The notes: a model not told the origin generated them from the sequence alone. A stretch of 64,000 nucleotides of DNA from Akkermansiaceae bacterium (GCA_903919975.1 CAIXKE010000066.1:81479-145478), one strand, 5' to 3'. Positions 1-64,000 are shown, counted from the stretch's first letter. A program made the numbers and translations.

Positions 1-109
1 ACCTTCATTTCCACCGTCGGCACCGTCCAAATTCGCGAGGCAAAAAATCCCCCGCTACTCCGGCAGGAGGTATTTCATGCGTGTGTGGAACACACGATCT
101 TGATCCGAA
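1..109. other. Window edge, no gene assigned
   Basis: This stretch lies beyond the stop codon of the minus-strand cyclophilin gene. One plus-strand frame is open from base 1 to 318, but most of it runs antisense to that gene and I recognise no protein in it. A perfect 7-bp inverted repeat with a 3-base loop (CGTGTGT..ACACACG, bases 80-96) follows the cyclophilin stop and could help end that transcript, although no T-run follows it. An ATG at base 77 with GGAGG upstream opens only an 8-codon frame. Confidence 0.4.
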
Positions 110-2299
110 TTATTCCTGCACCACCCGCAGCCGCAGGAACCTTTTCAGCTGCCCGCCGATCGCTGCAGAATCCCGAATCTTCACCACGGTCCGGTCAGTC
201 TGGTCCACCGCGGAAATCACCTGCGAATGGCCAAATCCATCCGCTGATTTCCAAATTTCGGTCCACGTTCCCGATAGACCGTTATTCGCCTCCACCGCGC
301 AACTCAATCCTTGGGTAAACTTGCGGACCGGGAAGGTCAGCGTCAAAAAACGATCCGCAGGGGCCACTCCGACAATCCCTGAAAAAACCACGCCACTCGC
401 CTGACTCGACAACGCAGGGTTCCCCAAAAACGCGAACTCCTGCAAATTATTCCACCCATCCCCGTCTGGATCCTGCCCCAAACCACTCGCTCCGCCCGGA
501 AAAGAACTCCCCGCTGCCCACGTAGCAAAAGTATTACTGATGTTCACCGTGACGCTTTGAGAAGTCGTAAGATTGTCCAAATCCGTGGCGCTGAGCGTTA
601 CGGTCGTTTGCCCGACGGTTAGACCAACCAGATGAAGCTGTCCACTGACGATGCTCGCTGACGCGACGGCCGGGTTGCTATTTCCGGTAATGCTGTAACT
701 GAGCGTTGGAATCGTTGTGACCGAGTTCATCTTTACCAGTTTCGTCTGATCCATCGTGGCCGGCATACTCGAAACATTCAGAGGGAAATCCGTAAACAAG
801 GTGGCCGTGCCACTGCCGTTGAGAAACAAGTTGTAGTTACCGATCGGCAAATTGCTGATCGCTGTCGCCACCGCCATGCCATCCCCCGCGACCCGGCCGA
901 ACACCGTGAATCCGCCGTTTTGATTATCCAGGTTCGCACGATTGTCTCCCATGCTCACGAAAAACTGGCTGGTGGCGCTATTCGGATCGCCGCCAAGTTT
1001 AGCCATTGAAATCGTTTCTAACACATTTCCGATTCCAGGCTCGTTGACCACCGTGGGATTGGTGACGACGCTGGTGAAGTCACTATCCGTTCCCGCCCCT
1101 TTGAATCCCCCACCTTGGATCACAAAGCCCGCAATGCTCCGGTGAAATGCCACGTCGGTGTATTTCCCGCCATTCACATAACTCATGAAATTCGTCACCG
1201 TGGCGGGAGTCGCCGTATTGAATAAAATGAAATCCATATCGCCGAGCGTGGTACTAACCCGCACTGCGGATTCGGCCTCGGCATCGGTGAAGGTTCCGGC
1301 GAGAGGCGTATCCCGACTCGCCCCTAAAGCAGCCGTCCATGCCGGAATGATCGTGCCGATGACGGGCGCTCCAGCCACCGGGCGGACCCGGATGTAAAAA
1401 GCCTGCGTCAAGACGCCACCATTTGCAAAATTCACCGTGTAGCTCAGCGTGTAATTTCCCACCGCCGGATAAACCCCGCTGAGCACACCGGTGCTCGAGT
1501 CAAAACTCAGACCGCTCGGAACACCGGTCAACGCGCGCGAGACAACTGCGGAGCCACTGCCGGAAAGCTGCGTGAACGTGTGCGAAAACGAAGCACCAGG
1601 CGTGCTGGATGTGCCAGTCTTACTAGTCATACCATCAACGGTGGCCGTCGCGATATTAGATTCGCCGACTCCATTACTGATAGAGCCAAAATAGGGTTGG
1701 ACAATAAAGTTGTATGTCTTGGTCGCCTCGACAGTCGGGGCGGCGATTTGGCAGGCCGTGGTATCCGCACTTACCGACCCGAGATACGAATATTGAGATC
1801 CAAGGGAGCCATCCGCAGGAAGATAGAAAACATTGTATCCTGATTCATTCTGGACGTTAGACCATGAGAGATTAACCGCGGTTTGGCCGGGCACCGGGGC
1901 AGCCGTAAGAGTAAAGACAGTGGTGGTGATGGAACCCGAAGTGGTCGTTGCTGAATAAGCAGATCCATCAGAAGCCGATATTCTAAACTGATAAGTCGTA
2001 TTCGAGGATGCTCCGTTCAATGGAATGCTATAGGATCCTGTGGTAGTGGTGGTATTGGATGACCCCGTCGCCAGAAGAGCAAATTCCCCGCCATTTTCGC
2101 TGTATTCGATTTTCCAATGCGTCTCATCCGTCGAGTTATCATTCCACCTGATGAATATCACAGCGCCTCCCGATGCATCGCCAACGCCGATAGCGACACA
2201 ATTGGTCGGAGCGATCGGGGTAGCCCCCATGGCCATAGACATTCCCGAAAACATCAAAAGGACCAAGCGCCAGAAATTTAAATTCTCAAAAAAGGCCAT
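110..2299 (-). CDS. Secreted cyclophilin-type peptidyl-prolyl isomerase with FN3 and Ig-like domains
   Basis: The product (729 aa) is predicted to be exported. Prolyl cis-trans isomerisation is the known activity of its cyclophilin domain. I chose the internal ATG at 2299 because it is followed at once by a hydrophobic signal peptide (WRLVLLMFSGMSMAMGA). Two fibronectin-III-like segments (about residues 27-215) and a putative Ig segment come next. The cyclophilin core (about 325-500) has FHRSIAGFVIQGGG, NSATSQFFV and FTVFGRV. After another Ig-like segment the C-terminus carries DPDGDGWNNLQEFAF, a tail I associate with secreted Verrucomicrobia proteins. It lies downstream of the giant coiled-coil gene on the same strand, about 150 bp away. 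Cyclophilin domains are usually about 160-180 aa and free-standing, so this is a mosaic surface or periplasmic protein. The substrate is unknown. Confidence 0.85.
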   Translation of the reverse strand: MAFFENLNFWRLVLLMFSGMSMAMGATPIAPTNCVAIGVGDASGGAVIFIRWNDNSTDETHWKIEYSENGGEFALLATGSSNTTTTTGSYSIPLNGASSNTTYQFRISASDGSAYSATTTSGSITTTVFTLTAAPVPGQTAVNLSWSNVQNESGYNVFYLPADGSLGSQYSYLGSVSADTTACQIAAPTVEATKTYNFIVQPYFGSISNGVGESNIATATVDGMTSKTGTSSTPGASFSHTFTQLSGSGSAVVSRALTGVPSGLSFDSSTGVLSGVYPAVGNYTLSYTVNFANGGVLTQAFYIRVRPVAGAPVIGTIIPAWTAALGASRDTPLAGTFTDAEAESAVRVSTTLGDMDFILFNTATPATVTNFMSYVNGGKYTDVAFHRSIAGFVIQGGGFKGAGTDSDFTSVVTNPTVVNEPGIGNVLETISMAKLGGDPNSATSQFFVSMGDNRANLDNQNGGFTVFGRVAGDGMAVATAISNLPIGNYNLFLNGSGTATLFTDFPLNVSSMPATMDQTKLVKMNSVTTIPTLSYSITGNSNPAVASASIVSGQLHLVGLTVGQTTVTLSATDLDNLTTSQSVTVNISNTFATWAAGSSFPGGASGLGQDPDGDGWNNLQEFAFLGNPALSSQASGVVFSGIVGVAPADRFLTLTFPVRKFTQGLSCAVEANNGLSGTWTEIWKSADGFGHSQVISAVDQTDRTVVKIRDSAAIGGQLKRFLRLRVVQE

Positions 2300-2451
2300 G
2301 AATGAGGTTGATACGCAATGGGTTACGCGACATAAAGGCACTGAAATCACAGACCTAAAGTCAATCCGATAATCCTGCCGGTGGGCATTTCAAACACCAA
2401 TCACGCATCCCGCCATAAGCAAACTCCCGGAAAAAAACAGTGAACTCATGC

Positions 2452-5400
2452 TCAAGGTTTGCTGAAAACCTCGTTTTCCTTGCTCCACAATTCCGCACAT
2501 TCGTAAACCGGCTTCCAATGATCCATGCCGATGGTCCAGATCATTTTGAGCGGTGGCTTGATGGTGATATCATCGATCTTTTGCTTGAGCCCTTCCACAT
2601 CAACGGGCCCCACGACTTCGCCTTTAAAGACATAATACCATTCGCCGACCCGGCCTTCGGCGACTGGAATCGGAAGTCCCATGGCAGCGGCATTGAAACG
2701 TTGCGCACGGGCGGCGGCGCGCTCGGCGATCATCGCTTTGGTTTCCTCCTCAGCTCTTGCCTCGGCTTCCTCTTCCTTCTTGACCTTGATTTTTTCCTCC
2801 TCCGCCCATGCTTTGGCTTCTTCTTCCCTCCTGATTCTGCCTTCTTCAGCAGCTTGGGTCTGTTCGTCGCGAGCTTTGGTAGGCGCAGAGTCTTCGGCTT
2901 GGGGAGCGACTCCCAGCGATGCCCTCTCCTCCACGGCACCTATGACCTTGGTGGTCTCTTCGGCTATAACACGGATCAACGCGGCCTCGGATTCAGCCTC
3001 CTTGCGGGCGTTTTCCGTCGCTATCTTCAATTCTTCGCGGGCTTTGGCCCGGATGGCCGCCAATTCCTGCTCGGTGTTTTGGCGTGCTTGTTCGATGGCG
3101 GATTTGAGTTCCTCCTGAGCCTGGGCCCGCATGGCGGCAAGTTCGGCGATCGCCTCTTGGCGCGCCTGCTCTGCGGCGGCGGCCTGTGCGGCGGCGACTT
3201 TCGCCTGTTCCTCGGCGAGCTGTTTGGTCGCGAGGATGGAGCGCTCTTCCTGTTCGGCCCGTTGTTTGGCCAAAGCCAGGGCCTTGGCCTCCTCCTCGAC
3301 GTGGGCTTTCGCTGTCGCAGCGGCATTGGCATGGGCAGCGGCCTCCATTCGTGCTTGGTCCGCAGCAGCGGCCGCGGCTTTGGCATCTTCTTCGGCTTTA
3401 GCACGGATGGCCGCCAATTCCTGTTCGGAATTGTGGCGTGCTTGTTCGATAGCAGCCTTGAGTTCCACTTGGGCTTTTGCGCGGATGGCGGCTACTTCAG
3501 CCGTCGCCTCTTGGCGCGCCTGCTCAGCAGCGGCTTGGGCGGCGGCAGCACGTTCTTCCTCCTCGGCACGTGCTTTCACGGCGGCAACGGCTTCAGCTTG
3601 GGCGGCGGCCTCCAGACGGGCCTTCTCCGCCGCCCGCACATCCTCCTCGGCTCTAATACGGATGGATGCGGCTTCGGCCTCCGCTTCCTTGCGGGCATTT
3701 TCCGCCGCAGTCTTCGCCTCTTCGCGGGCATTGGCCCGGATGGCCGCTAATTCCAGTTCCGTATTGTGATGGGCTTGTTCGATGGCGGCCTTGAGTTCCT
3801 CTTGGGCTTTTGCGCGGATGGCGGCAAGTTCGGCAGTCGCCTCCTGGCGTGCCCGCTCGGCTGCTGCTTGTGACGCGGCTGCATGTTCTGCGGCGGCTTT
3901 TGCCTGCTCCTCGGCGATCCGTTTGGCCGCGGCGGCGGCGCGCTCTTGCTGCTCGATCCGCTGTTTGGCCAAAGCGAGCGCTCTAGCGTCCTCCTCGGCA
4001 TGTGCTTTCACCGCGGCAGCAGCTTCTGCCTGGGCGGCGGCCTCCATTCGTGCTTGCCCCGCAGCAGCGGCCGCAGCTTTGACCTCCACCTCGGCTTTGG
4101 CGCGGATGGATGCGGCCTCAGATTCCGCCTCTTCGCTGGCCTTGGCACGGATTGCCGCTAATTCCTGATCGGTATTTCGGCGTGCTTGTTCGATAGCGGC
4201 CTTGAGTTCCTCTTGGGCTTTTGCGCGTATAGAGGCAACTTCAGCCGTCGCCTCATGACGCGCCTGCTCGATCAACGACTTGGCGCTTTGCTCCGCCTCG
4301 GCAGATAGAAAAGCAGACTTTGCCTCGGCTTCGAGGCGTGCTTTTTCGACAATATCCCGCGCTTTTTTTTCGGCTTCGACTTTTTCGGCTTCGGCTTTTT
4401 CCGCCGCAGCTTGAGCGGCGGCAGCGTGTTCCGCAGCGGTTTTGGCCTGCTCTTCGGCGAGTTGTTTGGACGCGGCGGCGGCTCGTTCTTCCTCCTCGGT
4501 CCGCTGTTTGGCCTGCGCCATAGCCTTGGTTTCCTTCTCGGCATGGGCTTTCGCGGCAGCGGCAGCTTCGGCCTGAGCAGCGGCTTCCAGACGGGTATTC
4601 TCCGCCGCGGCGGTCGCCGACCGGGCATACTCCTCGGCTTTGGCACGGATCAGAGAGGCCTCGGACTCCGCCTCCTTACGGGCGCTATCCGCCGCTGCCT
4701 CCGCATCTTCGCTAGCCTTGGCCCGGATTGCCGCTAATTCCTGATCGGTATTTCGGCGTGCTTGTTCGATGGCAGCCTTGAGTTCTTCTTGGGCTTTTGC
4801 GCGGATGGCGGCAACTTCAGCCGTCGCCTCATGACGCGCCTGCTCGATCAACGACTTGGCGCTTTGCTCCGCCTCGGCAGATAGGGCGTCCGCCTTCGCT
4901 TCAGCCTCGAGGCGTGCTTTTTCGACAATATCCCGCGCTTTTTTTTCGGCTTCGACTTTTTCGGCTTCGGCTTTTTCGGCTTCGGCTTTTTCGGCTTCGG
5001 CTTTTTCCGCCGCAGCTTGAGCGGCGGCAGCGTGTTCCGCAGCGGATTTGGCCTGCTCTTCGGCGAGTTGTTTGGACGCGGCGGCGGCTCGTTCTTCCTC
5101 CTCGGTCCGCTGTTTGGCCTGCGCCATAGCCTTGGTTTCCTTCTCGGCATGGGCTTTCGCCGCCGCGGCAGCTTCGGCCTGAGCGGCGGCTTCCAGACGG
5201 GCATTCTCCGCCGCGGCGGTCGCCGCCCGGGCATACTCCTCGGCTTTGGCACGGATCAGAGCGGCCTCGGACTCCGCCTCCTTGCGGGCGCTATCCGCCG
5301 CTGCCTCCGCCTCTTCGCTGGCCTTGGCCCGGATTGCAGCCATTTCCTGTTCGGTCTTGTAGCGTGCCTGTTCGATGGCGGCCTTGAGTTCCTCTTGGGC

Positions 5401-7734
5401 TTTGGCGCGGATGGCGGCAACTTCGGCTGTCGCCTCTTGGCGTGCCTTTTCCGCAGCGGCAGCCTGTTCCTCAGCGGCTCTGGCATACTCCTCGGCGAGC
5501 CGCTTGGCGGCGGCGACGGCACGCTCTTCCTCCTCGGTCCGTTGCTTGGCCAGAGCAAATGCCTTGGCCTCCTCCTCAGCGCGGACTTTTGCGGCGGCGG
5601 CAGCTTTGGCTTCCTCTTCGGCGCGGGCTATTGCAGCTGCAGCGGCTTTGGCTAATTCTTCGGCACGATGGAGCGTCGCCTCTGCTTTGAGTCGTTCCTC
5701 GGCTTCCAACTGCTGGGCCTTGATTCGCTTGGTTTCTTCTTCGAGTCGTTTCCTTTCCTCCTCCGCCTTCGCTTCCTCCTCCGCACGTTGTCTGGAGATC
5801 TCGGCAGCCTTGGCTTTTTTCTCCTCCTCCGCACGATCTCTCGCCGCAGCTTCTTCGGCGGCTTTGATAGCAGCTTCTTCGGCGGCCTTTACCGCGGCTT
5901 CCGCAGCAACCTCTGCGGCTGCTTTCGCGGCAGCTTCTGCCGCAGCTTTCTCGGTGGCTTCTACCGCAGGTTTAACTGGGCTGACCTTCGGGGGGGCCGA
6001 CGGAATCAGGATTTTTCTGACTCCCGGTTTCGGAGTGACTGCCGCTGGCGGCGCTTCAGTCAGTGGCTGGCCATCTATGTTAACGGCGTCCTCTTCCACA
6101 AGTTTCGCAGCTGGGATCTCAGCGGCTCCAGCCACAGATTGAACCGGACTAACCTTCACGGTCGCTGCCGGAAAGAGAATCCTTTTGATTCCCGGTTTCG
6201 GGATGGTTGCTGCCAGCGTTGCGGACCGCTGCGGTCCGTTTGTCATGACGGCAGATTCTTCCGCAGCTGGAGTCTCTTCGACTTTAACTGCAGTTTGAAC
6301 CGAACTGACCTTCACCGGCGCTGCGGGGAAAAGGATTTGTTTGATTCCCGGTTTCGGAGTGACTGCTGCTGACGGCCTTTCGGGCTGTGGCGGCACAATT
6401 GCCTTGGCGGCGGGTTTGGCATCCTGGCCACCAGAAGCCCCATAAGTGGAGTCGAAGCGGCGGTATTTCAGAGCGACGCGGTCCGCAGGGATTGTGACGG
6501 CGGGTGGTGGGGTAATCTTGGCGTCCTTTTTCGCGAACTGCTGATAAAGATCGTTATGGAGTTCCTCCCCTTTGACCTGCTTGAGCGTAGAAACCACGAT
6601 GGGGGGCATCTGAAAATCAGTCCCGAGGCCTTCCATAGGGTCGATCGAAGGCCATGGCAGGTCTCCTAGAGAAGGACGTAGCTCCTTAAAATTCCCCCAC
6701 AGAAATCGCGCGTCGTCCGTCCACAGAATGAAGTGTTCAAGGTCGGGATTGACCAGATTAGGATCTGCCTCAAGGGCCGCGCCGTAGAAGCGTGCCGATT
6801 GCAGAACCATGCCGTGGTGTAGGAGGGCATTGGCCAAGCCCATGTTTTGCACAGCCTTTCCGCGGTTTTGTTCAAGAACCGCAGTGAGCAGGCGGATGGC
6901 CTTCCGAGGTTGGTCCCTGGCAAGGATCCGGGCGGCAAACGCAAGGTCGAGGTCGATGCTTGGTATCGGGTCAGACTCCCAGATAAGGGCGGCGGCTTCA
7001 CGGTATTCACCGTGATCGTAGAGCATGTGAGTCAACTGCTGGCGCGTATCCCAGTCGCCTGAATTTGCCGCCAGCTTTTGGCGCAGGACCTCGCTGCCGG
7101 CAAGCAGCTGATCGCGGGAGACGCCTAGGGCTGCCCCAGAGGCTGAAGATGGAGAGAGAGGCATCACGCCATCGATCGGCTTGAGCTTGGGAACCGCGAT
7201 GGGAGTGGTATGTTGGCTAACGCGGCTGGTGAGCGAGAGAGCTTCCCTCGAATCGCGCGTCATCCATGGCAGTTCGCCGAGTTGCGGACTATGGCCCTTC
7301 AAGCCTCCCCACATCGATTGTTCGTCGTCGCTCCAGAGCATGAAATGTTCCAGCTCAGGACTGACGAGTTGCGGATTGGTTTCAAGGGCCGCGCCGTAGA
7401 AGCGTGCCGATTGCAGAACCATGCCGTTGTAAAGGAGAGCGTTGGCCATTCCCATGTTTTGCTCGGCCTTGTCGCGGTTTTGTTCGAGAACCCCAGTAAG
7501 CAAGCGGATGGCCTTACGGGGCTGGTCTTTAGCAAGGATCCGGGCAGCTGATGCGAGGTCGAGGTCTGTGGCCGGAATTTCGTTCGCCTCCCAGATGAGC
7601 GCGGAGGCTTTATGGAGAGTTCCCTGATCGTAAAGCAAGCACGCCACCTGATGGCGTGCATCCCAATCCGCTGGGTTGGCTTTCAATCTCTCGCGTAGAG
7701 GTTTTTCTTCGATGAGGTTTAGTTCGGGACTCAC
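2452..7734 (-). CDS. Giant Ala/Glu/Lys-rich coiled-coil protein with TPR-like repeats and C-terminal GYF_2 domain
   Basis: The product is 1760 aa with a GTG start at 7734; the first folded repeat begins immediately, and no better start is visible. Residues about 1-145 and 205-350 are two related TPR-like repeats that share blocks such as ARDQPRKAIRLLT and SARFYGAALE. Three linkers beginning PKPG[IV] follow, each with an 'ILFPAA'-type motif. Residues about 600-1690 form a continuous Ala/Glu/Lys coiled coil of the TolA type. The last 60 residues (EWYYVFKGEVVGPVDVEGL..) match the GYF_2/DUF4339 fold. There is no signal peptide or membrane segment, so a cytoplasmic scaffold is the simplest reading. 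The rod contains a tandem duplication of about 576 bp and 15-bp repeats encoding AEAEK. The role is unknown. The opposite strand carries long false ORFs caused by the biased composition. Confidence 0.8.
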   Translation of the reverse strand: MSPELNLIEEKPLRERLKANPADWDARHQVACLLYDQGTLHKASALIWEANEIPATDLDLASAARILAKDQPRKAIRLLTGVLEQNRDKAEQNMGMANALLYNGMVLQSARFYGAALETNPQLVSPELEHFMLWSDDEQSMWGGLKGHSPQLGELPWMTRDSREALSLTSRVSQHTTPIAVPKLKPIDGVMPLSPSSASGAALGVSRDQLLAGSEVLRQKLAANSGDWDTRQQLTHMLYDHGEYREAAALIWESDPIPSIDLDLAFAARILARDQPRKAIRLLTAVLEQNRGKAVQNMGLANALLHHGMVLQSARFYGAALEADPNLVNPDLEHFILWTDDARFLWGNFKELRPSLGDLPWPSIDPMEGLGTDFQMPPIVVSTLKQVKGEELHNDLYQQFAKKDAKITPPPAVTIPADRVALKYRRFDSTYGASGGQDAKPAAKAIVPPQPERPSAAVTPKPGIKQILFPAAPVKVSSVQTAVKVEETPAAEESAVMTNGPQRSATLAATIPKPGIKRILFPAATVKVSPVQSVAGAAEIPAAKLVEEDAVNIDGQPLTEAPPAAVTPKPGVRKILIPSAPPKVSPVKPAVEATEKAAAEAAAKAAAEVAAEAAVKAAEEAAIKAAEEAAARDRAEEEKKAKAAEISRQRAEEEAKAEEERKRLEEETKRIKAQQLEAEERLKAEATLHRAEELAKAAAAAIARAEEEAKAAAAAKVRAEEEAKAFALAKQRTEEEERAVAAAKRLAEEYARAAEEQAAAAEKARQEATAEVAAIRAKAQEELKAAIEQARYKTEQEMAAIRAKASEEAEAAADSARKEAESEAALIRAKAEEYARAATAAAENARLEAAAQAEAAAAAKAHAEKETKAMAQAKQRTEEEERAAAASKQLAEEQAKSAAEHAAAAQAAAEKAEAEKAEAEKAEAEKVEAEKKARDIVEKARLEAEAKADALSAEAEQSAKSLIEQARHEATAEVAAIRAKAQEELKAAIEQARRNTDQELAAIRAKASEDAEAAADSARKEAESEASLIRAKAEEYARSATAAAENTRLEAAAQAEAAAAAKAHAEKETKAMAQAKQRTEEEERAAAASKQLAEEQAKTAAEHAAAAQAAAEKAEAEKVEAEKKARDIVEKARLEAEAKSAFLSAEAEQSAKSLIEQARHEATAEVASIRAKAQEELKAAIEQARRNTDQELAAIRAKASEEAESEAASIRAKAEVEVKAAAAAAGQARMEAAAQAEAAAAVKAHAEEDARALALAKQRIEQQERAAAAAKRIAEEQAKAAAEHAAASQAAAERARQEATAELAAIRAKAQEELKAAIEQAHHNTELELAAIRANAREEAKTAAENARKEAEAEAASIRIRAEEDVRAAEKARLEAAAQAEAVAAVKARAEEEERAAAAQAAAEQARQEATAEVAAIRAKAQVELKAAIEQARHNSEQELAAIRAKAEEDAKAAAAAADQARMEAAAHANAAATAKAHVEEEAKALALAKQRAEQEERSILATKQLAEEQAKVAAAQAAAAEQARQEAIAELAAMRAQAQEELKSAIEQARQNTEQELAAIRAKAREELKIATENARKEAESEAALIRVIAEETTKVIGAVEERASLGVAPQAEDSAPTKARDEQTQAAEEGRIRREEEAKAWAEEEKIKVKKEEEAEARAEEETKAMIAERAAARAQRFNAAAMGLPIPVAEGRVGEWYYVFKGEVVGPVDVEGLKQKIDDITIKPPLKMIWTIGMDHWKPVYECAELWSKENEVFSKP
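4120..5335. repeat. Tandem duplication, period about 576 bp, inside the giant coiled-coil gene
   Basis: Two consecutive copies are nearly identical over long runs. For example, CTGATCGGTATTTCGGCG occurs at 4165 and again at 4741, exactly 192 codons apart, so the frame is kept. The second copy has extra 15-bp units (CTTTTTCGGCTTCGG on the plus strand, encoding AEAEK), which makes this a likely length-variable region. A third, more diverged copy follows near 5353. Confidence 0.8.
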
Positions 7735-8221
7735 GGTTTAAGTAGGCGCATAAAGGTTTGTTTTTTAACATTCACAGTGATCGGATCTTCCTCAAATATT
7801 ATGGGAAGCGTGGTCATTTTGCAAATCCGTCATCATTTTTACACCCAATTAGTGAGATTTTAAGATTTTTCCATACGCCAGTATACAGCATTGGGGGAAT
7901 GCGGGGGGGATATTGGACAAACGGGACAATGCGTGCGCCCGGGAGAGAGCGGAGTCCAGTAGGTTTTTCAAATATGTGATGATATTCACGATCTAATGAA
8001 CTTTATACAGCCTTAAGTCAGGCGCTGGATGGCTTACGCGAAAACTGGAGGTCTGCCACCATGGCGTTTGGATTGCTCCACGCGCCTGACGCATGCCTTA
8101 TCGTTGGGTTGCACGGATGCCGGAATCGCGGAAAATTGGCTCATCTTCCGGTATTTCGTCTCATTTTTGTCGGGGAATCCCGCTTGCCCCTCGACTGTCT
8201 TGTGCCTAGTGTTCCATCTCC
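7735..8221. promoter_or_regulatory. Divergent intergenic region (487 bp)
   Basis: This gap separates the minus-strand giant coiled-coil gene from the plus-strand coiled-coil/TPR gene, so it should hold promoters for both. It is AT-rich between about 7740 and 7900 and closer to gene composition after 8030. The plus-strand ORF beginning at 8029 runs into the next gene in another frame and looks like a shadow. I could not identify convincing -35/-10 pairs or operators. Confidence 0.35.
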
Positions 8222-11200
8222 ATGCCGGTTCGGATTCTAAAAACCCTGCGAGTGCCTTTGTCTGGCTTGGCGGCTGCCCTTGGCTTGGGCCTAGCCTCAC
8301 CGGTTCACGGGCAGGCGCCACCCTCGCCAGCTCCCGCGCAATTCGATCCGTCCGACGTCTATTTCCAAGGCTATCTGTCCACACGATCCGCCGAACAGTT
8401 GGAAGCGGCTGGAAACTTCATCGGAGCCCTGGAAAAACTCCGCAAAGCCGATCAATTGTTCGGGGCAGTACGCACTTATTATCCCGAGTGGAAACCGGAA
8501 ATGGTCAATGGCCGTTGCGAAAAAAACACCGAAGCCATCGGCAAGGTGCAAGCGAAAGCCGAAGAACAACTCAAGGCTAACCGCAACACCGTCGCCGAAC
8601 TCGAAGGCGGAGAAAAAAAATCAGGCACCCTGATCGACCCCGCCAAAGACTTCATCCCTCCCACTCGCGAAATTCTGAAAGTCGATCCTCTTGTTGCCCG
8701 CCGTCTCGCCGATGCCGAAGCCGAGGTTAAACGACTTCGTGATCTGGCCGCAAAAGCCAAACGCACCACCCCTCCTCAATCCACGCCACCGCCCCCTGCC
8801 AACGATCAGGAGCGCCTGCGCGATCAATCCCGCCTCAGCGATGTGACGCGCCAGCGCGACGCCCTGCAAACCGAACTCCGGAATGCCGAAAAGGACGCCC
8901 AAGCCCTCCGCGATCGACTCGCCCAAGCCCCGGCCCCAAGCGAAATCAAAACCCTCAACCAACGCATCGGGATCCTCCAGCAAGACCGCGAAAGCGCCAC
9001 CCGCCGCCTCGCCGATGCGGAAACCGAAATCAAAAAACTCCGCGATCTGGCCTCAAACCCCAAACCCGCCACCCTTGCCAACGATCAGGAACGCCGGCGC
9101 GATCAATCCCGCCTCAACGATGTGACGCGCCAGCGCGACGCCCTACAAGCCGAACTCCGGACTTCCGAAAACGACGCCAAAGCCCTCCGCGCCCGTCTCG
9201 CCGAGGCCCCAGCTCCAAACGAAATCAAAACCCTCAACCAACGCATCGGAATCCTTCAGCAAGACCGCGAGAACGCCGCTCGCCGCCTCGCCGATGCGGA
9301 AAATGAAGTCCAAAAACTCCGCGATCTAGCTGCAAACGCCAAAACCTTCACCCCAACTCCCGCAGCCCCAACCAATGATCAGGAAAATCTGCGCGACAAA
9401 TCCCGCCTCAACGATTTGGCGCGCCAGCGCGATGCCCTGCAAGCCGAACTCCGGAATGCCGAAAACGACGCCAAAGCCCTCCGCGCCCGTCTCGCCGAAG
9501 CCCCGGCCGCAAACGAAATTAAAACCCTCAACCAACGCATCGGAATCCTCCAACAAGACCGCGAAAGCGCCACCCGCCGCCTCGCCGATGCGGAAAATGA
9601 AATCAAAAAACTTCGCGATCTAGCAGCTAACGCCAAACCCGCCACCCCTCCCCCTACCCCAGCGGATGATCCGGAACGCTTGCGCGATAAATCCCGCCTC
9701 AACGATGTGACGCGCCAACGCGATTCCCTGAACGCCGATCTGAAGGCCGCCGAAAACAATCTGCAAATTCTCCGCTCCCGCCTCGCCGCCGCCCCGGTCG
9801 AGAGCGAAATGAAAAATCTCAACCAACGCATCCAAACGCTCGAACAAGAACGTGAGGCCATGTCTATGGCGCTCCGCCAAAGCCAAGGCGCCCACAGCGA
9901 GGCGATGACCAACATCGCCAGCCTCCAAACCGAACTGGCTGGCCTCCAAACCCAATTGAAAACCGAACGGCAAAAATACACCGACCTCAACCGCGACTCG
10001 AGCGCCGAGCGCAAGGTCGCCAATGACGTCGTTGCCGGACAAAGACGCCAACTCGATATCCTTGAAAAGCAACTCGAAACAAAAAATACCCAGCTCGCCG
10101 AAGCCAATAACCGCATCAGCAGTCTGATGAACGAGCTCCAGCAGAGCCACGACGCCTTCGCCCAAATCCGCGACGAACGAGACTCCTTGCTCCAAGAGCG
10201 CGACCAAATGGCAGCCCTCCTCAAGCTCAATGAAGGTGGCAGGATCCAGCAACTCATCGAGCAAAACATGGCACTCGCCAAAACCCTCCGCGAAGCCAAC
10301 GAAAAGTTCGAACGTGTCAGCCGTGACAACAGCGCCGACAAGGACGCCATCGCCGACGCCGCACGCGATCTCGCCATCGCCAAATCTCAAATCAACCGCC
10401 TCCACCAAGACAAACGCGCCCAAGACAAACGCCTCGCCGAATTGGAAAGCCGTCTCAAAACCGAGGAACAAGCACTCGCTAAAGGACAAGTCTCCGCCGA
10501 CCCCGCCGAAGTGGAAGTCCTGCGCGATATCATCAAACGCCAACTCCGCATCCAGGAACGCCGCCGCCAGGCACGAGACCTGTTAGTCGAAGCCGCCCGC
10601 GACCTCGGCTCACAAGACGAACGCCTCGCCAAAGCCATCGCCTTGTTCGACGCCCAGGAAATCGCCCTCACCCCGGAAGAACAAAAACTCATCGCCGACA
10701 AACAAGTGGACGGTGAATTCGTCTCCCCCTTTGCCAGAGATCGCGCCGTTGTCGGAGTGGCCACAGCCGAACTCAACCGCGACATCAATATCTTCGAACG
10801 CACCGCCGAAAAATCCTTCATGGCCGGCCGCCTCCTGCCAACTCGCGAACTCTATGAAATGATTCTCGAACAAAACCCCGGCCACACCCCGTCACTCTGC
10901 AAACTCGGGATCGTCCACCTCAAACTCAATGAACCGCAGGCCGCCTCCGATGCCTTCCGCCGCGCTCTCGAACTCGATTCCAACAACTCATACGCCTTCC
11001 GCATGTTCGGTTACTCCCTCATGAAACTCGGCGATATTCCCGCTGCCGAACAAGCCGCCCGTCGCTCGGTCGAACTCGCTCCAAACGACGCAAAAAACCA
11101 CGTGCTACTCGCCAACTTGTGTTACCGCCTCGGCCGCTCCGGCGAAGCGGAATCCCACTTCAAAGCAGCCATCACCGCAGATCCCCTGCCCAGCGAACCC

Positions 11201-11329
11201 TATTACAATCTCGCCCTGATCTACTCCCGCGATGGCCGCATCAAGGATGCGAAAAATTACTATCAACAAGCTCTTGAGCGTGGTGCCTTGCCGGACCCCG
11301 AGCTTGAGGACATCCTCGCCAAAAAGTGA
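8222..11329 (+). CDS. Exported coiled-coil protein with C-terminal TPR repeats
   Basis: The product (1035 aa) starts with a signal peptide ([20 protein letters not shown]) and is probably periplasmic. A conserved N-terminal region (about 40-160) has the look of a TPR-like fold. It is followed by about four copies of a 92-96 aa coiled-coil unit containing LNQRIGILQQDRE and RRLADAE.E..KLRDLA, then a diverged coiled coil to about residue 800. Residues about 860-1020 are canonical TPRs (ALELDSNNSYAFRMFGYSLMKLGDIPAAEQAARRSVELAPND). Periplasmic coiled-coil/TPR proteins often act as scaffolds in envelope biogenesis; the exact job here is unknown. The stop overlaps the start of the next gene (GTGA), so the two are probably translationally coupled. 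Confidence 0.8.
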   Translation: MPVRILKTLRVPLSGLAAALGLGLASPVHGQAPPSPAPAQFDPSDVYFQGYLSTRSAEQLEAAGNFIGALEKLRKADQLFGAVRTYYPEWKPEMVNGRCEKNTEAIGKVQAKAEEQLKANRNTVAELEGGEKKSGTLIDPAKDFIPPTREILKVDPLVARRLADAEAEVKRLRDLAAKAKRTTPPQSTPPPPANDQERLRDQSRLSDVTRQRDALQTELRNAEKDAQALRDRLAQAPAPSEIKTLNQRIGILQQDRESATRRLADAETEIKKLRDLASNPKPATLANDQERRRDQSRLNDVTRQRDALQAELRTSENDAKALRARLAEAPAPNEIKTLNQRIGILQQDRENAARRLADAENEVQKLRDLAANAKTFTPTPAAPTNDQENLRDKSRLNDLARQRDALQAELRNAENDAKALRARLAEAPAANEIKTLNQRIGILQQDRESATRRLADAENEIKKLRDLAANAKPATPPPTPADDPERLRDKSRLNDVTRQRDSLNADLKAAENNLQILRSRLAAAPVESEMKNLNQRIQTLEQEREAMSMALRQSQGAHSEAMTNIASLQTELAGLQTQLKTERQKYTDLNRDSSAERKVANDVVAGQRRQLDILEKQLETKNTQLAEANNRISSLMNELQQSHDAFAQIRDERDSLLQERDQMAALLKLNEGGRIQQLIEQNMALAKTLREANEKFERVSRDNSADKDAIADAARDLAIAKSQINRLHQDKRAQDKRLAELESRLKTEEQALAKGQVSADPAEVEVLRDIIKRQLRIQERRRQARDLLVEAARDLGSQDERLAKAIALFDAQEIALTPEEQKLIADKQVDGEFVSPFARDRAVVGVATAELNRDINIFERTAEKSFMAGRLLPTRELYEMILEQNPGHTPSLCKLGIVHLKLNEPQAASDAFRRALELDSNNSYAFRMFGYSLMKLGDIPAAEQAARRSVELAPNDAKNHVLLANLCYRLGRSGEAESHFKAAITADPLPSEPYYNLALIYSRDGRIKDAKNYYQQALERGALPDPELEDILAKK
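8800..9720 (+). repeat. In-frame tandem repeats, unit about 280-295 bp
   Basis: Successive units share nearly identical DNA such as AAAACCCTCAACCAACGCAT and CGCCTCGCCGATGCGGAAA. They are separated by short Pro/Thr-rich hinges of different length. The high DNA identity, which goes beyond protein conservation, suggests recent amplification or gene conversion and possible copy-number variation between strains. Confidence 0.75.
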
Positions 11330-11910
11330 AACTCCGACAATCCATCCTGTGCCTGATGGTATTGCTCTCGGTTTCCTGCGCTTCGGATTCCAACAAGCGT
11401 AAATCATCATCCACTCCGGCCATCAAGCCGCTCAGCCAGCGGATCGATGAGAAAAACGGATACCAGAAGGACGCCAATGGAAACTGGCAAGCTCAGGCCG
11501 AGAAACGCAGTTCTTTCGAAGCCAAAGGCCCGTCCGCTTATTTCAAAGGCGATTACGCCAAGAAAGACTACAAGACCACCAACTATTCCAAAAAATCCTG
11601 GTGGGGCAACAAGGACTATCAAACCAAAGAATACGCCGGCTCAACCGATGGCAGCCGCTTTCAGAAATCCTCGCCTCTCAATGGCAAGAGCGCCCGCAAC
11701 ACCGGCAAATCCGCCAACTTGACCAAGGCTTACAAAACTGGTGACTACGCCACCAAATCAGCCCGCGAGCAAGACACCAAAAATATCAAGAAATTCTCCG
11801 ATACCGAAACCGACATCCGCCGGAAAGTTTACCCCACCCCGGACATCATCGATTGGACGCAACAACGCTCCCTCAGCATTGATCAATCGAAGGGGATTCT
11901 GGGTCGCTGA
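11326..11910 (+). CDS. Putative outer-envelope lipoprotein, Lys/Tyr-rich
   Basis: The product (194 aa) starts at a GTG that overlaps the upstream stop by 4 bases. The N-terminus is a lipoprotein signal with the lipobox LSVSC, giving Cys18 as the lipidated residue. The mature part is rich in Lys, Tyr, Ser and Thr, with loose repeats such as YFKGDYAKKDYKTTNYSKKSWWGNKDY and later KAYKTGDYATKSA. There are no further membrane segments. It is probably co-expressed with the coiled-coil/TPR protein. I do not recognise a named family. Its last 38 bases overlap, tail to tail, with the 3' end of the minus-strand gene that follows. Confidence 0.75.
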   Translation: MKLRQSILCLMVLLSVSCASDSNKRKSSSTPAIKPLSQRIDEKNGYQKDANGNWQAQAEKRSSFEAKGPSAYFKGDYAKKDYKTTNYSKKSWWGNKDYQTKEYAGSTDGSRFQKSSPLNGKSARNTGKSANLTKAYKTGDYATKSAREQDTKNIKKFSDTETDIRRKVYPTPDIIDWTQQRSLSIDQSKGILGR

Positions 11911-12583
11911 CCGGATGAATATCCTCAGCCGCTTGCGCCAAAGAATCTAACAGTAGCTTCTTCAGCTTCTCCCACCGCCAAGGCCGCCCTTCGAGGAAAA
12001 ATGTCTGGGACACACCCAAGCGGATTCGGGCATATTGCTCCGCCGGAAATTCCTGCGATAACCCCAATCCCAGCGCTTGATCCGCCACAATCGGTGCCAC
12101 CCGGATATCGAGATCCTCCGCCACCATCCGCGCCCGCCATGCGGCGGCGATTTTTTCTGCCAGCACCGCACCTTCCGGAGTCCCCAAAGTCACCAACCCG
12201 TCGGTCTCCGCATCCGCGTGAATCATCACGTGCAACACCCTGGAATATCGCCGCAAATCCTCAGCAATCCGCTGCCGCAACAAGGCCCGAAAAGGCCGCT
12301 CATGACGATCCGCCACCTTGATGCGCGTCGCCTCGGGGAGCTTCATGGAAAACCGACTCCACCGCTCATCGCCGTCTTTTTCAAAATCGATCAACAAGCG
12401 CGTCACATCGCCGTGCACCAGCGGAGTCCGGAATCTCATCGCAAATGCCTGCGCCAGACTCAAGGAGCCCGGCTCCCACCCCTCCGCCGACGCCACGACC
12501 TCCTCGGATCCGCGGAAAATCTCGCGATACGCCTCCGGAACCGCGCAAGTCGCGTTCTCACAACTAAAAAGAAATGCTGTCAT
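11873..12583 (-). CDS. N-formylglutamate amidohydrolase-like protein
   Basis: The product (236 aa) starts at the ATG at 12583 (MTAFLFSCENATCAVP); the longer ORF start adds residues that do not fit the family. The N-terminal 'FSCENA..VP' matches the place where this hydrolase superfamily has its 'sC/pHag..vP' strand. VHGDVTRLLIDFEKDG matches the conserved 'sRlviDlNR' block, and HVMIHAD carries a possible metal-binding His. Known members cleave N-formylglutamate or related amides with a metal ion. The match is to fold-level motifs only, so the substrate is open. It is a single gene, convergent with the lipoprotein gene. Confidence 0.6.
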   Translation of the reverse strand: MTAFLFSCENATCAVPEAYREIFRGSEEVVASAEGWEPGSLSLAQAFAMRFRTPLVHGDVTRLLIDFEKDGDERWSRFSMKLPEATRIKVADRHERPFRALLRQRIAEDLRRYSRVLHVMIHADAETDGLVTLGTPEGAVLAEKIAAAWRARMVAEDLDIRVAPIVADQALGLGLSQEFPAEQYARIRLGVSQTFFLEGRPWRWEKLKKLLLDSLAQAAEDIHPVSDPESPSIDQC

Positions 12584-12708
12584 GCTTTTGAAATTCGACT
12601 GATATAAACGACCGTGTCGGAATTTCCACAACAACGCAACCCCCACATCACCCAGCCATTCGCACGCTTTCCGCGTGCATTGGTCTCACCTTACGCTAGC
12701 CTCCGCGC

Positions 12709-13761
12709 ATGGAAAACTACCAGACCCCGCCGCCAATTCCATCCTATGCCCATCCACGCCGCCGCATCTGGCCTTGGATTCTCGGCCTCGTCTTCCTTGG
12801 CGGCATCGGACTTTTCGCCTTGGTCATCATCGGGGTTCTCTCCTCCATTCCCGCCGCATTGCAGGAAGGTGCCACCTTCAACACCAAAACCAACCACTTC
12901 GCCACTACGGTGGTCCGCAGCGGCGGCGCGGATCGAATCGCCCATATCGATCTCGATGGCATCATCACCGCCTCCGCCTCACGCGGCAATTCATCCATGG
13001 TCGATGACTTCCGTGAAGTCGTCGAAGCCGCAGTTGCAGACGCTTCCGTGAAAGCGATCGTCATCCGCATCAACTCACCCGGCGGCGAAGTCACCGCCTC
13101 GGACCGTCTCCACAACATCATCCAACAAGCGGATCGATCAAAGCCGGTCATCTCCTACCTCGATACCATCGCCGCCTCTGGCGGGTATTACGCCGCCTGC
13201 GGCAGTCGCCACATCGTTTCCCATCCCAGCACCTTCACCGGTTCAATCGGCGTGATCATGCAAACCATGAAATATAGCGAGCTGTTTGAAAAAGTAGGCG
13301 TCTCGATGGAAGTTTACAAAAGCGGCGCACTCAAAGACTTGCTCTCCGGAACCCGCGCCACCAGCCCTGAAGAAGCCACTCTAGTCAACGGCCTCGTCCA
13401 GGAAACCTACTCCCGCTTCTTGCAAGTCGTCTCCGAAAGTCGCGCCAAATCCGTCGAAGAACTCCGCGCATCACCCCTAACCGACGGCCGCATCTTCTCC
13501 GGCATCCAAGCCCTCGCCGCTGGAATGGTCGATCAAAACGGCTTCATCGATGACGCATACGCCCACGCCATGAAAGCCGCAGGAGTGGAGGATGCCACCA
13601 TCATCCGCTACACCCCGAAATTCGGGATTTTCGACGCCATCAGCCAATTCAGTTCCGCGCCAAACTCGGCCACCAAGCGCGTCGAGATCGATGTTTCCGA
13701 TCGCCTGCTCCCCCACCTCCAATGCGGCGTTCCGCTCTACCTGCATCTCGACGGCTATTGA
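12709..13761 (+). CDS. sppA: Signal peptide peptidase SppA (S49 serine protease)
   Basis: The product (350 aa) is a membrane-anchored protease that degrades cleaved signal peptides. A Pro-rich N-terminal tail is followed by one membrane segment (PWILGLVFLGGIGLFALVIIGVL, about 22-45). The catalytic Ser lies in FTGSIGVIMQ (about residue 179) and the general-base Lys in YKSGALKDLLSGTR, the Ser/Lys dyad of the short SppA form. RINSPGGEVTASDRL and TIAASGGYYAACG are also typical S49 motifs. The gene is monocistronic between two oppositely oriented genes. Confidence 0.9.
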   Translation: MENYQTPPPIPSYAHPRRRIWPWILGLVFLGGIGLFALVIIGVLSSIPAALQEGATFNTKTNHFATTVVRSGGADRIAHIDLDGIITASASRGNSSMVDDFREVVEAAVADASVKAIVIRINSPGGEVTASDRLHNIIQQADRSKPVISYLDTIAASGGYYAACGSRHIVSHPSTFTGSIGVIMQTMKYSELFEKVGVSMEVYKSGALKDLLSGTRATSPEEATLVNGLVQETYSRFLQVVSESRAKSVEELRASPLTDGRIFSGIQALAAGMVDQNGFIDDAYAHAMKAAGVEDATIIRYTPKFGIFDAISQFSSAPNSATKRVEIDVSDRLLPHLQCGVPLYLHLDGY

Positions 13762-13860
13762 TTTGCCAATAGATTTCAGGAAACTTGCCATCCAATCGCA
13801 TGCGGGCCACACCTGAAGGTTCACGCTTTTTACCTACCACGCCCTAGCGGATACGAAGCA

Positions 13861-14250
13861 TTACTTCTTCTTCCGCGGAACCTCCATGAGTAACTTCGAT
13901 GCCGCGAGGTCGGATGGCGCCACGACTTTTTCATCCATTTCCAGTCGGTCCATGCGACCGTAATGTTGTTCGATGATCTTCCTCACCTCCGGCCGCTGCA
14001 GGTCGTAATCACGGAACTTGCGCGGTGGACAAAGCTCGATCCCCGCCTGCTGATAGAATTTCCAGACAAGTTCGGAACAATAGAGTTTTTTGTCGTCCCA
14101 GCCGAAGCGCACATCATAATCACGCCCAATCTGCGCGGTCGCCCACTCGCGGGCTTTCCGATACGCATCGGGAGTAATGTCAGCCTTCAGCCGGAGTGCC
14201 GTGAAGGCTTCCTTGCGGCCTCGTGCCATTAATACCTCAAGCCTCAGCAT
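13861..14250 (-). pseudogene. C-terminal fragment of a C92/YiiX-type papain-like cysteine peptidase
   Basis: The 129-aa frame contains IGRDYDVRFGWDDKKLYCSELVWKFYQ, the conserved Cys block of YiiX/YebB-like permuted NlpC/P60 enzymes, and a following KRK-rich tail. Family members normally have another 60-90 residues in front, with a GD.IF strand and a catalytic His. Upstream of the ATG at 14250 the same frame hits TGA TAA within 24 bases, and I see no homologous sequence in other frames. The protein would therefore lack the His-bearing half. It is either a decayed gene or an atypical short protein. Confidence 0.55.
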
Positions 14251-14349
14251 CCTCGCTTCAGAAGAAATTTCTTATCAAGCGCTCCATTGATATTGGAGTG
14301 AATATATTGTCGAATTCTATTCCTTCTGTAAATTTAAATCATCAATGCC

Positions 14350-17211
14350 ATGAATGGTTTCATCAAATCTCTCCTCTCACTGCTGATCTTCACCGGATTC
14401 AGCACCGGTTTGTCACAAGCCCAAACCACTGGCAGCGTCAGTCTCACGGCCACACTCAGCGACACCGGCAGCGGACCCGATCACTGGACCGTCGTTTGGG
14501 TGACCAACGCAACAACCGGTGCCTACGTGCGCACCCTCCGTAAGCAGTCGAACGAATCCCGTGGCAGTCATTGGAACCAACATTGCGGCTCTTGGTATAC
14601 CGCCGCGAGCTTGGCAACCAGCGCGACAAATTTCAGCCCGGCCCTCGATGGATTCACTGGCGCGACGGCCACCACCTACAGCACTCCCAACAGCCCATTC
14701 ACCCAGACATGGAATTGCAAGGACGCCGCCGGAACGACGGTCCCCGATGGAACCTACCGTTTGTGGATCCAATATGCCGAGGATGCCAGTGGCCAAGGTC
14801 CGGTGACGACCGGAGGCTTATTGTGGACCAAAGGCCCAGCCGCCAGCACGGTCAATCCTACCAACCAAGGGACCAACTTCACCAATATGTCGATTGTCTG
14901 GACTCCGTCCGGTGTCTCCACCGCTCCGGAAATCGCCGTGGAACAACCCGTCGGAACCAATATCGCCGATGCCGGATCGAAGGCTTTCGGCTCGGTCGTC
15001 GTCGGCTCAAATTCGCCGCTGACCTTCACCATCCGCAACACGGGAAATGCGAACCTGACCGGACTGGCCATCACCAAAGACGGCACCCATGCCGCTGATT
15101 TCACCGTCTCCAGCAACCCGGTCGCCCCGGTGGCCGGACCAAGCGGCACCACGACCTTCATCGTGACCTTCGCGCCCTCCGCTATCGGCACGCGAAGCGC
15201 CGCCATCCACATCGCCAACAACGACAGCGACGAAGCTCCTTTCGACATCAATCTAACCGGATCGGGAACAGCCGGCATAGAGCCCCCCTCAATCATCACC
15301 CATCCGGCGTCCCCCGGCATTGTCAGTGGCCAAACCGCAATCTTGAGCGCCGTGGCAACGGGAAGCTCTCCGCTCTATCAGTGGTATCGCGGAATATCCG
15401 GCGATACGGCTTCTCCGATTTCCGGCGCCAACGGGTCATCCTTCACCACGCCGGCCTTGACGGCCGCCGCCACTTACTGGGTGCGCGCTTCCAATGTTGC
15501 GGGTGTCGCGGATTCCAATACCGCTTCGGTCAGCATTTCCAGTTATCTGCTCACAACTAGCGCCGTCCATGGGACGCTCACTGGTGCCGGTGTCTATGGC
15601 GTGACAACGCAGGCAACCTTGAGCGCGACCCCCGATACGGGATATGTCTTCAGCGGTTGGACCGGCGATGCTTCCGGCACCACGAATCCACTGACCGTGC
15701 TGATGGATTCCAATAAGAACATCGGAGCCACCTTCTCCCTGGATTCGGCCAATCCCACCGATCCGTTCGTGATTTGTTTTGTGGGTGCCTTGTTCGAGCC
15801 CCGGGTTGGCAACCAGATCACGCTGGACCTAAAACGGCTCACGGGAGCGGGCGAGACCGTTAAACTAACCAGCAAACTCCCAGCCGGCCTTTCCTATAAA
15901 TCGACCACAGGTTTGATATCCGGAGCCATCACCGCCAAACCCGGAACCTATCGGGTGGTCGTCCGAATCCTCCAAGGCAACACGGTGGTGAGAACGATCG
16001 ACCTGCCGATTATGGTGCTTTCCTTCCCAGACTCTCTTGCGGGTAACTACGAAGGCATCATCGAGAATACGACTGGCGTGCCCACAGGGGTATTCCGGAT
16101 CTCGATCACATCCACCAACCGCTGGACAGCCACGTTGGAATCCGTGAACACCAAAAAACGCACGGCCAAGGGTGTGTGCAGCCTCGCACCCGGACTTCCG
16201 GTGGCGCAGGTTTCCGCCGTCTTCCCTCGTTCGTCCGGCGCACCCGCTGTAACCGTCGCGCTTGCGATCAATGGAGAAGCCCCTAACTTTATCGGCACCT
16301 CCGCGATCGGCACACTGCGTGGATTCCGCCTCTCCTCCACGTCTGATTTTCTCCCATCCACCGTGGCTTCCAATCTGGTGTTTGATGCCGGAATTCAGGA
16401 CGGCATCTCTGTCCCCGCCGGATTCGGTTGGATGAAAGGAAATGTGAACCGCTCCGGATCAGGATCGTTCAGCGGCATGCTGGGCGACGGGTATCCCATT
16501 AGAATTTCCCTCCACCTCTCCTCCACAGGCCAAGCCATCCTTTGGGCCCAACCCTACTCGAACAAACAGTCTTTCATCGGAGGAATCGTCTCACTCGGCA
16601 ATCTGGGCCAAGCTCGGAGCACCCATGAAAAAATCACCGAAACCCTATGGTGGTCGAAAGCCGCCGATGCCAAGACCCAAAGCTATCCGAATGGCTTCCC
16701 CGCCATGCCGATTAGCCTGGGGACCAGCAAATGGATCGTGCCATCCACTGCCGTGGAGCTGGGCGCTTCCCTCGGCTGGCGCGACAATCGCACCGCTTCG
16801 GTTACCATCGAGGGCGCGGGTTTTGAAAACCAGAACCCCCAATCCCCCTTCGTGCTTCCACAGGAGTTCAAGATGGACGATACATTCAACCTCCAAACTT
16901 CCCTTTCAAGCTCCGGAGATGGTGGCGATGATGACAGCGATGATGACGACAATGACGGCCGCTATAATAACAAGAGTTCACTATTTCAAGTATGGAGCGG
17001 CAAGGTCTCCAGAACCGACGGTTCCTTCACCGGCACCATCAAAATCCCCGCCGGGGCGGCGGATGGAATCGCCGGAGGTAATGCCGCAGTCAGCGGCGTT
17101 TTGGCTCAAGACGAGTCATGGGGAGTAGTGACCGGTTGCGGTCTTGTCAAGGTGCCCATTGTCGGCGGAAAAAATCTATTCAGAACTGCTGCAATCATTC
17201 TCGAACAGTGA
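14350..17211 (+). CDS. Secreted multidomain protein: DUF2271-like domain, HYDIN-like, Ig-like and InlB-type repeats
   Basis: The product (953 aa) has a signal peptide (SLLSLLIFTGFSTGLSQA). Residues about 27-190 look like DUF2271 (WTVVWVTNATTGAYVRTLR .. W .. VPDGTYRLWIQYAED). Inside it DGFTGATAT (residues 100-108) fits the D-x2-[ST]-[GS]-A-[TS]-x-[ST] pattern to which ApbE attaches FMN; Thr106 would be the acceptor. Next come a choice-of-anchor-D/HYDIN-like domain (about 195-300), an Ig-like domain (about 313-398) and an InlB/Flg_new-type repeat (GYVFSGWTGDASGTTNPLTV). A long C-terminal part with an Asp-rich loop (GDDDSDDDDNDG) follows. apbE lies 52 bp downstream, which supports a flavoprotein role. 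The redox partner is unknown. Confidence 0.75.
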   Translation: MNGFIKSLLSLLIFTGFSTGLSQAQTTGSVSLTATLSDTGSGPDHWTVVWVTNATTGAYVRTLRKQSNESRGSHWNQHCGSWYTAASLATSATNFSPALDGFTGATATTYSTPNSPFTQTWNCKDAAGTTVPDGTYRLWIQYAEDASGQGPVTTGGLLWTKGPAASTVNPTNQGTNFTNMSIVWTPSGVSTAPEIAVEQPVGTNIADAGSKAFGSVVVGSNSPLTFTIRNTGNANLTGLAITKDGTHAADFTVSSNPVAPVAGPSGTTTFIVTFAPSAIGTRSAAIHIANNDSDEAPFDINLTGSGTAGIEPPSIITHPASPGIVSGQTAILSAVATGSSPLYQWYRGISGDTASPISGANGSSFTTPALTAAATYWVRASNVAGVADSNTASVSISSYLLTTSAVHGTLTGAGVYGVTTQATLSATPDTGYVFSGWTGDASGTTNPLTVLMDSNKNIGATFSLDSANPTDPFVICFVGALFEPRVGNQITLDLKRLTGAGETVKLTSKLPAGLSYKSTTGLISGAITAKPGTYRVVVRILQGNTVVRTIDLPIMVLSFPDSLAGNYEGIIENTTGVPTGVFRISITSTNRWTATLESVNTKKRTAKGVCSLAPGLPVAQVSAVFPRSSGAPAVTVALAINGEAPNFIGTSAIGTLRGFRLSSTSDFLPSTVASNLVFDAGIQDGISVPAGFGWMKGNVNRSGSGSFSGMLGDGYPIRISLHLSSTGQAILWAQPYSNKQSFIGGIVSLGNLGQARSTHEKITETLWWSKAADAKTQSYPNGFPAMPISLGTSKWIVPSTAVELGASLGWRDNRTASVTIEGAGFENQNPQSPFVLPQEFKMDDTFNLQTSLSSSGDGGDDDSDDDDNDGRYNNKSSLFQVWSGKVSRTDGSFTGTIKIPAGAADGIAGGNAAVSGVLAQDESWGVVTGCGLVKVPIVGGKNLFRTAAIILEQ
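14647..14673 (+). other. Candidate ApbE flavinylation motif (DGFTGATAT)
   Basis: The codons encode Asp-Gly-Phe-Thr-Gly-Ala-Thr-Ala-Thr, which agrees with the FMN-attachment motif of NqrC/RnfG-type proteins. The downstream neighbour is an ApbE transferase. Covalent FMN at Thr106 is an inference from motif and context. Confidence 0.55.
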
Positions 17212-17263
17212 TCTTTCCCGCAAGAGGGATTACCATACCATTGCCAAAATTCGACCCATCCCC

Positions 17264-18325
17264 ATGTTCTGGAACCCCACAATATTCACCTGCCTGCTAG
17301 CCGGAATCGCCGCAGGCGATCCTATACCGCAGCCATCCCATTCCATCGTGGAATGGCAGGGCCGCACCATGGGCAGTCCCTATGCGGTCAAAATCGTGGA
17401 TAGCGGCCTAACAGATAATAATCTACCAGCGATCAAGTTAGAGATCGAACAAACACTCATCGAAGTCAACCGCCAGATGTCCAATTACCAACCGGACAGC
17501 GAACTCTCGCGCTTCAACCGCGCAACAGCCGATGTTCCGTTCAAGGTATCCCCGGAGTTCGCAAAGGTCGCTCGCTTCGCGCTGGAAATCAGCCGGTTTT
17601 CAGAAGGCGCGTTTGATCCGACGCTTGGGCCACTGATCAATCTCTGGGGATTCGGCGAGAAAACCGGCAATCATGTGGTGCCCGATGAAAACACCCTCCG
17701 CTCCACCATGGCCAAGATCGGTTGGAAGCATTTGAAAATCAGCGACGCAAACGAGTTAATCAAAGACGCCCCGGAGATCGCCCTTGATCTGGGAGGTGTG
17801 GCCAAGGGCTACGGAGTGGATCGGATGATCGAGATCTTGCGCGCCCATGGATTTAAAAACCTCTACGCCTCCATCGCAGGTGAGGTAAGGGTGATCGGAC
17901 ACAATCCGCATGGCACCAAGTGGATGTTAGGGGTCAGCGTGCCCGTTGATCACTGGCGCAATGACAACCCCATGGCCGCGATGGTTTCCATTTCCAACCA
18001 AGCGCTCTCAACTTCCGGGGACTACCAGAAGTTTTTCATCGATTCATCGGGCCGCAGACTTTGCCACATCATCGACCCCCGCACCGGTTCTCCGGTGAGC
18101 CACGACCTCGCCAGCGTCACGATCGTCGGCCCGGACAGCATGACTGCGGATGGCCTATCCACCTCACTTTTCGTGCTCGGTCTCGTGGAAGGTATGAAAA
18201 AAATCGAGTCACGCCAGGATTCAGCCGCCCTGTTCATTCTCCGCGAAAAGGACGGCTCATTCAGGCAATTGGCCAGCTCCAGATTTGAGAAACTCACTGG
18301 ATACCAGCCCCCACCCGACAAATGA
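17264..18325 (+). CDS. apbE: FAD:protein FMN transferase ApbE
   Basis: The product (353 aa) transfers FMN from FAD to a Thr/Ser of an exported target protein. I chose the ATG at 17264 because it opens a signal peptide (FWNPTIFTCLLAGIAAG); the ORF-track start at 17144 overlaps the previous gene. Family blocks are intact: GRTMGSPYAVKI, DPTLGPLINLWGFG, LDLGGVAKGYGVDRM, HIIDPRTGSPV (metal/FAD site) and ADGLSTSLFVLG. The gene follows the DUF2271-like protein by 52 bp, so that protein is the obvious substrate candidate. cysJ begins about 200 bp further on. Confidence 0.92.
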   Translation: MFWNPTIFTCLLAGIAAGDPIPQPSHSIVEWQGRTMGSPYAVKIVDSGLTDNNLPAIKLEIEQTLIEVNRQMSNYQPDSELSRFNRATADVPFKVSPEFAKVARFALEISRFSEGAFDPTLGPLINLWGFGEKTGNHVVPDENTLRSTMAKIGWKHLKISDANELIKDAPEIALDLGGVAKGYGVDRMIEILRAHGFKNLYASIAGEVRVIGHNPHGTKWMLGVSVPVDHWRNDNPMAAMVSISNQALSTSGDYQKFFIDSSGRRLCHIIDPRTGSPVSHDLASVTIVGPDSMTADGLSTSLFVLGLVEGMKKIESRQDSAALFILREKDGSFRQLASSRFEKLTGYQPPPDK

Positions 18326-18524
18326 CACCCACCGTGGTGTCGCGGTGGCGAGAACACCTTCCGGTTTCATAGCTGACGGCGGATCGAATGAGGCCGGGAA
18401 CGCTCATGGCTATTGCGGAGCACTTTCGCGAATCGCGGAAAATGCAAATAGTGATTGCCTCCGACAGCAATCAACCCCATATTTTTCCCGAAACCTCACA
18501 AAACAAGGTAACAAACTAAGGTTT

Positions 18525-20291
18525 ATGCTTCCAGAGCACGCTCCATTCAATTCTGACCAGCGCCAAGCGCTGAATTCCCTCATTTCCAGCCTCGATCCCC
18601 TCCAGCGCGGATGGCTCAGCGGCTTTTTGGCCAGTGCCGCTCCCGCTGCAGCCGCTTCAGCCCCTGTTTCAGCAGGAAAACTCACCGTGCTCTACGGCAC
18701 CGAATCTGGAAACTCAGAATCCCTTGCCGATCGCGCCGTGAAGGAAGCGAAAAAACGCGGCTTCAAAGCGGTCATGAAAAACATGAGCGATCTCGCTCCA
18801 ACCGAACTCGCAAAGGTTTCCAACCTGCTGGTGATCGTTTCCACCTGGGGCGATGGCGATCCACCCGAGACCGCCACCCCCTTTTACAAGGAATTCATGG
18901 CCTCCGCGACTTCGCTCAACAGCGTCCGCTTCTCCGTCTGCGCGCTCGGCGATACTTCCTACGAAAAATTCTGCCAAACCGGCAAAGACATCGACGCCCA
19001 CTTGGAAAAACTCGGCGCCCAACGCGTCACCGACCGACAAGATTGCGATGTGGATTACGAGGATGCATTTACGGCATGGCTTTCCCACTCGCTCAGCGCA
19101 CTCGCTCCCGCTTCATCGTCCACCGCAGCGGTCACCCAACCCGCCGCCCCGACGAGCACCACCGTTGAATACGGCAAAAAAAATCCGTTTCCTGCCGAGT
19201 TGCTCGATGTCGTGCAACTCAACGGAGAAGGCTCAACCAAGGAAACCCTCCACCTCGAACTATCCCTCGCCGGTTCCGGCCTATCCTACGAACCTGGCGA
19301 CGCGCTCGCCGTCATGCCCGTCAACGCACCGGACATGGTCCAAGCCGTGCTCGATGCCGCCAAACTCACCGGCAATGAAGAGATCGAAACCAAAACCGCC
19401 GGCCGCAAACGCTTGGCAGATGCCTTGCGCGAGGATTTCGACATCACCGCCCTCTCCCGCAACGTCCTCACCAAACTTGCCGACATCACCCAAACCCGAA
19501 CGCTGCAATCCCTGCTCGCCGATGACGCGAAAGACCAACTCCGGGAATTCGTCAACGGTCGGGAAATCATCGACGCCCTCCTCCAGTTCGCTCCCACCGG
19601 CCTCGCCCCCGATGCCTTATCCAGCATCTTCCGGAAACTCCCGCCCCGCTTGTATTCGATCGCATCGAGCCCACTCGCCCACCCCGATGAAGTCCACCTC
19701 ACAGTAGCCGCCGTCCGTTACCAATCCCACGGCCGCGCTCGCAAGGGCGTCTGCTCGACATTCCTCGCGGATCTCATGAAACCCGGTGATCTCTTCCCGG
19801 TATTCGTCCAACCCAATAAAAACTTCCGCCTCCCGGAAAACCCCGCAACCCCCATCATCATGGTCGGCCCCGGCACCGGCATCGCTCCGTTCCGCGCCTT
19901 CGTCGAACACCGCGCTGCCACCGGTACCACCGGAAAAAATTGGCTGTTCATGGGAGATCAACATTACCTTTACGATTTCCTCTATCAACTCGAATGGCAG
20001 GAACACCTCAAATCCGGCGCTCTCACCCGCCTCGACGTCGCCTTCTCACGCGACCAACCGGAGAAAATTTACGTCCAACAATGCATGGCCGAACGCGGCG
20101 CGGACCTCTATGCCTGGCTCGAACAAGGCGCTCATTTCTACGTCTGCGGCGATGCCAAACGCATGGCCGCCGATGTCCATGAAACTCTAATTTCCATCAT
20201 CGAAAAACACGGCTCCAAATCCCGAGAAACCGCCGAATCCTACCTCGAAGACCTCAAAAAATCCAAACGCTACCAACGCGATGTGTATTGA
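18525..20291 (+). CDS. cysJ: Assimilatory sulfite reductase flavoprotein subunit
   Basis: The product (588 aa) passes electrons from NADPH through FAD and FMN to the CysI hemoprotein. I start it at the ATG at 18525, which has AAGG 4-7 bases upstream; the 80 extra residues of the longer ORF look non-coding. A flavodoxin domain (VLYGTESGNSESLAD, STWGDGDPPETA, ALGDTSYEKFC) precedes an FAD-binding domain (LPPRLYSIASSP, GVCSTFLAD) and an NAD(P)-binding domain (IIMVGPGTGIAPFRAF). The C-terminus YLEDLKKSKRYQRDVY is typical of CysJ. It is followed by cysI, cysH and cysK in one direction. An inverted repeat (GATTGC..GCAATC, 18453-18472) lies in the leader. Confidence 0.95.
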   Translation: MLPEHAPFNSDQRQALNSLISSLDPLQRGWLSGFLASAAPAAAASAPVSAGKLTVLYGTESGNSESLADRAVKEAKKRGFKAVMKNMSDLAPTELAKVSNLLVIVSTWGDGDPPETATPFYKEFMASATSLNSVRFSVCALGDTSYEKFCQTGKDIDAHLEKLGAQRVTDRQDCDVDYEDAFTAWLSHSLSALAPASSSTAAVTQPAAPTSTTVEYGKKNPFPAELLDVVQLNGEGSTKETLHLELSLAGSGLSYEPGDALAVMPVNAPDMVQAVLDAAKLTGNEEIETKTAGRKRLADALREDFDITALSRNVLTKLADITQTRTLQSLLADDAKDQLREFVNGREIIDALLQFAPTGLAPDALSSIFRKLPPRLYSIASSPLAHPDEVHLTVAAVRYQSHGRARKGVCSTFLADLMKPGDLFPVFVQPNKNFRLPENPATPIIMVGPGTGIAPFRAFVEHRAATGTTGKNWLFMGDQHYLYDFLYQLEWQEHLKSGALTRLDVAFSRDQPEKIYVQQCMAERGADLYAWLEQGAHFYVCGDAKRMAADVHETLISIIEKHGSKSRETAESYLEDLKKSKRYQRDVY

Positions 20292-20392
20292 GTGCCGAGT
20301 GATCAGTGATCAGAAAATATTACTCACTGCCCACTGCCCACTGCCCACTGCCCACTGCCCACTGCCCACTGCTCACTTCCCCACCTATCCCC
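20292..20392 (+). repeat. cysJ-cysI spacer with heptamer array
   Basis: Directly after the cysJ stop comes GTGCCGAGTGATCAGTGATCAG, then a run of CACTGCC heptamers (about 20323-20377) ending in TGCTCAC, then the pyrimidine-rich CTTCCCCACCTATCCCC before the cysI ATG. The first word is the reverse complement of the TGATCAC heptamer used elsewhere in the window, so the two halves can partly pair. The same 22-base start word recurs at 45631. Confidence 0.85.
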
Positions 20393-22117
20393 ATGTCCGA
20401 AGAAAAGAAACTCTCCGCCAACGAATACATCAAAATTGATAGCAATTACCTCCGTGGAACCATTCAGGAAGGCCTTGCCGATCTATCCACCGGATCTATG
20501 TCCGCGGATGATCAACAATTACTCAAATTCCACGGCACCTATCAACAGGATGATCGCGATCTTCGCGCCGACCGCCGCAAGCACAAGCTTGAGAAAGCCT
20601 ACTCTTTCATGATCCGCATCCGCGTGCCCGGAGGCGTAGCCACCCCGGCCCAATGGCTGGAAACCGACCGCCTCGCCACGCAATTCGCCAATCACACGAT
20701 CAAGCTCACCACCCGCCAAGCCTTCCAGTTTCACGGCATCATCAAGAGCAACCTCAAGCGCACCATCAAGGAGATCAACCAGTGCGCCATGGACACCATC
20801 GCCGCATGCGGTGATGTGAACCGCAACGTGATGTGCAACCCGAACCCTTACCTCTCCGAGATCCACGCCAAGGTTCTCAAAGTCGCCCAAGGCATCTCCG
20901 ACCACCTCACGCCGCAAACCCGCGCCTACCATGAAATCTGGCTCGATGGCGAAAAAGTCGAAAGCTCCGAGGAGGAGGTCGAGCCGATCTACGGCAAAAC
21001 CTATCTCCCCCGCAAATTCAAAATCACCATCGCCGTCCCACCTTCTAACGATGTCGATATCTACGCCAACTGCCTTTCTTTCATCGCCATCGTCGAAAAT
21101 GGCAGCCTAGTCGGATTCAACGTCGCCGTCGGCGGCGGCATGGGCTCAAGCCACAACAACGAAAAAACCTATCCACGCATCGCCGATGTCATCGGCTTCT
21201 GCACCGTCGATCAAGTGGTTGATGTCGCGGAAAAAACCGTGCTCGTCCAACGTGACTTCGGTGATCGCACCGACCGCAAACACTCACGTTTCAAATACAC
21301 CGTCGATGACCACGGCCCCGCATGGATCCTTGCCAAAATCAACGAATACCTCGGCTATGAGCTCGGCCTGGTCCGCCCCTTCGCCTTCGAGGACAATGGC
21401 GACCGCTTCGGCTGGGTGGATGATGCCAATGGCAACTCCCACCTCACCCTGTTCATCCAAGGCGGACGCGTGCTCGATACACCCGCCTATCCACTTCTAA
21501 CCGGCTTGCGCGAAATCGCCAAAATCCACGACGGCGATTTCCGCCTCACTGCCAACCAGAACCTCATCATCGCCAACATCTCTCCCGCCAAGCGCCCGGA
21601 AATCGAGAAATTGTTGAAACAATACGGAATCAAAGACAGCCACCTCAAAAGCGCCCTGCGCCTGAATTCACTCGCCTGCGTCGCACTCCCCACCTGCGGA
21701 CTCTCACTCGCCGAAGCCGAGCGCTACCTCCCGGACCTGCTCACCGAACTGGAAGAAGTCATCGAGGAAAACGGCCTCCGCCATGACGCCATCACCATCC
21801 GCATGACCGGCTGCCCGAATGGCTGCGCGCGTCCCTACATCGCAGAGATCGGCTTCGTCGGCCGCGCCCCCGGAAAATACAACGTCTATCTCGGCGGTGG
21901 ATTCGCCGGCCAACGCCTCTCCAAACTCTATCGCGAAAGCGTGCCCGACACCGAAATCAAATCCCTGCTCGCCCCCATCATCTCCCGCTACGCCAAGGAA
22001 CGTGAAAATGGCGAACGCTTCGGCGATTTCTGCATCCGGACCGGCTACGTCGCCGCCACCATCCAAGGCGGCGATTTTCACCAGAACATCAAGCCGGAAG
22101 CTCTGAAGAAAGCCTGA
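20393..22117 (+). CDS. cysI: Assimilatory sulfite reductase hemoprotein subunit
   Basis: The product (574 aa) reduces sulfite to sulfide using a coupled siroheme and 4Fe-4S centre. The ATG at 20393 ([14 protein letters not shown]) is the right start; the longer ORF merely translates the heptamer repeats upstream. The cluster ligands are visible in [19 protein letters not shown] and [11 protein letters not shown]. The repeated sulfite/nitrite reductase ferredoxin-like halves ([13 protein letters not shown] and [13 protein letters not shown]) are present. The length is usual for CysI. It sits between cysJ and cysH, 10 bp before the latter. Confidence 0.95.
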
Positions 22118-22127
22118 GAATCCCCCC

Positions 22128-22862
22128 ATGCGTGCTTTAAAATTCCATGCTGAACCCGATTTCGATCCGGAGATCCTCTCCGCCGATCTCGTGCCACTCC
22201 GCGCCGGTGAACGATTGCGACTCCTAAATGAACGCTTCGGCGGCAACCTCGTCGCCAGCACCAGCTTCGGTCTCCAATCCGCCGTGATGCTCCACCTGCT
22301 TCACGAAAACACCCCGGATGTGCCCGTCGTCTTTATCGATACCGGATTCCATTTTCCCGAAACCTATCAGTATGCGGAGCAATTGATGGACCGCCTCAAA
22401 CTCGACATGCGCGTCTATCAACCCACCGTCTCCGCCGCCCGCATGCAAGCACTCTGGGGCGATCTCTGGGCCCGAGACAAGGAGGGCGCGGACCGCTACG
22501 CCCTGCTCACCAAAATCGAACCGATGAACCGCGCCCTCACCGATCTCGGCTCGGACGTCTGGATCAGCGGCCTGCGCCGCAGCCACTCGCAGACGCGCGC
22601 CTCACGCAGCTTCGCCGAGCGCCAGAAAAAAACCCTCAAAGTCTATCCGATTCTCGATTGGGCGGACGCGCAGGTGGAAATTTACATGCACCAGCATGAC
22701 TTGCCGCCGCACCCGCTCGCCGAAAAAGGCTACGTCACCATGGGCGACTGGCACAGCACCCGCCCATCCACCAAGGAGGAAGCCGAAGCATCCCGCTTCA
22801 ATGGCGAGAAATACGAATGCGGACTCCACCTCGATTCAACATCGGCGGATTTCCAAATCTAA
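22128..22862 (+). CDS. cysH: Phosphoadenylyl-sulfate (PAPS) reductase
   Basis: The product (244 aa) makes sulfite from activated sulfate using thioredoxin. Motifs include SFGLQSAVMLHLL (nucleotide loop), DTGFHFPETY, WISGLRRSHSQTRASR, KVYPILDWAD and the C-terminal catalytic YECGLH. The paired-cysteine motif that binds 4Fe-4S in APS reductases is absent, so the PAPS-using form is likelier. That would require sulfate adenylylation and APS kinase genes, which are not in this window. It is in an operon with cysJI upstream. Confidence 0.93.
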   Translation: MRALKFHAEPDFDPEILSADLVPLRAGERLRLLNERFGGNLVASTSFGLQSAVMLHLLHENTPDVPVVFIDTGFHFPETYQYAEQLMDRLKLDMRVYQPTVSAARMQALWGDLWARDKEGADRYALLTKIEPMNRALTDLGSDVWISGLRRSHSQTRASRSFAERQKKTLKVYPILDWADAQVEIYMHQHDLPPHPLAEKGYVTMGDWHSTRPSTKEEAEASRFNGEKYECGLHLDSTSADFQI

Positions 22863-22923
22863 AGTGCCTGGAAAGGAAGCTTGTAATCTCGTAGCAATTG
22901 AGTTTAGAAGTTCACTGAACTTT

Positions 22924-23568
22924 ATGCCGAAGCGTCGGTTAAAAACCACCGAATCGCCCGAGCAACTTGAGGAAACCCAAGTTGCAGATTGGAATTTCGC
23001 GGAGTTGCTGAACACAGACATCAAAGAACTTGAAATCGGAGATTCACTGAGGCGCCTAGGCAATATCCGTGTATTGGATTGGGATTTTAAAAACGTCATC
23101 CCTGTAGTTAAAAAAACCGCCAACATCGAGATCGATTTAATCGGCGGCATCAAACGAGTCGCCAATTACAAAGTGCTGGACTGGGATTTTAAAGCATCCA
23201 CTCCGACCGTGGTCCCACCCGCGCCACCAAATCCTAAAAAACGAGCTAAGAAAATAAAGCACTCCCCCGAAGCCCAAGCGCTCATTGATCACCTGAAAAA
23301 CTTTCTCCAATACGTTGCGGTCAATCTCATCAACGAACCATCCCATGCGCAAATCAAAGTCATGGAAATCTCACCCGGGGTTTTACGTATAAAACTCGTG
23401 CTGGTGAAACGAGATGTCGCGATGCTCATTGGGATGGAAGGCCACACGGCGTCGGCCATCCGCAGCGTGCTCAAAGCAATCGGCAGAAAAAGCAACGTGG
23501 ATGTCTTGCTCCAGATTCTATCGCACGAAGAGGATGTGTCCCTCGCAGCGCAAGAAACCGGAAAATGA
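22924..23568 (+). CDS. KhpA-like KH-domain protein with N-terminal DW[ND]F repeats
   Basis: The product (214 aa) probably binds RNA. The C-terminal part (about 120-200) reads as a KH domain of the KhpA/YlqC type: HLKNFLQYVAVNLINEPSHAQIKVMEIS.., then VAMLIGMEGHTASAIRSVLKAI, with GMEG as the GxxG loop. The first 100 residues carry three short repeats (VADWNFAELL, VLDWDFKNVI, VLDWDFKAST) with no family I know, then a basic linker (KKRAKKIK). I use the ATG at 22924; the longer ORF overlaps cysH. Lying between cysH and cysK, it may be co-transcribed with sulfur assimilation genes. KhpA proteins are usually about 80 aa, so this is an extended form. Confidence 0.75.
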   Translation: MPKRRLKTTESPEQLEETQVADWNFAELLNTDIKELEIGDSLRRLGNIRVLDWDFKNVIPVVKKTANIEIDLIGGIKRVANYKVLDWDFKASTPTVVPPAPPNPKKRAKKIKHSPEAQALIDHLKNFLQYVAVNLINEPSHAQIKVMEISPGVLRIKLVLVKRDVAMLIGMEGHTASAIRSVLKAIGRKSNVDVLLQILSHEEDVSLAAQETGK

Positions 23569-23679
23569 TTTTTTGAATGACAGGCTGCCCTGTGGCGGAT
23601 TTAGTTTGCAGGCAGTCGCAACTGAAGAATTTCCTTCCCGAGCCATTTTTACCCAAGAACCTCAAATCTATAAATCACC

Positions 23680-24639
23680 ATGAATATCGCTGAAAACATG
23701 GCCGCGACTGTCGGCAACACACCGCTCATCCGCCTCAATCACGTGACCGCTGGCCTTGATGCCGAGATCTGTGTGAAGGCGGAGTTTTTTAACCCGCTCT
23801 TCAGCGTCAAGGATCGCATCGGCAAGGCGATGATCGAGGCAGCGGAAAAAGATGGCTCACTCAAACCCGGAGGCCTCATCATCGAACCCACTTCCGGAAA
23901 CACCGGAATCGCCCTGGCCTTCATCGCCCGCGCCAAAGGCTACCGCTGCATCCTCACCATGCCGGAAAGCATGTCGATCGAACGCCGCGTTCTCCTCCGC
24001 CTGCTCGGCGCGGAAATCGTCCTCACTCCCCGCGCCCGCGGCATGAACGGAGCCATCGCCATGGCCAAAAAACTGCTCGCGGAAACCCCCGGCGCATTCG
24101 GCCCAGGGCAATTCGACAACCCGGCAAATCCCCAGATCCACCGCGAAACAACCGCCGAGGAAATCTGGCGTGACACCGATGGCCAAATCGATGCTTTCGT
24201 CGCCGGAGTCGGCACGGGCGGCACGCTCACCGGAGTTTCAGAAGTTCTCAAATCGCGTTGCGCCATGAAGGCATTCGCGGTGGAACCCGCCGCCAGTCCG
24301 GTGATTTCCGGCGGCGCTCCCGGACCACACATGATTCAAGGCATCGGCGCCGGATTCATCCCGGGGAATCTTAACGTGGCAATCATCGACGAAGTCATCC
24401 AAGTGAGCAACGAGGATGCCTTCGCCACCGCCCAAGCGCTTGCGCAGCAGGAAGGATTGCCCGCCGGCATCTCCACCGGTGCCAACGTCTGGGCCGCCAT
24501 GCAGGTCGCGAAACGCCCGGAATTCAAAGGCAAACGCATCGTCACCATCGGCTGCTCGTCCACCGAGCGCTACCTGTCCACTCCTCTCGCCGAGAAAGTG
24601 CGCGAGGAAGTCACGAATCTCCCAGTCCACGAGATTTAA
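23680..24639 (+). CDS. cysK: Cysteine synthase (O-acetylserine sulfhydrylase)
   Basis: The product (319 aa) combines O-acetylserine and sulfide to form cysteine, using PLP. Lys44 in [11 protein letters not shown] is the Schiff-base lysine, [10 protein letters not shown] binds the substrate carboxylate, and [14 protein letters not shown] binds the PLP phosphate. It closes the sulfate-to-cysteine pathway started by cysJIH. The gene ends 7 bp from the convergent ppk1 stop, leaving no room for separate terminators. Confidence 0.95.
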
Positions 24640-24646
24640 TCGATCG

Positions 24647-26743
24647 CTACTCCGCAGGAACGTGCGGCTCAAAGGTCATCGCTCGTTCGTGCTCAAGCGC
24701 CTTGGCGGTTTTTCTCGCCTGCTGATAGAAATGCTCCTGAGCGCGGAATGCCTTCTGGCCTTTGGCCCGGACGATGCGCTGTGACGTGCCATCCGGAAGC
24801 AAGCGCGATGCTTGGGTATTATCCTGGAAATAAGCATCCAATGTCCGGACAAGCCGACGCTTCAACGCGGCCTCCTCGATCGGTATCATGAGTTCAACAC
24901 GCTTTTCAAGATTGCGCGTCATCCAATCCGCCGAGGAAATGTAGATCTTGGAATCACCTCCCTGATGGAAATAAAACAACCGGGCGTGTTCAAGAAACCG
25001 ATCAATCACCGAGATCACCTCGATGTTTTTCGAGTAACGCGGATCACCAGGCTTGAGACAGCAAATCCCCCGGACGTTGAGTTTGATCTCCACGCCGGCA
25101 CGCGAGGCCTTGTAAAGCGCGTTGATGATCTCCGGATCCTGTAACGAGTTAACCTTGGCGATGATGCGCGCGGGAAACCCTTGCTTCGCACGCTCCGCCT
25201 CGCCGCTGATGAGATCCAACAAAGTCACCTTCATCAAGCTAGGCGCTGGAATCAAGCGCTGGAATCGCAACAACTTCGAGCGCCCGGATACAGCATTGAA
25301 GAATAGCGAGGCGTCATTTCCATACTCCGGCTTGCACGTGAGATAGGAAAGATCCGTGTAAAGCCGGGAAGTCGACTCGTTGTAGTTCCCGGTGCCAAGA
25401 TGCACATAGCGCCGCAAATGCCCCGACTCACGGCGGATGATCATGCAAATCTTAGCGTGGGTTTTGAGACCTTTAACTCCATAGACAATCTGCGCTCCAG
25501 CACGCTGGAGCTCATCCGCTCGATCCAAATTGCGCGCTTCATCAAAGCGGGCCTTCAGCTCGACGAGCACCGTCACGTGTTTGCCGTTTTCCGCAGCCGT
25601 AATAAGCGCATCAATGATGCGGGATTTTTTAGCAGTCCGATAGAGCACCTGCTTGATCGCTATGACATCCGGATCGCCCGCCGCTTCCTCAATAAAGCGC
25701 AGCACCGGCTCGAAGGATTCATACGGATGAAACAACATCACATCACCCGCCGTGATCGTTTCAAACATCGATGCCCCTGGCGCAATGGACGGCGAGGTCT
25801 GCCCGAGCCAATCGGGATCTCGTAGGTGGTCGTAATCCGCTAGAAATGCCAACTCCATGAACGAGGCCAGGCCGGGCGGACCGTCAACCCGATAAACCTC
25901 CCGCGGCCCGGCCGCGGTGACCTCCTGAATCATGCGGGCAAGATCGCGCGGCGCATCAGCGCGGAGCTCAAGTCGCACCGTATCCGAGAAACGGCGTGCG
26001 GTGAGCACATCCTCCATTTCATCGGCGAGGTCGGTAGCGTCCTCTTCCTGCACCACAATGTCGCCATTACGGGTCACGCGGAAGGCGGTGGTGGCTGCGA
26101 TGTTTTCCCCCGGAAAAAACCGCGCAGCGTGAGCCGCGACCAAATCCTCAATGAGAAGAAACGCATGAATATCCGCACCATCGGAAACAGGCACACGGCG
26201 ACCGAGACTCTCAGGAATAGGAATCAACGCGTAGCGGCTGGTCTGCGTTTCAGGATCCCGCAAGCGGCAGGCAACGATCACTTGAAGAGCCGGAACCATC
26301 GGCGGCGACTCACCGGTATCCACCGCAAGAGGCGTGAGCAACGGATAGATGAGATCCTCGAAGGTGGCGGACACCTGCGCGGATTGCTCGACCGATAGTT
26401 CACGAGGATACAGCAGTCGAATTCCGGATTTTTCAAGCAATGGAATCAACGTTTCCCTGAAGAGCGTGTATTGGTCCGCCGTCATGGCGAGAATACGCTG
26501 GCGCAAAGCGGCGAGATTCCGAACCGGAGTGAGTCCCGAGGGATCGGCGGACTTCAACCCGCCGCGCCGCATCGCCATGAGTCCGCCAATTCGGACTTGG
26601 AAAAACTCGTCGAGATTGGACGCGGTGATGGCGAGAAATTTGACGCGCTCAAGCAATGGCACATCGTCGCGAAGCGCCTCATTGAGAACGCGTTGATTGA
26701 ACTCAATCCATGAGAGTTCACGATTCAGATAGGGAGCGGACAT
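24647..26743 (-). CDS. ppk1: Polyphosphate kinase 1
   Basis: The product (698 aa) reversibly polymerises the ATP gamma-phosphate into polyphosphate through a phosphohistidine. The N-terminal YLNRELSWIEFNQRVLNEA and SNLDEFFQVRIGGL are diagnostic. The catalytic His lies in GLKTHAKICMIIR and the second conserved His in YVHLGTGNYNESTSRLYTDLSYLT. The full length is usual for Ppk1. Upstream on the same strand, across an AT-rich 96-bp spacer, is the Ppx-like gene; ppk2 lies beyond it on the other strand. Confidence 0.95.
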   Translation of the reverse strand: MSAPYLNRELSWIEFNQRVLNEALRDDVPLLERVKFLAITASNLDEFFQVRIGGLMAMRRGGLKSADPSGLTPVRNLAALRQRILAMTADQYTLFRETLIPLLEKSGIRLLYPRELSVEQSAQVSATFEDLIYPLLTPLAVDTGESPPMVPALQVIVACRLRDPETQTSRYALIPIPESLGRRVPVSDGADIHAFLLIEDLVAAHAARFFPGENIAATTAFRVTRNGDIVVQEEDATDLADEMEDVLTARRFSDTVRLELRADAPRDLARMIQEVTAAGPREVYRVDGPPGLASFMELAFLADYDHLRDPDWLGQTSPSIAPGASMFETITAGDVMLFHPYESFEPVLRFIEEAAGDPDVIAIKQVLYRTAKKSRIIDALITAAENGKHVTVLVELKARFDEARNLDRADELQRAGAQIVYGVKGLKTHAKICMIIRRESGHLRRYVHLGTGNYNESTSRLYTDLSYLTCKPEYGNDASLFFNAVSGRSKLLRFQRLIPAPSLMKVTLLDLISGEAERAKQGFPARIIAKVNSLQDPEIINALYKASRAGVEIKLNVRGICCLKPGDPRYSKNIEVISVIDRFLEHARLFYFHQGGDSKIYISSADWMTRNLEKRVELMIPIEEAALKRRLVRTLDAYFQDNTQASRLLPDGTSQRIVRAKGQKAFRAQEHFYQQARKTAKALEHERAMTFEPHVPAE

Positions 26744-26839
26744 AAGCGAATTTTAGATTATAAATTTTGAATTTTAAATTTTAAGAGAAAATATCCGAAT
26801 CTTGAATTAAAAATTCAAAATCCAAAATTCATCATTTCT
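26744..26839 (-). repeat. AT-rich word-repeat spacer between the Ppx-like gene and ppk1
   Basis: Read in gene direction, the stop-proximal half is GAATTTTGGATTTTGAATTTTTAATTC-like. The start-proximal half is AAAATTTAAAATTCAAAATTTATAATCTAAAATTC. The halves are approximately complementary, so the spacer can fold back. It is built from near-repeats of 9-11 bases and has a composition far from the flanking GC-rich genes. Confidence 0.7.
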
Positions 26840-28399
26840 CTAACTGTCTTCATCGATGACAACAGCAAGTCCGAAAACCTGTTCAAAAAGATCGGCTTTC
26901 GAGGCCATTGCAAGGCGTTCCACGGCAGCATCGGCGAGACCGGGGAGACGCAGTCGGAGTTTGCCGGATTCACGACGGATTTCGATTTGCGAGACCCGCT
27001 GGGCATGAGTGCGTTCCAAGGCATCCGCCACACGGAGCAAGGCGGCGAGTTTGCAAACACGGATGCGGTCTTCAGTACTCAGGGCCGCATAACTCGGGTG
27101 ATCGAGCACCGGACCGGAATGACGGTGATAGCGCGCCACCAAGGCGACGATTGTGACATCCAGCCGGTCGAGTCCGAAAACCTCGGAATTCAAAATGAGA
27201 TATTCGGAATGTTTGTGGTGGGCGCGCGGGCTGACGTACGTGCCCACTTCATGTAGGATGGCCGCCACTTGCAGCAGCAATGCGTCGTGCGGAGTGAGTT
27301 GATGCAAATCCGCCAGGTCATCGAAAAATTTCGCGCAGAGGTTCCTCACATGCTCGCCATGGCTCGGATCCGATTGATAACGCCCGGCTAGGATACGGGC
27401 CGACCGCAATACCTCATCCGCGAAAGCACCTGTTAGATCACGCGAGACGAGTAGGTCGTGCAGCAGACCTTGCTCGTATTCACTCGCGGGAACATGGATA
27501 TGATCGAGTTTGAGGGTTTCCGCGATGGCTAGGTTGATCTCAAGCGCCGGAAGAAGAGCTTCGGCGGTCTGGTAGTCGAGATGGAAACGTTTGACCAAAA
27601 CCGCGTCACTGACCCCGGCCGCTTCCGCCGTGAACTGACGCAAGTTTTTGAGCGAACAGGAACTGCCGGATTTAATCAAAGATTCCGCCACAGATTGAAC
27701 TTCACTGCCGATGATGACCAAGCCGTCGATGGTGACGTCGGAATAATCAAACCGGATTTGCGCAAGATTTCCGAAAGCATGCTCCCGGATAACGCGAAGT
27801 AGCGCCGGCCCTTCGGCATGAGAGCCTTCCACGGCTTCGCGAGTGCGGTGGGTGCCGAGACGGTAGCTCGTGTAACGCGTGATCAGGCCGTTCTTAAACA
27901 GCAGCGCGCGGGTGTTTCCCGGCCCGACGTGCACGACGAGCGTAGTGTCCTTCCGCATCGCTGGCATGTCGCGGAGGCGGCGGCGGGTCTTCAAATAAAT
28001 CAGCCGGGTCATCTCACCATCGTCAATGATGCCAACCCGCAGTCCGCAGGCCACGCGGATGCGGTTCATAAATGCCTCATGGTTGCGGGCCTCACTGAGA
28101 ATGTTGGTGGATGCCGCGCGGGTGACCTCGTGAGGATCAATCCCCAGCTCGGCAAGTGCTTTCTGGTAACCCTTGATGATCGAAACAACCCGCTCCGTCG
28201 TCGCGAGGCTGATATCGCCAAATCGAAAAATATCCCGTGCGAGTGGCGCCGGTTTTTCAAGAAAATCAATCGGCGTAAGCGACCCATCCTGCGCCCGTTC
28301 AGCCACCATCATCGAAACCGAACTGGCACCGATGTGCAGGGCGGTGGTGAGTGATTCGCGAGCGGGCGGCTGGCTGGCTGATCTCCGGGCATTAGGCAT
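26840..28399 (-). CDS. Ppx/GppA-like phosphatase with C-terminal HD domain, atypical phosphate loop
   Basis: The product (519 aa) has the layout of exopolyphosphatase/pppGpp phosphatase. An ASKHA-fold N-terminal half (LHIGASSVSMMVAE, EVTRAASTNILSEARN) is followed by an HD-type C-terminal half (HEVGTYVSPRAHHKHSEYLI). In normal Ppx the second loop is DiGGGStE; here it reads VVHVGPGNTRALLF, which lacks the Gly-Gly-Gly-Ser-Thr-Glu pattern. Catalysis may therefore be altered or lost, while the HD residues look intact. It sits between ppk1 and ppk2, so a role in polyphosphate or alarmone turnover is likely. Confidence 0.8.
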   Translation of the reverse strand: MPNARRSASQPPARESLTTALHIGASSVSMMVAERAQDGSLTPIDFLEKPAPLARDIFRFGDISLATTERVVSIIKGYQKALAELGIDPHEVTRAASTNILSEARNHEAFMNRIRVACGLRVGIIDDGEMTRLIYLKTRRRLRDMPAMRKDTTLVVHVGPGNTRALLFKNGLITRYTSYRLGTHRTREAVEGSHAEGPALLRVIREHAFGNLAQIRFDYSDVTIDGLVIIGSEVQSVAESLIKSGSSCSLKNLRQFTAEAAGVSDAVLVKRFHLDYQTAEALLPALEINLAIAETLKLDHIHVPASEYEQGLLHDLLVSRDLTGAFADEVLRSARILAGRYQSDPSHGEHVRNLCAKFFDDLADLHQLTPHDALLLQVAAILHEVGTYVSPRAHHKHSEYLILNSEVFGLDRLDVTIVALVARYHRHSGPVLDHPSYAALSTEDRIRVCKLAALLRVADALERTHAQRVSQIEIRRESGKLRLRLPGLADAAVERLAMASKADLFEQVFGLAVVIDEDS

Positions 28400-28508
28400 C
28401 GGGAGAGAACAACGCGGGAGAGCCGATCTTTCAATCCCGAAAATGTGACGATGTTGCTTAAATCAAGACGGAACTTGCAAAGCGCATGCTGCCGCGAATA
28501 ACTCACGC

Positions 28509-29336
28509 ATGCCAGTCACTGGAGCTTTAGAACGATATTGGGTAAAACCCGGCAGCGAGATTGATTTCACGAAGTTCAATAGCGGCGAGAAATCGTTGTT
28601 CAATGGCGACAGCAAATCCGACTTCGAGCCGCAATTCAAAACCCTTCAGGACCAACTCCAAGAATTGCAGAAAATCCTCTACGCCCAGAACAAACATCGG
28701 ATTCTGGTCGTGATGCAGGCCATGGATACCGGTGGCAAAGATGGCTGCATCAAGCACGTTTTCTCACACATCGATCCACAGGGCATCCATGTCCGTTCGT
28801 TCAAAAAACCCAGCGAGGAGGAATTGTCCTACGATTTCCTCTGGCGCGTGCATTCCAAGGTCCCGCATCGCGGGCAACTAGTGATTTTTAATCGCAGCCA
28901 TTATGAGGATATAATCGCCGTGCGGGTGAAAAAGCTGTTTCCCGATGAAGTCTGGAAACACCGCCAACGGCATGTCATCGAATTCGAACGGATGCTCGCC
29001 GAAGAAGGAACGACCATCGTAAAAATCTTCCTGCACATTTCCAAAGAAGAACAAAAACGCCGACTCGAAACCCGCCTGAAAAACCCGGTAAAACACTGGA
29101 AATTCAACCCCGATGATCTGGCGGACCGCGCCCGCTGGGATGACTTCATGGCGGCCTACGAAGATGTCATGGCAAAAACCTCCACCAGTTTCGCCCCATG
29201 GTTCATCGTCCCGGCGGACCGCAAGTGGTATCGCAATCTCTGCGTCGCCCGCATCATGCTCGATACCATGAAAAAACTCGATATGAAGCTCCCAAAAATC
29301 GATTGGGACCCCGGCGCCATCAAAATCGGCGATTAA
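28509..29336 (+). CDS. ppk2: PPK2-family polyphosphate:nucleotide phosphotransferase
   Basis: The product (275 aa) moves phosphate between polyphosphate and nucleotides. The Walker A motif is MQAMDTGGKDG and the Walker B region IFNRSHYEDIIAVRV; the lid residues follow in KIFLHISKEEQKRRLETRL. A single PPK2 domain of about 275 aa agrees with class I or III enzymes; the class, and hence AMP or ADP preference, cannot be fixed by eye. It is divergent from the Ppx-like gene, 109 bp apart, and completes a three-gene polyphosphate module. Confidence 0.92.
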   Translation: MPVTGALERYWVKPGSEIDFTKFNSGEKSLFNGDSKSDFEPQFKTLQDQLQELQKILYAQNKHRILVVMQAMDTGGKDGCIKHVFSHIDPQGIHVRSFKKPSEEELSYDFLWRVHSKVPHRGQLVIFNRSHYEDIIAVRVKKLFPDEVWKHRQRHVIEFERMLAEEGTTIVKIFLHISKEEQKRRLETRLKNPVKHWKFNPDDLADRARWDDFMAAYEDVMAKTSTSFAPWFIVPADRKWYRNLCVARIMLDTMKKLDMKLPKIDWDPGAIKIGD

Positions 29337-29351
29337 AAAAACCACCTGCTT

Positions 29352-29377
29352 GCTCCGGAGGGGGAGACTCCCGGAGC
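29352..29377 (+). terminator. GC-rich inverted repeat after ppk2
   Basis: GCTCCGG .. CCGGAGC forms a perfect 7-bp stem 15 bases beyond the ppk2 stop. The inner bases could also pair (GGGA..TCCC). No T-run follows, so it may be only a weak terminator or an mRNA-stabilising hairpin. Confidence 0.4.
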
Positions 29378-29479
29378 CTGCTAGGTGAATTGTGCTGTCC
29401 ATTTCCCGAACAGGGACCTAGGGATACTGCCCCAACCCCGATTCTGCTATTACGCGATCGCGGGAATTATCCACTTTTC

Positions 29480-30709
29480 ATGTCTGCCAAAAACTTCCAT
29501 GTCCGCCAAGCCGCCGTCTCCGCTCTCCGCGCGTGGGCCAAGGGGCACGATTACGCGGAAACTCTTATCGAGCGTCATGCCCACCGACGGATGCTTTCAT
29601 CGTCCGATCGCGGACTCTTGCAAGCCATCCTTTTCGGCGTCCTTCGCAACCGCCGCCTGCTCGACCATTGGATCAGCATTCTGCGACAAGGCAAAATCGA
29701 CTCCGAAACGCGCGACGTCCTACGGGTCGGACTCTGCCAGATCTTACTGCTCGGATTACCGGACCACGCGGCCGTCAATGAAACCGTCGAAGCCGGCAAA
29801 GCCAACGTGCGCGGATTGGTCAACGCCGTGCTGCGGCGCGCCATCACTCAACGCCAGAGCCTGATCGACGAAATCCCAGACCTCCCCGCTCCCGTCGCCC
29901 ACTCCCACCCGGATTGGCTATCCAATCGCTGGAAAACCGCATTCGGCAAACGCGAGGCCGTCGCCCTGATGGAATGGAACAACCTCCCAGCGTCCACCTA
30001 TTTCCGCGTCAACCCGCTCGTCAAACCACCCGACGAACTTCCCGGAACCCCGGTCGATGGCGCACCCGGATTCTATCTACTCGAAGGCCCACTGCCCGGC
30101 GCTTTGCTCGCCTCCGGCGCAATCTATATCCAAGATCCCGCCACCAGACACGCAGTGGATCTGCTAGATCCACAACCGGGCGAACGCATCCTGGACGCCT
30201 GCGCCGCTCCCGGCGGCAAAGCATTCCTCATCGCCGCCGCCCTCGGATCAGCCGAAAATCTGCTTTGCACCGACTCCAACGAAAAACGCCTCCCCCGCCT
30301 CCGCGAAAATCTCGAACGCCTGCACGCCGGGCAAGCCACCATCGCCGTCCATGATTGGACAAAACCCGCGCCCACCGAGTGGCACGGCACATTCGATGGC
30401 ATTTTGCTCGATGTCCCCTGCTCGAACACCGGCGTCATCCGCCGCCGCGTAGACGTGCGCTGGAGATTGCAAGCACCTGACATCGATAAAATCGCCGTCA
30501 CCCAGCGCAAAATCCTCGAAAATGCACTCCCCTGCCTGAAACCCGGCGGCCGATTGGTGTATTCAACTTGCTCGATCGAAGCAGAGGAAAACCTCGGCCA
30601 AGTCGAAAAATTTCTAGCAGACCACCCGGAGTTAAAGCTCACCGCCACCCGCGACGCCCTACCCTTCCGCGACCACACCGATGGTGCCTTCGCCGCAAGA
30701 ATCGAGTGA
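29480..30709 (+). CDS. RsmB-type 16S rRNA (cytosine-5)-methyltransferase
   Basis: The product (409 aa) has an N-terminal NusB-like helical domain (VRQAAVSALRAWAKGHDY .. DRGLLQAILFGVLRNRRLLDHW), then a SAM-dependent methyltransferase domain. The SAM loop is DACAAPGGKAFLIAA. The two catalytic cysteines lie in DVPCSNTGVIRRR and YSTCSIEAEEN. This is the RsmB/Sun arrangement that methylates C967 of 16S rRNA in E. coli. I use the ATG at 29480 because the earlier part of the ORF overlaps ppk2. No operon partner is evident. Confidence 0.88.
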   Translation: MSAKNFHVRQAAVSALRAWAKGHDYAETLIERHAHRRMLSSSDRGLLQAILFGVLRNRRLLDHWISILRQGKIDSETRDVLRVGLCQILLLGLPDHAAVNETVEAGKANVRGLVNAVLRRAITQRQSLIDEIPDLPAPVAHSHPDWLSNRWKTAFGKREAVALMEWNNLPASTYFRVNPLVKPPDELPGTPVDGAPGFYLLEGPLPGALLASGAIYIQDPATRHAVDLLDPQPGERILDACAAPGGKAFLIAAALGSAENLLCTDSNEKRLPRLRENLERLHAGQATIAVHDWTKPAPTEWHGTFDGILLDVPCSNTGVIRRRVDVRWRLQAPDIDKIAVTQRKILENALPCLKPGGRLVYSTCSIEAEENLGQVEKFLADHPELKLTATRDALPFRDHTDGAFAARIE

Positions 30710-30737
30710 GCCCTGCTTCATAAAAGATCAACTGGAG

Positions 30738-30953
30738 CGCGGAATTCATTCCAATGCCTTTAAGGATTCAGGCACGGAGAGCGCCAACATCCTACGGAGC
30801 GCCGACATTCTGTCGGCTGTCGGCGGGGGGACATTCTGTCACCCGTCTTCCGCGAAGCGACTCGCCGGACAGTATGTCCGTCATCCAGCAGCGCGCAAAA
30901 TGCACGCGCTCCGACAAGCCTGAATCCTTAAAGGCATTGGAATTCATTCCGCG
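30738..30953. mobile_element. 216-bp MITE-like element with 36-bp terminal inverted repeats
   Basis: The left end (30738-30773) and right end (30918-30953) are inverted copies of CGCGGAATNNATTCCAATGCCTTTAAGGATTCAGGC with only two mismatches. The interior has no coding capacity but holds triloop hairpins: GCCGACA-TTC-TGTCGGC (30801-30817), GACA-TTC-TGTC (30830-30840) and CGGACA-GTA-TGTCCG (30866-30880). I see no clear target-site duplication. Size and ends fit a miniature inverted-repeat element, but no transposase is near. Confidence 0.65.
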
Positions 30954-31130
30954 AGAAATCTCATAACGTAGTCTGAGGCAAAATAAATTTAGCGCTTCAG
31001 CATATCATCCAAAATCAGTTCAATCAGTGAAATCAGTGGTTAAAATCTGCCTCTCTAGCACCCCATCCGTCGCAACAAACAACCATTTTTCAAGCTGGAT
31101 GCCGGCAATAAAAACGATTATCACCTTGGC
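30954..31130. repeat. Spacer with 9-bp tandem word (ATCAGTNNN)
   Basis: Bases about 31013-31041 read ATCAGTTCA ATCAGTGAA ATCAGTGGT, three 9-bp near-repeats. The rest up to the small membrane-protein start is unremarkable and AT-rich. Confidence 0.6.
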
Positions 31131-31274
31131 ATGAAATCCCTCCTCGGAATGCTCTTCACCGTCGTTCTTTTCATCGTCGTGGTCGGCGGCGGGTCTTTCA
31201 TCTGGTATCTGAGCCACACTGCGGAATTCTCACAGAAGACAACTCCGAACGCAGCCGACACCACCGATCGCTAA
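31131..31274 (+). CDS. Small single-pass membrane protein
   Basis: This 47-aa frame is too short for the ORF track. It encodes MKSLLGMLFTVVLFIVVVGGG.. and then a short polar tail ending TTDR. Residues about 5-26 form one strong membrane helix. Its stop overlaps, tail to tail, with the stop of the minus-strand J-domain gene by 4 bases. I do not recognise the family. The clean hydrophobic helix and the ATG after a 170-bp gap make it plausible. Confidence 0.5.
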   Translation: MKSLLGMLFTVVLFIVVVGGGSFIWYLSHTAEFSQKTTPNAADTTDR

Positions 31275-31819
31275 ACCAGCCTGCCAAACACACCGCGCAA
31301 ACCCACGCGCCATTTTTCCAAAAACGCCAAGTTGCGGGCCGTTTTTGACACCGCCTCGGCATCAAGATTCGGCGCTTGCTGGTATGCGGGAAACGCAGCG
31401 CATTCCCCGATGATCGCTTTTTCCACCAAGGCCAGCGCCTTTCCCACTGCTTCCCGACAAATATGGGTTTCACGTTCGAGCATCGCCAAACCCAAGGCGG
31501 ACTTCGTTTCATCGCGCCTGCGGATCAAAGATTCCGCCTGCTGAATGGCCTCCCCCACCTCGGCAAACAAGTCCATCAAATGCCGATCCACCGCACCTCG
31601 GGTTTCGGCAGGAGTCCCGCGTAGCTCCAGCCAATGCTTCAAACGCTTTGACGGACTGGAGATGTTTTCAAAAGCCTCGCCCAATCGGGAAAACTCCTCG
31701 TCCCCACCGCCGGCATCCGGATGCGCACTCTTCCCCGCCTCGCGAAAAGCGGCACTCAGGCATTCCGCCTCGATCACCAACTGCGCAGGAACTCCCAGAA
31801 CTTTAAAAAAATCCTTCAT
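31271..31819 (-). CDS. HscB-like J-domain co-chaperone
   Basis: The product (182 aa) starts at the ATG at 31819 (MKDFFKVLGVPAQLVI). Residues about 1-70 form a J domain with the HPD motif in KSAHPDAGGGDEEFSRLGEAFENISSP. The C-terminal 110 residues are helical, as in HscB, which stimulates an Hsp70 (HscA) and in E. coli helps iron-sulfur cluster transfer. No isc genes are nearby, so the Fe-S role is uncertain. It lies 7 bp after purF on the same strand and is probably co-transcribed. Confidence 0.7.
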   Translation of the reverse strand: MKDFFKVLGVPAQLVIEAECLSAAFREAGKSAHPDAGGGDEEFSRLGEAFENISSPSKRLKHWLELRGTPAETRGAVDRHLMDLFAEVGEAIQQAESLIRRRDETKSALGLAMLERETHICREAVGKALALVEKAIIGECAAFPAYQQAPNLDAEAVSKTARNLAFLEKWRVGLRGVFGRLV

Positions 31820-31826
31820 GCTCCGG

Positions 31827-33752
<1,926 letters not shown>

Positions 33753-33771
33753 GCTTGGTTATCTCTTGTCA

Positions 33772-34767
33772 TCACTCGCCAATCACCCGAACCCGGACGC
33801 CTTCTTCCGGAACCATTCGGCCAATCACATGGCCTCCCGCCCCAGCTTTAAGCGCCGCAGCCACATCAGCCTCGGCGACGATCGCCACCCAGCCAATGCC
33901 CATGTTGAATGTGTGGAATCGGTCTTCCGCATCCACATGCGATAAAAGTTTGTCGATGCCCGGAAGCTCCCAACGCGGGATCTCCAAATCAGCACCCATG
34001 CCGCGGAACAAACGCTCCAGATTTTCCGGCAACCCGCCGCCCGTGATGTGCGACATCGCCTTGGGCTTGACCCCGGATTTTTTCAAATCCCCCGTCACAT
34101 CATGATAAAGGCGCGTCGGCTTCAACCACGCGGCAAGCTCATCAGCGCTGACTTCTCCCGGAAACTCAGCGAGAACACGCCGCACCAGCGACCAACCGTT
34201 GGCGTGAATGCTATCGGACGCATAGCCAATCAGCACATCACCCACCGCCACCGTCGTCGGATCAATCAAATCCGGCTTTTCCGCACATCCAATGCAAAAC
34301 CCGGAAAGCTCAATCACATCCGTCGGCACGATCCCCGGCATTTCAGCAGTTTCACCGCCGGCGAGGATGCAGTTGCACGCCTCCAAATAATCCGCCATCC
34401 CGGAAATCAAACGGGTGATTTTCTCCTCATGCAGCGCCGCTATCCCGATGTAATCGAGAAATAGCAAAGGATCGCCGCCAGTGGTCAGGATGTCGTTGAC
34501 GCTCATCGCCACCAGATCCTTGCCCGCAGTTTCAAGCAAATCGTGCTCTAGCAGGAGCTCCAGCTTCGTCCCCACCCCATCGCAACCGGTCATCATCACC
34601 GGCTCTTTGTAGGAGCTAAGATCGTAACACGCCGCAAAAAGCCCGAAAGCCCCCCACAGTTTCCTGGTTTGCTGGGTTCTACGCACATGCGTGCGAATAT
34701 CGCCCACCAGAGCGGCCGCTTTGCGCGTGTCCACTCCTGCCTGTTGGTATGTTAAGTTGCCCGCCAT
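33772..34767 (-). CDS. purM: Phosphoribosylformylglycinamidine cyclo-ligase
   Basis: The product (331 aa) closes the imidazole ring to give AIR in purine synthesis. I use the ATG at 34767 (MAGNLTYQQAGVDTRKAA), which matches family N-termini; 14 extra residues in the ORF look spurious. Blocks seen: TGCDGVGTKLELLLE, NDILTTGGDPLLFLDYI, LAGGETAEMPG, SHITGGGLPENLER. It is first in the purM-purF-hscB-like unit on the minus strand. Confidence 0.94.
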   Translation of the reverse strand: MAGNLTYQQAGVDTRKAAALVGDIRTHVRRTQQTRKLWGAFGLFAACYDLSSYKEPVMMTGCDGVGTKLELLLEHDLLETAGKDLVAMSVNDILTTGGDPLLFLDYIGIAALHEEKITRLISGMADYLEACNCILAGGETAEMPGIVPTDVIELSGFCIGCAEKPDLIDPTTVAVGDVLIGYASDSIHANGWSLVRRVLAEFPGEVSADELAAWLKPTRLYHDVTGDLKKSGVKPKAMSHITGGGLPENLERLFRGMGADLEIPRWELPGIDKLLSHVDAEDRFHTFNMGIGWVAIVAEADVAAALKAGAGGHVIGRMVPEEGVRVRVIGE

Positions 34768-35085
34768 AATCCTCTGCGGCGGTTCTACATGCCTCCTTCC
34801 CCCCGTCACGCAGAAAAACCCCTAAGCTCCGGAAAAAATCACAACCCTACACGAATGCCCGATTTCCCATCACCCCAAAGCCGAACGATCTCCAATTCGC
34901 CAACGCTCAAACCTCGCTCTGGATAAATCATCCGCATTCAATCTTAAGAAAAAAATTGCCAAAAGAAATCGCCAGCGGAAATGGATATAAGTGTCTTCAA
35001 AAGAATTATTTTAGCTTTATATTCAATTTTTCTTGATGATTTTGAAGATTTTTTTAAAAAATCACCCGGGTCCCAAATCCACACG
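34768..35085. other. Divergent intergenic region, purM / ABC transporter
   Basis: These 318 bases separate divergent genes and should include both promoters. The half next to the ABC gene is very AT-rich (about 34940-35060), with runs such as TTTTTTTAAAAAA. I could not fix -10/-35 boxes or an operator. Confidence 0.35.
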
Positions 35086-35736
35086 ATGTCTCACCCAGCC
35101 CCATCCATCCATCTCGATTCCGGTCTGGAGATTGGCTACGGCAGTCCAATCGCCAGATTCGGGCAGTCGATCACACTCGCCGGGGGCACCCATTTCCTGC
35201 TGGCTCGAAACGGTCGCGGCAAAACCACCTTGCTGCGCACCCTCGCCCGCTCCCTGAAACCCGTTGCCGGAAACTTCCGACTCAGTGGCTTCACTCAATA
35301 CCTTCCCGAGGACCTGCGTTTCGATCCTGAGATCACCCCGACCATGATTTTCCGCATGCTTTTGCCGAAAGCAAAACTCCAAGACGCCCTCAACCTAGCC
35401 GCAAACATCGAACTCGACGTCAAAAAACCCTACGGCCGCCTTTCCACCGGCAACCGCCGCAAGACCAACCTCATCACCGCCGAATTCTCCGTAAAACCGG
35501 ATTCTGGCAACATCCTCCTGCTCGATGAACCCTTCAGCGGCCTTGACGCCTTCGCCCGTCAGGCATTCGAAGAAATCTGGAAAAACTCCGCCGCCAACGT
35601 CTTGCGCCTGGTGAGCTGCCACCCGGATTACGATGCGATGGAAATGCCCAGCGCCGTCATAATTGAGGAAAAATCCGCCCGTCACGCCGCTGTCGATGGC
35701 CAAACCTGGAGCCAACTCAAAGGCCAACTGCACTAG
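35086..35736 (+). CDS. ABC transporter ATP-binding protein
   Basis: The product (216 aa) starts at the ATG at 35086 (MSHPAPSIHLDSG); the 35 residues upstream in the ORF are AT-rich and look non-coding. Walker A is ARNGRGKTTLL, the signature LSTGNRRKT, Walker B NILLLDEPFSGLD, and the switch His is in LVSCHP. At about 215 aa it is compact, close to the size of CcmA-like or ABC-2 exporters. The permease gene follows by 3 bp. The substrate is unknown. Confidence 0.85.
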   Translation: MSHPAPSIHLDSGLEIGYGSPIARFGQSITLAGGTHFLLARNGRGKTTLLRTLARSLKPVAGNFRLSGFTQYLPEDLRFDPEITPTMIFRMLLPKAKLQDALNLAANIELDVKKPYGRLSTGNRRKTNLITAEFSVKPDSGNILLLDEPFSGLDAFARQAFEEIWKNSAANVLRLVSCHPDYDAMEMPSAVIIEEKSARHAAVDGQTWSQLKGQLH

Positions 35737-35739
35737 ACC

Positions 35740-36507
35740 ATGAGACTCTTCCGCCTCACTCTCGCCACGATTTTCCAGCACAAGGCCTGGGCCATCTGCG
35801 CGCTTGCGGTGATCGCCATCCCCTTCGCCCTACCGCTCATTTCCAGCGCCACCGAGAAACCTCTTCTCGTCCAACCCGCCCGCATCCTCGCCGCCTGGAA
35901 CACGCTTTGGGTCGTCTCCATCACTTGGGGCCTCTTCACCGCCGCTCTTTCAGGCGAAAACAACGCCAAATCCGGCATCGGCGAATATTTCCTCACCTCC
36001 GGCGTTTCCGCAACCCGCCAACTTTTTGAAATCTGGCTCGCGGTCTTCTGCTTCGTAGCCCCGCTCACAATCATCACCGCCCTAATCTGTCAGTTCGCCG
36101 CCGCCCCGCAGGACCCCGTCGAACGCTCAATGTGGTGGATCCTCAATGCACAATACGTCGCGCTCTTCCTGATCGTCATCGCCCCCTTGCTAGCCCTTGC
36201 CATCGCACTCGCCTCTCGCTTCGGCGGCATCACAGGTTTCTCCGTGACCCTCTTCCTCACTCTCTACGGCCTCTATGGCGTCAGCTACCTCGATAATATG
36301 CTCAAACTTGAGGAAAACCCGATCTTGCACGGTGTCTGGCTGTTCTCTCCACAATACCGCTTCGCAGACCTCACCCAACGCCTGCTCTTCAAAAGCGGAG
36401 CACTACCCGCCGAAACCTTCTGGACCATGATCGCTTATTTCACCGGAATCCTCGCCGCCTACGTCGGCCTCTCACGCCTCTGCTACCGCACAAAAATTCC
36501 AACCTGA
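35740..36507 (+). CDS. ABC transporter permease-like membrane protein
   Basis: The product (255 aa) has about six membrane segments, including AWAICALAVIAIPFALPLI, VVSITWGLFTAAL, WLAVFCFVAPLTIITALI, VALFLIVIAPLLALAIALA, VTLFLTLYGLYGVSYL and MIAYFTGILAAYVGLS. Its place immediately after the ATPase gene makes it the partner permease. The arrangement is like ABC-2/CcmB-type exporters, but I see no specific motif. The transported molecule cannot be inferred. Confidence 0.75.
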   Translation: MRLFRLTLATIFQHKAWAICALAVIAIPFALPLISSATEKPLLVQPARILAAWNTLWVVSITWGLFTAALSGENNAKSGIGEYFLTSGVSATRQLFEIWLAVFCFVAPLTIITALICQFAAAPQDPVERSMWWILNAQYVALFLIVIAPLLALAIALASRFGGITGFSVTLFLTLYGLYGVSYLDNMLKLEENPILHGVWLFSPQYRFADLTQRLLFKSGALPAETFWTMIAYFTGILAAYVGLSRLCYRTKIPT

Positions 36508-36572
36508 AAAAAGCAACTCGACCCTTCAGAATTCTCTTCTCTTCCTGCTGAATCTTTCATCTTCTCTTAGTT

Positions 36573-37502
36573 ATGAAATTCCGCTCCATCGCCATCACCA
36601 CCGGCCTCATCGGCTCGGGCGTGCTCGCATGGACACTCTCCGCCCGCTCACTGGTCGAAAACCCAGACCTCGACACCCCCCTCAATCCACTCGGCATCAA
36701 CCGCAGCCCCTATGGCGAAGTCTTCGCCATGGCGATGCAAAGCCCTATCGAAAACTACTTCCATGCCGGAATGGGCCATGAAAACCATCAGCACGCCCCA
36801 GGCGAGCAATGCACGGAGAATGAGCAAAAACATGAGCACGATGAAAACTGTGAACATGGCCACCTGAATCACGACAACAACGCTGCGCTTGAAGTGGCAA
36901 AAAAAGCACCCTCTATCAATGTGCGCTTGCTCAATCTAATCACCTCTTTGAACAATGCCGCAGGCCTTCGCACCAATCCCAAGGCCGCCAGCGAATCATT
37001 CAAACGCCATCTCCGCCGTGAGGCCGAAGACAAACTCCGCTTCGCCTATCAGCTGGACCCCTCGCACTACGCGAACTACAACTCACTCCACTTTTTCCTC
37101 ACCGAACCCCAAGTCGGCACCCGCCCGCAACTCACCGCCTCCGCCGCAAAACTCGCACAGGAAACCATCGATTACTGCCTCAAACAGGAAAACGATCCCC
37201 GCCCGGCACTCACCGCCGCCGCCGCCTGCACCAACATCCTCCACCTGATGTTCGAGAATCACAGTAACGAATCCCAAAAATTCACCACCGCCCAAATGCG
37301 CCAGTTTCTGGGCATCCTCGATCACTGCATCGCCCGCTACAACACCATCTCCAAACAATGGGACGAATCAAAAAACTGGGAACTCCTATCACCCATGCGC
37401 ATCACCGAATGCGGAGACCGCCTCCACTTTATCTCCAAAATCCGCGAAAACGCCGATAAAACCATCCTCCAATACGAAACCCAACCCCAGCCCACCAGCT
37501 AA
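36573..37502 (+). CDS. Membrane-anchored or exported protein with His-rich segment
   Basis: The product (309 aa) begins with a hydrophobic export or anchor segment (SIAITTGLIGSGVLAWTLS). Residues about 70-103 are packed with His, Glu and Cys (GHENHQHAPGEQCTENEQKHEHDENCEHGHLNH), a likely metal-binding patch. The rest is helical (LRREAEDKLRFAYQLDPSHYANYNSLHFFL), perhaps TPR-like. It follows the ABC pair by 65 bp and precedes the pilT-like gene, so it could belong to either. I do not recognise the family. Confidence 0.7.
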   Translation: MKFRSIAITTGLIGSGVLAWTLSARSLVENPDLDTPLNPLGINRSPYGEVFAMAMQSPIENYFHAGMGHENHQHAPGEQCTENEQKHEHDENCEHGHLNHDNNAALEVAKKAPSINVRLLNLITSLNNAAGLRTNPKAASESFKRHLRREAEDKLRFAYQLDPSHYANYNSLHFFLTEPQVGTRPQLTASAAKLAQETIDYCLKQENDPRPALTAAAACTNILHLMFENHSNESQKFTTAQMRQFLGILDHCIARYNTISKQWDESKNWELLSPMRITECGDRLHFISKIRENADKTILQYETQPQPTS

Positions 37503-37638
37503 AATCCTTTCTCTACTCACTTCTTCCTCTTCAGACCTTCAGACCGCGCAGCGTCTTCCTCTTCTCTTCCCTACTCACTTCTTCCTCTTCCTCTAAATTT
37601 CAGCTTTTTAGCTTTTCAGAATTTCAGCTTTTACCCCA
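37503..37638 (+). repeat. Word-repeat leader of the pilT-like gene
   Basis: The spacer reads: CTACTCACTTCTTCCTCTTC, then (AGACCTTC)-type 8-mers, the word GACCGCGCAGCGTC at 37542-37555, more CTTCCTCTTC, and finally CAGCTTTTTAGCTTTTCAG..CAGCTTTTACCCC directly before the ATG. It is almost purine-free on the coding strand and has no Shine-Dalgarno sequence. Confidence 0.85.
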
Positions 37639-38910
37639 ATGCCCTTCCCAATCATCGAACCCCCTCCCCTACCCGGCCATACCCCGGCAGGCGGACCGAC
37701 TCGCTTTGCTCCGGGCATGCCAGGCAAAATATTGTTAGGCATCATCTTCCGCGTTTGCCGCGAACTCCGCGTCTCCGATATCCAGATGCGAGCCTCCCGC
37801 CCGGTCTATATCCACACCAACAAAGGCATGGAGAAACTCGAAGCCCTTGGCATCCTCTCCCCGGCCAATATGGACGAGATCCTCAAAGAACTCATCAGCA
37901 CCCGCGAAAGCGGCAGCCACGGCTTCGGCCAGGAAGACTCACTCGAGCAACGCGTCGATGAAAAAATCCGCCTCGCCATCGCCGATTTCTCGGAACGCCG
38001 GGTCTCGGATTTCTCCTGCGATGGCGTCCTCATGGGCGATAACGGCGAACGCTCCGGCCGCCTCCGGATCCAAGCCCACCTCAGCTCCTCCGGCCTCGGC
38101 ATCACCTGCCGGATCCTCAACGATTACATCCCCGAACTGGAATCCCTCGGAATCGATCCCGATACCACCGCCACCCTCCGCCATGGCGTCCTCAAGCGCG
38201 CCGGCCTCTGCCTCGTCACCGGCCCCACCGGTTCCGGCAAATCCACCACCCTCGCCTCCCTCATCGATTGGGCTCGCCGCAACCATCCCAAACACATCGT
38301 CACCGTCGAGGATCCCATCGAATATCAATATCCCGATGACATGGACGATCCGGATTACCCGGGCCACCGCATTCCATCGCCCAGCATCGTAACCCAACAA
38401 GAAGTCGGCCGCGACCTCCACTCCTACCGTCAAGGCCTCAAAGACGTGCTCCGCAAAGCCCCACACATCATCCTGCTCGGGGAAATCCGCGACCGCGAGG
38501 CCATGGAAACCTGCATGGAAGCCGCCCAAACCGGCCACCTGGTCCTCTCCACCCTCCACACCACCGGGGCCGTCAAAACCATCGGCCGGATCCTCGAGCT
38601 CTACCCCCGGGAAAGCCACTCCTCCGTCCTCAGCCGCCTCGCGGAAATCCTCATCTTCATCCACTCCCAAGGCCTTCTCAACGGCATCCAACGCCGCGTC
38701 CTCACCTACGAATTCCTCCAAAACAACGACGACGCCGTCGCCAGCGCCATCGCCAACTATGATGGCGGTGCCCGCTCACTCGAAGATGTCATCCGCCGCG
38801 CAGGCAACATCGAGTGGGATAACAACCTAAAGCGCCTCGTCCAACAAGGCCTCATCACCCCCGAAGCCTTCATCAATGCCCGCATGAACAAAAACGACGA
38901 CGAAATATAA
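37639..38910 (+). CDS. pilT: PilT-like twitching/retraction ATPase
   Basis: The product (423 aa) is a hexameric secretion-superfamily ATPase, expected at the inner face of the cytoplasmic membrane. Walker A is TGPTGSGKSTTLASLI, the Asp box HIVTVEDPIEYQ, Walker B HIILLGEIRDREAMETCMEAA and the His box TGHLVLSTLHTTGAVKTI. It lacks the zinc-binding Cys pairs of PilB. An insert of about 20 residues (DDPDYPGHRIPSPSI) precedes QQEVGRD. In pili, PilT removes pilin subunits to retract the fibre. It opens the pilus locus. Confidence 0.85.
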   Translation: MPFPIIEPPPLPGHTPAGGPTRFAPGMPGKILLGIIFRVCRELRVSDIQMRASRPVYIHTNKGMEKLEALGILSPANMDEILKELISTRESGSHGFGQEDSLEQRVDEKIRLAIADFSERRVSDFSCDGVLMGDNGERSGRLRIQAHLSSSGLGITCRILNDYIPELESLGIDPDTTATLRHGVLKRAGLCLVTGPTGSGKSTTLASLIDWARRNHPKHIVTVEDPIEYQYPDDMDDPDYPGHRIPSPSIVTQQEVGRDLHSYRQGLKDVLRKAPHIILLGEIRDREAMETCMEAAQTGHLVLSTLHTTGAVKTIGRILELYPRESHSSVLSRLAEILIFIHSQGLLNGIQRRVLTYEFLQNNDDAVASAIANYDGGARSLEDVIRRAGNIEWDNNLKRLVQQGLITPEAFINARMNKNDDEI

Positions 38911-39214
38911 TTGAAACTTTATTCTTGAAATTTAAAAAATTAAGAAATAGAGATAAATAACGGCTTAAATCGATTTTCCATATCCCACCTGTTTCCATCC
39001 TCTCACCACCCAATCTCCAACCCGAAGTCTTCCAAATCTTACTTTTCCTGACTTTAAGACCTTCGACCTTAAGACCCTCTTCCCCAATAACTTTTCCCTA
39101 ACCCTCTCCGAGACTACCCAACGACCCCGAAGACCTCAACCCCTTCCAAATCGCCAACCAGTCTCACTCCGACAAAAAACACCAACCATTGATTAAAATA
39201 ATAGAAATAAAATT
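38911..39214 (+). repeat. 304-bp leader of the first prepilin gene
   Basis: It begins with an AT-rich stretch after the pilT-like stop, then becomes pyrimidine-rich. It contains the 8-mer family (GACTTTAAGACCTTCGACCTTAAGACC at about 39049-39075) followed by CTCTTCCCC. The last 40 bases are AT-rich (TTGATTAAAATAATAGAAATAAAATT) just before the ATG, where a promoter could lie. I cannot assign boxes with confidence. Confidence 0.5.
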
Positions 39215-39610
39215 ATGAAAACCAACACACTGACCCAAAAGCGCAAAGCCGGTATGACCCTCCTCGAATTGACGGTCGTCATCCTCGTCTTGCTCTCTCT
39301 GATCTCGATCCTCTTCGTTGGCGCACGCGCTTGGAAAAAGGGTTCCGACCGTGCCGGTTGCATCCTGAACATCCGCAACGTGCAACAAGCCGTCCGCGGT
39401 TACATGAACATGCACCCTGAAGTTACCACAGTTCCTGCGAATACTCTGATTTATGGAACCGACCCAGCCAATTTCATGAAAACCCCAACTTGCCCCGCTG
39501 GCGGATCATATACCTATAATTCCGCTAGCGCAGACGCTGGATACATATTCCTCACCTGCAGTTTGTCTGCCACTGAAGAACACGCGCCTGCTGCTACCGA
39601 CACTTGGTAA
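39215..39610 (+). CDS. Type IV prepilin-like protein
   Basis: The product (131 aa) has a class III signal: a basic leader (MKTNTLTQKRKAG), cleavage after Gly13, and MTLLELTVVILVLLSLISILF with Glu at +5, as read by prepilin peptidase. The mature protein is about 118 aa, with Cys residues (AGCILN, TCPAGG, LTCSL) that could form a disulfide. It is the likely major pilin because it precedes the assembly genes and is followed by a hairpin that could set its mRNA level. Its position matches Amuc_1102 in Akkermansia. Confidence 0.88.
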   Translation: MKTNTLTQKRKAGMTLLELTVVILVLLSLISILFVGARAWKKGSDRAGCILNIRNVQQAVRGYMNMHPEVTTVPANTLIYGTDPANFMKTPTCPAGGSYTYNSASADAGYIFLTCSLSATEEHAPAATDTW

Positions 39611-39637
39611 GCATTCCACGCTCTGATGAAAAAATCC

Positions 39638-39668
39638 ACGGCCCGCTTGCTCACCGCGGGCGGGCCGT
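39638..39668 (+). terminator. Hairpin after the first prepilin gene
   Basis: ACGGCCCGC (39638-39646) and GCGGGCCGT (39660-39668) form a perfect 9-bp GC-rich stem with a 13-base loop, followed by TTCCC. The short T-run suggests partial termination or 3'-end protection, which would raise pilin mRNA above that of the downstream genes. Confidence 0.6.
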
Positions 39669-39740
39669 TTCCCTAGCGAAAAAAACACTTTTCTCCTGGA
39701 TCCCCCCCGTCCTCCATGAACTCTCACACATTCCAGTTCC

Positions 39741-41513
39741 TTGGCTCATATCCAACATCCGGCATCCCTCAATGCCTTGCAAAAATACCGGCAAGCCCGC
39801 ACCATTCTGCGGCAAACTTCCCGCGCTAGCAATCCGGCATGGTATCAGGACGCTCTTAATCTGAATTTCCAGCTCCACCTCCGCCCGGACGGCTCTCAGA
39901 TTTCCTGTTTCTACTTCAATCACAAGAAAGCCCAATGGACCGCGGGCCCTTCCCTCACCGATGACATCCTTCGCGATGCATCCAAACTCGAGGCTTCCCT
40001 GACGGAGATCCTCAAATATGCCCGCGCAGATAAAAATACCTCGCTCGGTGTAATCCTTCACATCGCCGACGAATTCGCGACTACGGAGCTGAAACGTGAA
40101 CTCAACAACCCAGCGGCTCTTCCCGAACTCCGCGAAACCGCCACTCACAATCCCGCTTCGATCATCGAGGATGCTTCAATCTCAGCCGATCAAGCCTCTT
40201 GGCGCGTGCTACCCTACCCCGCCGCAGGTGCCGAGGTCATGGCTACCGCTGTGACAATCAGCCTGAAATACGCCGATCTCCTCACAACCTTCCGCCATGC
40301 CGGCGAAAAAGCCAATTTCCCCGTCATCACCAAAGCACTTAGCGCGCCTTTGGTCGCCATGATAGGACTTCCTCAATTGCTGAAATTCACTCCAGGCAAA
40401 GCTTTCGTCGCAGTCCTCCAATATGACTGGTTCACCGCGCTGGCATTCTTCAATGAACATGCCGATCTGCGCCTCATCCGCACCCTCCAACACCAAAGCC
40501 ACGGACTACCGGAACGATCACGCCGCCGCGCCATCGCGACCTCCAGCGCCGCTCTCGAATTCGTCGATCCCGATCTTTTCATCATGCCCTTGAGCATGAA
40601 TGCAGACTCCGAACTTGAAGAGAATCTCAGCCTCGCCTTCTCCACCTCCCGCGTGGAGGTCGTAAAACCAACACCAATCGATGGAATCCCGTCCTGGTGC
40701 CCGGAGCCTGCGATTGCCGCTATTTCAACCTCGAATGAGTCGCAACCCATCAGCACGACCTTCACCATACTCCGCTCAGAAAAGTGGGCTCTTCAGGACT
40801 TCCTTCCTAGCCGCCAAGAAGCAATCGAGACTTATCCCAGACGCTCGGAAATGCGCTTGCTCAGCCTACTCCGGCTTGCACGAGCTGCCATCTTGGTCTT
40901 CACCTTCCTCGGCATCGCTTATTTCGCATGGGGCATGCTAAACATCGCCCGCCAACCGGAGTGGTCCTTCAATCTCTTCGAGGCGGAGATGCTCAAAGGC
41001 CGTTTGGCCTCTCTCACGGTGGAACGCCAAAAAGCCGCCCACTGGGACAACCTGCTCGAGGATCGCTCCAAGGTCTGGACCTCCATGGAGTGGCTATCTC
41101 GCTTGTTCCCCGAAAATGGCGGAATGCTGATAAAAGGTTACTCCCACTCCGCCAGACCCGATAACAACGCTGGTCAAGCGAAAGTCGGCTTCGTCAAGGA
41201 ATGGAAAATCTCCGGCTTCGCCCGCGATGAGGCACTCACAACCCTCAACAAACTCAACACTCGGGATGGCATCAATGCCCACTTCGCCTCAGTCGCACGC
41301 GCCACCCACAACTCGGCCTTTGATCCCGCCATCGGCAACCGCAGCATCTCCGTGAACGTCCGAACTCAGGAAAACAGCTCCTTCAAACCTGTCGCCCCAG
41401 AAGATTTGAGTGTCGCAGACACCTCTACCTACCCCTACACCTTCGACCTCACCATCACCCAGCGCTTCGAAGCCACCGACCCCATGGCCCTAACCGTCCC
41501 CAAAGCCCCTTAA
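39741..41513 (+). CDS. PilM-like / PilN-like fused pilus assembly protein
   Basis: The product (590 aa) appears to combine a cytoplasmic actin-like (PilM-type) half with one membrane helix (about 376-398, ILVFTFLGIAYFAWGML) and a periplasmic PilN-like half. The only available start is the TTG at 39741, because an in-frame TGA lies 8 codons upstream and no ATG occurs early. The ATPase motifs are weak, so the PilM assignment rests on topology, size and position between pilin and the PilO-like gene, as for Amuc_1101. The periplasmic half mentions no catalytic motif and would form the alignment complex. Confidence 0.6.
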   Translation: MAHIQHPASLNALQKYRQARTILRQTSRASNPAWYQDALNLNFQLHLRPDGSQISCFYFNHKKAQWTAGPSLTDDILRDASKLEASLTEILKYARADKNTSLGVILHIADEFATTELKRELNNPAALPELRETATHNPASIIEDASISADQASWRVLPYPAAGAEVMATAVTISLKYADLLTTFRHAGEKANFPVITKALSAPLVAMIGLPQLLKFTPGKAFVAVLQYDWFTALAFFNEHADLRLIRTLQHQSHGLPERSRRRAIATSSAALEFVDPDLFIMPLSMNADSELEENLSLAFSTSRVEVVKPTPIDGIPSWCPEPAIAAISTSNESQPISTTFTILRSEKWALQDFLPSRQEAIETYPRRSEMRLLSLLRLARAAILVFTFLGIAYFAWGMLNIARQPEWSFNLFEAEMLKGRLASLTVERQKAAHWDNLLEDRSKVWTSMEWLSRLFPENGGMLIKGYSHSARPDNNAGQAKVGFVKEWKISGFARDEALTTLNKLNTRDGINAHFASVARATHNSAFDPAIGNRSISVNVRTQENSSFKPVAPEDLSVADTSTYPYTFDLTITQRFEATDPMALTVPKAP

Positions 41514-41755
41514 ATATTGATAGGAGATCGTAGATAGAAGATCGCAGATAAATCCCCAAATCTCCTCCTCTTCAATCAAAAATCAAAAATCGACACTCAA
41601 TCTCTTCCTCTTCCTCATTCCACCTTCGACCTTCAGACCTTCAGACCTTCAGACCGCGCAGCGTCTTCTCTTCCTCTTCTCTTCCTCTTCCTCTTCCTCT
41701 TCCTCTTCTCTGCTCACTGCTCACTGATCACTGATCACTTCTCCTCTTTTCTCCC
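41514..41755 (+). repeat. Word-repeat spacer between the PilM-like and PilO-like genes
   Basis: Modules in order: purine-rich AGGAGATCGTAGATAGAAGATCGCAGATA after the stop; AATCAAAAATCAAAAATCG; ACCTTCAG 8-mers; GACCGCGCAGCGTC (41652-41665); CTTCCT units; then TGCTCAC TGCTCAC TGATCAC TGATCAC; then CTTCTCCTCTTTTCTCCC before ATG. This is the fullest example of the modular order seen in the window. Confidence 0.88.
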
Positions 41756-42292
41756 ATGCACCTCTACCGCCAATCTATCATCATCTTTGGAGCCGTGCTG
41801 CCTATTTTTATTGCTGCAGCCCTCATCGGTGTTGCCTCAATGCTGAAATCCAAAATGACCCTCTCGTTCGATAATAAAGTGGCCACTCACAAATCCTTCC
41901 AGATAACCAGTCGAGACACCCGCGCAATCGAAACTCAAGTCATCGGACAACGCGTGCACTTGGAACGCTGGAAACAACAACTCTCCGAAGAAACCTCCAG
42001 CACCGTAGCCAGCAATCTCAGGGAAATCTCCGAGAAACTTCCCAGCAAGGAAATCCAGCAAACCGCCTTCGAACGGCCAAGCGGCAGCGGTGGCTTCGGT
42101 GCCGCATCCGCCCAAAAATCCTCGCAAATCCGCATCGCCTTCCGCGGCACCTACCGCACCCTCCAGAGCGCCTTCTTCGGATTGGAAACCCGCATGCCCC
42201 AACTCCAACTCCAAGATATCAAGATTGAGCCCATCGCTACCAACCCCTCCCTCATGAATCTCCAGGTCACCTACACCGCATGGGAAAATTAA
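41756..42292 (+). CDS. PilO/GspM-like pilus assembly protein
   Basis: The product (178 aa) has one N-terminal membrane helix (IIIFGAVLPIFIAAALIGVASML), a coiled-coil stretch (about 50-95, VIGQRVHLERWKQQLSE) and a small C-terminal alpha/beta domain (SQIRIAFRGTYRTLQSAFFGLETRMPQLQLQDIKIEP). This is the PilO/GspM layout. The position corresponds to Amuc_1100, which is longer (317 aa), so equivalence is by context and not by sequence. Confidence 0.6.
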   Translation: MHLYRQSIIIFGAVLPIFIAAALIGVASMLKSKMTLSFDNKVATHKSFQITSRDTRAIETQVIGQRVHLERWKQQLSEETSSTVASNLREISEKLPSKEIQQTAFERPSGSGGFGAASAQKSSQIRIAFRGTYRTLQSAFFGLETRMPQLQLQDIKIEPIATNPSLMNLQVTYTAWEN

Positions 42293-42451
42293 ACAAAAAC
42301 CCCGGGCATCCCTCCCAATAATAAACCCAAATGAACACAGCCAACATCAATCCATATCCTTCTTTATCTGTGCCGATCTGTGTTCATCTGTGGTTGAAAA
42401 ATTCTTAACTTCTCAGCATAGGCGCCTCGCCCACTACCAAGCCTCTCCATT
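42293..42451 (+). repeat. Spacer with 10-bp word (ATCTGTGNNN)
   Basis: Bases about 42366-42396 read ATCTGTGCCG ATCTGTGTTC ATCTGTGGTT, three 10-bp near-repeats, similar in design to the ATCAGTNNN triplet at 31013. The remainder is pyrimidine-biased up to the ATG at 42452. Confidence 0.65.
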
Positions 42452-43162
42452 ATGATCCACTCCAGCCTCATCACCACCCACACCGCGCTTTCCCCAAAGC
42501 CCGCGGCGCTCTTGTGCATGATGGCTCTTCTCTCCAGCCTCCCAGCCAACGCCGCCCCCCCACAAACAAATCCCAAAGCCGCCCCTGTCTTACCGGCCAT
42601 GGCGCCTCCCGCAATCTCCACCGTGCTCAGCGAAAGACCGTCACGCTATATCAGCCCGGAGGACCTACAAGCCTACACCCAAAGCGTTTCCCTCACATTC
42701 TCAATAAAAAATCGCGTCACCGATCCATTCGGCCAACAACAAAATCCGGATGCCAAACCCCTCATCAAACCCACCCTCGTCAACCCCACTCGCAAAACCA
42801 CACTGCCCTCTCAAATCACACCCTTCGCTGAGATCGTCCGCCGCATTCGCGTCACCACAGTCATGCCCGCAGACCGCCAATTCCTAGTTGATGACCGCTC
42901 ATTCAAACAAGGCGATCGCTTCCCCATGAAGTTCCGCAGCGGTCGCAGCATCAACGTCGAAATTACCGCTGTAAGCTCCAGAGAAATATCCTTCCGCAAC
43001 CTCGAAAGCAGCGAAACCGCATCTCTCAAGCTCAACCTCATGCCTGCCGGCATGACCCCGGGCAACAGCAAAATCACCGCGCCCGGAATGGTCCCTCAAA
43101 ACGCAAACTCGCCGCTTGATATCGAACCCGCTAACTCCCCTGGCGACAATTCCCTGAACTAA
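42452..43162 (+). CDS. PilP/GspC-like periplasmic protein
   Basis: The product (236 aa) has an export signal (AALLCMMALLSSLPANA). A VTDPFGQQQNP block near residue 90 resembles the DPF motif of PilP. The C-terminal part (FLVDDRSFKQGDRFPMKFRSGRSINVEITAVSSREISFRNLES) looks like the small beta domain of PilP/GspC that contacts the secretin. It is placed just before the secretin gene (16-bp gap) and corresponds to Amuc_1099 by position. The assignment is moderately supported. Confidence 0.6.
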   Translation: MIHSSLITTHTALSPKPAALLCMMALLSSLPANAAPPQTNPKAAPVLPAMAPPAISTVLSERPSRYISPEDLQAYTQSVSLTFSIKNRVTDPFGQQQNPDAKPLIKPTLVNPTRKTTLPSQITPFAEIVRRIRVTTVMPADRQFLVDDRSFKQGDRFPMKFRSGRSINVEITAVSSREISFRNLESSETASLKLNLMPAGMTPGNSKITAPGMVPQNANSPLDIEPANSPGDNSLN

Positions 43163-43177
43163 ACATTTTCCACCATC

Positions 43178-44935
43178 ATGAAAGCCGCCCGACTCCCTAT
43201 CGTCCTCGCCGTAGCCCTAGCTGCCGGATCCCTTTATGCCCAAAACCCGGCGGGTGTTCTCATCGAACCTGTCGATGCAACCACCAAGGAACGCCAGGAA
43301 TTGGCTGAGCCGCCCGCCAAAGACATCCCCAGCGCCCTCCCTGAAGCCACAGGCGCGGATCCAGCGGGCCAGCCTCCCGCTACCGACATCCCCGCAGATC
43401 AAGCTCCCGTGCCCGCTGCTCCCGCAACACCGGTTGCAGGACAACAGGAAATGCAGAAATCCGAAGAAGGATTCATCATCAAAGATGCAGGCCTCAATGA
43501 CATCTTCCAATTCCTCGCCAAAGCCGCCGGTCGCCAATATTTCCACAACGCCAAAATCGCCGGCCCCGAATTCCTCGTAACCGGACACCTCAATGAAGGC
43601 AATCCTCTCGAACAAATGGAGGAACTCGCCTTCATGTACGGCCTCTCACTCCACACCAAAGGCAACACGATCTACGCCCTCACTTCCGCCCAACTCGCCC
43701 AACTTCCCAGCGCCGAATTCCACTACCAACTCCGCTACCTCCGCCCCACCGACATGGAGCAAATCAAGGAACTCATCAAACCGATGCTCAGCCCCGGCAG
43801 CGGCATCGTGAACTTCGAACCAAAAACCAATACCATCATCATCATCGATTCCGCTCACCGCATCGAACAAGCGCGAGATCTCCTCCACGGCATCGACAAA
43901 GCCAAAGGACAAATTATCGTCGAAACCAAAATCCTCCGAGTCAACAGCGGCGCGGCCGAACGCACAGGCGTCAACTGGTCCAGTTCGCTCGGCAAGGACG
44001 GAACAAGCCTCAGGGTCATTCGCGATCTCAACTCGGTGTTCGGATTAGATACCCCCATTATTACTGCCGCGGAAGGCGAGGCTTCAACCTCCAGCCAAAA
44101 TCTAGTCCTCTCTCCCCTCCAACTCACCGGCGTCCTCCGCGCCCTCGCCGAAGGCGGACTCGCCAGCCAAGTTTCCAACCCCACCCTCATCACCGAAGAC
44201 AACGAACAAGCCACCATCTCCATCATCGACCGCGTTCCCATCATCACCACGACGACCACAGCCACCGCCAGCGAATTTCCCACCGTCACCGAAGAAGTCC
44301 GCTACAAGATCGATACCAGCGACAAGTCCATCGATACCGACCCCGATAAACACCGTGAAATCGGCATCTCGCTTGTCGTCACACCCACCGTGCTCCCCGA
44401 TGGCACCGTCCGCATGAAAATGCGCCCACGTTCCGCCCAGATTGTCGAGAAAATCAAAAGCATCACCGGCAACGAATATCCTCGGGTCACCGAATCGATG
44501 ATCGAAACCCTAGCCCGCGTTCCAGACGGTCACTCACTCGTCGTTGGCGGATTTTATGGCGAAGCCCAAATTGATGGAAAAACCAAGATCCCGATTCTCG
44601 GCGATATCCCAGTCCTGAATTTCTTCTTCAAGAGCAAAGACGCCACCAAGGAAAAAACCAGTTTGGTATTCGTCGTCACCCCGAAATCATACGATCCCAG
44701 CAACGGCATTGCCAACAGCAGTGCCAGCTCTCGTCTCCGCAGTGCCACCACCCTCAATTGCGACCACGACTGGATCGATCCCGAAAACCCCGGCCAAGCC
44801 CATGAGGCGAACCTGAAACGCTCCCTCCGCGGTCTCCAGCCCACCCAAGCCCCTTACTTCCCGCGGGTGGGCGAAATATCCCCAAGCGAAACGCCGTCTT
44901 CCAGCCGTACCCGCTTCGGCAGAGGAAAGCGCTGA
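43178..44935 (+). CDS. Secretin (PilQ/GspD family)
   Basis: The product (585 aa) forms the outer-membrane gate for the pilus. It has a signal peptide (IVLAVALAAGSLYA), a Pro/Ala-rich linker and N-domains (GFIIKDAGLNDIFQFLAKAAGRQYFHNAKI; YQLRYLRPTDMEQIKELIKPM .. NTIIIIDSAHRIEQ). The secretin core is marked by QASNPTLIT-type text (QVSNPTLITEDNEQ) and by VPDGHSLVVGGFYGEAQIDGKTKIPILGDIPVLNFFF. It is last in the block that mirrors Amuc_1098-1102. Confidence 0.9.
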   Translation: MKAARLPIVLAVALAAGSLYAQNPAGVLIEPVDATTKERQELAEPPAKDIPSALPEATGADPAGQPPATDIPADQAPVPAAPATPVAGQQEMQKSEEGFIIKDAGLNDIFQFLAKAAGRQYFHNAKIAGPEFLVTGHLNEGNPLEQMEELAFMYGLSLHTKGNTIYALTSAQLAQLPSAEFHYQLRYLRPTDMEQIKELIKPMLSPGSGIVNFEPKTNTIIIIDSAHRIEQARDLLHGIDKAKGQIIVETKILRVNSGAAERTGVNWSSSLGKDGTSLRVIRDLNSVFGLDTPIITAAEGEASTSSQNLVLSPLQLTGVLRALAEGGLASQVSNPTLITEDNEQATISIIDRVPIITTTTTATASEFPTVTEEVRYKIDTSDKSIDTDPDKHREIGISLVVTPTVLPDGTVRMKMRPRSAQIVEKIKSITGNEYPRVTESMIETLARVPDGHSLVVGGFYGEAQIDGKTKIPILGDIPVLNFFFKSKDATKEKTSLVFVVTPKSYDPSNGIANSSASSRLRSATTLNCDHDWIDPENPGQAHEANLKRSLRGLQPTQAPYFPRVGEISPSETPSSSRTRFGRGKR

Positions 44936-45020
44936 CGCATCTTTCATCCTCCATCTCCGCTCCACCATCCACGATTCACGATCTACCATTTTCAATCTAC
45001 AATCCACTATCCCAGATTGA
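44936..45020 (+). repeat. Pyrimidine-rich spacer with CATCC/CACGAT words
   Basis: The 85-bp gap is a loose set of repeated words: CATCCTCCATCTCC, CACCATCCACGATTCACGATC, CAATCTACAATCCACTATCC. It resembles the other spacers in strand bias and closeness to the ATG. Confidence 0.55.
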
Positions 45021-45626
45021 ATGTCCGCCTCTCCATTTCCCACCACCCATCCACCACCAAGCAACGACCATCCGCGGGCGGGGGCTCTCCAAACAGTTGT
45101 GCATCCGTGGGATTTCGCCGAGATCTGCCTTGATCAAACCTCCGCCGCCTTGCACGAAGCACGTGCCGCCTCACCCGCAGAACTCAGCCAAGCCATCGCT
45201 ATCGCCCGGGAATCCCACGCCCTAGGCAAGCCTGCCGATCTTCTCGAAACATTGGCCAGAGTCAAAGGCCACGCCGAGGAACACCTCGGCCCCGTGATCC
45301 TTGAACTCGGCAACAAAGTGGCCTCCACTCTAAGCCCTTCACCGCCACAAATCCCCTTTGCTGGCAAGCTCATCGCCCCCTCGGCTTTCTACGATTCCTT
45401 CGATCAACTCCACGCCCTCGCTCGGATCCTCTTGTCTCCCGTGGTTTACGCTGAAGACACCGACGCCATCGGTACCGCCTCCGTCAATCCTATTGCTTCC
45501 CTAATCCTAGCAGAAGAAATTCGCACCACCGTCTTCAAACGCGTCGGCATCCGCCCCTTCATCACCGTCGCCCGCCTCGACTACGAAAGCTGGACGTTTG
45601 TAACCAAAAAGCACTTTGAACTTTGA
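45021..45626 (+). CDS. Hypothetical protein in the pilus locus
   Basis: The product (201 aa) has no signal peptide or membrane segment. The N-terminus is Pro-rich (TTHPPPSNDHPRAG). The middle is helical (SPAELSQAIAIARESHALGKPADLLETLARVKGHAEEHLG), and the C-terminus SLILAEEIRTTVFKRVGIRPFITVARLDYESWTFV ends in a beta-rich tail. I do not recognise the family. Its place between secretin and pilB-like genes suggests a cytoplasmic accessory role. Confidence 0.65.
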   Translation: MSASPFPTTHPPPSNDHPRAGALQTVVHPWDFAEICLDQTSAALHEARAASPAELSQAIAIARESHALGKPADLLETLARVKGHAEEHLGPVILELGNKVASTLSPSPPQIPFAGKLIAPSAFYDSFDQLHALARILLSPVVYAEDTDAIGTASVNPIASLILAEEIRTTVFKRVGIRPFITVARLDYESWTFVTKKHFEL

Positions 45627-45663
45627 AAGTGCCGAGTGATCAGTGATCAGAAAAATCTAAATC
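45627..45663 (+). repeat. Stop-proximal word GTGCCGAGTGATCAGTGATCAG
   Basis: The same 22-base text, followed by AAAA, lies after the cysJ stop at 20292. Here it fills the gap before the four-helix-bundle gene. It is inverted relative to the TGATCAC array found after that gene. Confidence 0.85.
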
Positions 45664-46041
45664 ATGAGCAATATTAATACCTTCGAAGATCTTGAAGTCT
45701 GGAAACGCGGCTGCCAACTAGCAGTGGATGTATACGTCGCCAATCACGCTTCACGGGATTTTGGACTGAAGGATCAAATGCAGCGTTCGGCTGTATCAAT
45801 TCCCTCGAACATCGCTGAGGGCTGTGAACGCGACAGCACCCCGGATTTTATTAAATTCCTCCGTTACAGTAAAAGTTCCTGTGGCGAACTCCGCACCCAA
45901 CTCTATATCACAGAGAGAGTTTGCCGGAAACTTGACCTACAACCCCTCGCTGGCTCCCGAGACATGATCGCCGAAACAAAGGAACTCTCCAAAATGCTCC
46001 AAGGCCTCATCAACTCACTCAAACGTCGCTCCAATTCCTGA
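45664..46041 (+). CDS. Four-helix-bundle protein (S23/23S rRNA intervening-sequence protein family)
   Basis: The product (125 aa) matches the family by FEDLEVWKRGCQLAVDVY, QMQRSAVSIPSNIAEGCER, FIKFLRYSKSSCGELRTQL and a C-terminal helix ending SLKRRSNS. The family is related to Avd, the four-helix accessory protein of diversity-generating retroelements, which binds nucleic acid; no reverse transcriptase is near. The gene is bracketed by inverted heptamer repeats and interrupts the pilus locus, so it looks inserted together with its repeats. Function in this setting is unknown. Confidence 0.85.
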   Translation: MSNINTFEDLEVWKRGCQLAVDVYVANHASRDFGLKDQMQRSAVSIPSNIAEGCERDSTPDFIKFLRYSKSSCGELRTQLYITERVCRKLDLQPLAGSRDMIAETKELSKMLQGLINSLKRRSNS

Positions 46042-46305
46042 CCCCCCCCCTCCTCTTCCTCTTCTCTGCAAACTTCTTCCTCTTCTCTGCTCACTTCTTC
46101 CTCTTCTTCCTCTTCTTCTTCCTCTTCTCTGATCACTGCTCACTTCTCACTTCTTCCTCTTCTCTGATCACTGCTCACTGCTCACTGCTCACTGCTCACT
46201 GCTCACTGCTCACTTCTTCCTCTTCTCTGATCACTGATCACTGCTCACTGCTCACTGCTCACTTCTTCCTCTTCTCTGATCACTGCTCACTGCTCACTTC
46301 TTCCC
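46042..46305 (+). repeat. Higher-order repeat array upstream of the pilB-like gene
   Basis: A C9 run opens the gap. Then a composite unit, CTTCTTCCTCTTCTC followed by one to seven heptamers (TGATCAC first, then TGCTCAC), repeats about five times. By my count there are 18 heptamers, 13 TGCTCAC and 5 TGATCAC. The last unit ends CTTCTTCCC-ATG. Such arrays are prone to slippage and could change length upstream of pilB. Confidence 0.88.
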
Positions 46306-48003
46306 ATGATCGAATTCGACGGCATCTCCTTCAACGAACTCATCAGCCGCCGCATCATGGGCGAGCTTGGAGCACATGATCCCAGCTTCGCAGAACTCGC
46401 CCAAGACCAAGTCCCCAACCGCGTAACCCGCTACAGCTTCATGGCGGCACTCGCCAAGCTCAACGGCTTGCCGTTTTTCCCAAAAGTCGCCGAATTTTGC
46501 GATGCCTCGCTTCACACGTTCTGCGATTCCACGGTCATGACCCGCGGCTTCTTCGCGCCACTCTGCCTCTGCGGCACTAAGCAACTCATCGTCGCCGTCT
46601 CCAACCCATGGAGCGCCCTCGCCGAGGAATACCTCGCCCCGCGCTTCCCCGATCTTGAGATCGTCCGTATCGTCACTCTCGCCTCGGAAATCGCACGCGC
46701 CATCGAATCCGTCGCCACTAACAATGGCCCCAGCCGCTCGGAACTCGAAGCCATCGACGTCGAGGACATGGATGAAGGAATCCATGACTTCGATATCACC
46801 ACCGACTACGCCGAGCCCATGGCCCAACTCATCGCCACCATCATGGCTGATGCTGTTAGAACACGCGCCTCCGACGTCCACTTCAAAGTGGAAAAAGAAA
46901 CTTTCTACTACGCTTTCCGCGTCGATGGCGACATCGGCGACAAGGTGGAGATCCCCATGAAGCTCAAGGACCGCCTTGACGCCTTCCTACTCAACCTGAT
47001 GAAACTCCCCACCGAAATCCGCAATACCGTGCCGGGCATTTCGGGACGTTTCACCATCTCCTATTTCCACCGCCCCATCGATATCCGCTACGAACGCCAC
47101 CGCACCTATCGCGGCTATCACGTGACCATGCGCTTGCTCGACAAGAGCAACATCAACGTTACGCTCGGCAAAGGCACCCTCGCCTTCGATGACGAGACGA
47201 TGTTCGCCCTCAACAAGGTGATGAAAATCCCCGCCGGCATCATCGTCATGTCCGGTCCCACCGGCTCGGGCAAATCCACCACTCTCAACGCCATCCTCCG
47301 CGAACTCAACCGCCCCGAAGTCAATATCCTCACACTGGAAAACCCCGTGGAAGATGAAGTCCCAGGCATCACCCACTGCGACCTCAAGAGCCCCAAGGAA
47401 TTCAAACCGATGATCGCCTCATTCATGCGCTCGGACCCGGATATCATCCTCATGGGCGAAGTGCGCGACCTTGAATCCGCCGAACTCGCCATCGAAGCCG
47501 CCGTCACCGGTCACAAAGTACTCACCACCATCCACACGCCCCGCGCGTCCCAGATCATCGAGCGCTTCGAACAACTCGGCATCGAACGCTGGAAAATCGC
47601 CCAAACCCTCAAAGCCGCCTGCGCACAACGCCTCGTAAAACTCCTCTGCCCTTATTGCAAGGAACCCACCGACGGCATCAGCGAACTCGATCGCAAAACC
47701 TTCAATCTCGACGAATCATTTGCCAATTTACCACTCTTCGCCGCTAAAAACGGCGGCTGCCAAGAATGCCGCAACTCCGGCTACAGCGGGCGAACCGCCA
47801 TCCTCGAAATCATCCCCATCACCCCGAAAATCTCCGACCAACTCTCCAAGGGCGAAATGACACCCTACGAACTGGAAGTCAAAGTCGAGAAAGAAGGCAT
47901 CCTCCCCAACCTCAGGCGCAGCGGACTCCGCTTGCTGCGCGATGGCAAAACCGACCTTGCCGCCGTCAGCAAGGTCATCGACATGACCTACACCGATGAC
48001 TAG
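46306..48003 (+). CDS. pilB: PilB/GspE-type assembly ATPase
   Basis: The product (565 aa) powers pilus extension. An N-terminal N1-like domain (about 1-150) is followed by the N2 and ATPase domains: ASDVHFKVEKETFYYAFRVDGDI, Walker A SGPTGSGKSTTLNAIL, LTLENPVEDEVPGITHCDL, Walker B PDIILMGEVRDLESAELAIEAA, and TGHKVLTTIHT. The zinc site is formed by CPYC and CQEC, as in extension ATPases but not retraction ones. The gene overlaps pilC by 8 bp, implying coupling. Confidence 0.93.
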   Translation: MIEFDGISFNELISRRIMGELGAHDPSFAELAQDQVPNRVTRYSFMAALAKLNGLPFFPKVAEFCDASLHTFCDSTVMTRGFFAPLCLCGTKQLIVAVSNPWSALAEEYLAPRFPDLEIVRIVTLASEIARAIESVATNNGPSRSELEAIDVEDMDEGIHDFDITTDYAEPMAQLIATIMADAVRTRASDVHFKVEKETFYYAFRVDGDIGDKVEIPMKLKDRLDAFLLNLMKLPTEIRNTVPGISGRFTISYFHRPIDIRYERHRTYRGYHVTMRLLDKSNINVTLGKGTLAFDDETMFALNKVMKIPAGIIVMSGPTGSGKSTTLNAILRELNRPEVNILTLENPVEDEVPGITHCDLKSPKEFKPMIASFMRSDPDIILMGEVRDLESAELAIEAAVTGHKVLTTIHTPRASQIIERFEQLGIERWKIAQTLKAACAQRLVKLLCPYCKEPTDGISELDRKTFNLDESFANLPLFAAKNGGCQECRNSGYSGRTAILEIIPITPKISDQLSKGEMTPYELEVKVEKEGILPNLRRSGLRLLRDGKTDLAAVSKVIDMTYTDD

Positions 48004-49126
48004 CACCACCACCTCACCAAAAAGCTCTGCCGCACCAGCCCCAAAAAGCCTTCTGGCTTCGCTCAACAAGACCGCCAAGGTCAAGGAGTTTACGAAAAGA
48101 GAACTGGTCGACCTTTTTCGCGGCCTAGGCTCAATGTTGCGCGCCCAAATCAACACCGCCGACGCCCTCAAATACTACTCTCACGGCCTCCCAAACAAAA
48201 CCATGGTGGAAGCCCTCGCTCGCATCCGCGAGGACATCAACTCAGGCATCAACGTCCATGAAGCCTTCCGCCGCAGCGGGCGTTTTAGCGAAACCATCGT
48301 CGGGCTCATCCAAGCCGGCTCGGACGCCGGCCAACTCCACCACGCATTCAAATCGCTCGCCGAGCGGATGAAAACCGAACTCTATTTCTCAAAACAACTC
48401 AAAAAAGCCACCATCACTCCAGGATGCATTATCGGAGTCTTGCTCGGCGCCTTCATTGTTTCCCAAGTCAAAATCGTCCCTCAGGTCGAGGAAATGCTCA
48501 ACGGCGTCGGCGCGAAACCCGATGGCATGACCGCCATCTCTTTCCAAGTAAGCCATTTCACCCAAGCCGTCTGGCCGGTGTTCATTCTCGGCATCATCGG
48601 CACAGCCGTAGTCATCGCCCGTTCCACTCATGTCAAGAACCTGATTCTCGGTTTCGCCATGTCCAAATGGCGCCTCCTGCGCCTACTCATCATGAGCATG
48701 CGCCAGATGACCTTCATCTCCACCATCCGCCTGCTCCATTCTAACGGCATCAACCTCGCCAAATCCATCCGCACATCCGCCAACAGCGTCCCTGGCACTC
48801 CTTTCTACGATGAACTGCGAACCGCCGCCGATAAATACGAACACTCCGGCGTCCCTCTATCCACCGCTTTCGCCAAATTCACTTCTGTAGACGCACAAGT
48901 CACCCACATGCTCGCCATCGGTGAAAAATCCGCTTCGCTCGACGCTCAGCTCGAAATGCTCTGCGAAATGTACGAGGAGGACTCTCAAAACCACATGAAT
49001 GCGTTCTCCGCAGCCATCAGTTTCGTCGTCCTCATCATCGCCGTCATGCTCATCGCTGCCGTCTTCATCGGCACCTTCCTCCCGATCTTCTTGATGGGAC
49101 CGAAGATGATGCAAAGCGGTATTTAG
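47996..49126 (+). CDS. pilC: PilC/GspF-type inner-membrane platform protein
   Basis: The product (376 aa) is the membrane platform that links the ATPase to the growing fibre. It contains the two related GspF repeats: LFRGLGSMLRAQINTADALKYYSHG.. NSGINVHEAFRRSG.. FSETIVGLIQAGSDAGQLHHAF, and RQMTFISTIRLLHSNGINLAKSIRTSAN.. VPLSTAFAKF. About three membrane segments are present (IIGVLLGAFIVSQV, AVWPVFILGIIGTAVVI, FVVLIIAVMLIAAVFIGTFLP). The start lies inside the pilB reading frame. Confidence 0.92.
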   Translation: MTSTTTSPKSSAAPAPKSLLASLNKTAKVKEFTKRELVDLFRGLGSMLRAQINTADALKYYSHGLPNKTMVEALARIREDINSGINVHEAFRRSGRFSETIVGLIQAGSDAGQLHHAFKSLAERMKTELYFSKQLKKATITPGCIIGVLLGAFIVSQVKIVPQVEEMLNGVGAKPDGMTAISFQVSHFTQAVWPVFILGIIGTAVVIARSTHVKNLILGFAMSKWRLLRLLIMSMRQMTFISTIRLLHSNGINLAKSIRTSANSVPGTPFYDELRTAADKYEHSGVPLSTAFAKFTSVDAQVTHMLAIGEKSASLDAQLEMLCEMYEEDSQNHMNAFSAAISFVVLIIAVMLIAAVFIGTFLPIFLMGPKMMQSGI

Positions 49127-49148
49127 ACCAAAACTTGGAAGGATCACC

Positions 49149-49562
49149 ATGCAACTCACTCGCTTCGACCGCTTCCTCCGCGAGAAATTTGTCTATCGGA
49201 CACATATCCAGACTCTGCGTCCGGTGGAAGAGATTCCAAATGGCATCGCTGCCGTGGACTTACCCGATGGCCCTGGCAAGCGCTACAAACACCTCTACAT
49301 CGCCAAAAGCTCTAAAGCAGCCGATGCTTTAATCAGCCATCTCAAGGAAAACGGCCAGATGTACGCCACCCAGATCGTGGATAACGACGCATGGTTCGTC
49401 CCATTCATCGCACCCAAGGAAAAATCCGTGACTTGGTCGCTCATCTCCACCGTCTTGATTTCAACCAGTCTATTCTTTGCCCTCCTCTACCTCAAAGGCT
49501 TCGTCCAAGACCCGGAATTCAAAAAAAACTTCCAAGAAGCCCTGAAAATTTTGAAAGGCTGA
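49149..49562 (+). CDS. Hypothetical single-pass membrane protein of the pilus locus
   Basis: The product (137 aa) has a soluble N-terminal part and a membrane helix near the C-terminus (WSLISTVLISTSLFFALLYL, about 98-117). It is one of the few genes here with a clear ribosome site (GGAAGG 7 bases before ATG). It lies 22 bp after pilC and 23 bp before the second prepilin. I do not recognise the family. Confidence 0.7.
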   Translation: MQLTRFDRFLREKFVYRTHIQTLRPVEEIPNGIAAVDLPDGPGKRYKHLYIAKSSKAADALISHLKENGQMYATQIVDNDAWFVPFIAPKEKSVTWSLISTVLISTSLFFALLYLKGFVQDPEFKKNFQEALKILKG

Positions 49563-49585
49563 ATTTCTGCTCCATCTTTCACATT

Positions 49586-49996
49586 ATGAAATCATCACAC
49601 CAAGCAAGATTCTCATCCCAAGGTATGACGCTATTGGAAATGACCATCGTAATCATGGTTCTACTAAGCCTGATCGGCGTGGGATTGTATTCATCAAAAG
49701 GCATCGACCAATGGAAACTTGGTAGAGAAGGCGGCGAAACTCTCCGCTCCGTCTACACGGCCCAACGCATGTATCTTGCGGATAACCCAACCGTTTTGGT
49801 CGCAAACATCACCACAACCAATATCATTCCCTACCTTCCCAACAAAGTGACCTCCATGCCCACCGTCAAATCCCTGACGGGAGCCACTCTGTCGATCCTC
49901 GTCAATCAGTCTCCACCCGTCATCAACAACGGCTCCGGGGCCCGTTATGATCCCTCCGGCAGCACCACAGACTCGTTATGGGACGTAGGCCAATGA
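49586..49996 (+). CDS. Second type IV prepilin-like protein
   Basis: The product (136 aa) starts at the ATG at 49586. Leader MKSSHQARFSSQG is followed by MTLLEMTIVIMVLLSLIGVGLY, with cleavage after Gly13 and Glu at +5. The rest (DQWKLGREGGETLRSVYTAQRMYLADNP) is typical of pilins and pseudopilins. No Cys is visible in the mature part, unlike the first prepilin. It heads a chain of genes with 4-base overlaps and could be a minor pilin. Confidence 0.85.
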   Translation: MKSSHQARFSSQGMTLLEMTIVIMVLLSLIGVGLYSSKGIDQWKLGREGGETLRSVYTAQRMYLADNPTVLVANITTTNIIPYLPNKVTSMPTVKSLTGATLSILVNQSPPVINNGSGARYDPSGSTTDSLWDVGQ

Positions 49997-50460
49997 TCCG
50001 AATCCTTTCCATCGCACTCAGCCTGATGCTCGCGTCCGCCACCGCTGACGAGGAGTTTAAGCCTGTCGGCAATTTCCTGCTGCATTCCCACTTCAAACTC
50101 ACCGGGGACAAAATCACACCCATCCCGATGAAACCCATCGCCTTCCGGGTTTCAACCGATGGCGTCCGCATCAAAGTCACCGCCGAAAGCGACGATGAAT
50201 CTCATACCACCTTCGAAATCTATCGCTCGGATGGCATCAGCAGACAACAACCCCGCCGTGGCGCCCTTGAGGTGATTCCAGGCTTGCAGGCCACCAGCAA
50301 TACCGGTGGAGTTCTTCGCCACCTGCGCCTCTCCAGCGAGTCCATGACCATCACCACTTTCCCCGGCGTTTCAGACCAAACAATCATCAGCTACGCCGTC
50401 GCCGCCGAATCCATCCCCGCAGCCACCCCCGCACCGGAACACCTTCCGATTAAGCCATGA
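49993..50460 (+). CDS. Hypothetical exported protein, pilus-linked
   Basis: The product (155 aa) starts at the ATG that overlaps the prepilin stop (ATGA). It has a signal peptide (MIRILSIALSLMLASATA) and a beta-rich mature part (FRVSTDGVRIKVTAES.. TTFEIYRSD). The C-terminus is Pro-rich (PAATPAPEHLPIKP). No family is recognised. The overlap indicates translational coupling to the prepilin, so a periplasmic or fibre-associated role is plausible. Confidence 0.7.
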   Translation: MIRILSIALSLMLASATADEEFKPVGNFLLHSHFKLTGDKITPIPMKPIAFRVSTDGVRIKVTAESDDESHTTFEIYRSDGISRQQPRRGALEVIPGLQATSNTGGVLRHLRLSSESMTITTFPGVSDQTIISYAVAAESIPAATPAPEHLPIKP

Positions 50461-51263
50461 AACCTTTACCTGCTGCACAACAAGCCAACGAAGACCGCTC
50501 GCCGGTCGCGCCCATCCCTGCTCTGCCAGGTCGGGCCGCCTCGCCCTATAGCAGTCCATCCGTTGCAAACCAACGCAATCGCTGCAGCCCAACCCACCAA
50601 TGCTACCCCTGGATGCTCACAGTCAGCACGGCCATCGCAGGGCTGTTCTGCTTCCTATACATCACGAAACCCGTAACGATCGCCGCAAACGCGCCGTCCC
50701 AATCAATGGCGAATCCTGATAAAACCAGTCTCATCGCCCCCATCACTCCCGGCATTTCCTCCAGCCCCGCAAAGTTGATGCCCAGCGCAGACCGCCTTCC
50801 GGGCGAAACAACCTCACCCACCCCACTTGGCAAACCCATCCCCACCAATCCACACGCCGCTTTGCCCACCCTCACCTCAGCCGGCCCCTTCGAGGAAACC
50901 AATCTCCGCATCCAACACATCCTCACCGCCGAAGCCCCGGGCGGCCACCTCGACCGCATCGATATCGATGTCCCCGTCCTCTACCACAGCCGCACTCTCC
51001 GCTGGACTGAACAAGAAGTCGCCGGAGCTCGGGATCTCCTCGTCCGGCTCATGGACTATCAGGAAAAATCACTCCAATTGCGCTCCGATGGCGCCGCTCT
51101 GCTAGACGCCTGGAACCACCTGATCGAAAACTCCATCCCTGCCACCGAACTCCGGGCCGACAGCCCATCACTCCCCGCCAACCAGCAAGACGCGTCAGAC
51201 GCGCCCCGCCCCGCCGGACTGAGCACCACCGAGTCTATCCAAATTCAATCTTCTGGAAAATGA
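50457..51263 (+). CDS. Hypothetical single-pass membrane protein, pilus-linked
   Basis: The product (268 aa) has a Pro-rich cytoplasmic tail, one membrane helix (about 53-71, MLTVSTAIAGLFCFLYIT), a long low-complexity linker and a folded region (about 140-235, NLRIQHILTAEAPGGHLDRIDIDVPVLYHSRTLRWTEQEVAGARDLLVRLMDYQEK). Its start and stop each overlap neighbours by 4 bases. No family is recognised. Confidence 0.7.
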   Translation: MKPLPAAQQANEDRSPVAPIPALPGRAASPYSSPSVANQRNRCSPTHQCYPWMLTVSTAIAGLFCFLYITKPVTIAANAPSQSMANPDKTSLIAPITPGISSSPAKLMPSADRLPGETTSPTPLGKPIPTNPHAALPTLTSAGPFEETNLRIQHILTAEAPGGHLDRIDIDVPVLYHSRTLRWTEQEVAGARDLLVRLMDYQEKSLQLRSDGAALLDAWNHLIENSIPATELRADSPSLPANQQDASDAPRPAGLSTTESIQIQSSGK

Positions 51264-52114
51264 ATTCTACTCTCACCATTTTTGCCATCACTCTGCTGAC
51301 CACGCTTGGGTCAGGCGCGCAACCCACCCCAAAAGAGTCCGAAGTGGATCCCATCCAAGCTGCGATCGAGGAATTCGAATCAAACCGTCGCAAATCCAAA
51401 CCACCCACAGAAGTCAGCGTCGTCCTTCCTCCGCCTGACGAAAAACCCGCCCCTCCAACTGCTGAACCGAAACCCGAACCAGCTCCCAAAGAAACTCCCG
51501 CAGCGCCCGTCCTTGTCATCGGCAAATCTCCACAAGACAACAAAGTCACCAAAGTCACCAAAGTCACCGAGGTCACCGAGGTCACCGAGGAGCCCACCCC
51601 ACCCACCACCCTACCCGACAACTCACCTCCCAAGCCCCCCCGCAAAGGTCTCGAAGTGCGTGTCGAAAAAATCCAGGTCGGCAAGGAATCACTCGATCCA
51701 TCACTCGTAAAACTCCTCGCACCTTTCCCCGCCAAGCCGCTCTCCCAAGCACCTACCGGCTGGCATATCGAAACCTCAAAAAATGCCCCGCCCTTCATCC
51801 GCGATGTGGAGCTAGCACCCGGCAAACACATCACTCTCACCGTCCGCCCACACGTTCTGGTGCCGAATACGGATGCTGCCGACGCGTTCGATATTCCTGA
51901 ACCGGGCTTCGATCCCTCGTTAGGCTACTGCCAGAATTCCACCGTCGGAGCCGTGCTCGCGCAATCTATCCGCCAGCTCGACGATGACTCCAAGGAACTC
52001 GGCACCGTCATCAACCATCTCCAACAACTTCTCATCTCCCTACCCAAGCCAGAGCCCACGCCTGCGCCCAAACCGACCAACAAACCAGCAACCAAACCCA
52101 CACCCAAACGATGA
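51260..52114 (+). CDS. Hypothetical exported Pro/Lys-rich protein, pilus-linked
   Basis: The product (284 aa) has a signal peptide (STLTIFAITLLTTLGSGA) and a long Pro/Glu/Lys-rich region reminiscent of TonB-type spacers. In it KVTKVTKVTEVTEVTE comes from 9-bp DNA repeats. The folded part (about 130-240) includes HITLTVRPHVLVPNTDAADAFDIPEPGFDPSLGYCQNSTVGAVLAQSIRQLDDDSKELG. It ends in another Pro/Lys tail. It might span the periplasm. No family is recognised. Confidence 0.7.
   Translation: MNSTLTIFAITLLTTLGSGAQPTPKESEVDPIQAAIEEFESNRRKSKPPTEVSVVLPPPDEKPAPPTAEPKPEPAPKETPAAPVLVIGKSPQDNKVTKVTKVTEVTEVTEEPTPPTTLPDNSPPKPPRKGLEVRVEKIQVGKESLDPSLVKLLAPFPAKPLSQAPTGWHIETSKNAPPFIRDVELAPGKHITLTVRPHVLVPNTDAADAFDIPEPGFDPSLGYCQNSTVGAVLAQSIRQLDDDSKELGTVINHLQQLLISLPKPEPTPAPKPTNKPATKPTPKR
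51541..51591 (+). repeat. In-frame 9-bp tandem repeats (GTCACCAAA / GTCACCGAG)
   Basis: About five to six 9-mers in a row encode KVT KVT KVT EVT EVT E. The length is a multiple of three, so gains or losses change the linker without breaking the frame. It is a coding relative of the intergenic word repeats. Confidence 0.8.
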
Positions 52115-52602
52115 AAACTCCGATTTTTCCCGTGATTTGCGGTTTCGTCCTCACGGCGATGATCGCCGCCGTTGCCAGTCACTGGTGGTCCCTCCACCAA
52201 TTTTCACGCGTGCTCAACAGCGAGTTCCCCACTTCGCTTGCCACCCATTTCGTGGCTGCCAACCCTGCGGCCCAGCCCATGGCAGTAGCCACCAACGAAA
52301 GCCGCCCCGCTAGCATTAATCCCAAATCGATTCCCGCTCAGCAACCTCACCAAAAAGAATTCTACGAGGCCCTCATCCAAAAAATGGCCAACATGGAGAA
52401 TCAAAACCGCGACCTCCTCGATCAACTCGCCGAGACCAACCGCGACATCATGAAACTCGAATTCCGCGTGGACACCCACTCGGAATCATTCCGCCCTCTC
52501 CCCGTCAGCCAAGCCCAGCCCTTCAGCAGCCTCAACACCGAACCCGGTATCGGTGTCCTCCCACCACGCGCCGAACCCGTCTTCCTCCATACTCCGGAAT
52601 AA
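52111..52602 (+). CDS. Hypothetical membrane-anchored coiled-coil protein, pilus-linked
   Basis: The product (163 aa) has an N-terminal membrane helix (VICGFVLTAMIAAVASHWW), a linker, and a short coiled coil (about 85-125, FYEALIQKMANMENQNRDLLDQLAETNRDIMKLEFRVD). It overlaps the previous gene by 4 bases and is the last of the coupled chain that began with the second prepilin. No family is recognised. Confidence 0.7.
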   Translation: MKTPIFPVICGFVLTAMIAAVASHWWSLHQFSRVLNSEFPTSLATHFVAANPAAQPMAVATNESRPASINPKSIPAQQPHQKEFYEALIQKMANMENQNRDLLDQLAETNRDIMKLEFRVDTHSESFRPLPVSQAQPFSSLNTEPGIGVLPPRAEPVFLHTPE

Positions 52603-52659
52603 AAATACGGCAATCTTCAGATTGAACGATCCTTGTCAAACGCCACGTAAGGCAGAACA

Positions 52660-52792
52660 TACGGGCCATAAAACTACAATCGAGATTCCCGATGCGATTG
52701 TGCATCAGGCCAAGATCATTGCTGCCGAGCGTCAAACTACTTTACGCGGTCTGGTTCTACAAGGACTGGAGCATATTCTAGCAGAAAAGTAG
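52660..52792 (+). pseudogene. VapB-like ribbon-helix-helix antitoxin remnant without start codon
   Basis: The frame encodes KTTIEIPDAIVHQAKIIAAERQTTLRGLVLQGLEHIL, which reads like a VapB-type antitoxin. Where the ATG would be, the DNA is CATAAAACTACAATC, as if the G of ATGAAAACTACA were lost. The only in-frame ATG lies inside the previous gene, 35 codons upstream. No PIN-domain toxin follows. Confidence 0.55.
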
Positions 52793-53047
52793 GTGGAAGC
52801 CAAAGACCGGGCCAAAAAGTTATTTGCCGAGATGGATCAACTCCCTACCTTCTCCGCCAAAAACCAACTCAACCGCTCGGATGCCAATCCCCAATCCCCT
52901 ACAGTTCCTGTTAGGCAATTCGTCGGCAACCGCTCCATGGCTCACGGAAACCACCTCGATAACGACCACTGCGATACCATCCACCATGCCTTACAATCCC
53001 TGATGGCCGTAGGCGCACTCGACGTGTTTCCATCGCGGCTCATATGA
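52793..53047 (+). CDS. Small hypothetical ORF after the antitoxin remnant
   Basis: The 84-aa frame starts at GTG directly after the remnant's stop codon. It begins EAKDRAKKLFAEMDQLPTFSAKNQ, an acidic-helical stretch, and shows reasonable codon use. It has no recognisable domain and may be decaying DNA. It overlaps the next ORF by ATGA. Confidence 0.35.
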   Translation: MEAKDRAKKLFAEMDQLPTFSAKNQLNRSDANPQSPTVPVRQFVGNRSMAHGNHLDNDHCDTIHHALQSLMAVGALDVFPSRLI

Positions 53048-53322
53048 AAAAAGACTACCCCTCACATATCGGCAAAGCCCTCACAAAATCCGAGCACTCC
53101 GACCTCTTGGAAAGTATCCTGTTTGAAAAAAAACCGATACTGGGCGGCCAACGCACTGATACCCGTCCCAATGCTCTCCACCGCCATTTCGATACCGCAG
53201 ATAACCGCTACGGCAAATTCACATCTCCGCTAACAACTTACGAAAATAGCCGATCGTGGAGTCCAGCCCCTCCGACAACGCCACCTTCGGCTCCCACCCG
53301 AGCTCTTTCCGCGCCAGTGTGA
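53044..53322 (+). CDS. Doubtful small ORF overlapping the 3' end of the UDP-glucuronate decarboxylase gene
   Basis: The 92-aa frame starts [30 protein letters not shown]. Its first 60 codons look coding, but the last 35 run antisense to the decarboxylase gene. It may be a truncated gene whose tail was lost. No family is recognised. Confidence 0.25.
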
Positions 53323-54154
53323 TATCCGGCTGACGTTGCTTCGGATCATCGCCGGGCAAAGGCAGATGCGTGATCTTCGATGACCCTCCGATTTTCTTCA
53401 ACACCAACTCCGCAAGCTCAAGCATGGTGAACTCGCCTGGATTACCGATATTCACCGGACCGGTAATCGTCGGATGGTTCATCAACCGGACGAATCCTTC
53501 AATAAGATCGTCCACATAGCAAAACGAACGGGTCTGAGTGCCATCACCATAAATCGTTAAGTCCTTCCCTTGAAGCGCTTGGACAATGAAATTAGATACC
53601 ACACGACCATCGTCAGGCAACATCCGCGGCCCGTAAGTGTTGAAAATACGAACCACCCGGATATCCACATGATTCTGCCGATGATAATCGAAAAATAACG
53701 TCTCCGCACATCGTTTTCCTTCATCATAACAAGAACGAATCCCGATCGGATTGACGCTCCCCCAATACGATTCCGGCTGCGGATGAATGTCCGGATCGCC
53801 ATACACCTCGGATGTGGAAGCCTGAAACACCCGCGCACCCACCCGCTTTGCCAAGCCTAAAGCATGAATCGCACCCAACACCGAGGTCTTGGTCGTCTTG
53901 ATCGGGTTGTGCTGGTAGTGCGGCGGCGAGGCCGGACAAGCGAGATTGTAAATCTGATCCACCTCAAACTTGAACGGCTCGGTCACATCGTGGCGGACCA
54001 ACTCAAAATATGGGTTTTCCAGCAAATGCAGAATGTTGCGCTTGCGACCCGTAAAAAAATTATCAAGGCAAATTACCTCGTTCCCCTCATTCAAGAGACG
54101 CTCGCATAGATGCGAACCCAAAAATCCCGCCCCGCCAGTGATCAAAATACGCAT
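53219..54154 (-). CDS. uxs: UDP-glucuronate decarboxylase (UDP-xylose synthase)
   Basis: The product (311 aa) converts UDP-glucuronate to UDP-xylose with NAD. It starts at the ATG at 54154 ([20 protein letters not shown]), the Rossmann GGxGFx[43 protein letters not shown] includes the Ser and the YDEGK version of YxxxK that is typical of this enzyme. [11 protein letters not shown] and [17 protein letters not shown] are further family blocks. It is divergent from the GbsR-like regulator, with a palindrome between them. Confidence 0.92.
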
Positions 54155-54243
54155 GCCGCCACCCCAGCAATTGAGCACCTCAAAATCAAGCCCCAATTCC
54201 CGCTTTTACGTGAGGTAACAGGCAATATCCAGCCCCCCACACA

Positions 54244-54265
54244 TTGTTCAATTTGAATTGAACAA
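54244..54265. promoter_or_regulatory. Perfect palindromic operator, TTGTTCAATT-TG-AATTGAACAA
   Basis: Two 10-base arms are perfect inverted copies with a 2-base spacer. The site lies 27 bp before the GbsR/MarR-like gene and 89 bp upstream of the divergent uxs start. Its dyad form fits a dimeric winged-helix repressor, most simply autoregulation by the adjacent gene product. Confidence 0.7.
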
Positions 54266-54292
54266 TCAAAAAATCCTCCTACCATCCAGTCT

Positions 54293-54802
54293 ATGAACCT
54301 TCTGACGGATGGATCACTTCATGAACTCGCCCCATTGGAACGCCAAGTCCTGGCAGTGTTTGTGGATGGCGTGCGCGTCCTCGGCCTGCCTCGCTCAATC
54401 GGGGAAATCTACGGCCTCTTGTTCATTTCCCGCTCGCCGCTCGCCCTCGATGACCTGGTCCAACGCCTGAAGATCAGCAAAGGCTCCGCAAGCCAAGGAC
54501 TCCGCATGCTCAAAAACCTCGGCGCCGTCCGCGAAGCCAATGGTAACGATGGCCCGGAACGTCGCACTTATTACGAACCCGCCGTGGAACTCAAACGGCT
54601 CGTCGGCGGCTTCATCCGCGAACAAATCCGCCCGCACCTCAATAGTGGAAAATCCAAAATCAGCCAACTCGCTGAAACCGCCAGCCAAATCGAGGACCCC
54701 GAGCACCGCGAATTCCTCTGCGACCGCATCGACCGCCTCGACAACTGGATGCGCAGCGGCGGCAAGGTCCTTCCTATTCTTCAAAAACTTCTCGGCCAAT
54801 GA
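54293..54802 (+). CDS. GbsR/MarR-family transcriptional regulator
   Basis: The product (169 aa) has a winged helix: IGEIYGLLFISRSPLALDDLVQRLKISKGSASQGLRMLKNLGAVRE, with a helical dimerisation tail. This matches GbsR-type MarR relatives. It overlaps the NusG-like gene by 4 bases and has a perfect palindrome just upstream. It probably controls the polysaccharide locus and itself; no ligand can be inferred. Confidence 0.85.
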   Translation: MNLLTDGSLHELAPLERQVLAVFVDGVRVLGLPRSIGEIYGLLFISRSPLALDDLVQRLKISKGSASQGLRMLKNLGAVREANGNDGPERRTYYEPAVELKRLVGGFIREQIRPHLNSGKSKISQLAETASQIEDPEHREFLCDRIDRLDNWMRSGGKVLPILQKLLGQ

Positions 54803-55350
54803 CCTCCAGCGACCTCAACACGCCCAAATGGTATTGCGTGCGCACGCAAACAAAACGCGAACACATCGCAGCCGAACACATGCGCGAACTCGAAGGTATC
54901 GAGGTTTTCTGCCCGCGCCTGCGCTACCGAAAGGCCACACGACGTGGCAAAATCTGGTGGGTCGAACCTCTTTTCCCCGGCTACGTGCTCGCCAAATTCA
55001 ACCTCGCAGAGATGGAACGCGCCGTCACCTTCTGCCAAGGCGTCCGCGGCCTCGTCCGTTTCGGCTCGGAATTCCCTCCAGTCCCTACTTACTTCGTCGA
55101 TGCCCTACGCAAAGAAGTCAGAGAACGCTCTGATACTGACGACCAAGAATCATTCTCCATCTCACCTGTCATCCAAGTCGGCGACGAGGTGGAAATCGCC
55201 CACGGCCCGCTCCAAGGAATGCAAGGCACCATCATCTCCGTCGCTCCCACTGCAGAACGAGTCAAAGTCCTGCTCGAATTTCTCGGCCAAGAACACGCCG
55301 TGGACGTAGATCTGTTTTCACTCCTCCTGCCCCGACGCCCGCTGCCTTGA
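54799..55350 (+). CDS. NusG paralogue of the RfaH/UpxY type
   Basis: The product (183 aa) has a NusG N-terminal domain (WYCVRTQTKREHIAAEHM .. VEPLFPGYVLAKF) and a C-terminal KOW domain (VGDEVEIAHGPLQGMQGTIISVAPTAERVKVLLEFLG). Specialised NusG paralogues such as RfaH are recruited at a leader site and prevent termination in long polysaccharide operons. This one lies at the head of such an operon, and an ops-like site is found 124 bp after its stop. That supports an RfaH-like role; being the housekeeping NusG is unlikely because no rpl/secE genes are near. Confidence 0.85.
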   Translation: MTSSDLNTPKWYCVRTQTKREHIAAEHMRELEGIEVFCPRLRYRKATRRGKIWWVEPLFPGYVLAKFNLAEMERAVTFCQGVRGLVRFGSEFPPVPTYFVDALRKEVRERSDTDDQESFSISPVIQVGDEVEIAHGPLQGMQGTIISVAPTAERVKVLLEFLGQEHAVDVDLFSLLLPRRPLP

Positions 55351-55730
55351 TCTATCCTGCTTGTCTCACACGCGAGGATTGCTCTCAATCACCAGATCCA
55401 GCTCATGCCGGACACCCTACAACCCGCACCCTTCCCCAAATCCGGCTTCCTTATCTAACTGAAAGCCCGACCAAGGGCGGCAGCGTGCCGCAGTCTTCGA
55501 ACATCGCAGCCCATGAACCGCCTTTAACGTCACTCGATGAGTGTCGCAGCCCATGAAAAGCGCGAAGCTCTCCCCCACAACCCCGTCTTCTCCTCGTCTC
55601 ACGTCCTCTGTCTCATAGACTTGCGTCTCCCTCTCCGACTTTAAGACCTTCGACTTTAAGACTTTTAGACCCTTCTTCCTCTTCTCTGCTCACTGCTCAC
55701 TGCTCACTTCCCCTCTTCTCATCATCCCCC
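55351..55730 (+). promoter_or_regulatory. 380-bp leader before glf with ops-like site and word repeats
   Basis: The first part holds GGGCGGCAGCGTG (55475-55487) inside a 6-bp hairpin, then a direct repeat TCGCAGCCCATGAA (about 55505 and 55545). The second part has 8-mers (GACTTTAAGACCTTCGACTTTAAGACTTTTAGACC), CTTCCTCTTCTC, three TGCTCAC heptamers, and CCCCTCTTCTCATCATCCCCC before ATG. No coding sequence is apparent. Confidence 0.6.
55475..55492 (+). promoter_or_regulatory. ops/JUMPstart-like element with triloop hairpin
   Basis: GGCGGCAGCGTG differs from the E. coli ops core GGCGGTAGCGTG at one base. GCGGCA-GCG-TGCCGC (55477-55491) forms a perfect 6-bp stem. AAAGCC upstream also recalls JUMPstart. 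It lies between the RfaH-like gene and the sugar genes, as ops does in enteric bacteria. A dispersed hairpin repeat is the alternative. Confidence 0.5.
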
Positions 55731-56885
55731 ATGTCCTCCACCGACTTCCTCATCATCGGCGCAGGCTTTTCCGGACTCGTGATCGCCGAGCGACTAGCCT
55801 CCGCAGGGTGGAAATGCGTCGTCGCCGACCGCCGACCCCACCTCGGAGGAAACGCTCATGATCGCATCGATCCCGCCGGCGTCCTCATCCACCCCTACGG
55901 ACCGCATTATTTCCGAACCAATTCACCCCGCATCGTCGATTACCTCTCGCGCTTCACCACCTGGCACGAGGTTTCCTATCAGATCAAAAGCCACACCCAA
56001 GGCCGCTACTGGAGCTTCCCCATCAACCTGAATACCTTCGAGGAATTCACCGGCAAACCATCGACATCGGAACAGTTCGCCGCATGGCTGGAAAAAAAAC
56101 GCATCCCCATCGAAGCCCCTGCCAACTCGGAAGAAGTCATCATCTCCCAAGTCGGTAGCGAGCTCTATGAACTCTTCTTCGAGAGCTACACACGCAAACA
56201 ATGGAAACGCCACCCGCGCGAACTCGACGCCTCCGTCTGCGGCCGAGTCCCGATCCGCACCAACCGCGACAACCGCTACCTAACCGAAACCTTCCAGGCG
56301 CTCCCCGCCAAAGGCTACACCGCCCTCTTTGAAAACCTGCTCGCCGCCACCCCCGGAATCAATCTTCACCTCGGCATGGATTTCACCGAGGCCAAGTCCC
56401 GCTTCAATTACAAACATCTCATCTTCACCGGTGCCATCGACGAATACTTCGGCCGCCGCTTCGGCCCGCTGCCTTATCGCTCGCTTCGCTTCGAACACGA
56501 ATCATTCAACTCCGATCAACTTCGCCACCGCGAATCCATCTCCGGTAAACCCGGATTCTGGCAACCCGCCATGCAAGTGAACTACCCCGACGCCGATATC
56601 CCCTTCACACGCATCGTCGAGATCAAACACGCCACCGGCCAAAACATCGCCGCCTCCACCATCCTCCGAGAATTCCCCAAAGACTGGACACCCGACGACG
56701 AACCCTACTACCCAATCCCCGCACCAGACGCCCACGCCGCTTATCAAAAATACTCCCAACTCGCCGCTGCCGAAAAAACCACCAGCTTCATCGGCCGCCT
56801 AGCCACCTATCGCTACTACAACATGGACCAAGTCACCGCCATGGCCCTCACGGAAGCCGAAAAACTCATCACACGCTACACTTAA
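55731..56885 (+). CDS. glf: UDP-galactopyranose mutase
   Basis: The product (384 aa) interconverts UDP-galactopyranose and UDP-galactofuranose with reduced FAD. The N-terminal Rossmann motif is FLIIGAGFSGLVIAERLA, followed by GGNAHDRIDPAGVLIHPYGPHYFRTN, and the C-terminal GRLATYRYYNMDQVTAMAL. The size is normal for bacterial Glf. It implies galactofuranose in the surface polysaccharide. Confidence 0.94.
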   Translation: MSSTDFLIIGAGFSGLVIAERLASAGWKCVVADRRPHLGGNAHDRIDPAGVLIHPYGPHYFRTNSPRIVDYLSRFTTWHEVSYQIKSHTQGRYWSFPINLNTFEEFTGKPSTSEQFAAWLEKKRIPIEAPANSEEVIISQVGSELYELFFESYTRKQWKRHPRELDASVCGRVPIRTNRDNRYLTETFQALPAKGYTALFENLLAATPGINLHLGMDFTEAKSRFNYKHLIFTGAIDEYFGRRFGPLPYRSLRFEHESFNSDQLRHRESISGKPGFWQPAMQVNYPDADIPFTRIVEIKHATGQNIAASTILREFPKDWTPDDEPYYPIPAPDAHAAYQKYSQLAAAEKTTSFIGRLATYRYYNMDQVTAMALTEAEKLITRYT

Positions 56886-57352
56886 CTCTTCTCTACAAAT
56901 CCAAAATCAAAAACCATCAATCAAATCTCTTCCTTTTCAATTCAATGTTAAACGCTCGAGGTGTTTTTCATCATCGCCAATATGCGACGACAGATCCATG
57001 TTGCCCTCCAACTCTCAGACTTTCAAAGCCTGTCTTTAAAATAGCCGGAACCGATCCTCCGGTCGGTCCATTCCCTAGGCCATATTCACACAGCCTCTTA
57101 GAACGCTCTGGCTCTTCCTCTTCCTCTTCCTCTTCCTCTTCCGAACTTCGACTTTTAGACTTTTAGACTTTTAGACCGCGCAGCGTCTTTTTCTCCGACC
57201 TTCGACCGAGCATCGTCTACCTCTTCCTCCGCTTTTCGCATCATCCAATACTCAAAAACCTTCATCAACCCAGCTTCATCAACCCCGCTTCGCGTCCTTA
57301 GCACCTTAGCGATTCAATCCTCTCATTCCCTACCTACCTCACAGCTTTTACC
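56886..57352 (+). repeat. 467-bp word-repeat spacer before fcl
   Basis: It contains AATCCAAAATCAAAAACC after the stop, then an unremarkable middle with no coding evidence. Next come CTTCCT units (about 57113-57142), three ACTTTTAG 8-mers, GACCGCGCAGCGTC (57174-57187), a variant GACCGAGCATCGTC (about 57204), and CATCAACCCCGCTTCGCGTCCTTAGCACCTTAGCG. The last word recurs near 62165. A CACAGCTTTTACC sequence abuts the ATG. Confidence 0.75.
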
Positions 57353-58291
57353 ATGAAACGCCTCTACATCGCCGGCCATCGCGGCATGGTCGGTTCCGCC
57401 CTCGTCCGTGAAGCCACCCACCGCGGCGGCTATCACATACTCACCGCCACTCGCTCCGCTCTCGACCTCTGCGAACAATCCGCCGTCTTCGATTTCCTGG
57501 AGTCCACCAAACCAGATATCGTCATCATCGCTGCCGCCAAGGTAGGCGGAATCCATGCAAATTCCACCTACCCTGCCGACTTCATCTACGAAAACCTCAC
57601 CATCGCCACGAACCTCATTGAAGGCTCCCGCCGCGCTGGAATCCCCCGCGCGCTCTTCCTCGGATCATCCTGCATCTACCCAAAATCGGCACCCCAGCCC
57701 ATGCCGGAAGAATGCCTCCTCACATCACCTCTGGAGCCCTCAAACGAAGCCTACGCCATCGCTAAGATCGCCGGCCTCAAACTCTGCCAACACTATCGCG
57801 CCCAGCACGGACTGCTCTATCACAGCGCCATGCCCACCAACCTCTACGGCCCCGGCGATAACTACCACCCGGAAAACTCCCACGTCATCCCCGCCCTCAT
57901 CCGCCGCTTCCATGAAGCAACTCAATGCGCTGCCTCCTCCGTCACCATCTGGGGAACCGGCACCCCGCGCCGCGAATTCCTCCACACCGACGACCTCGCC
58001 CGCGCCTGCTTCCACCTGCTCGACCTCGATAACCCACCGGACTGGGTAAACGTCGGCACCGGCAACGACCTCACCATCCTAGAACTTGCAAATCTCGTCG
58101 CAAAAACCACCGGCTTTAAAGGCAAAATTCTAACCGATCCAACCAAGCCCGACGGCACTCCCAGAAAACTGCTAGACATCTCCAAAATTAAATCCACCGG
58201 CTGGCAACCCACCGTCCCCTTCCTCGAAGGCCTCGCCGCCGCCTATCAAGACTTCAAAACCTCTCTCACCACCGGAGCAGCAAGATTGTAA
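57353..58291 (+). CDS. fcl: GDP-L-fucose synthase
   Basis: The product (312 aa) epimerises and reduces GDP-4-keto-6-deoxymannose to GDP-L-fucose with NADPH. It has [37 protein letters not shown], the catalytic [16 protein letters not shown] and [12 protein letters not shown] (YxxxK). [23 protein letters not shown] is also typical. It acts on the product of Gmd, encoded 76 bp downstream. Confidence 0.95.
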
Positions 58292-58367
58292 CATCATTCA
58301 TAATTCCCATTCCTCCCATAACTCCCATTCTTCTCCCCCAACAACCAATAACTTCCCACTATCTCCC
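58292..58367 (+). repeat. Spacer with CCCAT(T/A) words
   Basis: TAATTCCCATTCCTCCCATAACTCCCATTC, then CCCACTATCTCCC-ATG: a short pyrimidine-rich spacer made of 9-10 base near-repeats, without a Shine-Dalgarno sequence. Confidence 0.6.
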
Positions 58368-59486
58368 ATGAAACGCGCACTAATCACCGGAATCACCGGC
58401 CAAGACGGCTCCTACCTCGCCGAATTCCTGCTAGAAAAAGGCTACGAAGTCCACGGCATCAAACGCCGCGCCTCTCTCTTCAACACCCAACGGGTCGATC
58501 ACATCTACGAAGACCCGCACGTCGAAAACTCACGCTTCCGCCTGCACTATGGCGACCTAACTGACAGCTCGAACCTCACCCGCATACTCAGTGAGGTAAA
58601 ACCAGACGAAGTCTATAACCTCGGCGCACAATCCCATGTCGCCGTCTCCTTCGAAGCCCCGGAATACACCGCGGATGTCGATGCACTCGGCACTCTGCGC
58701 ATCCTGGAATCCATTCGCTTCCTCGGCATGGAAAAAACCACCCGGTTCTATCAAGCTTCCACCTCCGAACTCTACGGACTTGTCCAAGAAACCCCGCAGA
58801 CGGAAACCACTCCTTTTCACCCGCGCTCTCCTTACGGCGTCGCCAAGTTATATGCCTACTGGATTACCGTAAACTACCGCGAAGCCTACGGCATGTATGC
58901 TTGCAATGGCATCCTCTTCAATCACGAGTCACCCCGCCGCGGCGAAACATTCGTCACCCGCAAAATCACCCGCGGCATCGCAAACATCGCCCAAGGCCTC
59001 GACTCCTGCCTGTTCCTCGGCAACATGGACTCTCTCCGCGACTGGGGCCACGCCAAGGACTACGTCCGCATGCAGTGGATGATGCTCCAACAAGAACATC
59101 CCGACGATTTCGTCATCGCCACCGGCAAACAAATCTCCGTCCGTGATTTCGTCCGCATGTCCGCCGCCGAAGCCGGCATCACCCTCGCTTTCAGCGGCTC
59201 CGGCACAGATGAAATCGCCACCGTATCCGCCATCATCGATCCCTCCAAAGCACCCGCCCTGAAACCCGGCGACGTCATCGTAAAAGTCGATCCCCGCTAC
59301 TTCCGCCCCGCCGAAGTCGAAACCCTACTCGGCGATCCCTCGAAAGCGAAAGCCAAACTCGGCTGGACCCCGGAAATCACCGTCGAAGAAATGTGCGCCG
59401 AAATGATCGCATCCGATCTCAATACCGCCCGCCAACACGCCCTCCTAAAATCCCACGGCCACTCCATCAGCGTGTCACGCGAGTAA
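58368..59486 (+). CDS. gmd: GDP-mannose 4,6-dehydratase
   Basis: The product (372 aa) makes GDP-4-keto-6-deoxymannose. Blocks include [77 protein letters not shown] and [37 protein letters not shown] is also diagnostic. Together with fcl it provides GDP-L-fucose for the polysaccharide. Confidence 0.96.
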
Positions 59487-59598
59487 TCCAATCCGCAGTA
59501 GCTGGGACTTGCAGTCCCAGTCCGTCCAAGGGACATCCTGTCCCAAGCTCATCCCCCATTATTCTGGACAGGAAACCTGTCCAATGCTTCCTTCGCGC
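59487..59598. repeat. Cluster of three perfect triloop hairpins
   Basis: CTGGGACT-TGC-AGTCCCAG (59502-59520), GGGACA-TCC-TGTCCC (59530-59544) and TGGACAGG-AAA-CCTGTCCA (59565-59583) follow each other. All have 3-base loops, and the GGACA..TGTCC core also appears in the 216-bp element at 30.8 kb. They lie between gmd and the antitoxin gene; the last ends 15 bases before the chosen ATG. Confidence 0.8.
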
Positions 59599-59874
59599 AT
59601 GCCCACAATTTCCTACACCGAAGCCCGCGACCGTCTGGCCAGCGTTTGGGATGAAACCATCTCCACCCGCGAACCCGTCACCATCGATCGCCGTGGCCAC
59701 GAATCCGTTGTGCTAGTGCCCGCCAGCGAATGGCAGGGACTCGTTGAAACCGCACACCTCCTTCGCTCTCCCACCAACGCCCGACGCCTCCTAGCCGCCC
59801 TAAACCGTCTTGACCATGGCGAAGGCAAGGAACTCACGGTGGATGCCTTGGCCGCCAAAATCCACACCCCATGA
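59599..59874 (+). CDS. Phd/YefM-family antitoxin
   Basis: The product (91 aa) starts at the ATG at 59599 (MPTISYTEARDRLASVWDETI). TREPVTIDRRGHESVVLVPASEWQGLVETAHLLRSP is the YefM/Phd pattern of DNA-binding domain plus toxin-neutralising tail. An ATG 15 bases earlier is possible. It overlaps the toxin gene by ATGA. It probably represses its own operon. Confidence 0.9.
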   Translation: MPTISYTEARDRLASVWDETISTREPVTIDRRGHESVVLVPASEWQGLVETAHLLRSPTNARRLLAALNRLDHGEGKELTVDALAAKIHTP

Positions 59875-60200
59875 ACCCAGGCGACCGTAGCCTAATCTTC
59901 GACCGCGATTTCCTCGATGATCTGGCTCACTGGATATCCTCCGATCGGAAACCCGCACTCCGTATTCTTGAACTGGTCGAAGCCATTCGCCGCGATCCCT
60001 TCACCGGAATCGGCAAACCCGAACCACTGCGCCATTTAGGCTCCGGCATCTGGTCACGCCGGATCACCCAGGAACACCGATTGGTCTATCAAGTAAAAGA
60101 CGATCGCATACTCTTCGCCCAAGCACGCTATCATTACTCAAATCTCCAATCTCCCATCTCTCTTCACCATGAAAAAAGTCTTCGTCTCCGGATGCTATGA
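59871..60200 (+). CDS. YoeB/Txe-family mRNA-cleaving toxin
   Basis: The product (109 aa) carries the YoeB block GIGKPEPLRHLGSGIWSRRITQEHRLVYQVKDDRILFAQARYHY, with the catalytic Glu, Arg and His residues in place. YoeB usually ends about there (84-90 aa); here about 17 extra residues run into the next gene, overlapping it by 32 bp. That could mean the original stop was lost. Confidence 0.9.
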   Translation: MNPGDRSLIFDRDFLDDLAHWISSDRKPALRILELVEAIRRDPFTGIGKPEPLRHLGSGIWSRRITQEHRLVYQVKDDRILFAQARYHYSNLQSPISLHHEKSLRLRML

Positions 60201-61251
60201 TATCCTCCACGCCGGCCACCTCCAGTTCTTCGAGGAAGCCCGCGCCCTCGGCGATTATCTAATCGTCTCCTTCGCCTCCGCCGAAGTCCTCTGGCATCAC
60301 AAACGCCGCAAACCCTCCATCCCGGATGAACACAAACGCGTGCTTCTCCAAGGCCTCCGTATGATCGACGAAGTCATCATCACCCAAGGCCACAAGGAAG
60401 GCCTCGATTTCGAAGATGACTTCCTCCGCATCCAACCGGATTTCCTCATCGTAACCGAAGATGATAAATACGGCGACGTGAAACGCGAGCTCTGCGCCCA
60501 AGTCGGTGCACAATACACCATCCTGCCAAAAACCCCGCCGCGCTTCGAACCCGTCTCCACCTCCTCCATCGTCCGCTGGGTCCAAGCCCCCACCGAAGCA
60601 CCCCTCCGCGTCGATTTCGCCGGCGGCTGGCTCGATGTCCCACGCTTCTCGCGCCCTGGCGAATTCATCGTCAATTGTGCCATCTCCCCGCTCGTCTCAC
60701 TGCGCGATTGGCCCTACCAAAAACAAGCCGGCCTCGGCGGCAGCGGCGCATGGGCCCTCCTCAATGGCAAAGACAGCTTCGAATCCGAACTCGACCTCGG
60801 CGTCGGTTGGCAAGACCCCGCCGTCATCCGCGAAACCGGACTCTGCGTCTGGCGCTCCGGCACACACCCCGTCCTAGAGTTCAAACACAACGGCGATTTC
60901 CTATCAGGCCGCATGGCCATCTACTGGACCGGAACCCAGCACGACACCCCCGGCATCGCTAATTTCCCGCGCGACTATGATACCATCGCAAAAAGCGCCC
61001 GCACCGCCCGCGATGGCGTCCTACACGCTGATATCTCCAAACTTGCCGAAGGCGTGAACCTCTACCACGCCGCACAACTCAACGAAGGCATGCAAACTCT
61101 AACGAACATACCCAACTCCATCGCCCAAAAATACTGCGGCGGTGGGCACGGCGGCTACGCACTCCACCTGTTCACAGATCCCTCCCACCGCGACGCAGCC
61201 ATCGCCACCACCCCCAACCTCCACCCCATCGAACCCTTCTGCAGAGTCTAA
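60169..61251 (+). CDS. Nucleotidyltransferase-GHMP sugar kinase fusion
   Basis: The product (360 aa) begins with a cytidylyl/adenylyltransferase domain (KKVFVSGCYDILHAGHLQFFEEA, HxGH motif; VSTSSIVRWV near residue 135). From about 145 the sequence reads as a GHMP-type sugar kinase: APLRVDFAGGWLDVPRF, GLGGSGAWALLNG and a late CGGGHGGYALHLF glycine motif. The fusion suggests one polypeptide that phosphorylates a sugar and activates it with a nucleotide, in the manner of HldE or heptose kinases, for the polysaccharide encoded around it. The sugar is unknown. Both halves are short, so one may be inactive. Confidence 0.75.
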   Translation: MKKVFVSGCYDILHAGHLQFFEEARALGDYLIVSFASAEVLWHHKRRKPSIPDEHKRVLLQGLRMIDEVIITQGHKEGLDFEDDFLRIQPDFLIVTEDDKYGDVKRELCAQVGAQYTILPKTPPRFEPVSTSSIVRWVQAPTEAPLRVDFAGGWLDVPRFSRPGEFIVNCAISPLVSLRDWPYQKQAGLGGSGAWALLNGKDSFESELDLGVGWQDPAVIRETGLCVWRSGTHPVLEFKHNGDFLSGRMAIYWTGTQHDTPGIANFPRDYDTIAKSARTARDGVLHADISKLAEGVNLYHAAQLNEGMQTLTNIPNSIAQKYCGGGHGGYALHLFTDPSHRDAAIATTPNLHPIEPFCRV

Positions 61252-61252
61252 A

Positions 61253-61416
61253 CTGTAGCGGCGGTCTGTGACCGTCGCTAACTACCCAGAGGCCGAATCG
61301 CCTAAGGAAAGCCGATGAGATGAGCTCCGCGCACATCATCGACATCGACGCTCACAGAGCGCCGCTACATGCGATTCATTCTAACCTGTAGCGGCGGTCT
61401 GTGACCGTCGCTAACT
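61253..61416. repeat. 31-bp hairpin repeat in two direct copies and one partial inverted copy
   Basis: CTGTAGCGGCGGTCTGTGACCGTCGCTAACT occurs at 61253-61283 and 61386-61416. A related inverted copy (GCTCACAGAGCGCCGCTACA) lies at about 61350-61369. Each copy can fold as TAGCGGCGGTC / GACCGTCGCTA with one wobble. Similarity of the direct copies extends about 17 bases further (..GAGGCCGA). Confidence 0.85.
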
Positions 61417-61466
61417 GGCCCCGAGGCCGAGAAGTAAAAGAAAAACCAATGAGGCGAATTCCCCGC

Positions 61467-61501
61467 TTGACTGTATATCCAAATCAGTATATACATCATC
61501 C
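61467..61501 (+). promoter_or_regulatory. vapBC promoter and overlapping dyad operator
   Basis: TTGACT (61467-61472) and TATACA (61490-61495) are 17 bp apart, a good sigma-70 spacing. The inverted repeat TGTATAT..TATATACA (61472-61495) covers the promoter, as expected for repression by the antitoxin complex. The -10 box ends only 6 bases before the ATG, so transcription would begin at or near the start codon. Confidence 0.65.
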
Positions 61502-61723
61502 ATGAAAACAAAAATCTTCAAGAGTGGCAATTCGCTCGCCGTCAGACTGCCGAAGGAATTGGAACTACCTTGCGGCACGGTGTCCATCCATCGCGAGGGC
61601 CGCAAAATCATCATCGAGGAACTAACGGAAAACGGCTGGCCTGAAGGTTTTTTTGAAAGCGTGCGCATCTCCCGCAAAGACTTCATACGTGATAAAACCA
61701 CCTACCTTGAGAAAATGCTGTGA
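61502..61723 (+). CDS. vapB: VapB/MazE-type AbrB-fold antitoxin
   Basis: The product (73 aa) starts MKTKIFKSGNSLAVRLPKELELPCGTVSIHREGRKIIIEEL, a swapped-hairpin AbrB DNA-binding domain. The tail (WPEGFFESVRISRKDF) should bind the PIN toxin. The stop overlaps the toxin start (GTGA). Confidence 0.92.
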   Translation: MKTKIFKSGNSLAVRLPKELELPCGTVSIHREGRKIIIEELTENGWPEGFFESVRISRKDFIRDKTTYLEKML

Positions 61724-62121
61724 GACGTCTCCTCGACACCAACGTCTGCATCGACATCCTGCGGGGCCGCAAAAAGGTCGTCGATCGACTTGCCGCATGC
61801 CGTCCAAAAGATTGCTTCATTTCAGTAGTCACCGAGTTCGAACTCCTACAAGGCGCTGACCGCGCACCCGCCCAATACCGCGAGGACGAACACACGAAAA
61901 TATTGCGTTTCATTGCATCCTTGCAAGTCCTGCCCTTCGATTCTGAGTGCGCCCGTATCGCAGCTCGTCTCAACGCCGGATTACTCAACCGTGGAACGCC
62001 TGTAAGCATCACCGATGTCTTCATCGCCGCCACCGGACTGCGCCATCAATCGACTACCGTCACCAACAACACGAAAGACTTCCTCAAAATAGAAGGACTA
62101 ACCCTCGAAGACTGGCGCTAA
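61720..62121 (+). CDS. vapC: VapC-type PIN-domain ribonuclease toxin
   Basis: The product (133 aa) starts at GTG, overlapping vapB by 4 bases. The PIN acidic residues are visible: RRLLDTNVCIDILRG (first Asp), TEFELLQGAD (Glu), SITDVFIAATGL (Asp) and TVTNNTKDF (last acidic residue). It cleaves specific RNAs in characterised members. The pair lies between sugar genes of the polysaccharide locus and may stabilise it. Confidence 0.93.
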   Translation: MRRLLDTNVCIDILRGRKKVVDRLAACRPKDCFISVVTEFELLQGADRAPAQYREDEHTKILRFIASLQVLPFDSECARIAARLNAGLLNRGTPVSITDVFIAATGLRHQSTTVTNNTKDFLKIEGLTLEDWR

Positions 62122-62401
62122 CTCCTCCCAACAGTCTCCGCTTTATCCAAACAAAAAAAACTCCATCAACCCCGCTTTGCGATCCTTAGCGGCCTTTGCG
62201 CCTTAGCGGTTCAATCCTCTTAATAAACATCCAACATCGAACGCTAAACATCGAACATCGAAGTGAAGAATAAGAAGCCCCTCTCCCTCTACGACTTTCG
62301 ACTTTCGACTTTCAGACCTTTAGACCGCGCAGCGTCTTCCTCTTCTCTCCTCTTCTCTGATCACTGCTCACTGATCACTTCTTCATCTCCTCTTCACCCC
62401 C
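62122..62401 (+). repeat. 280-bp word-repeat spacer before the WecG/TagA-type gene
   Basis: It contains CATCAACCCCGCTTTGCGATCCTTAGCGGCCTTTGCGCCTTAGCGG, shared with the fcl spacer; AACATCGAAC words; ACTTTCG 8-mers; GACCGCGCAGCGTC (62323-62336); CTTCCTCTTCTC; TGATCAC TGCTCAC TGATCAC; and CTCCTCTTCACCCCC-ATG. It repeats the module order of 41514-41755. Confidence 0.85.
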
Positions 62402-63154
62402 ATGCTCCGCATCCCCGTCATAGGCCTACCCATCGCCGCCACCAACTACACCGGTGCCGTCGAGTGGATTCTAACACACGCAGCGAAGGCCGACCGTGCC
62501 TACGCCGTTGAAGCCGCCAACACCCACGTCGCCGCACTCGCTCGCCACGATCCCGCATTCGGCGAATCCATGCGGAAATTCGACCTCATCGTCCCCGATG
62601 GCATGCCTCTCGTCTGGGCCGTCAACACACAACTCCCGGCTACCGAAAAACTCACCGCCCGAGTCTATGGCCCGACTCTCATGTTAGAAACTCTCCTCGC
62701 CACCCAGGATCGCGGCGAGTTCCGCCACTTCCTTTTCGGCGGCAAGGAATCCACCCTCACCAAGCTCAAACAAAGCTTCACTACCCGTTTCCCCGGCACC
62801 GCCATTGCCGGCATGTATTCCCCACCCTTCGGCGAGTGGCCCGCCGACGAATTCGACCGCGTCTGCGAAAAAATCCGCACCTCCGGAGCCAACCTCATCT
62901 GGATCGGTCTCGGCTGCCCGAAACAAGAACACTGGATCGCCAATCACAAAAACCTCCTCCCCCCCGGCGTCTATTTCGGCATCGGTGCCGCCTTCGCCTT
63001 CCATGCCGGCGAGGTGAAACAATCGCCACCCATCTTCCAGAAACTCGGCCTCGAATGGGCTTACCGCCTCGCCATGGAACCCCGCCGCCTCTTCAAACGC
63101 TACTTCACCTACAACACCCTCTTCCTCTACCACCTCCTCAGAAATAAAAGCTGA
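62402..63154 (+). CDS. WecG/TagA/CpsF-family glycosyltransferase
   Basis: The product (250 aa) belongs to the family that adds N-acetylmannosaminyl or related sugars to a lipid carrier on the inner membrane face. Motifs: VEAANTHVAALARHDPAFGESM, DLIVPDGMPLVWA, LFGGKESTLTKLKQSF, IWIGLGCPKQEHWIANHKN and GIGAAFAFHAGEVKQSPP. The size is normal. It continues the polysaccharide locus after the vapBC insertion. Confidence 0.92.
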   Translation: MLRIPVIGLPIAATNYTGAVEWILTHAAKADRAYAVEAANTHVAALARHDPAFGESMRKFDLIVPDGMPLVWAVNTQLPATEKLTARVYGPTLMLETLLATQDRGEFRHFLFGGKESTLTKLKQSFTTRFPGTAIAGMYSPPFGEWPADEFDRVCEKIRTSGANLIWIGLGCPKQEHWIANHKNLLPPGVYFGIGAAFAFHAGEVKQSPPIFQKLGLEWAYRLAMEPRRLFKRYFTYNTLFLYHLLRNKS

Positions 63155-63387
63155 AATCCTAAAAAACTGAAAAACTGAAATTAAATACATCGCTCCGCCT
63201 CAATCTCAGTTTCTTCTTCATCTCAATTTCAGCCTTTCAGCTTTTACCTCTTCCTCTTCCTCTTAATTTCAGCTTCTCAGCTTTTCAGCTTTTACCTCTT
63301 CCTCTTCCTCTTCCTCTTCCTCTTCCTCTTCCTCTTCCTCTTCATTTCAGCTTCTCAGCATTTCAGCGTTTCAGCTTTTACCAATAT
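63155..63387 (+). repeat. Word-repeat spacer before the second four-helix-bundle gene
   Basis: The stop side reads AAGCTGAAATCC..AACTGAAAAACTGAAATT (purine-rich). The start side reads CAGCCTTTCAGCTTTTACC, (CTTCCT) units (about 63297-63343, eight or so) and CAGCTTCTCAGCATTTCAGCGTTTCAGCTTTTACC before ATATATG. The two sides are inverted copies of the same 8-mer. Confidence 0.88.
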
Positions 63388-63771
63388 ATGCGTCTCAACG
63401 AATCCCTACGCACTCGAACCAAAGAGTTCGGTTCATCGATCATTCGCTCTTACGTGCGTCTCCCAAAAAACAGGGAAGAAGCCGCTATTCTCGGCAAACA
63501 GATGCTTCGCTCTGGAACTTCAGTTGCTTCACACACGCGGGAAGCTTCACGTGCTCGCACCGATGCTGAATTCTGCTCGAAACTCGACGTTCTTCTCCAA
63601 GAAGCCGATGAAACCCAACTATGGATTGAATTCCTAATTGACGACTGCCTGATTACCGATCCGAATCTCCCCGAAATCCATCGCGAAGCCGGCGAGCTTA
63701 TGGCTATTTTCACAACGATGGTCCACAAAGTCAGATCCAACCTCACAAATAATAAAAGCCTTCAGAAATAA
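63388..63771 (+). CDS. Four-helix-bundle protein, second copy (S23/IVP family)
   Basis: The product (127 aa) shows the family pattern: TKEFGSSIIRSYVRLPKNREEAAILGKQMLRSGTSVASHTREASRARTDAEFCSKLDVLLQEADETQLWIEFLID, ending with a helix. It is clearly diverged from the copy at 45664, so the two are not a recent duplicate. Both are bracketed by inverted word repeats, here of the CAGCTTTT/AAAAGCTG type. The biological role is unknown. Confidence 0.82.
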   Translation: MRLNESLRTRTKEFGSSIIRSYVRLPKNREEAAILGKQMLRSGTSVASHTREASRARTDAEFCSKLDVLLQEADETQLWIEFLIDDCLITDPNLPEIHREAGELMAIFTTMVHKVRSNLTNNKSLQK

Positions 63772-64000
63772 AAGCTGAAAAACTGAAAAGCTGAAAAACT
63801 GAAATAAGAACCTTCGGACTGGCTTTAGCTCTTTTTATTCCTCTTCATTTCAGCATTTCAGCATTTCAGCATTTCAGCATTTACCTCTCCACCTCTTCCT
63901 CTAAATCTCAGCTTTTCAGCTTTTGCCTGCGGCTATGCTAGTTTCGGCTACGCCATGATTTTCAAAGTTCGTTAAAACTCACTCCGCGTTCAGCATTTCA
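63772..64000 (+). repeat. Word-repeat spacer at the window end
   Basis: After the stop: AAAAGCTGAAAAACTGAAAAGCTGAAAAACTGAAAT, the inverted 8-mer. Then ATTTCAGC x4 (about 63845-63880), CTTCCTCTAAATCTCAGCTTTTCAGCTTTTGCC, and CAGCATTTCA at the edge. The bases from about 63925 (GCCTGCGGCTATGCTAGTTTCGGCTACGCC) show nothing I recognise. The next gene is outside the window. Confidence 0.8.

Follow-up and report, generated by a model that had tools for sequence, protein, structure and literature searches.

A candidate flavinylated DUF2271-like protein on a modular, probably exported scaffold, paired with ApbE, in Verrucomicrobiota

The window analysed here, a 64,000-nucleotide stretch on one contig (C66) of a 3.8 Mb verrucomicrobial genome (G000), encodes a protein of 953 amino acids that is very probably exported and flavinylated on Thr106 by the adjoining ApbE, its FMN domain serving as a redox carrier on a modular scaffold. 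In the mechanism we propose, the N-terminal DUF2271-like domain of the exported protein would be covalently flavinylated on Thr106, the ApbE encoded 52 bp downstream would transfer FMN from FAD outside the cytosol, and the FMN domain would act as a one-flavin redox carrier borne on the tip of a chain of beta-sandwich modules, which may hold it in the periplasm or on the outer cell surface. The domain, the motif and its conservation, the conserved gene pair and a complete ApbE, catalytic triad included, are all read from sequence, and from these we infer FMN attachment, the redox role, the location and the electron partners, none of which is encoded close to the pair.

The DUF2271 of Amantichitinum ursilacus is flavinylated by its cognate ApbE, and a T-to-A exchange abolishes flavinylation (PMC8238504). 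Since DUF2271 has already been shown to be an ApbE substrate, the window case appears as known DUF2271/ApbE biology in a new setting; the reaction has been demonstrated for the family and is predicted for the 953-aa protein. No study devoted to flavinylation in Verrucomicrobiota turned up in a full-text search of the literature. The flavinylation reading had been put forward in an earlier note on this DNA, and it is favoured by the DUF2271-like domain, the motif at the DUF2271 site, the conservation of that motif, the adjoining apbE and the matching clustering of the ApbE proteins.

The probably exported protein and its N-terminal domain

Re-reading of the coordinates bore out the 953-aa ORF and the distance of 52 bp to apbE (gap 17212-17263) given in the earlier note. 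The N-terminus, MNGFIKSLLSLLIFTGFSTGLSQA, is hydrophobic and was judged by eye to be an export signal. The features of the pair and its downstream neighbours are as follows.

14350..17211, + strand: predicted exported multidomain DUF2271-like protein, 953 aa (ORF from ATG, stop codon included; Pfam/NCBIfam families)
14350..14421, + strand: predicted Sec signal peptide, MNGFIKSLLSLLIFTGFSTGLSQA (by eye from the sequence)
14419..14910, + strand: DUF2271-like beta-sandwich domain, residues 24-187 (PF10029, homologues, AlphaFold model)
14647..14667, + strand: ApbE motif D100-G-F-T-G-A-T106 (D, G, A and T unchanged across the ten close domains)
14665-14667, + strand: Thr106, predicted FMN acceptor (position in the motif, DGFTGATAT at residues 100-108)
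14953..15267, + strand: choice-of-anchor D / ASH-type beta-sandwich domain (NF012200, 66.4 bits)
15310..15534, + strand: Ig_7-like domain, residues 321-395 (PF19081, 35.5 bits, above cut-off)
15547..15741, + strand: divergent InlB B-repeat-like domain (Flg_new_2), residues 400-464 (PF18998, 50.2 bits, above cut-off)
15742..17208, + strand: C-terminal region of ~490 aa, residues 465-953, without family match
16915..16962, + strand: Asp-rich loop GDGGDDDSDDDDNDGR, residues 856-871 (read from the sequence)
17264..18325, + strand: apbE, FAD:protein FMN transferase, 353 aa, short hydrophobic N-terminus (PF02424, 285.9 bits)
18525..20291, + strand: cysJ-like sulfite reductase flavoprotein, judged to lie outside the system (TIGR01931, 688 bits)
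20390-22117: sulfite reductase hemoprotein, after the cysJ-like gene (PF01077/PF03460)

The 'adhesive-type modules' suggested previously are present as choice-of-anchor D (residues 202-295; 66.4 bits against an NCBIfam cut-off of 45), Ig_7 and Flg_new_2/InlB-like domains, each above its cut-off, and the Asp-rich stretch, GDGGDDDSDDDDNDGR, was likewise found at residues 856-871. A search of residues 465-953 against Pfam and NCBIfam returned no family match, and no anchor or sorting signal was recognised in the protein; residues 343-753 share 28% identity with a protein encoded elsewhere in the genome, on contig C48. As annotated, the build is unusual, with DUF2271, choice-of-anchor D, Ig and InlB-like modules followed by a 490-aa C-terminus without family match. 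Elsewhere in the window, 2452-7734 on the minus strand encodes a protein of 1760 aa that is rich in Ala and Glu, resembles a coiled coil and contains long internal repeats.

In profile searches the window domain matched PF10029 over residues 38-152 (E 3e-5) at 24.2 bits, just under the cut-off of 27.3 bits; sister proteins with the same site (loci L016, L018 and L020) exceeded it with 34.8, 32.4 and 30.0 bits, and the motif fell at the family's position. A PF10029 search over the whole window genome found nothing, the window protein included, because its score is below threshold. DGFTGAT aligns with DG.[ST][GS]AT of a hydrogenase-linked branch described below (probability 99.9%) and also with DGVSGPT of canonical verrucomicrobial DUF2271, the latter with a weak profile score; in hhalign of the close group against the canonical proteins the motif was aligned at a probability of 7% (E 0.005), both profiles being shallow. 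We treat the window domain, on these sequence comparisons, as a divergent DUF2271. The canonical verrucomicrobial DUF2271 proteins (L067-L077) themselves carry DG[VL][ST][GS]PT, with Pro at the Ala of the ApbE consensus.

DUF2271 is a domain of ~135 aa, often found in PepSY-like clusters, and Amantichitinum ursilacus WP_053936890.1 is an example of such a substrate with a cognate ApbE (PMC8238504). The window protein has in common with this type a predicted extracytosolic domain, D-x-x-[ST]-x-A-T at the same place and a cognate apbE in the cluster. However, it differs in that the domain, scoring just under the Pfam cut-off, stands at the head of a 953-aa chain built from Ig-like modules, in a genome without PepSY_TM. 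With the multi-flavinylated FMN_bind proteins (PMC8238504, PMC11334425) it shares large size, predicted export and ApbE sites on modular scaffolds, but those proteins are built on FMN_bind, whereas the window protein has its site in DUF2271. The number of DUF2271 copies per chain is one in the window protein, two in G172, two in G570 and three in G588. The multi-copy proteins, at L167:2961-5834 (G588), L163:5451-10085 (G570) and L015:6488-10567 (G172), have a flavinylation-like motif in each of their 3, 2 and 2 copies and form a counterpart of the multi-flavinylated FMN_bind proteins; the G588 protein (L167) also scores as FMN_bind.

The apbE gene and the pair across genomes

The window ApbE matches PF02424 over its full length (1-266 of 266, 285.9 bits). 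Its segments TSGDY...HIIDPRTG...TADGLST match the reported Ser-His-Asp triad, which in Vibrio cholerae ApbE is Ser241-His257-Asp285 (PMC12052999), and the His-to-Asp spacing of 28 equals that between His257 and Asp285 of Vc_ApbE.

When 195 genomes of the family were searched, the domain was found in one other, G172, which belongs to the same genus as the window and encodes a 1359-aa protein with two domain copies (DGYTSAT and DGFTGAT); apbE begins 21 nt beyond its gene. When GTDB contigs were scanned with the three domains, they gave eight loci, one of which (L017) is the G172 contig, so that the close set comprises nine distinct loci, the window and eight others (L015/L017, L016 and L018-L023). 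In the window and seven of the other eight (L015/L017, L018, L019, L020, L021, L022 and L023), apbE directly follows the domain gene on the same strand with a gap of -4 to +60 nt; at L016 the domain and motif are present with no apbE adjoining. The grouping of the adjoining ApbEs mirrors that of the proteins they flank, e.g., those of the window, L015 and L022 group together in the ApbE tree and the substrates of these three also have choice-of-anchor D. An all-against-all comparison of the genes around the close-group pairs found no conserved third gene. All 18 domain-bearing genomes tested contain apbE, a count that is weak by itself because apbE is common.

The window genome has two further ApbE matches, one of them partial and separated by about 100 bp from another likely substrate, an FMN_bind domain. 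This second apbE has an FMN_bind domain of its own beside it, which leaves the window apbE for the DUF2271 protein. At that place (L064:7444-8198, contig C3) the partial ApbE, of 206 aa (profile positions 120-249), lies in another frame than the FMN_bind domain, and the two make a second candidate flavinylation pair, possibly frameshifted. DUF2271 proteins without an adjoining apbE were also seen beside a phosphoglycerate kinase-like gene, at L016:5842-6702, L059:9162-9704 and L060:9010-9507.

Electron partners and a hydrogenase-linked sister branch

PepSY_TM is a frequent partner of DUF2271 (PMC8238504). Compared with the PepSY-like flavinylation system, DUF2271 and ApbE are present but PepSY_TM is absent, there being no PF03929 match in the window's genome, and no membrane electron donor was seen near the window pair. 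Directly upstream of the pair in G172 lie genes for a FixO/cytochrome c protein and for a protein with weak similarity to COX1, a single case that hints at a tie to respiration.

Searching the whole phylum with the domain profile revealed a second branch, of proteins of 1390-1990 aa with DUF2271, CARDB and LVIVD repeats (in G552 the protein has 722 aa, the chain being split into two genes). At 13 loci in 12 genomes, the genes for a [NiFe]-hydrogenase small subunit, the large subunit and the DUF2271/CARDB/LVIVD giant follow one another on one strand, with a maturation protease usually detectable between the last two. These loci are L046 (G431), L047 and L048 (both G342), L049 (G279), L050 (G304), L051 (G357), L052 (G284, with two giants in tandem), L054 (G390), L056 (G298), L163 (G570), L164 (G633), L165 (G560) and L166 (G552). 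In five of the 13 (L046, L049, L050, L056 and L165) apbE directly follows the giant. The giants keep the Asp, Ala and acceptor Thr of the motif, the site being DGTTSAT at L049 and DGVSSAT at L165. The sister-branch large subunit has its nearest counterparts in the periplasmic [NiFeSe] hydrogenases of Desulfovibrio, best matching 5jsu (E 3e-125), and with the Desulfovibrio periplasmic [NiFeSe]/[NiFe] hydrogenases these operons share a small subunit with a Tat-like RRDFLK start and an adjoining maturation protease. In contrast to the Desulfovibrio [NiFeSe] enzyme, the verrucomicrobial large subunit ends in DPCLDC, with Cys; and unlike in Desulfovibrio, no cytochrome c gene (C-x-x-C-H protein) was seen in the nine hydrogenase-giant loci scanned, while the giant with the flavinylation motif stands directly downstream. 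The hydrogenase link is limited to one clade, because more distant hydrogenases of the same type (L127-L133) are without the giant. At L127:8951-10906 (G401) the hydrogenase operon is followed by a 651-aa protein that resembles the C-terminal part of the giant and is without the DUF2271 domain.

Gene order and motif together suggest a flavinylated hydrogenase partner, in which the giant would be an FMN-bearing protein accepting electrons from H2 oxidation outside the cytosol. A broader proposal is tentative, and we put it slightly below an even chance: that the flavinylated giant is the dedicated electron acceptor of a periplasmic [NiFe]-hydrogenase, replacing the usual cytochrome, in part of the Verrucomicrobiota, and that the window pair represents a hydrogenase-free branch of this domain family. 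In the literature searched, no report of the pairing of hydrogenase and DUF2271 giant was found; papers that mention hydrogenase together with DUF2271 or with LVIVD were judged unrelated. The hydrogenase branch, which lies outside the window, is the more novel of the two.

It is possible that the window protein is flavinylated as proposed while its FMN takes no part in electron transfer to a respiratory partner, the flavin either sensing redox state or remaining passive within a matrix protein of adhesive function. Ig-like modules make up most of the chain, no conserved redox partner gene stands beside the close-group pairs, and the window's genome has neither PepSY_TM nor a related hydrogenase (a search for the sister-branch large subunit in G000 gave no match). 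We nevertheless hold this to be unlikely, since electron transfer is the role of characterised ApbE substrates (PMC8238504, PMC11334425), the sister branch of the domain is found in hydrogenase operons, and FixO/cytochrome c genes lie directly upstream in G172.

Conservation of the flavinylation site

The sequence DGFTGATAT, said in the earlier note to match the ApbE target consensus, was confirmed at residues 100-108 with Thr106 as the predicted acceptor. Its core DGFTGAT is the single copy of D-x-x-[ST]-G-A-[ST] in the 953-aa protein, and no other copy occurs in the open frames of at least 100 codons in the window. When the protein was shuffled 20,000 times, the full motif appeared in 2.5% of cases and the bare [ST]GA[ST] in 44%, which makes the motif taken alone weak evidence for flavinylation; the case depends chiefly on where it lies in the domain and on its conservation. 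Across the alignment of ten close domains, Asp, Gly, Ala and the acceptor Thr do not vary, at 49-59% identity to the window domain. The residue at the second glycine varies, being G in three, S in six and T in one; most close relatives have DGY[ST][ST]AT and fall outside the strict [ST]GA[ST] consensus. A Gly-to-Ala exchange at the motif glycine is reported to lower flavinylation to about 50% (PMC12052999). These departures count against the flavinylation reading, as do the sub-threshold PF10029 score of the window protein, the absence of PepSY_TM and of a nearby membrane electron donor, and the locus L016. A motif not conserved in homologues beside apbE had been named as a finding that would speak against flavinylation; the motif is kept, and apbE adjoins it in seven of the eight other loci.

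The domain could instead be nothing more than an Ig module of FlgD type within a surface scaffold, with a motif that is structural or due to chance (as the frequency of the bare motif in shuffles would allow) and an apbE that serves another substrate. FlgD_ig is indeed a weak Pfam match in the 953-aa protein, and a domain-profile sequence search of solved structures gave a weak FlgD match alone (3osv, E 0.009). The AlphaFold2 model of the domain, from a ten-row alignment, is a beta-sandwich (pLDDT 82.6, pTM 0.82) in which the motif occupies model residues 77-83, a lower-confidence loop region ahead of strand 94-98 (ten-residue confidence means from residue 61: 67, 54, 57 and 85). Foldseek of this model against the PDB gave no match below E 0.001, and FlgD entries and one unrelated beta-sandwich head the list, though not significantly. 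However, the D, G, A and T of the motif are invariant although the close domains differ from that of the window at 40-50% of sites, apbE directly follows in seven of the eight other close loci, and the FMN_bind domain of the genome adjoins another apbE; a purely structural module is accordingly improbable.

Least probable is a functional tie of the pair to the downstream sulfite reductase genes, the flavoprotein feeding electrons to sulfur reduction, and we dropped it: cysJ does start ~200 bp after the pair in the same orientation, and sulfite reductase hemoprotein, cysH-like and cysK-like genes come after it, but it encodes a cytosolic NADPH flavoprotein of assimilation, against two predicted exported proteins of the pair, and related loci showed no recognisable cys genes next to the pair.

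Flavinylation of the 953-aa protein by its adjoining ApbE would take ApbE substrates in Verrucomicrobiota beyond small periplasmic domains, to large exported proteins of modular build. Natural sites with S or T for the motif glycine (DGYTSAT, DGYSTAT) are kept beside apbE, and this bears on the prediction of ApbE targets. For the sister branch the testable prediction is that, in part of the phylum, H2 oxidation would feed covalent flavins in place of haems.
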